Source: an uncultured Burkholderiales bacterium
GTDB lineage: Bacteria > Pseudomonadota > Gammaproteobacteria > Burkholderiales > Casimicrobiaceae
Assembly: GCA_937944385.1 (NCBI GenBank)
Contig: CALDYQ010000030.1
Span: forward strand, 1 to 35,395
Reading direction: 5' to 3'
Length of the DNA stretch: 35,395 nucleotides
Part shown: piece after piece, positions 1 through 35,395 of the stretch
How the letters are laid out: every line of letters starts with the position of its first letter
How positions within the stretch are numbered: position 1 is the first letter of the stretch
Notes under the pieces: model-generated
Told to the model about the DNA's origin: nothing
The model's database searches: none
The model's input: the letters and a program-made list of their open reading frames with translations, nothing else
Translations under genes and position numbers: made by a program

Positions 1-10
1 GGGAAGCGTG

Positions 11-157
11 TGCCGAGCAATCCCTCCGTCTCCGCCAAACAAAAAAGCCCCCGAAGTGGGGCTTTTTTGTTTGGCGCGGAAAGTTCGAGGGATGAGACCC
101 CGAGAAGAGGGTTCGGTGGAGGGCGCCGCGGCGCGGCGTCCGGAACGACGCCCGGAG
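11..157. repeat. tRNA-Ser-3'-end-like palindromic repeat, copy 1
   Basis: This is the first of two tandem copies of a structured repeat; the second begins at 221. Shared blocks are TGCCGAGCAATCCC (11-24), GGGATGAGA (89-97), GGTTCGGTGGAGG (110-122) and CCGGAACGACGCCCG (140-154). Positions 19-37 read AATCCCTCCGTCTCCGCCA, which looks like the T-arm 3' strand, acceptor strand and CCA of a bacterial tRNA-Ser. The 5' side of the T-arm (GGTTCG) is missing, so this is not a complete tRNA. ATCCCTC (20-26) pairs with GAGGGAT (87-93), enclosing the hairpin at 33-76. A GC hairpin sits between the last two blocks. The function is unknown; the tRNA resemblance is my reading, not a search result. Confidence 0.6.
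33..76. terminator. Long bidirectional terminator-like hairpin
   Basis: A perfect 19-bp inverted repeat (33-51 paired with 58-76) flanks the six-base loop CGAAGT. The stem contains A6-GCCCC on one side and GGGGC-T6 on the other, so a GC stem followed by a T run is seen on both strands. The left arm starts inside the tRNA-Ser-like CGCCA. It could stop minus-strand transcripts leaving the nitroreductase gene as well as plus-strand transcripts entering from the left. Confidence 0.75.
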
Positions 158-202
158 GGCGGCCCCGAGCGCGGTGCGCTGCACGGCGGCGAGGGGTGAG
201 GA

Positions 203-222
203 CAGGCGCCGCGAGGCGCCTG
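203..222. other. Perfect GC hairpin with GCGA loop
   Basis: CAGGCGCC (203-210) and GGCGCCTG (215-222) form a perfect 8-bp stem capped by GCGA, a GNRA-type tetraloop. It leads directly into the TGCCGAGC block of repeat copy 2. No T run follows, so it is more likely part of a structured RNA or repeat than a terminator. Confidence 0.5.
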
Positions 223-357
223 CCGAGCAATCCCGCTCTCTCCGCCAATTCAAAACGCCCGCGCGAGCGGGCGTTTCTTTTTCGAGAGCGGGATGAGAAC
301 CCGCGGAGCGGTTCGGTGGAGGCGGCGCGAGCGCGCCGCCGGAACGACGCCCGAAGG
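221..357. repeat. tRNA-Ser-3'-end-like palindromic repeat, copy 2
   Basis: Second tandem copy, with TGCCGAGCAATCCC (221-234), GGGATGAGA (290-298), GGTTCGGTGGAGG (310-322) and CCGGAACGACGCCCG (339-353). Positions 229-247 again end like a tRNA-Ser (CTCTCCGCCA). ATCCCGCTCTC (230-240) pairs perfectly with GAGAGCGGGAT (284-294). The spacer between the last two blocks folds as a 9-bp GGCGGCGCG/CGCGCCGCC hairpin. Copy 1 has a different sequence in this spacer but can still fold there, with one G-U pair, which suggests the structure rather than the sequence is kept. The copy ends 16 bp from the stop codon of the nitroreductase gene. Confidence 0.6.
253..276. terminator. Terminator hairpin
   Basis: AAACGCCCGC (253-262) and GCGGGCGTTT (267-276) form a perfect 10-bp stem with a four-base loop. 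On the plus strand it is followed by CTTTTT; on the minus strand the stem ends in TTTTGAATT. It is well placed to end minus-strand transcription of the aio operon just past the nitroreductase gene. Confidence 0.7.
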
Positions 358-373
358 AGTCGAACCGGCCCGG

Positions 374-1048
374 TCAGAGGCTGGTCACGAAGCTGGACAC
401 GACCGGGTGGATGCGCGGTGACTTACGACGGGTGACCGTGCCGACGTTGATGAAGCAGACGGCCTTCTCCCCGCGCTCGAGCCCGAACAAGGCCCTCAAA
501 TGGGGCGAAGTCATCGCCTGGCCGCTCGTCAGGCTGCTGCCGAAGCCCATTGCGTGAGCCGTCAGCAGGATGTTTTGTACTGCAGCGCCCACGGAGACGA
601 CTCGCTCGATGGCGCGGATATCGGGGTCTGCCTTGGCCAATCGTGCCACGACGAGCATGAGGCAAGGTGCACGATAGGCTTTCTCTCGTGCCATCTCGAG
701 CTGCTCGGGCGTGGCCGCGCCGTCACGGTCGCGCAGTGCTTTCGCGAAGACTTCGGCGAGGTCGGCTCGCCGTTGGTCAGGAATGAGGATGAAACGCCAA
801 GGCTGTAGCAGCCCGTGGTCGGGAGCAGCAGCCGCAGCCTCGAACAATTTCTCGAGCTGTTCGGCATCCGGACCGGGCGGGCCGAGACGTTTGGGGAGAT
901 GCGTTTGCCTGGAGACGATGAGGGTATGGGCGAGATCGGCGGTGGCCGTGGCCGACAGACATGCGAGCGCAGTAGCGGTGTCGTCCGCATCGCCCATCGA
1001 TTTCTGTTCGGAGGCTTTCGTGTTCACCCTGTGTGTGATCCCGCCCAT
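374..1048 (-). CDS. Nitroreductase-family protein of the aio operon
   Basis: A 224-residue flavin-dependent nitroreductase-family protein, probably FMN-binding and cytoplasmic. The N-terminal half has an APDHGLLQPWRF stretch like the flavin-contact region of YdjA-type nitroreductases, and the C-terminal half has a GAAVQNILLTAHAMGFGS core typical of the family. It is the last gene of the arsenite oxidase operon, 39 bp after the cytochrome c gene. Nitroreductase genes accompany arsenite oxidase genes in several betaproteobacteria (aoxC in Herminiimonas), but their role is not settled. The start is uncertain: ATG at 1048 gives the full length, while ATG at 997 would remove 17 residues that look unlike the family. 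Neither has a clear ribosome binding site. The physiological substrate is unknown. Confidence 0.85.
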   Translation of the reverse strand: MGGITHRVNTKASEQKSMGDADDTATALACLSATATADLAHTLIVSRQTHLPKRLGPPGPDAEQLEKLFEAAAAAPDHGLLQPWRFILIPDQRRADLAEVFAKALRDRDGAATPEQLEMAREKAYRAPCLMLVVARLAKADPDIRAIERVVSVGAAVQNILLTAHAMGFGSSLTSGQAMTSPHLRALFGLERGEKAVCFINVGTVTRRKSPRIHPVVSSFVTSL

Positions 1049-1087
1049 GACCGGCCATTCAGTTTCTGATCTGGATAGCCTTTTCTT

Positions 1088-1411
1088 TTACTTTTTCGCC
1101 GCCAGCACCCACTTGGACAGCGTCTTTGCGTCCGCTTCACTCAACGCTGCCTGCGGCGGCATCGGGATGGAGCCCCACTTGCCAGAACCACCTTTTTTGA
1201 TGCTCGCGGCCAGCGTTGCTTCGGCGTCTTTTTCGCCAGCGTATTTCGTGGCGATTTCTGAGAACGCAGGACCAACGAGCTTTTTATCGGCTGCGTGGCA
1301 GGCAAGGCAACCCTTTTGCTGGGCGAGTTCCTGACTTGCGTGAACAGAGACGCCCGGCACAGCAAAGACGCCGACCGCACTCAACGTGACAGCGATCGAT
1401 TTCGTATTCAT
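1088..1411 (-). CDS. Small periplasmic c-type cytochrome (c551/c552-like)
   Basis: A 107-residue class I cytochrome c with an N-terminal signal peptide (about residues 1-25, ending near VHA-S). One haem site, CLACH, lies close after it, and a likely axial methionine sits in the IPMPPQ loop towards the C-terminus. It is the probable electron acceptor for arsenite oxidase, carrying electrons from the AioB Rieske centre to a terminal oxidase; this role is inferred from position and family. The gene follows aioA but is separated from it by a terminator-like hairpin at 1449-1468. No strong ribosome binding site is visible before the ATG at 1411. Expression may depend on readthrough from aioBA. Confidence 0.92.
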   Translation of the reverse strand: MNTKSIAVTLSAVGVFAVPGVSVHASQELAQQKGCLACHAADKKLVGPAFSEIATKYAGEKDAEATLAASIKKGGSGKWGSIPMPPQAALSEADAKTLSKWVLAAKK

Positions 1412-1443
1412 GGTTTCGATGATCGTGAGATTGAGATGGACGT

Positions 1444-1468
1444 AAAAAGGGCAGCCCGAAGGCTGCCC
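1444..1468 (-). terminator. Terminator between aioA and the cytochrome c gene
   Basis: GGGCAGCC (1449-1456) and GGCTGCCC (1461-1468) form a perfect 8-bp stem. Read on the minus strand, the loop is TTCG and the stem is followed by TTTTTACG, the form of a strong intrinsic terminator. It lies 19 bp past the aioA stop and 32 bp before the cytochrome c start, so it may lower expression of the two distal genes relative to aioBA. Confidence 0.85.
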
Positions 1469-1487
1469 GTTTGACTAGAGATGCCGA

Positions 1488-3971
1488 TCAGGCAAAACGG
1501 CGATCCTTGAACGAAATCGTCCGCTTGTAGTCATCGACCGTCCCGACGCGGCGGATGCTGCCCCAGGTACCTTTGTAGTAGGGCACGTAGTTCCGGTCCG
1601 TCCAGGGGGTAACGACGTCGCCATGCACGCCTTTGACGTAGCCGAAGAGCATGAAGGTGTGCCCCGACTTCATCGAATTGATGGGGTAGGCCATCGCATA
1701 GGTGCTGCCATGGTCATTCCACACCTCGACCACGTCACCGGCGGAGACGCCGAGCGACTTGGCGTCGTCCGGATTCATCTCCAAAAAGGCGAGTGGGATC
1801 CGGTCGCGGACGAAGCTGTTGTACTGGTCGTGATAGGCCGTCTGCCAGACTTCGTTGGCACGTCCCGAGTTGATCCAGAACTTGTGCTTTGCCTTTTGCG
1901 CCTCGACCATCGGCGGCAGGCCCGTCCAGGGCGCCGGCAGGAAGCGCGCCTTACCGTCCTTGGTGTCGAACTTGTTGTCGGCGTAGATCATTTCGGTGCC
2001 GATCAACTTGTCACCCTTGACTTCCTTGATCGGCAGCTGAACGCCGTTGTTGCCCGCCTTGCGCAGCAGGTCATAGGTGGCGAGATACCCGGTGTCTCCA
2101 CCCTGGCTGTTGATGTGACCCGCTCCAGGACGACCCGCACGACGGAAGCCGTCGTTGAAGGCATCTTCTTCGGTCTTCCAGTCGAAGCCTTCGAAGCGCT
2201 TCGCCATGGCCGCGTTGCCTTCCTTCTGATACATCGCCTTGAGCGTGTTGGCAATGTCGGCAGCGATCAGGCAGTCGGGCTTCGCCGATCCCGGCGGATC
2301 CATGAACTTCTCCGACAGACGCAGGCGCCGCTCGCCATTCATCGAGGTGAGATTCATCTCGCCAGGATGCGCTGCTGGGAACAGCAAGTGGCAGTCTTCG
2401 TCGATCGTCGTCGGATAGAGGTTCATCGCCGCCACGAACAGCCCGCCCTGATATTTGCAGGCGTTGTAGATGACATCCACGAGCTGCGGTACCGAGGCGC
2501 CACGGGCACGCGACATCGCGTCCTTGACGATCTGCGCACGCCGCCGCAGGGCCAGACGATGCTGCTCCGCGTTGAGCGTGGTCTGGAACGGGTTGGTGCC
2601 CCAGAGCGTGTACATCAGCCCGTTGCCCGCGATGATCTCCTGGTCGACGTAGACCAGCTTGTCACCTGGATACGGCGGGCGCGCGTATCCCTCTTGGTGG
2701 CCTCCCAGACGGCATACGCCCGTGCCGCGCCGCCCCACGTTCTGCGTGGCGAGGACGAGGTCGACCAGCGCGCTTTGAATGCGATAGTTGTCGTTGCCCC
2801 AGATGATGCCTTTCTCGTAGGCATGGAAGGTCCGCGGACGGTGACCGGACGCCTTGGGCTTGTAAGCCCACTCGGCCGCCTTCTTGATCTGCTCGACGCT
2901 GAGACCGGTGATCTTGGCGCCTTCCTCGAGGCTCATCTTGTTGGCGCGGACCGCCTCGTCGAAACCGACAGTGTGTTTGGCGATGAAGTCCTTGGCAATC
3001 CAGCCCTGGGCGACGACATAGGTCAAGAGCGTGTTGAACAGGGCGGTGTCCGTGCCCGGGTTGATCGCAAGGTGGAGGACGTTGTCCTTGCCTGCAACCT
3101 GTTCCGAAATGGCCACCGTGGCCGTGCGACGGGGGTCGACGACGATGAGTTTGGCCGATGCGACCGTTTCGCCCGGGAACCATTTCTTTTTCTTGTCGGA
3201 GGTGCCGCCGGTCAGATTCGGAATCCAGTGGTTCAGGAAGTAGTTGGATTGCGTCTCGTACGGGTTGGCACCCACGCACATGATGCAGTCGGTGACCTGC
3301 GCGTCCTCATAGCTGTTGTTGAGCTCCCCGATGCCCATGTCGCGCGTGGCGTGGCACTCGGAGTTGTAGGCCGGCCGGTTGTGGATGCGCACCATCGGGG
3401 TCTTGAGCGCAGTGAAAATGAGTTTGCCGGTGCCCCAGGTGTTTTCGAATCCACCGCCCGCGCCGCCGTGGTCGAAAACGTCATAGAACAGACCGTTCGG
3501 CCCGTCGTTGTCGAGGATCTTCTTGGTCAGCCCAGCGTACAGGGCGAGCGCTTCGTCCCAGCCGGTGACTAACCATTGATCGCCCTTGAAAATGCGCGGG
3601 GTCGACAGCCGGTTGCGGGTGATGCCGTCCGGCGTGTACATGTAGCTCGCCATCTTGCCACCGCGGGTCGAGGAGAGGCCGCTGTTGACGACGCACTCCG
3701 TGTCCGGGACGATCATGATGTTCCACTTCTTGCCGCTCTTGTCGGTGATCGTGTTGGTCATCGCCCGCGTGAGCGTGACTGCCATCGGCGGCAATTGGGT
3801 GCGGAAATCGAGCCCGAGCGCGTTCTGGTCGGGGGCGCGACCGCCCTCAGTGTTGTGATCCCACTTGTACACGTGGTAGCCACAGCCCACGATGCAGAAG
3901 TGGCAAGCCATGTTTGTCTTCTGCGCGTTTTTTGGCGGCAACGCGATCCGGTCGTTGATTTGGGTGCTCAT
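1488..3971 (-). CDS. aioA: Arsenite oxidase large subunit (molybdopterin, 3Fe-4S)
   Basis: An 827-residue catalytic subunit of arsenite oxidase, which oxidises As(III) to As(V) in the periplasm at a bis-molybdopterin-guanine-dinucleotide Mo centre. The N-terminus has C23-x2-C26-x3-C30. The position where most DMSO-reductase-family enzymes have a fourth Cys is a Ser (S101 in the [10 protein letters not shown] stretch), the arsenite oxidase hallmark that gives a 3Fe-4S rather than a 4Fe-4S cluster. Full family length and no breaks. There is no signal peptide; export is expected by piggy-back on the Tat signal of AioB. The start ATG has a GAGGAG site 6 bp upstream and lies 10 bp after aioB, so the two are probably co-translated. 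Cofactor supply needs MoaA, which is encoded at 32292-33413. Confidence 0.97.
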
Positions 3972-3981
3972 GCTGGGCTCC

Positions 3982-4509
3982 TCAGAGGATGTTGGACTGG
4001 CGCCCGTAGATCAGTCCGTCGACGCCGACGGCTCGGACACTGTCGGTCTTCGCGTCGTACTCGAGCAGGATGCGGGGCAGGTTTTCGGTGGCCTGCCCGA
4101 GCACCATCTGGCCGCCGTGCTCGGGGTCGAACACCGAGTAGTGACAACCACACTTGAGGACTTTGTTTGCCGGGTCGTAGCTCACTGGGCAGCCCATGTG
4201 GGTACAAAACGAGCTGTAAGCGACGATGTCGCGGTTGGGACCAACGCCGCCCGGCACAGGCGTGCCCATCCGGATGGCGATGCAGGCCGAGCTGTCATCC
4301 GGGTAGGTGAAGCTCACCGCCTCGTTGAGCGGCATCGACTTGACGGCCGCGATCGCGGTTGTCTTCGGGTAGGGCAGGTTCACTGCCCCGACAGGCGCGG
4401 CGGCAGCCGCGTTGGCGTCCCGGATCGGGATGACCGTGGCGCCTGCTGCCGCAGCAGCGGTACCGCTCGACTTCAAAAAGAAGCGGCGGCTGATCTTGAC
4501 GTCTTCCAT
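3982..4509 (-). CDS. aioB: Arsenite oxidase small subunit (Rieske 2Fe-2S)
   Basis: A 175-residue Rieske subunit that takes electrons from the AioA 3Fe-4S cluster and passes them to a cytochrome. It begins with a Tat signal (SRRFFLK, then an Ala-rich hydrophobic stretch ending near residue 35), which would export the folded AioA-AioB pair. Rieske ligands are C102/H104 (CTHMGC) and C120/H123 (CGCH). The disulfide cysteines C107 and C122 are both present, as in the Alcaligenes-type protein and unlike variants that lack the bridge. The start is well supported: AAGGAGGA lies just upstream of the ATG. It is the first gene of the aioBA-cytochrome-nitroreductase operon, about 21 nt after the predicted sigma-54 start site. 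Confidence 0.97.
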
Positions 4510-4540
4510 TCATTCCTCCTTAAAAAAGGCGAACGAGAGA

Positions 4541-4556
4541 AGCAATCGTCGTGCCT
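4541..4556 (-). promoter_or_regulatory. Sigma-54 (-24/-12) promoter of aioBA
   Basis: Read on the minus strand, 4556 to 4541 is AGGCACGACGATTGCT. This matches the sigma-54 consensus TGGCACG-N4-TTGCA, with GG and GC exactly 10 bp apart (GG at 4555-4554, GC at 4543-4542). It predicts transcription starting near 4530, 21 nt before the aioB ATG. It fits AioR, encoded alongside, being a sigma-54 activator. Confidence 0.9.
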
Positions 4557-4568
4557 GAGACGGAGGGT

Positions 4569-4580
4569 TTGATTAATCAA
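4569..4580. promoter_or_regulatory. Perfect 12-bp palindrome in the aio control region
   Basis: TTGATTAATCAA is a perfect palindrome lying 13 bp upstream of the -24 element of the aioB promoter. Its right half overlaps the IHF consensus at 4575-4587. It may be an operator for another regulator or only the AT-rich flank of the IHF site. Confidence 0.4.
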
Positions 4581-4587
4581 TGAGTTG
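4575..4587 (+). promoter_or_regulatory. Candidate IHF binding site
   Basis: AATCAATGAGTTG matches the IHF consensus WATCAANNNNTTR at every defined position. It lies between the -24/-12 promoter (4541-4556) and the putative AioR enhancer (4621-4673), centred about 51 bp upstream of the predicted start site. This is where an IHF bend would bring activator and polymerase together. No binding data exist here. Confidence 0.65.
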
Positions 4588-4595
4588 CGCGCAAC
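4584..4595. promoter_or_regulatory. Perfect 12-bp palindrome GTTGCGCGCAAC
   Basis: A perfect dyad sits between the IHF-like site and the enhancer candidate. The regulator is unknown. It could serve either direction of the divergent aioB/aioX pair. Confidence 0.4.
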
Positions 4596-4620
4596 GTGTG
4601 AGCTCGCTTGTAGACTTTCC

Positions 4621-4673
4621 GTAACGTCATCGAGGATTGTGTTACAAAATCGTAACCAAAAAGCCGACGTTAC
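4621..4673. promoter_or_regulatory. Candidate AioR upstream activating sequence
   Basis: A nested dyad built from GTAAC/GTTAC half-sites. The inner pair is GTTAC (4641-4645), six bases, then GTAAC (4652-4656). The outer pair is a perfect 8-bp inverted repeat, GTAACGTC (4621-4628) and GACGTTAC (4666-4673). Both are centred near 4647-4648, about 118 bp upstream of the predicted sigma-54 start, a typical enhancer distance. It also abuts aioX, so it could affect the regulator genes too. Assignment to AioR rests on position and symmetry. Confidence 0.65.
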
Positions 4674-4706
4674 TTGCGTGCCCTCATCCGAAGGCGCGCT
4701 CCCCGC

Positions 4707-5573
4707 ATGCTGCTCAATCGCCGTACTGTCTTGCGGTCACTGCCGTGTGCGGTCGCCGTTGCGTTGTCGCGCTCTTCGTGGGCACTCGATTCGATCCGAA
4801 TCGGCGTGACGCCTGTGTTCCTCGCCGATCAGGCAGCATTCCTCGCGCGCTGGCGAGCGTACTTGAGCGAGCGCACGGGGATGCCGGTCGAGTTCGTCGC
4901 AAGAGACTCCTACCAGTCGATCCTGAGCCTGTTGCTGTCGATGCGTGTGGATGCCGCGTGGCTATGTGGCTATCCCTACACCCAGTTCGAGCAGGTGCTG
5001 GATCTTCTCGCCGTACCGCTCTACCGTGGCGAACCGACCTATCAGGCCTACCTGATTCGGTCGAAAAAAATCGGCGCGTCGATCAACTGCTGGTCCGACC
5101 TACGGGGTCGGGTTCTCGCTTACTCGGATCCTTTGTCCAACTCCGGTTGGCTCGTCGCGCAGGCTGAGCTTCGCCGTGCGGGGCTCGCGCCGGCCGACCT
5201 TCGGCGAACCTTCTTCAGTCATGGACACCGCAACACGACGGAAGCCGTAGCCGCGGGCCTCGCCGACGCGGGCGCGGTGGACGGCTACGTCTGGGATACG
5301 ATGCTTGAACAAGGTATGGCGGCGGCGCGGGCAACGGAAGTCGTCTGGCGATCCAAGGCGTTTGGTTTCCCGCCGCTGGTGACCCGCAAGCGTGAGCCTC
5401 ACCCGCTCATTCCGTCGTTGCGTCAGGCGCTCCTCAACATGAGCGAGGACGACGCTGGACGGCACCTTCTCAAATCCCTCAATCTCTCGGGCTTCGTTCT
5501 CGGTCGCCCTGACCTGTTTGAAAGTGTCCGCCGTCTTGCCCGCGAGGTGACCGGTGGAGCCCAGGGGGGCTGA
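4707..5573 (+). CDS. aioX: Periplasmic arsenite-binding sensor protein
   Basis: A 288-residue PhnD-like periplasmic binding protein that senses arsenite and signals to AioS. I chose the ATG at 4707, which gives a signal sequence with twin arginines (NRRTVLRSLPC) and cleavage near SWA-LD. An in-frame TTG at 4674 would add 11 residues and run into the enhancer dyad. The WLCGYPYTQFEQ stretch holds C87 (98 from the TTG start), matching the conserved Cys shown to be needed for arsenite binding in AioX of Agrobacterium. It is the first gene of aioXSR, divergent from aioBA, and its stop overlaps the aioS start by one base. The ribosome binding site is weak (AAGG about 12 bp upstream). Confidence 0.88.
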   Translation: MLLNRRTVLRSLPCAVAVALSRSSWALDSIRIGVTPVFLADQAAFLARWRAYLSERTGMPVEFVARDSYQSILSLLLSMRVDAAWLCGYPYTQFEQVLDLLAVPLYRGEPTYQAYLIRSKKIGASINCWSDLRGRVLAYSDPLSNSGWLVAQAELRRAGLAPADLRRTFFSHGHRNTTEAVAAGLADAGAVDGYVWDTMLEQGMAAARATEVVWRSKAFGFPPLVTRKREPHPLIPSLRQALLNMSEDDAGRHLLKSLNLSGFVLGRPDLFESVRRLAREVTGGAQGG

Positions 5574-7021
5574 TGCTGCACCGTTTGCCTTACCGGCTTC
5601 AAATCCCTCTGGGGTTGTCGCTGGCGGTATTGTTCGCTGCGGTCGCGGTCACCGTGGTGATCGCGCGGGGACAGGCCCAACAGGCACGCAGCAACATCCT
5701 CGTGCAGCTCGACCGAGCCGTGATTCTGATTACGGCGCAAGTTCGTCCGCTGCTTGCCGATGATGATGTGTGGCGGGTCTACACGCTGCTGCGTGACACA
5801 GCGCGCCTCATCCCGGGCGCGGAGGCTGATCTGGCGCGGCTGGCTGTTTTGTCCACCGACGGCATGGTGGTGGCCTCCTCGGATCCCACGGTGCTCCACA
5901 CGAGCACGCCGCTGCTCGGCCAGCCTTGGCGCGGACAAGTGCTAGGACGCGCCGAGGCGATTGAGACGCGGCAGCGTCTCGATTGGCCGGATGGCTCGGT
6001 GGTCGAGATCGATCCGGTCCGAAGCGAGGATGGCCAGACGCTCGGCTTTGTGTTCACCGAGGTCGAGGCGCCCGCCTTCGCGCCCGATTGGATATCGCTC
6101 GCCCAGATCGCTGCGACCAGCATCGCGCTCGCTGCTGCAGCGCTCGTGCCCTTGGGCTGGTGGATAGGGCAGCGCATGGCGCGGCCGGTCGCGCAACTGG
6201 CCGGGGTCATCGACCAGATCGGGCGTCGTGAAGCTGCCACGCTTGCGGCGTTGGTTCCGAGAACACGCAATCCTGAACTGGACCGCATCGGCAAGGCCGT
6301 CTACCGGCTGATCGACGAACTGGAGCGACGACGGGTCGCCGAGGAGCGTGCGCTCTCGGCCGAGCGGCTGGCCGCCGTCGGCAAGCTCACCGCCGCCGTG
6401 GCGCATGAGATCAACAATCCGCTCGCTGGGCTCCTGACCGCGACGCGCACGCTCGGGTTGCACGGGGAGAACAAACTCATTCGCGAGCGCACGGTCGATC
6501 TGCTCGAGCGGGGCTTGCAGCAGATCCGGAGTACGGTGACGGCGTTGCTGCCCCAGGCGCGGATCGAAGATCGGGCCCTGCGGCCGGAAGACCTGGAAGA
6601 CTTGGTGAGGCTCGTGCAGCCGATGGCGGATCAGCAGGGCGTCCGCATTGCGCATCGTGTCGATGTCACTTCCCCGCTTCAGGTGCCCTCGGCGCCGTTA
6701 CGCCAAGTCATGCTGAACCTCCTGCTCAATGCGCTCAATGCGGCCGGCCAGCAGGGTCGCGTCGAGGCCTGCCTGCAGGCCGACGCGTCGTGCGTACGTT
6801 TTACCGTGGGCAACTCGGGGCGCGCGCTCGCGCCCGAAGCGTTCGAGTCGGCGCTCTCGACCGATAGTGCGCGGGATCCGCGCGGCTTCGGGCTCTGGGT
6901 CTGTCAACAGATCGCTCGCCACCTGCGGGGACGATTCTCACTCGAACCGTGCGCCGATGTGCAGACCTGCATCGTGTTCGAGGTTCCCAACCAAGCTGCT
7001 GCGCAAGGAGCCTTGTCTTGA
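5573..7021 (+). CDS. aioS: Sensor histidine kinase for arsenite
   Basis: A 482-residue membrane kinase. Transmembrane segments at about 12-30 and 176-198 bracket a periplasmic sensing domain that would receive AioX. A HAMP-like linker follows, then the phospho-acceptor H278 in AVAHEINNPLAG and the N box (LNLLLNALNAAG, about 381-392). The G2 box is GFGLWV at 438-443. The G1 box is unusual, NSGRA near 415-418 instead of the usual DxGxG, so the Asp that normally contacts adenine appears to be Asn. The ATG lies in TGATG shared with the aioX stop. It should phosphorylate AioR. Confidence 0.9.
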   Translation: MLHRLPYRLQIPLGLSLAVLFAAVAVTVVIARGQAQQARSNILVQLDRAVILITAQVRPLLADDDVWRVYTLLRDTARLIPGAEADLARLAVLSTDGMVVASSDPTVLHTSTPLLGQPWRGQVLGRAEAIETRQRLDWPDGSVVEIDPVRSEDGQTLGFVFTEVEAPAFAPDWISLAQIAATSIALAAAALVPLGWWIGQRMARPVAQLAGVIDQIGRREAATLAALVPRTRNPELDRIGKAVYRLIDELERRRVAEERALSAERLAAVGKLTAAVAHEINNPLAGLLTATRTLGLHGENKLIRERTVDLLERGLQQIRSTVTALLPQARIEDRALRPEDLEDLVRLVQPMADQQGVRIAHRVDVTSPLQVPSAPLRQVMLNLLLNALNAAGQQGRVEACLQADASCVRFTVGNSGRALAPEAFESALSTDSARDPRGFGLWVCQQIARHLRGRFSLEPCADVQTCIVFEVPNQAAAQGALS

Positions 7022-8331
7022 GTGTTGTTTTGCTGATCGAGGATGATGCGATCGTCGGCGAGTCGCTTCAAATGCGGCTTGAACTGGAAGGCTACGCGGT
7101 GCTCTGGCGGCGAAGACTGGATGAGGCGCGCTCCGCGCTCGACTCATCGCCCGCGGCTGTAGTCAGCGACGTGCGGCTACCGGATGGGCTGGCGACCGAG
7201 TGGTTCGTCGGTCTACCTGTGGGGTTGCGCTCGAGGCCTTGGTTTTTTCTGACCGGCTACGGCAGCGTGAGTGATGCCGTCAGTGCCGTTCGCGCCGGCG
7301 CGCGAGACTATCTGACCAAGCCTTTCGATGTGGAACAACTGGTGGCGAAGATTCGCTCGGCCACCCAGCCCCCGAAGGTTCCGGAAGAGCCTGCACTGCT
7401 CGGTGTTTCTGCTGCAATTCGACAGGTCGAGCGAATGATCCGCCGCATCGCAGTGCAGCGTGTTCCGGTGCTTCTGATGGGGGAATCAGGCGTTGGCAAG
7501 GAGGTTGCGGCGCAGCTGATTCATGAGCTCGACCCGCGAGTACGCGAGGGCGATTTCGTGGCCGTCAACTGCGCGGCGATTCCGGAGACGATGCTCGAGG
7601 CCGAGTTCTTCGGCTACGAAAAAGGGGCTTTCTCGGGCGCGGTACGGAGCCATCGCGGCCACCTCGAGCGGGCTGATCGTGGAACCTTGTTTCTTGATGA
7701 AGTGGGGGAACTGCCGGCGAGCATGCAGGCTAAGCTCCTGCGCGCCCTTCAAGAAAAGTGTTTCTTCCGACTTGGGGGCGAGCGACTCGTGCGTAGTGAT
7801 TTTCGTATCGTCGCAGCGACCAACCGCGATCTCTATGCAGAGATGAATCAGGGCCGGTTTCGCGAGGATCTCTTCTACCGGCTTGCGGTCATCCGCGTAG
7901 AGATCCCGCCGCTACGCGACCGACCGGAAGACATCCGTTGGTTCACCGAAAAGTTTCTGGCGCAGATCGTGCTCGAGCGAGGCCAGCCGATCGCGATATC
8001 GGAGCCTTTTTTGCGCGAACTGATCCGCCGACCCTGGCGCGGAAACATTCGCGAGCTACGCGCTTACTTGGAGCAGGCCGTGGTGATGGCGGAAGGCGGG
8101 TTGCTCGATCTGCCTCAGGGCGAGGGCGACTGGATAGAGGCAGCAGAGACTCAGCAGACGATCGCCCCGCTCAGCCGGGTGGTCGAGGCCGTCGAGCGCG
8201 CACACATCCAGAAGGCGCTCCGGTATTGTGAGGGTAGTGTCGGTAAGACAGCTGAAGTGCTCGGCATCAGCCGAAAGACGCTCTGGGAAAAAATGAGGAA
8301 GCTGGCGGTCGCCGGCTCGGCAGGTCACTGA
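7018..8331 (+). CDS. aioR: Sigma-54-dependent response regulator of arsenite oxidation
   Basis: A 437-residue NtrC-family regulator. The receiver domain (about 1-115) has D9/D10, phospho-acceptor D51, T79 and K101. The AAA+ domain has Walker A GESGVGKE (155-162) and Walker B GTLFLDE. The sigma-54 contact loop reads GAFSGA (203-208) rather than the near-universal GAFTGA. A Fis-type helix-turn-helix (KTAEVLGISRKTLWEKMRKL) ends the protein. The start is TTG at 7018, giving MSVVLLIEDD and overlapping the aioS stop by four bases (TTGA); longer forms would read back through aioS. It is expected to activate the -24/-12 promoter at 4541-4556. Confidence 0.93.
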   Translation: MSVVLLIEDDAIVGESLQMRLELEGYAVLWRRRLDEARSALDSSPAAVVSDVRLPDGLATEWFVGLPVGLRSRPWFFLTGYGSVSDAVSAVRAGARDYLTKPFDVEQLVAKIRSATQPPKVPEEPALLGVSAAIRQVERMIRRIAVQRVPVLLMGESGVGKEVAAQLIHELDPRVREGDFVAVNCAAIPETMLEAEFFGYEKGAFSGAVRSHRGHLERADRGTLFLDEVGELPASMQAKLLRALQEKCFFRLGGERLVRSDFRIVAATNRDLYAEMNQGRFREDLFYRLAVIRVEIPPLRDRPEDIRWFTEKFLAQIVLERGQPIAISEPFLRELIRRPWRGNIRELRAYLEQAVVMAEGGLLDLPQGEGDWIEAAETQQTIAPLSRVVEAVERAHIQKALRYCEGSVGKTAEVLGISRKTLWEKMRKLAVAGSAGH

Positions 8332-8535
8332 GAGCTGCCCGCGACCCGCGCGGTGCGGGGTGTCGCAGGTGGCCGCGCCATGGGAGAGCGTTTGCGCGTT
8401 CTGCTCCCCTCCAGCCTGTGTCGGCCTGTGTCGAGTCGTACTCCGCCATTGCGGTCCGAGCAATACGCGCGGCGACGCGCACGATTCGGTATCCTCCTCT
8501 CGTCGTGACCCATCGACGGGAAGAGCAGGTGAGGC

Positions 8536-10299
8536 GTGGCACAGGCTAATGACCGAGATCATCCGGCGGGCCGCCCGGGCATGGACGCCCGCCCCTGGCT
8601 TGCCTCGTATCCCGAGGGCGTACCGGTGGACGTCGACGCGTCGCACGTGCCCAACCTCGCGGATCTGGTCGAAGGCGCGATGAGGCAGTTCGGCCAGCGA
8701 ATCGCATTTCACTGCACCTTCAAGGACATGTCCTACGCCGAGCTCGACCGGCTCTCGGCAGCATTCGCGGCGCACCTCTACAAGCACGGCTTCCGGCGCG
8801 GCGATCGCTTCGCGCTCATGATGCCGAACATGCTGCAGTACCCCATTGCGCTGCTCGGCTGCCTCCGGCTAGGCGTAACCGTGGTCAACTGCAACCCGCT
8901 CTACACGGCGCGTGAGCTCGAGCATCAGCTGAAGGACTCGGGCGCAAGGGGGATCTGCGTCTTCGAGAACGCGGCGAGCGTCCTCGCAGAGGTGATCGAA
9001 CAGACCGATGTGCGGCATGTGGTGGTCACCGGCATCGGGGACCGTCTCTCATGGTGGCGCGGGCCAGGCTTCAATTTTCTGGTGCGGCACGTAGTGAAGC
9101 TCGTACCCGAATTCGCCTTCAAGGCGGCGATCCGCTTCAACGCAGCGCTGGCCGACGGCGCGGGTGGACGGTTCGAGCGCGAAGCGCTCGGCCACGATGA
9201 CATCGCGTTCCTCCAGTACACCGGCGGCACGACCGGTGTCTCCAAAGGGGCAATCCTCACCCACGGCAACATCATCGCGAACGTACTCCAGTGCCGGGCC
9301 TGGTTGACCGCGAACGAGCGTGAATCGGACGTGAAAGTCGATCAGGAGTGCGTGATTGCGGCGCTCCCGCTTTATCACATCTTCGCGCTCACCGCCTGCA
9401 CCTTCGTCTACTTCACCTTGGGCGCTCAGATCGTGCTGGTGACCAATCCGCGCGACATCCCGGCCTTCGTGCGCACGCTCTCCCGTCATCGCTTCACGGT
9501 GTTGCCTGGCGTCAATACGCTGTTCGTCGCGCTCATGAACCACGAGGATTTCGCAAGTCTCGACTTCTCCACGTTGCGCTACGGGCTCGGCGGCGGCACG
9601 GCCGTGCAGAAAGCGACCGCCGATGACTGGCAGCGCATCACGGGCAAGCCGCTGCTCGAGGCCTACGGGCTGACCGAGACCTCGCCCGGTGCGACGATCA
9701 ACCCGATCGGCGCCGGGGGCTGGAACGGCTCGATCGGGCTGCCGATCCCCGGCACCGAGATCCGGCTGCGCCGTGACGACGGCCAGTGGGTCCCCTTCGA
9801 TGATCATGAGACGACGGGCGAAATCTGCATCCGTGGACCGCAGGTGATGCGGGGGTACTGGGGGCGACCGGAGGAGACGGCCAAGGTGCTCGACGCCGAA
9901 GGGTGGCTCGCCACGGGGGACGTGGGCCGGATGGATGCGCGTGGCTACTTCTACATCGTCGATCGGAAGAAGGACATGATCCTCGTCTCGGGCTTCAACG
10001 TCTACCCGAACGAGATCGAACAGGTGGTCATGACACATCCCGGCGTTCTGGAGTGCGCCGTGATCGGCGTGCCCGACGAGAAGTCGGGCGAAGCGGTCAA
10101 GGTGTTCATCGTGCGCAAGGATCCGGCGCTCACGGCGGCGCAGGTCATGGCCCACTGCCGCAAGCAGCTCACCGGCTACAAGCTCCCCAGGCACATCGAG
10201 TTTCGCAACGAGCTGCCCACGACGAACGTGGGCAAGATCCTGCGCCGCGAACTCCGGGACGAGGAGATGAAACGGCTCGCGCTCGCGAGGGCGGCGTGA
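8536..10299 (+). CDS. fadD: Long-chain-fatty-acid--CoA ligase
   Basis: A 587-residue member of the AMP-forming acyl-CoA synthetase family that activates long-chain fatty acids to acyl-CoA for beta-oxidation. Motifs are the P-loop YTGGTTGVSKGA, YGLTETSP, ATGDVGRMD, and DRKKDMILVSGFNVYPNEIE with the C-terminal GKILRRELRDE catalytic lysine region. All are close to E. coli FadD. The GTG at 8536 has an AGGTGAGG site upstream; an ATG at 8581 gives MDARPWLASYP, which matches the FadD N-terminus better but has no clear ribosome binding site. It stands between aioR and rpsB, with no obvious link to either. Confidence 0.95.
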   Translation: MAQANDRDHPAGRPGMDARPWLASYPEGVPVDVDASHVPNLADLVEGAMRQFGQRIAFHCTFKDMSYAELDRLSAAFAAHLYKHGFRRGDRFALMMPNMLQYPIALLGCLRLGVTVVNCNPLYTARELEHQLKDSGARGICVFENAASVLAEVIEQTDVRHVVVTGIGDRLSWWRGPGFNFLVRHVVKLVPEFAFKAAIRFNAALADGAGGRFEREALGHDDIAFLQYTGGTTGVSKGAILTHGNIIANVLQCRAWLTANERESDVKVDQECVIAALPLYHIFALTACTFVYFTLGAQIVLVTNPRDIPAFVRTLSRHRFTVLPGVNTLFVALMNHEDFASLDFSTLRYGLGGGTAVQKATADDWQRITGKPLLEAYGLTETSPGATINPIGAGGWNGSIGLPIPGTEIRLRRDDGQWVPFDDHETTGEICIRGPQVMRGYWGRPEETAKVLDAEGWLATGDVGRMDARGYFYIVDRKKDMILVSGFNVYPNEIEQVVMTHPGVLECAVIGVPDEKSGEAVKVFIVRKDPALTAAQVMAHCRKQLTGYKLPRHIEFRNELPTTNVGKILRRELRDEEMKRLALARAA

Positions 10300-10372
10300 A
10301 CGAGGGCATTGACCCGAGCGACGGGCCTCCTCCTTGGTGGCGCGCCGCCGGGCGCACCGGGGGCCGTCGGGC

Positions 10373-10378
10373 TATAAT
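10373..10378 (+). promoter_or_regulatory. Perfect TATAAT -10 element before rpsB
   Basis: TATAAT, 175 bp before the rpsB ATG, predicts a start near 10385. I see no convincing -35 hexamer 16-18 bp upstream in the GC-rich flank. Confidence 0.6.
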
Positions 10379-10384
10379 CGTGGG

Positions 10385-10552
10385 CTGTCCTGGTTCGGCG
10401 TCGTGTTCTGATCATCGCGCATCCCGTGTGGTCTGCATCGCCGACAGGAAAATCCACACACCCGCATGAACTGATGGGTGCTGCCTAGGCGGCGTGTCGC
10501 GTCGTCGGGCGGTTCCTCGCGGGTGGCGGTACAACCCCTCAGGAGAAAACTC
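10385..10552 (+). promoter_or_regulatory. rpsB mRNA leader, possible S2 autoregulatory region
   Basis: About 168 nt of non-coding leader lies between the predicted start site and rpsB. It has a CACCC/GGGTG hairpin (10459-10480), the palindrome GCCTAGGC (10483-10490) and an AGGAG ribosome binding site at 10541-10545. In enterobacteria the rpsB leader is bound by S2 to repress rpsB-tsf. Whether this leader does the same is inference; I could not match it to the known motif by eye. Confidence 0.4.
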
Positions 10553-11308
10553 ATGTCCTCGACCATGCGCCAGATGCTGGAGGCTGGCGTTCATTTCGGC
10601 CACCAGACCCGTTTCTGGAACCCGAAGATGGCACCCTACATCTTCGGAGCCCGCAACAAGATCCACATCATCAATCTCGAGAAGACCCTCGAGAAGTACA
10701 ACGAGGCGCTCGGCTACGCCCGCCGGATGGCCGCCAATCGGGGCACCATCCTCTTCGTCGCCACCAAGCGCCAGGCCCGCGAGATCATCGCCGAGGAAGC
10801 CCGGCGCTGCGGCATGCCCTACGTCGATCACCGCTGGCTCGGCGGCATGCTCACCAACTTCAAGACCGTCAAGGGCTCGATCAAGCGCTTGAAGGAGCTC
10901 GAGGCCATGTCGACCGATGGCACCTTCGAGCGCATGGCCAAGCGAGAGGCGCTCACGCTGCGCCGCGAGTACGACAAGCTGATGACGTCGCTCGGTGGCA
11001 TCAAGGACATGTCCTCGTTGCCGGACGCGATGTTCATCATCGACGTGGGCTTCCAGAAGATTGCCGTGCAGGAAGCCAACGTGCTCGGCATTCCGGTGAT
11101 CGGCGTCGTGGACACGAACCACAGCCCGGATGGCGTCGATTACGTCATCCCCGGCAATGACGACTCGGCCAAGGCCATTCGTCTCTACGCGCGCGGCATT
11201 GCCGATGCGATCCTCGAGGGCAAGGCGCAGGCGGTGACCGAGATCACCCGCGAGCAGACCGAGGAAGTCGTGGAGATCGATCCGGCCGATCTCGAAGCCA
11301 AGCAATAA
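10553..11308 (+). CDS. rpsB: 30S ribosomal protein S2
   Basis: A 251-residue S2 protein of the small ribosomal subunit, full family length. It starts [20 protein letters not shown], the conserved S2 N-terminus, with AGGAG 7 bp before the [15 protein letters not shown] and [19 protein letters not shown] are also S2 signatures. It is followed 32 bp later by tsf, as in nearly all bacteria. A longer reading from 10478 would run through the leader and is not supported. Confidence 0.98.
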
Positions 11309-11340
11309 CCCAGAAACATCGCAAAGCGAGAATCCGCAAG

Positions 11341-12228
11341 ATGGCAGAAATCACAGCAGCCTTGGTCAAGGAACTGCGCGAGCTCACGGGCTTGGGCATG
11401 ATGGAGTGCAAGAAGGCACTCGCCGAGTCCGACGGCGACCTCAAGAAGGCCGAAGAACTGCTTCGCATCAAGTCGGGTGCCAAGGCGAGCAAGGCGGCTT
11501 CGCGCCAGGCCGCTGAAGGTACGATCGGTGTTTACGTGACCGACGATGCCTTGGTTGGCGCCATGGTCGAGTTCAACTGCGAAACCGACTTCGCGGCCAA
11601 GAACCCGGAGGTGCAGGGCATGGCGCTCGCACTCGCGCGCATCGCGGCGGACGGCAACCCGGGGGACTTGGCAGCACTCATGGCACTGCCCATGGACGGC
11701 GAAACCGCCGAGGCGCGCCGTGCAGCGCTGGTCCAGAAAATCGGTGAAAACATGAGCGCCCGCCGCTTCGTGCGCATGGCTGGCCACAAGGTGGCGAGCT
11801 ACGTGCATGGTGGCGGCCGGATTGGCGTGCTCGTCGCCTACGAAGGCAGCGCGGAGGCGGCACGTGACGTCGCGATGCACCTGGCGGCCTCGGTCGCGGC
11901 CACCCGTGCCGTGTGCGTGTCGAAGGATCAGGTGCCCGCCGAACTGATCGAGAACGAGCGCAAGATCTTCACGGCCCAGGCCGCGGAATCCGGCAAGCCG
12001 GCCGACATCGTGGCCAAGATGGTCGAGGGACGCATCAACAAGTTCCTCGCCGAGGTCACGCTGCTCGGGCAGCCCTTCGTCAAGGATCCCGATCAGACGG
12101 TCGAGAAGTTTCTCAAGGGTGCTGGCACGACCGTGCACGCCTTCCAACTCTTCGTCGTCGGCGAAGGCATCGAGAAGAAGGCGGTGGACTACGCGGCCGA
12201 AGTGGCTGCGGCCGCCAAGGGGCTCTGA
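11341..12228 (+). CDS. tsf: Elongation factor Ts
   Basis: A 295-residue nucleotide exchange factor that releases GDP from EF-Tu. It begins [20 protein letters not shown], followed by [10 protein letters not shown], the UBA-like N-terminal domain. [16 protein letters not shown] is the core domain signature and [20 protein letters not shown] the C-terminal one. It is co-transcribed with rpsB and followed by a terminator. Confidence 0.98.
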
Positions 12229-12246
12229 CCCGGGTAGGAGTGCTCA

Positions 12247-12263
12247 CCCCGCGCGTTGCGGGG
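12247..12263 (+). other. Hairpin after tsf
   Basis: CCCCGC (12247-12252) pairs with GCGGGG (12258-12263) around a five-base loop. It lies 18 bp after the tsf stop and before the stronger terminator at 12287. It has no T run and may be an RNA 3'-end stabiliser. Confidence 0.4.
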
Positions 12264-12286
12264 CAGTCACCGTTGCGGCACCGCAC

Positions 12287-12311
12287 ACGGCCTCCCTCGG
12301 GAGGCCGTTTT
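12287..12311 (+). terminator. Terminator of the rpsB-tsf unit
   Basis: ACGGCCTCC (12287-12295) pairs with GGAGGCCGT (12300-12308) and is followed by TTT. It separates rpsB-tsf from the pyrH run. Confidence 0.85.
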
Positions 12312-12362
12312 CATTGGTGAGTCGCCGCCCCGAAGCCCATTCGCGCAACACCGGCGGACGGC

Positions 12363-12368
12363 TAAAAT
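12363..12368 (+). promoter_or_regulatory. Candidate -10 element of pyrH
   Basis: TAAAAT lies only 8 bp before the pyrH ATG. If used, transcription would begin near 12375, giving an mRNA with almost no leader. No clear -35 is visible. Confidence 0.4.
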
Positions 12369-12376
12369 TCAAGGTT

Positions 12377-13150
12377 ATGCCTAAAGCGTCCACCGTTCCG
12401 TCGGTTGCCTCCGCCCCCGCTGCTGTTCCTTCGGCCGGATGTCCCGTCTACAAGCGCATCCTGCTCAAGCTCTCCGGCGAGGCGCTGATGGGTGAGGACG
12501 CCTACGGCATCAATCCGGGCGTCATCGATCGTATCGTTGCCGAGATCAAGGAGGTGCACGCACTGGGCGTGGAGATCGGTATCGTCATCGGCGGCGGCAA
12601 TATCTTCCGCGGCATCGCGCCGAGCGCGGTGGGCATGGACCGTGCGACCGCGGACTACATGGGCATGCTCGCAACCATCATGAACGCGCTCGCGCTGGGT
12701 GACGCCTTGCGTCGTGCTGGCGTGGAGGCTCGTGTGCAGTCGGCCCTGCGCGTCGATGCCGTTGCCGAGCCCTATATCCGCGGCCGGGCGCTCCGTCACC
12801 TCGAGGAAGGCAAGGTCGTCGTCTTTGCTGCAGGCACGGGTAATCCGTTCTTCACCACGGACACCGGGGCGGCGCTTCGCGGACGCGAGATCAATGCGGA
12901 TCTCGTGTTGAAGGCGACCAAGGTCGATGGCGTGTACACGGCCGACCCGTTGAAGGAGCCGACCGCCACGCGCTTCTCCACGCTGACCTTCGACGAAGCC
13001 ATCGTGCGCAACCTCAAGGTGATGGACGCGACTGCGCTTGCACTGTGCCGCGATCAGCAGCTGCGCTTGAACGTGTTCTCGATCTTCAAGCCGGGCGCGT
13101 TGAGGCGCGTGGTCTGCGGCGAGGACGAGGGCACCACCGTCACCTGCTGA
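12377..13150 (+). CDS. pyrH: Uridylate kinase (UMP kinase)
   Basis: A 257-residue UMP kinase that makes UDP from UMP and ATP in pyrimidine synthesis. It has [23 protein letters not shown], and a C-terminal [19 protein letters not shown]. The ATG at 12377 gives an N-terminal extension of about 22 Ala/Pro/Ser-rich residues before [11 protein letters not shown], where most relatives start. There is no closer in-frame start codon, so the extension is probably real. The ribosome binding site is poor (AAGG directly before the ATG). It is the first gene of the long run to rnhB. Confidence 0.95.
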
Positions 13151-13168
13151 AACAGGAACCAGAACACC

Positions 13169-13726
13169 ATGATTGCCGAAACCAAGAAGACCGCCGAGCA
13201 GAAAATGCAGAAGGCGATCGAAGCGCTCAAGCACAATTTCTCGCGCGTGCGGACCGGACGCGCCCACGCTGGCATGCTCGACGGCGTGATGGTCGAGTAC
13301 TACGGGACGATGACGCCGATCAACGGCGTGGCCAGTATCACGCTGCTCGATGCGCGGACGATCGGCGTGCAGCCCTTCGAGAAGAAGATGATCCAGACCA
13401 TCGAGAAAGCCATCCGCGAGGCGGACCTCGGTCTCAACCCGTCGGTCAACTCGGACATCATTCGCGTGCCCTTGCCGATGATGAGTGAAGAACGTCGTCG
13501 GGAACTGGTCAAGGTCGTGAAGGGCGAGGCCGAGGATGCACGTGTTGCCGTCCGCAATGCGCGGCGCGACGCCAACGGTGCGCTCAAGGATGCCCTGAAG
13601 GCCAAGACCGTGTCCGAGGACGAAGAGCGGCGCGGTCAGGAGGAGATCCAGAAGATGACCGACCGCTACATCGGTGAGATCGACAAGCTTTTTGCGGCGA
13701 AGGAGGCCGAGTTGATGGCGGTCTGA
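13169..13726 (+). CDS. frr: Ribosome recycling factor
   Basis: A 185-residue factor that, with EF-G, splits post-termination ribosomes. The three-helix bundle is evident: the N-terminal [20 protein letters not shown] with [12 protein letters not shown], then [27 protein letters not shown]. It lies 18 bp after pyrH, with AGGAA before the ATG. Confidence 0.98.
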
Positions 13727-13909
13727 GAGCGTGGGAAACACTCTGCTCCGCTTGCCAGTACGTTGTTGCTTGCTTGCTCGAGGCTTCGCCTACCCAAGCG
13801 GTATGTCTCGCCTCTCGCTCGCACGCGCCTCGTCCTTGTGGCGCTCGCAACGCGCCTTTCGCGCGCTCTGAGCGCCCACTCAAGATCACGCTCGGACCAT
13901 ACAAGCGCC

Positions 13910-14620
13910 ATGCCGCCCGCCCCGAAAGTGCCACTCCACATTGCCGTGGTGATGGATGGCAATGGCCGCTGGGCCCAGCGGCGCATGCTGCCGCGAGTGG
14001 CCGGTCATCGTCAGGGCGTCGAATCGGTTCGCTCGATCATCCGGGTGGTCGGCGAGCGGGGCATCCGGCATCTGACGCTGTTCGCCTTCAGCAGCGAGAA
14101 CTGGCAGCGTCCGGCGGATGAAGTCGGCTTCCTCATGGAACTGTTCCTTCGCGCGCTGCGCGAGGAGATGGATCGCCTGCATGACAGCGGCGTGCGTTTC
14201 TCGGCCATCGGCGATCTCTCGCGCCTCGCCCCGGAGACCCAGCAGTTGATCGAGGAGGCACAAGCGCGGACGGCAGCCAACGATCGCCTGTGGCTCAACG
14301 TCGCGGTCAATTACGGCGGCCGCTGGGACATCGCGCAGGCGGTCGCGCGCGCCGTGGCCGCGGGGCGTTCGCATGCCTTCCCCGACTACCTTGCGCTCGC
14401 GGGACAGCCTGATCCGGACCTGTTCATCCGTACCGGGGGTGAACGTCGGGTCAGCAACTTTCTGCTCTGGCAGATGGCGTACACCGAGCTCTACTTCACG
14501 GACGTCCTCTGGCCCGAATTCGGCGCCGAGGACCTCGAGCAGGCACTCGCGTGGTACGCGGGCCGAGAGCGGCGGTTCGGCATGACCGGCGAGCAGGTGC
14601 GAGAGGTCGCCGGTGGTTGA
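13910..14620 (+). CDS. uppS: Undecaprenyl diphosphate synthase (cis-prenyltransferase)
   Basis: A 236-residue enzyme that adds isopentenyl units to farnesyl-PP to make the C55 lipid carrier for cell wall synthesis. It has VVMDGNGRWAQRR with the catalytic Asp, FAFSSENWQRP, and RTGGERRVSNFLLWQMAYTE near the C-terminus. I chose the ATG at 13910, which matches the family start. The 183 bp between frr and this gene hold no recognised gene, hairpin or clear promoter. Its stop overlaps the cdsA start by 8 bp. Confidence 0.97.
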   Translation: MPPAPKVPLHIAVVMDGNGRWAQRRMLPRVAGHRQGVESVRSIIRVVGERGIRHLTLFAFSSENWQRPADEVGFLMELFLRALREEMDRLHDSGVRFSAIGDLSRLAPETQQLIEEAQARTAANDRLWLNVAVNYGGRWDIAQAVARAVAAGRSHAFPDYLALAGQPDPDLFIRTGGERRVSNFLLWQMAYTELYFTDVLWPEFGAEDLEQALAWYAGRERRFGMTGEQVREVAGG

Positions 14621-15482
14621 CGCCTCGCGCCCGCCATCCGACCTGCGGGTGCGGGTGGTCACCGCAGTGCTGCTCGCAGCCGTGGTGCTGGGTACGTTGG
14701 CCGTGGGTGGGACGTGGGGCTGGGCTTTCCTCGTCTTCGTGTTTGCGTCGGTGGCTGTCTGGGAAGGCTCTCGGCTCGTGGGGCGGGGTGCTCGCGCAGG
14801 CGAGCGCGCTGCTGATCCTTTGGCACTCGGTCTTGGGCTCGTGGCCGTGGCCATCGCGCTCGTGTTGACTGCACGGCTCGATCCGGCTGCGGGCAGCGAG
14901 GTGATCGTCTTGTGGCTTCTACTCGCCGTGGTCTACTGGGTGGTCCCCGTGCCGATCGGATTAGCCAGGACCCGCCTTGCCACCGCCACACCGATGGGCG
15001 CGCTGGCGATCGCAGTGGTGGTCGGGGCGACGGTGCTTTCGGTCGTACTTCTGCACCGGAAGGGGGTGGCCTGGCTCGTCGCGGCCCTGGTCATCGCGGT
15101 CGTCGCCGATGTCGCAGGTTATTTCGTCGGCCGACGTTGGGGCCGGGTCAAGCTGGCGCCCCAAGTAAGCCCGAAGAAGACCCGCGAAGGGGCTATCGGC
15201 GGGCTGCTCGCGGCATCGGCATGGGTTGCAGTCTCGGCGTGGCTCGCGGGACTGCTTGGGAGTGCCGGCGCATGGCTGCTGGCCCTGGTGGCCGGCGCTT
15301 TGCTCGGCGTGCTCTCCATCCTTGGGGATTTGTGGGAATCGCAGCTCAAGCGGCAGGCGGGCGTGAAAGATTCCTCGAATCTTCTGCCCGGACACGGCGG
15401 CGTGCTCGACCGGATCGACGCTCAACTCGCCGTCCTGCCCGGCGTCACGCTGGCGCTGATGCTTCTGGGGCAGTTGCCATGA
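14613..15482 (+). CDS. cdsA: Phosphatidate cytidylyltransferase
   Basis: A 289-residue integral membrane enzyme making CDP-diacylglycerol from phosphatidate and CTP. It has several hydrophobic segments and the C-terminal family signature SQLKRQAGVKDSSNLLPGHG followed by GVLDRID. It starts at GTG within the end of uppS and its stop overlaps dxr by four bases (ATGA). Confidence 0.96.
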   Translation: MVDASRPPSDLRVRVVTAVLLAAVVLGTLAVGGTWGWAFLVFVFASVAVWEGSRLVGRGARAGERAADPLALGLGLVAVAIALVLTARLDPAAGSEVIVLWLLLAVVYWVVPVPIGLARTRLATATPMGALAIAVVVGATVLSVVLLHRKGVAWLVAALVIAVVADVAGYFVGRRWGRVKLAPQVSPKKTREGAIGGLLAASAWVAVSAWLAGLLGSAGAWLLALVAGALLGVLSILGDLWESQLKRQAGVKDSSNLLPGHGGVLDRIDAQLAVLPGVTLALMLLGQLP

Positions 15483-16669
15483 GTGCCGTGACCCATCTCG
15501 CCGTGCTCGGGGCCACGGGCTCCATCGGGCAGCACACGCTTGCGGTGGTTCGGCAGCACCGCGAGCGCTTCGTCGTCGAGGCGCTCGCGGCCAATGCCGA
15601 CTGGCAGGGGATGCTCGCGCTCGTGCGCGAGTTCGTGCCGCGCACCGTCGTGCTGAACGATGCAGACGCGGCGCTTGCGTTGCGCGAGGCGCTCGCGAGT
15701 CATCACACGGATGTGCGGATCGAGGTCGGCGCGGACGCGGTCGCAGCGATTGCGCGGGCACCGGAAGTCGACACCGTCGTTGCCGGGATTTCCGGCTTTG
15801 CCGGACTTCGCTCCGTGTGGGCAGCGGTCAGCGCGGGCAAGCGGCTCTTGCTTGCCAACAAGGAGGCTCTCGTGGCCTCAGGGCGCTTGCTGCTCGCCCA
15901 GGCCCGCGCCTGCGGAGCAACGATTCTTCCGCTCGACAGCGAGCACAACGCGCTGTATCAGTGCCTGGGGGGCATCACGGCCTGCCCGAAGCAGGTGGCC
16001 CGGCTGACGCTCACGGCCTCGGGCGGGCCGTTCCGCACGCGCGATCCGGCCACCTTCGGCTCGATTACTCCGGAGGAGGCGTGCAAGCACCCCAACTGGT
16101 CGATGGGGCGCAAGATCTCGGTCGACTCGGCCACGCTCGTCAACAAGGGGCTTGAGGTGATCGAGGCAGCGCTCCTCTTCGACCGGCCCGGGACGGACAT
16201 CGACGTCCTCATTCATCCCACGAGCACGGTGCATGCGCTCGTGGAGTTCGTCGACGGTAGCGTGCTCGCGCACCTCGGCCCTTCGAACATGTCGGTGCCG
16301 ATCGCGCATGCCCTCGGCTTACCCGAGCGTCTCACGCTCGATGTCGAGCGTCTGTCGTTGCTCACGCTTGGTCGCCTCGAGTTCTTCCCGGTCGATCCGG
16401 TTCGGTATCCCGCGCTCCAACTGGCTTACGCGGCGCTCGCAGCCGGGCAGGACGCATGCCTCGCGTTGAACGCCAGCAATGAGGTGGCGGTCCAAGCGTT
16501 CCTCGATCGCCGCATCGCCTATACCGACATCGTTCCTGTGATCGAAACCACGCTCGCCTGCCATACAGCCGCTGATCCATCGGACATCGCGCACGTGTTC
16601 GCGCTCGACGGCGAGGTGAGACGGTTGGCCGAGGCCGCCGTCGTCACGCGGCGCCGGAGGGCAGCATGA
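15479..16669 (+). CDS. dxr: 1-deoxy-D-xylulose 5-phosphate reductoisomerase
   Basis: A 396-residue NADPH-dependent enzyme of the MEP isoprenoid pathway that makes 2-C-methyl-D-erythritol 4-phosphate. The NADPH-binding GATGSIG is at 11-17. Metal and substrate elements are PLDSEHNALYQC, SGGPFR and DSATLVNKGLEVIEA. It feeds the isoprenoid supply used by uppS two genes upstream. It overlaps cdsA and rseP by four bases each. Confidence 0.98.
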   Translation: MSAVTHLAVLGATGSIGQHTLAVVRQHRERFVVEALAANADWQGMLALVREFVPRTVVLNDADAALALREALASHHTDVRIEVGADAVAAIARAPEVDTVVAGISGFAGLRSVWAAVSAGKRLLLANKEALVASGRLLLAQARACGATILPLDSEHNALYQCLGGITACPKQVARLTLTASGGPFRTRDPATFGSITPEEACKHPNWSMGRKISVDSATLVNKGLEVIEAALLFDRPGTDIDVLIHPTSTVHALVEFVDGSVLAHLGPSNMSVPIAHALGLPERLTLDVERLSLLTLGRLEFFPVDPVRYPALQLAYAALAAGQDACLALNASNEVAVQAFLDRRIAYTDIVPVIETTLACHTAADPSDIAHVFALDGEVRRLAEAAVVTRRRRAA

Positions 16670-18045
16670 GCCTCTTCGGCAGCGCGATCCTCGGTTTCCT
16701 GCTTGCGGTGGCGATTCTGGTCACCGTGCACGAGTTCGGTCATTACCTCGCTGCGCGTTGCTGTGGGGTGCGTGTGCTCCGTTTTTCGATTGGCTTTGGT
16801 CCGGTGCTCGTCCGTTGGATGGGCCGGCGGAGCATCTTCGCCGGCACCGAGTTCGCCGTCTCGGCGATTCCGCTCGGCGGTTATGTGCGCATGCTCGATT
16901 CGAGAGATCCCGATGCGCGACGACTGGCTCCGGAGAACGATCTCGCCTCCGCCTTCGATCGCCAGGTGCTCTGGAAGCGCTCGTTCATCGTGGCGGCCGG
17001 TCCTTTGGCCAATTTCATTCTCGCGGCGGTGCTCTACGCCTTTGCGCTCGCGTTACCGGAGCGGGGGCTCGACACAGTCATTGCGCCGCCGCCGGCCCAG
17101 TCGCCTGCAGCGAACGCAGGTCTGCGGGGTGGCGAACGCCTCGTCGCCATTGACGGCAATCGTGTCCTTCACTGGGGGGATGTGCGCTGGCAGTTGCTTA
17201 CGCGTCTGTTCTCCCAGGAACTCGCGCTGACAGTGGAGTCCGGCGGTGTCGAGCGGGAGGTCCTTCTCAGACGCGAGGCCGCGCCGCTTTCGGACGAAGC
17301 GCAGGCACGTAGCCGCCTGGAGGGCTGGGGGTTGGTCTTCGACCAGCCTGCGCGAATCGGCTTCGTCAAGGCGGAGGGACCTGCGGCGGTCGCGGGTCTG
17401 GCTGCGGGTGATGTGATCGTTGCGATCGATGGGCGGGCGGTCGACCAGTGGCTCGACGTGGCGCAGCGCGTGCGAGCCGCGCCCGACACGGCGTTGCGTC
17501 TGACGGTCGATCGACCGGGGCGGGGCCGCTTCGAAGTCACAGTCACGCCGCGCCGCGAGCGCATCGACGGTCAGGACGTCGGCCGCATCGACGTGGGGGT
17601 CGCATCACCCATGGCCGAGGGCAGCGATCGCGTGGTTTGGGTCGAGCGCGGACTCTTCGAGGCGACCGGGGAGGGGGTGGAGCGCGCCATCGATGCAACG
17701 TTGCTGACCGTGCGGCTGCTTTGGGGAATGGTGAGTGGTGAGGTGTCCTTGCGTCAGGTCTCAGGCCCGTTGACTATGGCCGAGGGCGCAGGCAGCACAC
17801 TCAAGCAGGGTACGACGGCGTTCTTGCTTTTTCTGGCCATCGTGAGCGTGTCGATTGGGGTGTTGAACCTGCTTCCCGTGCCCATGCTCGATGGCGGGCA
17901 GTTGCTATATCATGCCGCGGAAGCTGTAAAGGGGGCGCCCCTCTCCGAGCGGGCAGAGCTCATCGGTCAGCGCATCGGTGTTGGATTTCTGTCGGCACTG
18001 ACCTTCCTGGCCCTTTACAACGACTTTCTACGTCTCTTGTCTTGA
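16666..18045 (+). CDS. rseP: Site-2 protease RseP
   Basis: A 459-residue inner membrane zinc metalloprotease that cleaves anti-sigma factor within the membrane in the sigma-E envelope stress response. HEFGH at 22-26 is the zinc site and NLLPVPMLDGGQ near the C-terminus supplies the third ligand. Two PDZ-like regions lie between (about 120-310). Its place directly before bamA and skp is conserved and fits envelope surveillance. Confidence 0.97.
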   Translation: MSLFGSAILGFLLAVAILVTVHEFGHYLAARCCGVRVLRFSIGFGPVLVRWMGRRSIFAGTEFAVSAIPLGGYVRMLDSRDPDARRLAPENDLASAFDRQVLWKRSFIVAAGPLANFILAAVLYAFALALPERGLDTVIAPPPAQSPAANAGLRGGERLVAIDGNRVLHWGDVRWQLLTRLFSQELALTVESGGVEREVLLRREAAPLSDEAQARSRLEGWGLVFDQPARIGFVKAEGPAAVAGLAAGDVIVAIDGRAVDQWLDVAQRVRAAPDTALRLTVDRPGRGRFEVTVTPRRERIDGQDVGRIDVGVASPMAEGSDRVVWVERGLFEATGEGVERAIDATLLTVRLLWGMVSGEVSLRQVSGPLTMAEGAGSTLKQGTTAFLLFLAIVSVSIGVLNLLPVPMLDGGQLLYHAAEAVKGAPLSERAELIGQRIGVGFLSALTFLALYNDFLRLLS

Positions 18046-20474
18046 TGCCCGCTCATTCCGTGCAGCCGTTCCGGCTGAAGCTCCTGTCTGTCTCCGTCCT
18101 CGCCGCCACCGCCTTGATCGCAACGCGGGCCGCGGCAGAGGGCGGGCCCGCGCAGCCAGCGCCCAATCCGGCGGCCGCAGCTGCGACGCAGGGCGTGCGC
18201 GACGAGGGCTTCACCGTCCGCGACATCCGTGTCGAGGGGTTGCAGCGCACCGATCCCGGCACGGTCTTCAACTACCTCGGAGTCAAGGTTGGCGATCGCT
18301 TCACGACCGAGCGCGCGTCCGAGGCGATCAAGGCGCTGTTCGCCACGGGGTTCTTCCGCGACGTACGGATCGAGGCGCAGGACGGCGTGCTGATCGTGAG
18401 CGTGGTCGAGCGTCCGACCGTGGCCTCGCTCGACATCACTGGCGCGCGTGAGTTCGAAGTCGACACGCTCAAGAAGGCCCTCCGCGATGCCGGGCTCGCC
18501 GAGGGGCGCATCTTCGATCGTAGCCTGCTCGACAAGGCCGAGCAGGAGATCAAGCGCCAATACCTATCGCGCGGCCGCTACGACGTGGACGTGACCACGA
18601 CACTCACGCCGCTCGAGCGCAACCGGACGGGGGTGGCCATCGCAGTCCGCGAGGGTGAGGTCGCCCGCATCGAAGGCATCAACATCGTCGGTGCCTCGGC
18701 CTTCAGCGAGCGGACGCTGCGCTCGGAGATGCAGCTGTCGACCGGCGGTTGGCTTTCGTGGTACACGAAGGACAACCAATACTCCAAGCAGAAGCTCCAG
18801 GGCGACCTCGAGGCGCTGCGCAACTTCTACACGAACCGCGGCTACCTCGAGTTCAACGTCGAGTCCACACAGGTGTCGCTCTCGCCCGACCGTCAGCGGG
18901 TCTACATCACGATCAACATCAGCGAGGGGCAGCAGTTCTCGGTGGCCTCGGTCGACGTGAGCGGTGACATGCTTCTTCCGGAGGCCGAGGTCCGCTCGCT
19001 GATTCGCGTCAAGCCCGGCGAGACGTTCTCGCGGGTGAAGCTCGCAGACAGTGCCAAAGCGATCAGCGACCGCCTGGGCCGCGAGGGTTACGCCTTCGCC
19101 AACGTCAACGCCGTGCCGACGATCGACCGCGACAAGCGCACGGTCGCGTTCAACTTCGTGGTCGATCCCGGCCGCCGGGTCTACGTGCGCCGCATCAACA
19201 TCGCGGGGAACGTGCAGACCCGCGACGAAGTCATCCGGCGCGAAATGCGCCAACTCGAGGCCTCCTGGTACGACCAGGCGAAGATACAGCGCTCCAAGGT
19301 GCGCCTCGACCGTCTGGGCTTCTTCTCCGAAGTGACGATGGACAATCAGGCCGTGGCCGGTGCGCCAGACCAGGTGGATATCGATGTCACGGTCACCGAG
19401 AAGAACACCGGCACGCTCAACGCAGGCGCGGGTTACTCCAGCGCCGAGAAGCTCGTGCTCACCGCCTCCGTCTCGCAGAACAACGTGCTGGGGACCGGCA
19501 ATGCGCTTGCGGTGCAGGTCAACACGAGCAAGGCGTCGAAGACGGCGGTGCTGTCCTACACGAATCCGTACTGGACGGCCGACGGCGTGAGCCGGGGCAT
19601 CGACCTCTACCAACGCACGTACAACTCGAGCAGCACCGGTCTCGAGGCGTACTCCCTGCGCACGCTCGGCGGGGCCCTGCGCTTCGGGGTGCCCATCAGC
19701 GAAACCGATAGCGTGAGCGTCGGCTTGCAGGCCGAGTCGCAGGGGCTCACGCTCACGGAGGGCGTGAGCCCGCCGCGCTACTTCGAATACGTCGAGCAGT
19801 TCGGCCGGGTTTCGAACGCCTATAAGCTTTCGGCGGGCTGGCAGCGCGACACGCGCGACAGCCTCACCTTCCCAACCCGGGGCTGGTTGCAGGCGATCGG
19901 TGTCGAATCCACGTTGCCGGTCACCAACGTCAAGTACTACAAGGTCAACTACCAGGGCCAGCTCTTCGTGCCGCTCTGGGCGGATCTCGTCTACGGCGTC
20001 AACGTAGACATCGGCTTTGCCGGTGGCTACGGCGGCAGACCGCTGCCGTTCTTCCAGAACTACTATGGCGGTGGCGTGGGGTCGGTACGCGGGTATGAGA
20101 CCAACTCGCTCGGACCCAGGGAGAAGGTCACCTCCGTCGTGACCAACCCCGACGGCTCGACGACGACCAAGGAGTCGTTTACGGGCGGCGCACTCGGCGG
20201 GCGACGCAAGATCGTCATCAACAACGAGATCCTGTTTCCGTTCCCGGGCACGAAGAACGACAAGTCGGTGCGCGGCAGCGTCTTCTTCGACGCGGGCCAG
20301 ATCTACGAACGCGGCTTGCAGAAGGACAACGAGCGGTTCCATTTCTCGGCGGGGCTGGCCATCGCGTGGCAGTCGCCGATCGGTGCGCTCAAGTTCAGCT
20401 ACGCCTTCCCGCTCGCGAGCAAGTCGACCGATAAACTGCAACGCTTCCAGTTTCAGGTGGGAACGTTGTTCTGA
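18045..20474 (+). CDS. bamA: Outer membrane protein assembly factor BamA
   Basis: An 809-residue core of the BAM complex that folds and inserts beta-barrel proteins. The signal peptide is at about 1-30 (cleavage near RAAA-EGG). Five POTRA domains follow to about residue 450, the first starting FTVRDIRVEGLQRTDPG. The C-terminal barrel has VRGYETNSLGP (the VRGF-type motif) and ends in Phe, as expected of barrel proteins. The ATG shares TGATG with the rseP stop. Confidence 0.97.
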   Translation: MPAHSVQPFRLKLLSVSVLAATALIATRAAAEGGPAQPAPNPAAAAATQGVRDEGFTVRDIRVEGLQRTDPGTVFNYLGVKVGDRFTTERASEAIKALFATGFFRDVRIEAQDGVLIVSVVERPTVASLDITGAREFEVDTLKKALRDAGLAEGRIFDRSLLDKAEQEIKRQYLSRGRYDVDVTTTLTPLERNRTGVAIAVREGEVARIEGINIVGASAFSERTLRSEMQLSTGGWLSWYTKDNQYSKQKLQGDLEALRNFYTNRGYLEFNVESTQVSLSPDRQRVYITINISEGQQFSVASVDVSGDMLLPEAEVRSLIRVKPGETFSRVKLADSAKAISDRLGREGYAFANVNAVPTIDRDKRTVAFNFVVDPGRRVYVRRINIAGNVQTRDEVIRREMRQLEASWYDQAKIQRSKVRLDRLGFFSEVTMDNQAVAGAPDQVDIDVTVTEKNTGTLNAGAGYSSAEKLVLTASVSQNNVLGTGNALAVQVNTSKASKTAVLSYTNPYWTADGVSRGIDLYQRTYNSSSTGLEAYSLRTLGGALRFGVPISETDSVSVGLQAESQGLTLTEGVSPPRYFEYVEQFGRVSNAYKLSAGWQRDTRDSLTFPTRGWLQAIGVESTLPVTNVKYYKVNYQGQLFVPLWADLVYGVNVDIGFAGGYGGRPLPFFQNYYGGGVGSVRGYETNSLGPREKVTSVVTNPDGSTTTKESFTGGALGGRRKIVINNEILFPFPGTKNDKSVRGSVFFDAGQIYERGLQKDNERFHFSAGLAIAWQSPIGALKFSYAFPLASKSTDKLQRFQFQVGTLF

Positions 20475-21058
20475 TGGATCGGAGGCGTACCATGCCACTG
20501 AACCCATGGCGAACAGCCTTGAGTGCCGCGGGCATGGCCCTCGCGGCGTCGATACTCTCCCTCGGCGCGTCACCCCGCGCGATCGCGCAGGGCGCCCAGA
20601 GTGCACAGGCCGCCGCGCGCAGCGGCGAACTCAAGATCGGCTTCGTCAACACCGAAAAGCTGCTTCGCGAATCGGCTCCGGCCCAGCGGGCGCTCCGCAA
20701 ACTGGAGCGCGAGTTCGCCACACGGCAGGCCGAAGTGGAGAAGCTGGCCAAGCGTTTCCGCGACGCCACGACCGCGTTCGAGCGCGATCAGTTCACGCTC
20801 TCCGACAATGATCGCCGCAATCGCCAGCGCGATCTCGACACGCTCGCACGCGAGCTTCAGCGGGCCCAGCGCGAGCTGCGCGAGGATGAGAACCTACGCC
20901 GGAACGAAGAACTCGCCGGCCTCCAGGAGCGCCTGCAGCGCGCAATCCAGCAGATCGCCGAGGCTGAGCGCTTCGATTTGATCCTCCAGGAAGCCGTGTT
21001 CGTGAGCGGCCGGATCGACATCACCGACCGCGTGTTGAAGGCACTCGCGGATCGTTGA
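20474..21058 (+). CDS. skp: Periplasmic chaperone Skp (OmpH)
   Basis: A 194-residue periplasmic holdase for unfolded outer membrane proteins. The signal peptide ends near AIAQG (about residue 39). Then [14 protein letters not shown] starts the mature Skp fold, followed by long charged helices (about 70-160). The start could be ATG at 20474 or 20492; the second gives a more typical signal peptide length. It sits between bamA and lpxD as usual. Confidence 0.93.
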
Positions 21059-22086
21059 TGGCGCGCCGCCCCGTATCGCGGCCCCTCACCGCGGGCGAAC
21101 TCGTCGAACAGCTGCGCGCCCTAGACCCTGCGGGCCGCCTTGTGCCCGAACTCGATGGTGATCCTGCCACGAGTATCGAGCGCGTGGCCACGCCCGAGGC
21201 TGCTGGTACCGGTGATCTCGCCTTCATCGCCGATGCGCGTCGACTCGTTGAGGCGCGCCTCCGCCCGGCGGCCGCACTGATCGTCACTGATGGCGAGGGA
21301 GAGTGGGCTTCCTCCGTGCGGTTGATCCACCCGAAGCCGCGCCTGATCTTTGCCCATGCGCTCGATCTGCTGAATCCGCCGCCCGCGTTCGTTGCCTCGA
21401 TTTCGCCCGGTGCGCAGGTTGCGCCTGATGCCATCATCGACGGCGCACGAGTCGAAGCCTTCGCCACGGTCGGTACGGGCGTGCGGGTGGGCGTGGGCAG
21501 CATGATCTGCAGCGGTGCCGTGATCGGTCGTGGTGCCCGCGTGGGCCGTGATTGCGTCATTCATCCAAACGCGACGATCGCCGACGGCGTGGTGCTCGGC
21601 GACCGCGTGATCATCCACTCCGGGGCAGTGATCGGTGCCGACGGCTTCGGCTTCGAGCATGACGGCGCGCGCTGGGTCAAGATTCAGCAGATGGGCAGCG
21701 TGATCATCGGCGACGATGTCGAGATCGGTGCCTCGAGCACCGTCGACCGTGGCGCCATCGAAGACACCGTGATCGGCGATGGCGTCAAGATCGACGATCA
21801 GGTCCACATCGCCCACAACTGCGTGATCGGTGCCGGCACCATCATCGCGGGCTGCGCCGGCGTTGCCGGCAGCACGCGCATCGGCCGCAACTGCATGATC
21901 GGTGGCGCGGCGATGATCGTGGGACACATCACGATCTGCGATGGCACCGTCGTCTCCGGCGGCACGCTGGTCGCGGCGAGCATCGATGAACCCGGCCACT
22001 ACACTGGCGTATTCCCGACGACGGATCACCGCGCGTGGATGAGGATCGCCGCGGCGCTACGCCGGAGCGGCCAGCGCAAGGGGTGA
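21058..22086 (+). CDS. lpxD: UDP-3-O-acylglucosamine N-acyltransferase
   Basis: A 342-residue third enzyme of lipid A synthesis, adding a 3-hydroxyacyl chain from acyl-ACP. The N-terminal uridine-binding domain (about 1-100) is followed by a left-handed beta helix of hexapeptide repeats. [12 protein letters not shown] contains the catalytic His. The start ATG is shared with the skp stop (TGATG). Confidence 0.97.
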
Positions 22087-22164
22087 GTCGATAAGGGGCG
22101 AGTCGTGCCGCCCGTACCCGTGGCAAGCGATTTGAGAGAATCGCGGCCCTCGGGGGAAGCGTCC

Positions 22165-22605
22165 ATGACCGCAATCAGTCACGAAAGAATCCTGTCCCTT
22201 CTGCCGCACCGCTACCCGTTTCTGCTCGTCGATCGCGTGCTTGAAATGGAAATCGGTCAGCGGGTCGTTGCAACCAAGAACGTCACCTTCAACGAGCCGT
22301 TCTTTCGGGGACATTTTCCCGGCCGTCCCGTGATGCCCGGTGTGCTGATCATCGAGGCCATGGCCCAGGCGGCAGCCTTGCTCGCGTTCGAGTCCGACCC
22401 TGCCGAGCCCGGCCGGGAGAGGGTGGTCTATCTCGCCGGGATCGATGACGCGCGCTTCAAGCGACCCGTGGTCCCTGGCGATGTGCTGCGCCTCGAAGCA
22501 TCGGTCGAACGCATCGTCCGCAACATCGGCAAGTTCCGTTGCAAGGCTACGGTAGAGGGCACGCTCGCAGCCGAGGCGACGCTCATCGCGGCGCTTCGGG
22601 TTTGA
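22165..22605 (+). CDS. fabZ: 3-hydroxyacyl-ACP dehydratase FabZ
   Basis: A 146-residue hot-dog-fold dehydratase of fatty acid synthesis. [14 protein letters not shown] contains the catalytic His and [16 protein letters not shown] the catalytic Glu. I chose the ATG at 22165, with GGGGAA upstream; an earlier in-frame ATG at 22105 would add 20 atypical residues. It draws on the same 3-hydroxyacyl-ACP pool as its lpx neighbours. Confidence 0.97.
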
Positions 22606-22626
22606 AAGCATTTCCGGCAACAAACC

Positions 22627-23424
22627 ATGGCTCGCATTCATCCCACCGCCCTCGTCGATCCACGGGCCGAACTTCACGAGAGCGTGGCGGTGGGCCCGTT
22701 CTGCACCGTGGGTGCCGACGTCGTGGTTGGCGCGGGCTCGCGGCTCGTTTCGCACGTCGTGCTCGACGGTCCGACAGTGATCGGTGCCCGAAACACCATT
22801 TATCCCTTCGCCTCGGTGGGGCTCGCGCCGCAGGACAAGAAGTACACCGGTGAGCCCACGCGGCTCGAGATTGGCGATGACAACGTGATCCGGGAGAGCG
22901 TGACGCTGCATCGCGGCACGGCGAGCGGGGCGGGCGTGACGCGCATCGGATCGCGCATCCTGATCATGGCCTACGCCCATGTGGCGCATGACTGCGTGGT
23001 GGAGGACGACGTGATCATGGCCAACGCCGCCACGCTGGCGGGTCATGTGAAGGTCGGTCGCTTTGCAATTCTTGGTGGCCTGGCCGCCGTGCATCAGTTC
23101 ACGCGGGTCGGAGCGCACGCGATGATCGGTGGCGGATCGGTGGTTTTGCAGGACGTGGCGCCCTACGCGATCGGGCATGGTAACCCCTTCACGGTGTCGA
23201 GCGTCAACGTCGAAGGTCTTCGGCGTCGGGGCTTCTCGAGCACAGCGATCCATGCCATTCGCGATGCGTATCGGACTGTCTTCCGCGCCTCGCTCACGTT
23301 GAAAGATGCACGCGCCCGACTCGAGTCGACCGCTGCCGCGGAGGAGACGCCGGAAGATGTGCGGCGGGCGCTTGCACCGCTGATCGACTTTCTCGGCGTC
23401 CCTGGACGAGGGCTCGCACGATAG
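22627..23424 (+). CDS. lpxA: UDP-N-acetylglucosamine acyltransferase
   Basis: A 265-residue first enzyme of lipid A synthesis. The hexapeptide-repeat beta helix starts at ARIHPTALVDPRAELHESV; AYAHVAHDC contains the catalytic His and the C-terminus is helical. It has typical length and overlaps the lpxB start by one base. Confidence 0.97.
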   Translation: MARIHPTALVDPRAELHESVAVGPFCTVGADVVVGAGSRLVSHVVLDGPTVIGARNTIYPFASVGLAPQDKKYTGEPTRLEIGDDNVIRESVTLHRGTASGAGVTRIGSRILIMAYAHVAHDCVVEDDVIMANAATLAGHVKVGRFAILGGLAAVHQFTRVGAHAMIGGGSVVLQDVAPYAIGHGNPFTVSSVNVEGLRRRGFSSTAIHAIRDAYRTVFRASLTLKDARARLESTAAAEETPEDVRRALAPLIDFLGVPGRGLAR

Positions 23425-24602
23425 TGTCCGACGTGGTCATCGTCGCCGGTGAAGCCTCCGGCGACCAGCTCGCTGCCGATCTCGTCCACCGTCTCCGGCA
23501 GGAGCGGCCCCAGTTGAGGTTCCATGGTGTCACGGGTCCGAAGATGCGCGCAGCCGGCGTTGCGTCGTGGGGAGACATCGATACGCTCTCGGTGCGAGGG
23601 CTCATCGAGATTTTGCCGGCGCTGCCACGCATCCTGCGCTTGAAGCGTGAGCTTCTCGCCCGGACCGTCGCGCTCAAGCCCGCAGCCTACATCGGCGTCG
23701 ATGCGCCGGACTTCAACCTGCGCGTCGAGCGCGAGCTGAAGGTGGGCGGGCTGATGACCTTGCATTATGTGGCTCCCACCTTTTGGGCTTGGCGACCGGA
23801 GCGCGCGGCGCGGTTCCACGAAGCGGTGGACCACATGCTCTGCATCTTCCCGTTCGAGCCCGAGCTGCTCGCGCCCCATCAGGTTACCGCTACGTTCGTG
23901 GGGCATCCGCTCACCCGGGCGCGGCTTGCTCGCGCCGATCGCAAGCGCTTGAAGCGCACGCTGCTGCCGGAGGGCGCCGATTCCGCCACGCCGATCATCG
24001 CCCTGCTGCCGGGTTCACGTGACGGGGAGGTGAACCAGCACGCGCGGCTCATGGTGGACACGATGCAGTGCATCGCCCGCGAGACTCCGGAGGTGCGTTT
24101 CGCCGTGCCGCTCGTGACACGAAGCACGCGGCATCGATTCGAGACCGAACTCTGGGCACGCGCCGAGGGGCTGGTCGGGCAGACTCGACTGCTCTACGGT
24201 CATGCCGACTACGCGCTCCGCGCTGCGGATGCGGCGATCGTTGCCTCGGGCACGGCTACCCTCGAAGCGGCGATGCTCGGCTGCCCGCAAGTGGTGACCT
24301 ACCGTCTCAATCCCGTGACGGCGTGGCTCGTGCGGCGCAAGCTCACCACGCGCTGGGTTGCCCAGCCCAACATCATCGCGCAGGCCGATGTCGTCCCCGA
24401 ACGGCTCCAGCGCGAGGCGACGCCCGAACGGCTGGCGGCAGACGTACTCGACCTGCTGCGTGACGAGAGGCGACGCACGGCGATGCAGGCGGCCTACACG
24501 CGCATTCGTGATCAACTCACCGTGGATTGCACATCCGGCCGCGACCTCCTCGTCGAGACGGTTCTGCGCGTCCTCGATCGTCGCGGGGAGGCCGCTGAGT
24601 GA
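23424..24602 (+). CDS. lpxB: Lipid-A-disaccharide synthase
   Basis: A 392-residue GT-B glycosyltransferase that joins UDP-diacylglucosamine and lipid X. It begins at GTG ([19 protein letters not shown]), the family N-terminus. [13 protein letters not shown] and [20 protein letters not shown] are conserved stretches. It overlaps rnhB by four bases (GTGA). Confidence 0.97.
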
Positions 24603-25198
24603 TCTGCGGCATCGACGAAGCCGGGCGCGGGCCCTTGGCCGGGCCGGTGTTCGCGGCCGCGGTCGTGCTCGGGCCAGAGGGCGAGGCGATCGAAGGTCTT
24701 GCCGATTCCAAGGCGTTGTCTGCACGCCGCCGTGAGGCGCTCGCTTCGGCCATTCGGGCGCGGGCGCTGGCGTGGGCCGTGGTCTCGGCCGATGTGGCCG
24801 AGATCGAGACGCTGAACATTCTCGGGGCCACGCTCGCGGCGATGGTACGCGCCCATGCAGAGGTCGCGCGCGGCGGCTTGGCCTTCGACCGTGTCGTGAT
24901 CGATGGTACCCAGGTGCCGCGAGCCTTGGCTGCGTGGGGGGAGCAGTCGCGCACGCCTGTTTACGCGCAGCCCCGGGCGGATGCCGACGTGAGCGCGGTG
25001 TCGGCGGCCTCGATCCTCGCCAAGACGGCGCGGGACGACTACATGATCGCGCTCGATGCGCGCTATCCGGGCTATGGCTTTGCCCGGCATAAAGGCTATG
25101 GCACGGCCGAACATCTCGACGCACTCGCGCGACTCGGACCCTGCCCGGAGCATCGGCTGAGCTTTGCGCCAGTGCGGCAGCGCGCTTTGTTCTGCTGA
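24599..25198 (+). CDS. rnhB: Ribonuclease HII
   Basis: A 199-residue nuclease that cuts RNA in RNA-DNA hybrids and single ribonucleotides in [16 protein letters not shown] carries D6/E7 of the active site; [12 protein letters not shown] and [12 protein letters not shown] are family signatures. It starts at GTG inside the lpxB end and is the last gene of the long plus-strand run. Confidence 0.97.
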
Positions 25199-25252
25199 GG
25201 TCGCAGTTTGGTTTCGGGTCGCTCGTCGGAGACTGCCCAAGGTCATGCTGTA

Positions 25253-25372
25253 TCAGCCCCCGGGCTGGTGCATGCCGCAAAGCCGGCGCACCAGGGCCGG
25301 TCTGAACACGATGTCTGCGACCTTTTCCGGGCCAGCGCGCGCCTGAATCCGAGCCGCCCACCAGGACGCCAT
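25253..25372 (-). CDS. Possible 39-residue ORF after the flavin reductase gene
   Basis: A short minus-strand frame starts at an ATG 7 bp past the flavin reductase stop and reads MASWWAARIQARAGPEKVAD, then IVFRPALVRRLCGMHQPGG. Codon use resembles the neighbouring genes, but there is no clear ribosome binding site and I do not recognise it. It contains the hairpin at 25265-25294. It could be a small protein, a gene remnant or chance. Confidence 0.2.
   Translation of the reverse strand: MASWWAARIQARAGPEKVADIVFRPALVRRLCGMHQPGG
25265..25294. other. Strong bulged hairpin between convergent genes
   Basis: CTGGTGC (25265-25271) pairs with GCACCAG (25288-25294), and GCCG (25274-25277) with CGGC (25284-25287). 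A two-base bulge separates the stems and the loop has six bases. It lies between the convergent rnhB and flavin reductase genes and may act as a 3'-end structure, but no T run follows. Confidence 0.45.
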
Positions 25373-25379
25373 AACGGCA

Positions 25380-25973
25380 TCAACCCGCTTGGAACTGGCT
25401 GCGGAAGAAGAGGAGCGGTGCCCCGGGTGCGGTCTCTACGGAGAGAACCTGACCAATGAACAGTTCATGGTCGCCCACCCGAATGTCGTTGACCTTCCGG
25501 CACTGAAAGTGGGCGATCGCATCGGCAATGAGGGGCGGGCTGTCGTCCCCGGGGGGAGCAACGACCATCTCGACGCCCTCGAAACGGTTTGCAACCCGCG
25601 AGGCGAAGCGCCGCGCGAGCGATTCCTGATCGGACCGGAGCACGCTGACCGCAAAGCGCTCGGCACGAACGAACACGGGATGCAGTCCCGAGTTGATGCG
25701 AAGGCTCCACTGCACGAGCGGTGGGTCGAGCGAGATCGAGCCGAACGAATTGGCGGTCATCCCCACCGGTGCGCCCGCCTCGTCGAGCGCGGTGATGACC
25801 GTCACGCCGGTGGCGAAGCTGCCAAAGGCGCGCCTGAGCGCGAGCGGGTCGAAGGTGTGCGATTTGACGATGGGGAGCCCCGGAATGTGCCGTGCCCGGA
25901 CAGCCGCCAACCGTACACTGACTTCTGATGACCGGCTGGGCAGCGATGAATGCAGTACGCGATTATTCAACAC
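25380..25973 (-). CDS. Flavin reductase domain protein
   Basis: Up to 197 residues with a flavin reductase-like (FMN-binding split barrel) fold. FDPLALRRAFGSFATGVTVITA and VGMTANSFGSISLDPPLVQW are the flavin-binding signatures. VNDIRVGDHELFIGQVLSVE is the conserved C-terminal part. Such proteins reduce FMN with NAD(P)H, often for a partner monooxygenase, but no partner is nearby. The start is unclear because there is no ATG before the conserved region. A TTG at 25973 gives the full length, and a TTG about 22 residues later fits the family better. It is divergent from the transporter gene at 26024. Confidence 0.85.
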   Translation of the reverse strand: MLNNRVLHSSLPSRSSEVSVRLAAVRARHIPGLPIVKSHTFDPLALRRAFGSFATGVTVITALDEAGAPVGMTANSFGSISLDPPLVQWSLRINSGLHPVFVRAERFAVSVLRSDQESLARRFASRVANRFEGVEMVVAPPGDDSPPLIADAIAHFQCRKVNDIRVGDHELFIGQVLSVETAPGAPLLFFRSQFQAG

Positions 25974-26023
25974 GGAACACGCCGCGCAAGGGCGTGTGAA
26001 CGCGCCTCGGACACGCGCTGACC

Positions 26024-26905
26024 GTGGGTGCGCGGCTTGCCGTCCCGGCGTTCATCTTCATCTGGGCCTCGGGCTTTGTCGTGGCGAAGCTCGCCGCCAC
26101 CGACGCCGAGGCGCTTTCATTCCTGCTGCTTCGCTACATGGGGGTGACGCTGCTCATGACGGTGCTGGCCCTGGCCGCCGGTGTGCGCTGGCCGCGCGGG
26201 CGGGCGCTCTGGCATGTCGCGTGGGTCGGGGTGCTCCTGCAGGCCACCTACCTCGGGGGCGTATGGGTTGCGATCCGCGAAGGGATGCCTGCGGGGCTTG
26301 CCGCGCTGATCGTCAACCTGCAGCCGGTGCTCACGCTGTGCCTCACGGCGTGGTGGGGCGAGCGCGTGAGCGCACGGCAGGCGCTCGGCGTGCTCATCGG
26401 CTTCGTTGGTGTGGTGATCGTGCTTTGGAGCAAGCTTGCCGCGGTCCGCTTTGGCGAGGCGGAGGCCGCGGGCATTGTCGGGCCACTCGCGCTTTGCGTG
26501 CTTGCGCTCGTTGCAGCCACGCTCGCCGTGCTCTACCAGAAGAAGCACGTGGCCGAGGTCGATGCGACAAGTAGCTAGGCTGTGCAGTTCGCCGCCTCGT
26601 TCATCGTCACGCTGCCCTTTACCTGGGTGTTCGAGAGTTTCAGCGTGAGCTTCACGCCGGACGTCGTCATCGCCCTGCTCTGGAGCATCTTCATCCTCTC
26701 GGGCGTGGGCATGTCGATCATGCTTTATCTGATCCGCACCGGATCGGTCACGCGCCTCACGAGCAGCATGTACCTCGTGCCCGGCATCACCGCGCTGATG
26801 GCCTGGGTGCTGTTCGACGAACGACTTTCGTGGAACATCGCCCTCGGCATGGCGGTCACGCTCGCTGGGCTCTACCTCGTGGTCCGAGCGCCTGCCAGAC
26901 CTTGA
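26024..26905 (+). pseudogene. EamA/DMT-family transporter split by an in-frame TAG
   Basis: The frame encodes a drug/metabolite transporter with ten hydrophobic segments in two EamA repeats: about residues 1-135 (FIFIWASGFVVAKLAATDA) and from about 150 to the end (YLVPGITALMAWVLFDE). Codon 185, at 26576-26578, is TAG (AGT AGC TAG GCT GTG CAG). The same frame continues on the other side as AVQFAASFIVTLPF, as expected for an unbroken transporter of about 293 residues. So this is one nonsense change, not a frameshift. It starts at GTG 26024. The last 50 bp overlap the 3' end of folP. The break may be a true pseudogene, a sequencing error or, less likely, suppressed. Confidence 0.85.
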
Positions 26906-27782
26906 CTGCGGCCACCGTTTCCGCCACGTCATGCACACGGAGGATCGTCGCGCCGTGGGCGACGCAGGCGAGTGCCGCGGCGATGCTCTCGGAGAGTCGA
27001 TCGGCGGGCGCCTTGGCGATGCCGGTATAGCGATCGAGCGAGCGTTTCCGTGACCAGCCTGCGAGGATTGGTCGCCCGAGGGTGGCGATCGCGGGCAGGC
27101 CGCGCGTGAGTTCAGCGTTGTGCTCGGGTGTCTTGCCGAAACCGAAGCCCGGGTCGAGCGCGATACGGGCGGGGTCGATGCCGGCATCGATGCAGGCGGC
27201 CAGCCGCTCGGCAAGGAAGGTCCGCACCTCGGTGACGACCCCCTCGGGGTACTGAGGATCGATCTGCATCGTTTCCGGTGTGCCCTGCATGTGCATGTGC
27301 ACGATCCCGCAGTCGCTCGCCACGACGACATCGAGCGCGCCCGGGGCCCGCAGTGCAAACACGTCATTCACGATGGCCGCCCCTGCCTCAAGGGCACGGC
27401 GCATGACCTCGGGGCGGCGGGTGTCGATGCTCACGCAATGGCCGTGGGCGGCGAGCGCCTCGACCACCGGCAGTACGCGACGCAGCTCCTCGTCCACTGA
27501 TGGCGGTGTGGCGCCGGGTCGGGTCGATTCCCCGCCGATGTCCAGGATGTCGGCCCCGGCGGCCGCGAGCGCGCGACCGTGGGCGATCGCAGCTTTTGCG
27601 GTGGCGAATTGACCGCCGTCAGAAAACGAGTCCGGTGTGACGTTGACAATCCCCATCACCAGCGGACGCGCTGTCCACGCATCGCCCCCGTCGGACGTTT
27701 GTGCATATTCGTGACCGCGCATCCAGCGGAACCGGCCGCAAATCCAGTCGATCCGGCCGCTCGTAGAATCGAGAGTCGTCAT
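26856..27782 (-). CDS. folP: Dihydropteroate synthase
   Basis: A 308-residue folate enzyme joining p-aminobenzoate to hydroxymethyldihydropterin diphosphate; it is the sulfonamide target. Signatures are [51 protein letters not shown] and [10 protein letters not shown] chose the ATG at 27782; an upstream start at 27854 would add 24 atypical residues. It usually sits beside ftsH/glmM in related bacteria, so its place here alone is unusual. Its tail overlaps the EamA gene convergently. Confidence 0.95.
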
Positions 27783-27839
27783 GAAACCGTCGTTAGGTAC
27801 TGGCATGAAGGAATTGGAACCGGGCCGCAGTGAACGATT

Positions 27840-27860
27840 CGCGGCGTCTGACACGCCGCG
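27840..27860. other. Hairpin in the folP/hemA divergent region
   Basis: CGCGGCGT (27840-27847) and ACGCCGCG (27853-27860) form a perfect 8-bp stem with a five-base loop, in the 97 bp between the chosen folP and hemA starts. It could be an operator or a leader hairpin. No convincing promoter is visible there; the best -10-like match (TAGAAT, 27764-27769) lies inside folP. Confidence 0.35.
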
Positions 27861-27879
27861 CCGGACGGTTGATCTTGCA

Positions 27880-29175
27880 ATGAGCAGCGTGCCCGCCCGA
27901 CCGACCTCGAGCTATTCTGCCCGCTTCGCCGAGCGCATCGCGGCGCTCAAGCGCGAGGGCCGCTACCGGGTGTTCGCGGAGCTCACCCGGCCTCTCGGCA
28001 ATCATCCCTACGTGCTCTGGCAGGGGCCGGCCGGTCCGCGGCGCGTGGTCAACTGGTGCTCCAACGATTACCTGGGCATGGGGCACCATCCGCTCGTCAA
28101 CGCTGCGATGCAGCAGGCCGTGGCCGAGGGCGCCACCGGCGCCGGCGGCACGCGCAACATCGGCGGCACCAATGCCCGGCACGTCGCACTCGAGCGGCTG
28201 CTCGCCGGGTTGCATGGCAAGCAGGCCGCGCTCACCTTCACCTCGGGCTACAGCGCGAACCTCGCGAGCCTCTCGGTGCTCGGCTCGCTCCTGCCGCACA
28301 CGGTCATCCTGTCGGACGCCGACAACCACAACTCGATGATCGAAGGCATCCGCCGCTCGGGCGCTGAGAAGATCATCTTCGAGCACAACAGTCCGCGCGA
28401 TCTCGAGGCGAAGCTGCGCACGATCGCGCCGGACCGGCCCAAGCTCATAGTCTTCGAGAGCGTGTACTCGATGAGCGGCAACATCGCGCCGATCCGCGAC
28501 TTCGTCGCACTCGCGAAAAAGTACAACGCAATGACCTACATCGACGAGGTGCACGCGGTGGGCATGTACGGCGCGCGCGGTGGCGGCGTCACCGAGGAGA
28601 TGGGTATCGCCCATGAGATCGACGTGATCCAGGGCACGCTCGGCAAGGCGTTCGGCATGCAGGGGGGTTACGTGGCCGGGGATGAGCCCGTCGTCGACTG
28701 CATCCGCAGCTTCGGCGCTTCATTCATCTTCTCGACCTCGCTCGCCCCGGTTCTTGCCGCGGGTGCGATCGCAAGCATCTCGCACCTGATGGCCTCCCCG
28801 GTCGAGCGGGCCCGCCAGCGCGAGCACGTGGCACGCCTGCGCAAGCGGCTCGTCGAGGCGAATCTGCCGATGATGCCGTCGCAGACGCCCGCGGGTTTCT
28901 CAAGCCACATCGTGCCTGTGTTCGTGGGTGACCCCGTGCTGGCCAAGTCGGTCTCCGACCGTCTTCTCTCCGAGCACTCGATCTACATCCAGCCGATCAA
29001 CTACCCCACCGTGCCCCGGGGCACGGAGCGACTGCGGATCGCGCCCGGCCCGGCGCATGTGCCTGCGCTGGTCGAAGAGCTCGTCCAGGCGCTCGATACC
29101 CTCTGGCGCGACATGCAGCTGCCGCGACGCGTCCCAGCGCTCCCTGAAGCAGTGCCTCAGCGCGCGCGCGCCTGA
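27880..29175 (+). CDS. hemA: 5-aminolevulinate synthase (C4 haem pathway)
   Basis: A 431-residue PLP enzyme of the alpha-oxoamine synthase family. The sequence follows ALAS closely: [20 protein letters not shown] (59-68), [36 protein letters not shown] with D222 and H225, PLP lysine K256 in GTLGKAFG, and [16 protein letters not shown] near the end. ALAS condenses glycine and succinyl-CoA. Alternatives in the family are KBL, BioF and serine palmitoyltransferase, but the FIFSTSLAP and [11 protein letters not shown] stretches favour ALAS. ATG 27781 or 27805 would add up to 33 residues; I chose 27880 because family members have about 20-26 residues before EGRYR. The C4 route is typical of alphaproteobacteria, so transfer is likely. 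Confidence 0.85.
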
Positions 29176-29268
29176 GGCTCGCACCTGTCTCGTTGGCAGC
29201 CCTTCTGGTTGCCGCGCGTCTCGCCGGACGGACGATACTGTCCGCATCGAGTCCTCCTTGACATCGCG

Positions 29269-29685
29269 ATGGGCGTCCTTTCGCACAAGGCCCGGCCGCG
29301 TGGCCGCTTTCCGCACGTCCGGCGTGCGGGAGATTTCCTGTTCGTCTCCGGGACGAGTTCGCGTCGGCCGGACAACAGCTTCGCCGGGGTTGAGGTGGAT
29401 GAACTCGGCACCACGCGGCTCGACATTCGTGTCCAGACCCGCGCGGTCATCGAGAACATCCGAGACATCCTGGCGAGTGAGGGCGCAACACTCGCCGACT
29501 GCGTGGAGATTACCGCCTACCTCGTCGACATGAACGACTTCGCGGGTTACAACGAGGTCTGGGCGGAATTCTTCGACGAAGCCGGCCCCACGCGCACGAC
29601 GGTTGCGGTGCATCAGTTGCCACATCCGCATCTGCGCATCGAGATGCAGGCGGTGGCCTACTGCCCCGCTGCGCGCGCTCAGTAG
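29269..29685 (+). CDS. nbaF: 2-aminomuconate deaminase-like RidA-family protein
   Basis: A 138-residue RidA/YjgF-fold protein. [40 protein letters not shown] and [20 protein letters not shown] resemble the 2-aminomuconate deaminase branch (NbaF/AmnD), which releases ammonia from 2-aminomuconate in 3-hydroxyanthranilate breakdown. The next gene encodes the dioxygenase of that pathway, which supports the assignment. The ATG at 29269 fits the family start; no strong ribosome binding site is visible, and a GATACT -10-like element lies at 29233-29238. A general enamine/imine deaminase role cannot be excluded. Confidence 0.8.
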
Positions 29686-30219
<534 letters not shown>

Positions 30220-30343
30220 AGCGGGGCGGCTGAACCGAAGCGATGCCGTTCGGTGTTGTCACGAAACCGCAACCGTTCCGTCATCGACTGGAAATTCGCT
30301 GTGAGCAGCATTCGGGCATCACGATCGTCATGCTCCGAAGCTC

Positions 30344-32203
30344 ATGCCGCACCTCCCGTTCGCTCGTCGCAGCCCTCACGTCGTTGTCGCGCTTGCCGCG
30401 GCATTTTCTTTGGCCGCATGCAGCGGCTCGGACGACGAGGGTTCACCCCTCGATCTGAAGATCCTCCACGTCAACGATCACCATTCCCGGCTCGACGCCG
30501 AGACGACGACGCTCCGTCTCGCCAACGCGACCGGTGCGCGTGAGTCGGTGACTGTCGACCTTGGCGGCTTCGGGCGGGTCAAGCAGGCCATCGACGAGCT
30601 TGCCGGAACGAATCCGAACGTGCTTCGGCTACATGCGGGTGATGCGATTACGGGTGATCTCTACTACACGCTCGATGAGGGCAAGTCGGACGCCGCGCTC
30701 ATGAACACGGTCTGCTTCGATGCCATGGCGGTCGGCAATCACGAGTTCGACAATGGTGACGCGGGTCTCAAAAAGTTCATCGACTTTCTCCAAAGCGGCA
30801 CCTGCCGTACCCCCGTGCTCTCGGCGAATGTACGTCCCGGGTCTAACTCGCCGCTCGGCACGACCGGGCAGTTCGTCCAACCCTCGGCCGTGCTCTTCCG
30901 GAGCGGGCAGCGCATTGGCGTGGTCGGCCTCACGGTCGCTGACAAGACGGCCAACTCGTCTCGGCCGAGCCCAGGCACCACTTTCGAGAACGAACTGACC
31001 GCCGCACAGCGGGAAATCGACCGCCTCCGCGGCCAGGGCATAGACAAGATCATCCTGCTCACCCACCTAGGCTACAACGCCGATCGCGCGCTTGCGCGTC
31101 AGCTCTCGGGCGTGGACGTGATCGTCGGCGGTGATTCGCACACGCTGCTCGGCGGGGCGAATCTCGCCGACTACGGCTTGACGCCGGCGGGCGAGTATCC
31201 GACCCGAACGACCGACAAGGATGGCAAGCCGGTCTGTATCGTACAGGCGTGGCAGTACAGCTACGCCGTGGGTGAACTGAACGTCAGGTTTGACGGGAAG
31301 GGGGACGTGATCGAGTGCAGCGGTACCGCCCACGTCCTCGTGGGCGACACGCCCCGTCGGGGCACCACGCCTGTGACCGGAGCCGACCTCGCGGCGATGC
31401 GCAGCGACATGGCGGCATCGAAGGTGCTCCGTCCGACGTCGCTTTCCGCAGCGGCCTCGGCAGCGCTCGCACCGTTCAAGGCGGCGAAAGATGCTTTCGG
31501 CAGCGTGAAGGTGGGAGTGGCTTCCGAGAACCTCTGCCTGCGCCGCGTGCCAGGGACGAAGCGTGACACCTCTCGCTCGTCGCTCGGTGATGTCTGCAAC
31601 AAGGACCCGCGAGTCATCGCTCACGGGGGCGACACCCAGCAACTCGTGGCGCAGGTCTTCCTCGATCGCGGTCGCCTGTTCGGCGGCGCCGACATCTCGC
31701 TCCAGAACGGCGGCGGCGTGCGCACCGACATCGCGGCGGGCGACATCACGGTGGGGCGCATCTATTCGATGCTGCCATTCAAGAACACGCTCGTCCGGCT
31801 CACGATGACCGGCGCCGAGGTCAAGGCCGCGCTCGAGGACGGCATCGCCTTCTTGCTGGCCGCCTCGGGCAACACGGGTGCCTATCCGTACACCGCAGGT
31901 CTCCGCTACACGGTCGATCTCAACCAGCCCAAAGGCGAGCGTGTGCGTGACCTGCAGTTCAAGAATGCCTCGGGACAGTGGGTGGCCCTTGATCTCACGG
32001 CGAATTACCGCCTGATCACCAACAACTTCCTGGCTGATGGCGGCGACGGCTATGCCACGTTGAAGACGATCACCGGCACACGGCGTGAAGACACGTTCCT
32101 CGACTACGCCGAACCCTTCCTCGACTTCGTCCGTGCGCGCGGCACGATCGGGCGACTTCCGGTGGCCGAGTACGCGACGCAGAACTTCATCGATACGCCT
32201 TGA
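30344..32203 (+). CDS. 5'-nucleotidase / UshA-type phosphoesterase lipoprotein
   Basis: A 619-residue surface or periplasmic nucleotidase. The signal ends in a lipobox (LAAC, Cys26) followed by Ser, which favours outer membrane anchoring. The metallophosphoesterase domain (about 38-300) has HVNDHHSRLD, the AVGNHEFDNG metal site, LTHLGY and GGDSHT. The C-terminal substrate domain has NGGGVRTDIAAGDIT and PFKNTLV. It would hydrolyse extracellular nucleotides to nucleoside and phosphate. The family usually has GHxH where this has GGDSHT. It follows the dioxygenase gene by 124 bp and may be its own unit. Confidence 0.92.
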   Translation: MPHLPFARRSPHVVVALAAAFSLAACSGSDDEGSPLDLKILHVNDHHSRLDAETTTLRLANATGARESVTVDLGGFGRVKQAIDELAGTNPNVLRLHAGDAITGDLYYTLDEGKSDAALMNTVCFDAMAVGNHEFDNGDAGLKKFIDFLQSGTCRTPVLSANVRPGSNSPLGTTGQFVQPSAVLFRSGQRIGVVGLTVADKTANSSRPSPGTTFENELTAAQREIDRLRGQGIDKIILLTHLGYNADRALARQLSGVDVIVGGDSHTLLGGANLADYGLTPAGEYPTRTTDKDGKPVCIVQAWQYSYAVGELNVRFDGKGDVIECSGTAHVLVGDTPRRGTTPVTGADLAAMRSDMAASKVLRPTSLSAAASAALAPFKAAKDAFGSVKVGVASENLCLRRVPGTKRDTSRSSLGDVCNKDPRVIAHGGDTQQLVAQVFLDRGRLFGGADISLQNGGGVRTDIAAGDITVGRIYSMLPFKNTLVRLTMTGAEVKAALEDGIAFLLAASGNTGAYPYTAGLRYTVDLNQPKGERVRDLQFKNASGQWVALDLTANYRLITNNFLADGGDGYATLKTITGTRREDTFLDYAEPFLDFVRARGTIGRLPVAEYATQNFIDTP

Positions 32204-32205
32204 GA

Positions 32206-32253
32206 TCGTCGCCGCTTCCACGGCGGCGAGCCATAGAGCCGCTCTGTGAGCGG
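32206..32253. terminator. Two hairpins between the convergent nucleotidase and moaA genes
   Basis: Positions 32206-32214 pair with 32221-32229 (9 bp, one G-U), and CCGCTC (32239-32244) pairs with GAGCGG (32248-32253). They lie just past the nucleotidase stop and just past the end of moaA. There are no T runs, so they may stabilise 3' ends or act as weak terminators. Confidence 0.4.
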
Positions 32254-32291
32254 TCGCAAGGAAGCTTCGCTGCAGCGCGCTCGGCGCTTGC

Positions 32292-33413
32292 TCAGCCGCC
32301 GATGAAGGACATCTCTACTTTGCGCTGCTTGGCCGTCTCTTCCGTGCGGATCTCGCTGTAGCGATCTTCCCGCGCGGCCCAGACGCCAGCGAGCAGGGCG
32401 GCGATCTCCTGATCGGTCGCGCCCCCGCGGAGGAGTGTGCGGAAGTCCACGCCGCGATCGGCGAACAGGCAGGTATAGATGCGGCCGTCGGTTGCGAGCC
32501 GGACGCGCGTGCAGGTCCGGCAGAACGCCCGGGTGACCGAGGAGATGACACCGATCTCGCCCGCGCCATCGATGTAGCGCCAGCGCTCGGCCACTTCGCC
32601 CGTGTATTCGGGCTCGACCGGCGCCAGCGGAAACACTTCGTTCACGCGCCGGATCACCTCGGCCGAAGGCACGACATCATCCATACGCCAGCCGTTGGTG
32701 GCGCCCACGTCCATGAACTCGATGAAGCGGACGACAACGCCGCTGCCGCGGAAGTGACGCGCCATGTCAACGATGCCGTGGTCGTTGACGCCGCGCTTCA
32801 CCACCATGTTGACCTTGAGCGGCGTGAGTCCGGCATCGAGCGCGACCTCGATGCCGCGCAGGACGTCAGCGACCGGGAAGCCGACGTCATTCATCGCCTG
32901 AAACGTCCGGTCATCGAGCGAGTCGAGTGAGACCGTAATGCGTTGTAACCCGGCCGCGCGCAGGGTGCGCGCCTGACGCGCAAGTGTTGAGCCGTTCGTC
33001 GTCAGTGTGAGGTCGAGCGGGCGCCCAGTCGGTGTACGCACCTGCGCGAGCATGTCGATCAGGCTCGGCAAATCGCGCCGGAGCGTGGGCTCGCCGCCGG
33101 TCAGGCGAATCTTTTCGACGCCAAGCGAGACCGCGACGCGTGCGAAGCGGGCGATCTCCTCGAAGGTGAGCAGCGCGCCGTGCGGCAGGAAGGCGTAGCC
33201 CGGGCCGAACACGTCCTTGGGCATGCAGTAGGTGCAACGGAAATTGCAGCGGTCGGTGACCGAAATGCGCAGGTCGTGTAGGTGCCGTCCACGCGCATCG
33301 ACGACGCGATGGCTCGCAAGGGCTCGCGCGAGGGCGTCGCGTGCGAGAGGCTCGACGAAGCGTGTCTCGGCCTGCTGCGCAATCGGTATGAATTTATGGC
33401 TCGACTCACCCAA
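32292..33413 (-). CDS. moaA: GTP 3',8-cyclase MoaA
   Basis: A 373-residue radical SAM enzyme for the first step of molybdenum cofactor synthesis. The SAM cluster motif is C56-x3-C60-x2-C63 (CNFRCTYC). The second 4Fe-4S site is C-x2-C-x13-C in [19 protein letters not shown]. The protein ends in the conserved Gly-Gly tail. The start is TTG at 33413, set by a clear GGAGGT six bases upstream (33420-33425); ATG starts are absent there. It supplies the cofactor for AioA and for the formate dehydrogenase whose accessory genes lie divergently next door. Confidence 0.97.
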
Positions 33414-33493
33414 GCGAATACCTCCGAGGAAACACCCGACATTCCTTCTCCCCTTATTTTGCTAAAAGTCTCTGCACTACTGGCCCTGCAAGG

Positions 33494-34051
33494 GTGAGTC
33501 CCGCCGTGAGCGAATCCGCTGCAACGTCTTCCGCTGTCGCCTCCGCCGCGCTGCCGCGGCACGTCTGGTGGGCCATGGATGTGGGTTTTCGTCGTCGGGC
33601 GGTGACAAGTCGATGGGTCCAAGCCGTGTGGGAGCTTGCTGTGGTGCGCCTGCCGGCCGAGGGTATCCCCGAGGGCTGTGACGCCTTCTTCCCGGCACAG
33701 CCCGTCGAGGTGCACCCAAGCGAGGGTGAGGGATACTGGCTCAATCTGCACTCCCCCGCGCCCTGCGTGTTCGTGATGTGGCGGCATGAAGCGGCCGATG
33801 CCGCGCCCGTGCCTACGGTCGTCACGCTCTCCTACAACGAGGCTGGGCGCATGATGGATGCCGGCGAGCAGGTGGAGCAGCGCCCGATGCCGGAACCCTT
33901 GCGTGCTGCGCTCGAGGCCTGGGTCGCAGCGCACTACACGCCAAAGACTCGGCACAAGGTGCGCCGGAATGACCCGTTCCAGGATGCGCCAGCACGGGCG
34001 TTTACTGCGACATCGGCTGCGGGCGAAGCTCGCCCGGACGACCATGGCTGA
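33494..34051 (+). CDS. DUF3305 protein (formate dehydrogenase/molybdoenzyme accessory)
   Basis: A 185-residue DUF3305 protein. WVQAVWELAVVRLP, EGYWLNLHSPAPCVFVMWRH and TVVTLSYNEAGRMMDAGEQV match the family. DUF3305 proteins occur in formate dehydrogenase gene clusters with DUF3306 and a ferredoxin; their function is unknown. It starts at GTG 33494, or more likely GTG 33506, which has AGGGTGAG at a better distance. It is divergent from moaA and overlaps the next gene by 8 bp. Confidence 0.85.
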   Translation: MSPAVSESAATSSAVASAALPRHVWWAMDVGFRRRAVTSRWVQAVWELAVVRLPAEGIPEGCDAFFPAQPVEVHPSEGEGYWLNLHSPAPCVFVMWRHEAADAAPVPTVVTLSYNEAGRMMDAGEQVEQRPMPEPLRAALEAWVAAHYTPKTRHKVRRNDPFQDAPARAFTATSAAGEARPDDHG

Positions 34052-34754
34052 GGCCCCTCCCCGCGTGACAGGGTTCCTGTCCCGCTGGTCGCGACTCAAG
34101 CTCGAGTCGGTGCAGCCAGCGACACACGAGCTCACGCCGCTGCCCATCGCCGACGCCGAAGCAGCGTCTCCGGCCGAGGCTGGCTTGGACACCGCGCCGT
34201 CGCGCGAAGAACAACTGGCGCAGGTGCGAACGCAGGGGCCCGAACTGCCGCCGATCGAAAGCGTTTCACTCGCGTCCGATTTCACGCCCTTCATGCAGCG
34301 CAAGGTGCCCGAGTTCCTTCGCCGGCAGGCGCTCAAGGCACTCTTCCGCGATCCGCATTTCAACCAGATGGACGGGCTCGACATCTACATCGATGACTAC
34401 ACCCGGTTCGAGCCGATTCCCGAGGACATGCTTGACAAGCTCTCGGCCTGGCGCGCGATCCAGAAGCCCCTCGAGCATGTGGTCAGTCCCGACGGCCACG
34501 CTGTCGATGTCGAAAGCGAGGAGGGTCGGGCCATCCTCGCTGCGCGGGCGGCGGCCGAGCGCGAGGCCGATCCGTGCGCGAGCCCAGCGGTACAGGACAC
34601 GGAAGCGTCGTGCGAACCGGGCCGGGCTTCGACGTCGGCTGCGGATGCGTCGCCGGTGTTGTCCTGCCCCGAGGCGCCGAGCGAAATGCCCATCGCTCAA
34701 CGGTCCCAGCCCGAGGCGGCTGCTCAACCCAAGCAATCGACGGCGCGACCATGA
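34044..34754 (+). CDS. DUF3306 protein (formate dehydrogenase/molybdoenzyme accessory)
   Basis: A 236-residue protein. FLSRWSRLKLE at the N-terminus and the core DFTPFMQRKVPEFLRRQALK with FRDPHFNQMDGLDIYIDDYT are the DUF3306 signatures. The last 70 residues are low-complexity Ala/Ser/Glu and probably unstructured. It overlaps DUF3305 by 8 bp and the next gene by four (ATGA), indicating one operon. The function is not known beyond association with formate dehydrogenase. Confidence 0.87.
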   Translation: MAEAPPRVTGFLSRWSRLKLESVQPATHELTPLPIADAEAASPAEAGLDTAPSREEQLAQVRTQGPELPPIESVSLASDFTPFMQRKVPEFLRRQALKALFRDPHFNQMDGLDIYIDDYTRFEPIPEDMLDKLSAWRAIQKPLEHVVSPDGHAVDVESEEGRAILAARAAAEREADPCASPAVQDTEASCEPGRASTSAADASPVLSCPEAPSEMPIAQRSQPEAAAQPKQSTARP

Positions 34755-35395
34755 GCCGACAGGTTCACCTCTGCACCTGCAACCGCTCGATCCCGCTCGA
34801 GCGTCACGCGTTGGCCGAAGCGGGTCAGTTCGCGGGTGCAGGCGCCATTCGTACATACGACGCGATGTGCCGGCACGAGCTCGCTCGGCTCGCCGAAACG
34901 GCGGAGGGCGATACGGTCGTCGCCTGCACGCAGGAGATGCGCCTGCTCGGCGAAGCGCTTGGCGATGCGAAGCGGGTCTCGACAGTGCGTTTCGTGAACG
35001 TGCGCGAAACGGCCGGCTGGTCGAAACAGGGCACGTTCAGCGGCCCGAAGATTGCGGCACTCGTTGCCGAGGCGATGCTGCCGGAGCCTGCGCCGACGCC
35101 GGTCGTGAACTACCGATCGGGCGGGCAGACGCTGTTTTCGTGGCTTGCGACGCTGTCGAAGACGCTGCATAACTTCGTCGGGCCGGTGTTCGTGGTTGGT
35201 TGCCTGCTGCTCTTTCTCACCTTCGTCCGTGACAACTGGCCCAAGGCGGTGGACCTGAAGTGGATCGCAGCCGGTGGCGGACTCTTCAATGACAAGCACA
35301 TTCCGAGCGAGCGCTTCAACGCCGGAGAAAAGGTCTGGTTCTGGGGCGGCGTGATGCTCCTCGGCATCATCGTGGGCGGGTCAGGACTGGTGCTC
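34751..35395 (+). CDS. In-frame chimera: accessory ferredoxin N-terminus joined to formate dehydrogenase gamma subunit (runs off the window)
   Basis: 215 residues are visible and the frame is open to the window end. Residues 1 to about 128 match the N-terminal part of the 4Fe-4S ferredoxin-like protein that follows DUF3306: CTCNRSIPLE, YDAMCRHEL, VACTQE, FVNVRETAGWS and GPKIAALVAEA. From about residue 129-140 the sequence becomes the middle of a formate dehydrogenase cytochrome b (gamma) subunit: HNFVGPVFVVG, LTFVRDNWPK, GGGLFNDKHIPSERFNAGEK and FWGGVMLLG, with two membrane helices. The ferredoxin's C-terminal clusters and the N-terminus of the gamma subunit are missing, as are the alpha and beta subunit genes expected between them. 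A deletion or an assembly join near 35132-35168 would explain it. Confidence 0.8.
   Translation, partial: MSRQVHLCTCNRSIPLERHALAEAGQFAGAGAIRTYDAMCRHELARLAETAEGDTVVACTQEMRLLGEALGDAKRVSTVRFVNVRETAGWSKQGTFSGPKIAALVAEAMLPEPAPTPVVNYRSGGQTLFSWLATLSKTLHNFVGPVFVVGCLLLFLTFVRDNWPKAVDLKWIAAGGGLFNDKHIPSERFNAGEKVWFWGGVMLLGIIVGGSGLVL

Follow-up and report, generated by a model that had tools for sequence, protein, structure and literature searches.

At the right end of the window (the whole stretch of DNA analysed here, 35395 bases, which is the entire contig C30, one of the 98 that make up a draft genome of 2,536,416 bases), an open reading frame begins as an accessory Fe-S protein of a formate dehydrogenase cluster and continues as the gamma subunit of such a cluster. 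A preliminary description of this DNA had offered two origins for the frame: either a new membrane-anchored protein had arisen by deletion, or the two parts had been joined in assembly. The locus raises the question of how the two genes came to lie in one frame, and of what their product might be worth to the cell.

Right end of the window and intact clusters of relatives

The features at the right end of the window are the following.

32292-33413, minus strand: MoaA (GTP 3',8-cyclase), the conserved, divergently oriented left neighbour of the cluster (TIGR02666, 380.8 bits; cut-off 284)
33494-34051, plus strand: DUF3305 protein, a formate dehydrogenase accessory protein, intact and orphaned (PF11749, 7.1e-33)
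34044-34754, plus strand: DUF3306 protein, a formate dehydrogenase accessory protein, intact and orphaned (PF11748, 3.6e-29)
34751-35134, plus strand: 5' stump of the accessory Fe-S protein gene, residues 1-128 of about 696 (61% identity to genome G010 of the same genus)
35129-35134, plus strand: junction ACGCTG (Thr-Leu), assignable to either gene, without filler bases (from comparison with relatives and the breakpoints of G005)
35132-35395, plus strand: 3' stump of the gamma subunit (cytochrome b) gene, continuing on contig C53 (TIGR01583, 6.9e-12; PF01292, 3.9e-6)
35255-35395, plus strand: place at which C30 adjoins C53, 141 bases identical to the end of C53

The start codon of the DUF3306 gene was taken from the sequence, and the gene overlaps both of its neighbours. 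MoaA was present in the fetched flanks of ten same-genus and three same-family genomes, and was not in that of G009.

The frame at 34751-35395 has no stop in its 215 residues and is still open where the contig ends. Residues 1-130 matched the N-terminus of the 696-residue Fe-S protein of G010 at 61% identity, while the match to TIGR01583 lay at residues 133-214 (6.9e-12). On this part of the frame, cut by the contig end, the TIGR01583 score was 45.8 bits over model positions 45-128 of 204, against a curated cut-off of 115.85; the intact gamma subunit of G010 scored 156.4 bits. No single family was found to cover all 215 residues, and the matches better than 0.01 were to cytochrome b/gamma models only, beginning at residue 130-135. 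The first 128 or so residues had been described as the accessory ferredoxin that follows DUF3305 and DUF3306. This pair does lie directly upstream, and the residues are indeed the N-terminus of the Fe-S protein, but the 215 residues gave no Fer4 match; in the G010 protein the first Fer4 domain starts at residue 193 and several follow. The passage into gamma is unbroken, as had been stated, although the switch falls at 35129-35134, slightly before the HNFVGP stretch at which it had been placed.

In G010, the cluster runs in the order DUF3305, DUF3306, Fe-S protein (696 aa), TorD-like chaperone (216 aa), FdhA (976 aa), FdhB (212 aa), gamma (350 aa) and a small protein, with FdhB assigned to NF038355, 'FDH3 beta' (343.8 bits; cut-off 240). 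The five core proteins were found in this order on one contig in all seven same-genus genomes tested (G002, G005, G007, G008, G009, G010 and G015), the queries all coming from G010, itself one of the seven, and also in both same-family genomes tested (G017 and G023). The small protein stood directly after gamma in nine of the ten same-genus genomes with a fetched gamma (G008 gave no match) and in two of two same-family genomes. The flanks in the genome under study are collinear with those of the relatives, with MoaA, DUF3305 and DUF3306 on the left and the gamma C-terminus and the small protein on the right. The window has its flanking gene order and its DUF3305/DUF3306 pair in common with the FDH3-type formate dehydrogenase operon of Betaproteobacteria (NF038355, TIGR01583), and the orthology of its Fe-S protein start and its gamma end to those of intact clusters is recognisable. 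It differs in that about 7 kb are missing, with half of gamma, the greater part of the Fe-S protein and all of TorD, FdhA and FdhB. That the rest of the ferredoxin, a chaperone and the alpha and beta subunits would lie between these points in related clusters was borne out by the seven same-genus genomes, in which 6.9-7.4 kb separate the two breakpoints. PMC4464133 reports that, in 60% of the fdhGHI operons associated with a dmsD-type chaperone, the DUF3305/DUF3306 pair lies upstream.

The junction, the missing core genes and the contig ends

Positions 35123-35143 read GGG CAG ACG CTG TTT TCG TGG, and the point of the switch is the pair of shared Thr-Leu codons, ACG CTG, at 35129-35134. Relatives of the Fe-S protein have, for example, GGQTL-IIG at this place, and relatives of gamma have, for example, GFTL-FSW; among ten same-genus gammas the two junction residues were TL in six, TV in two and HL in two. 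The parental breakpoints of this species were deduced from its genus relatives. In the seven intact same-genus relatives the two breakpoints lie 6936-7406 bases apart, and the bases common to both number 0, 0, 3, 3, 3, 5 and 6. The zeros are those of G002 and G008; in G005, ACGCTG stands at both breakpoints, with the codon frame seen at the window junction.

We consider it probable that one deletion of about 7 kb took the FDH3-type core and left an in-frame scar. In a single event of this kind, the TorD-like chaperone, FdhA and FdhB would have been lost entirely, together with most of the Fe-S protein and the first half of gamma. From the comparison of breakpoints with genus relatives, we infer that it was most likely mediated by a short direct repeat, ACGCTG, through either slippage during replication or end-joining. 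The two copies would have lain on Thr-Leu codons in the same frame, so that the stumps would have been fused in frame; if both genes carried the repeat on this pair of codons, the reading frame would survive a deletion of any total length, and selection would not be needed to account for it. DUF3305, DUF3306 and the small protein after gamma would persist as orphans, and such survivors suggest an operon loss caught early. Microhomology-mediated deletion with a chimeric remnant is a known general class, from which the window would differ in nothing in principle: a short repeat is possible, filler is absent and the flanks are intact.

Against this reading stands the fact that only one genome carries the junction. 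Whereas 35 of the 60 genomes searched, the own genome included, matched the query at 0.001, both parts occurred in one frame in the own genome only; none of the 59 other genomes, among them 16 other members of the genus, gave a match spanning both parts. Likewise, no row among 66 collected loci covered residues 1-215, a collection from which very near records may have been left out.

The core genes were then sought in the own genome by means of G010 queries. The 976-residue FdhA gave three matches at 26-32% identity only, and FdhA was not found. In six other members of the genus FdhA is 87-93% identical to that of G010, so an FdhA present in this genome should not have escaped the search. The candidates on C30, C37 and C39 (the last partial) were other molybdoenzymes by NCBIfam, with only AioA, the arsenite oxidase subunit on C30, above cut-off; the C37 protein was nearest to a DMSO-reductase subfamily and the C39 protein to ArrA, both below cut-off. 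A match on C65 adjoins an apparent NuoH and is presumably NuoG, judging from the reading frames. FdhB returned four matches in the own genome, the best at 31% over about 120 residues (2.5e-9) and the others short Fe-S motifs; one match had 44% identity over 51 residues. The remaining Fe-S protein gave its first 130 residues at the locus and six weak matches, none better than 5.5e-7. The search for the gamma N-terminus returned only gamma residues 213-350 on C53 and 130-258 at the fusion, of which the match starting at 130 is apparently an alignment running into the Fe-S part. TorD was sought in the window and in the final 6.3 kb of C53, without a match. The preliminary description had seen an operon with accessory genes but no catalytic subunit; neither FdhA nor FdhB was found elsewhere in the genome.

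Searching the own genome with the 215 residues led, besides the locus itself, to the end of contig C53 only. C30 closes with 141 bases (35255-35395) that are the first 141 of C53 read in reverse, an exact overlap, and when the two contigs are joined the frame closes at 311 aa, with C53 supplying the remaining gamma. Directly after gamma, C53 carries a small alanine-rich protein and, further along, a tRNA-Ser. The contig end lies 261 bases past the junction and the overlap starts 120 bases past it. A length of 141 is the largest default k of MEGAHIT. The exact overlap at the contig ends suggests a branch of the assembly graph at that place, with sequence variation in the sample near the locus a possibility.

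At the left end of the window, the only other end checked, no 141-base overlap was seen; this end lies in a repeat family. Window positions 1-420 hold a GC-rich repeat, with two 70-base copies 210 apart at 73% identity. Positions 19-171 are 99% identical to a right-end stretch of C32 that starts at the 3' end of tRNA-Ser(gct) (L192), and positions 229-304 are identical to 76 bases at the left end of C70, overlapping tRNA-Ser(gga) (L193). Three contig ends fall within this repeat, which may represent a tRNA-Ser-linked repeat family.

The graph branch bears on the possibility that intact and deleted alleles coexist in the sampled population and that the assembly took the deleted one. This would be compatible with the deletion proposed above, and the overlap does suggest a second branch at 35255-35395, with strain variation near the locus. 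The junction itself is unbroken, though, and no intact fragment is present in the bin; moreover, the overlap begins downstream of the junction and hence marks another difference, not the deletion. We regard such a polymorphism as unlikely, if still the better placed of the alternatives.

An operon intact in the organism and falsely joined in the contig, through chimeric reads or graph simplification, appears less likely again. The draft state of the genome and the fact that C30 stops so soon after the junction, in an overlap with C53, are in favour of such an artefact, and a 7-kb piece might have stayed unbinned. The breakpoints of the seven intact relatives share at most 6 bases, however, which is too short for a join by overlap or k-mer, and the joined genes belong to one operon in the right order, strand and frame. 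With de Bruijn assemblers, a contig should break where an alternative path is also well covered; C30 is unbroken at the junction, where a well-covered intact path would be expected to break it. In addition, the core genes searched for are missing from a genome rated 98.58% complete. As between the two origins first offered, then, a deletion is well supported by the collinear flanks, the 6.9-7.4 kb missing, the core subunits not found elsewhere and the 0-6 shared bases, while an assembly join driven by overlap is unlikely.

The fused frame and its age

If made, the product of the deleted locus would be a protein of 311 residues in which an N-terminal part from the Fe-S protein is followed by gamma's last three membrane segments; it would be expected to be non-functional. 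A simple hydropathy scan of intact gamma showed five hydrophobic regions after a signal-like first segment; only the last three of the five remain in the fusion. Intact gamma aligns to FdnI, the gamma subunit of E. coli formate dehydrogenase-N (1kqf chain C), in which we take the haem ligands to be His18, His57, His155 and His169. By alignment to 1kqf chain C, these four histidines fall at positions 139, 183, 277 and 291 of the G010 gamma. Three of them have counterparts in the fusion, namely His57, His155 and His169 (at 140, 234 and 248), and His18 has none: where FdnI has its first core helix and His18, the fusion has 128 residues of the accessory protein. The view of the frame as a new membrane-anchored protein is not supported, since the product is short of elements on which gamma depends and no partner subunits turned up in the genome. 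In FdnGHI, it is FdhB that hands electrons to gamma.

A structure model of the window part was poor (mean pLDDT 57.8, pTM 0.31), with residues 112-126 below 50, and offers a hint at most. That the chimera is a selected membrane protein, made of an Fe-S N-terminal part and a truncated cytochrome b and acting with DUF3305/DUF3306 but without formate dehydrogenase, is highly improbable: the frame is preserved and stop-free, its genus distances are not above what MoaA would lead one to expect, three of four haem-ligand histidines are kept and the join follows the low-confidence residues between two predicted parts, but neither the His18 equivalent nor the first core membrane helix is left, FdhA and FdhB are gone, 128 cytoplasmic residues would come before a segment whose N-side in the intact protein would face the periplasm (given the topology of FdnI), the model is poor and the fusion was seen in none of the 59 other genomes searched.

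The age of the deletion was approached through own/others ratios, i.e., the distance of the own protein to genus members relative to the distances among those members, given as plain ratios with no significance computed. The ratio was 1.51 for MoaA (eight relatives), the sole control protein, and 1.36 for DUF3305, 1.27 for DUF3306, 1.59 for the Fe-S stump and 1.19 for the gamma stump (nine relatives each). FdhD was left out of the controls, wrong frames having evidently been picked in some genomes (distances up to 0.84). Measured to two outgroups, neither stump lay outside the range shown by intact copies; when these distances were divided by the mean for such copies, the Fe-S stump had values of about 1.01 and 1.04 and the gamma stump about 1.04 and 0.96, with MoaA at 0.88 and 0.93 and DUF3305 at 0.94 and 0.91 on the same scaling. 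These outgroup ratios give a slight hint that the stumps may be changing faster than MoaA and DUF3305, which would count against recency. Overall, the distances point to no clear decay in the remnants, which would fit a recent deletion and would also be compatible with selection on the remnant.

Most likely, then, the fusion is a recent, non-functional scar, with its recency read from these distances and its lack of function from the parts that are gone; the surviving frames are free of stops, which counts against non-function. Rather than a new protein, the locus seems to present an early phase of ordinary gene loss. It offers a clear snapshot of operon loss, with both flanks and one junction present, in a genome of 2.54 Mb, and illustrates that a frame-preserving deletion can pass for a new fusion family in automated annotation. 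What is known of formate dehydrogenase itself is unchanged by it.

Apparent cluster loss in the genus and other molybdenum enzymes

Within the genus, 12 of 17 members, the own genome included, matched the query at 1e-5. G011, G012, G013 and G016 (90-98% complete) were without DUF3305 and had no query match at 1e-5, with weak matches at 0.001 (33-36% identity) in G011 and G013; in G004, DUF3305 lies at a contig edge and a query match was absent. Since four of the 16 other members were without both DUF3305 and a cluster match, loss of the cluster looks recurrent in this genus, which is represented mostly by draft genomes. The own genome (2.54 Mb) and that of G016 (2.6 Mb) are the smallest, the other 15 members searched ranging from 3.2 to 4.7 Mb.

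FdhD was considered as a marker of formate dehydrogenase and set aside. It is present on C4 of the own genome and also in G011, G012 and G013, which gave no cluster match, and was not found in the cluster-bearing G010; its presence does not decide whether formate dehydrogenase is there.

The window also carries an arsenite oxidase, AioA/AioB, at 1488-4509 on the minus strand (TIGR02693, 1290 bits; TIGR02694, 187 bits; both far above cut-off). MoaA may have been kept despite the loss of formate dehydrogenase because AioA is a remaining molybdenum enzyme. Beside aioBA, at 4674-8331 on the plus strand, lie a periplasmic-binding-type protein, a sensor kinase and a response regulator with an ATPase domain, which, from a reading of the open frames, we take to resemble an aioXSR set. 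Elsewhere in the own genome, contig C39 (L112 1-1995, minus strand) encodes a partial molybdopterin oxidoreductase, with ArrA its best NCBIfam match (368 bits; cut-off 1600), beside a protein with Fe-S motifs, and this may be another arsenic or sulfur redox enzyme.
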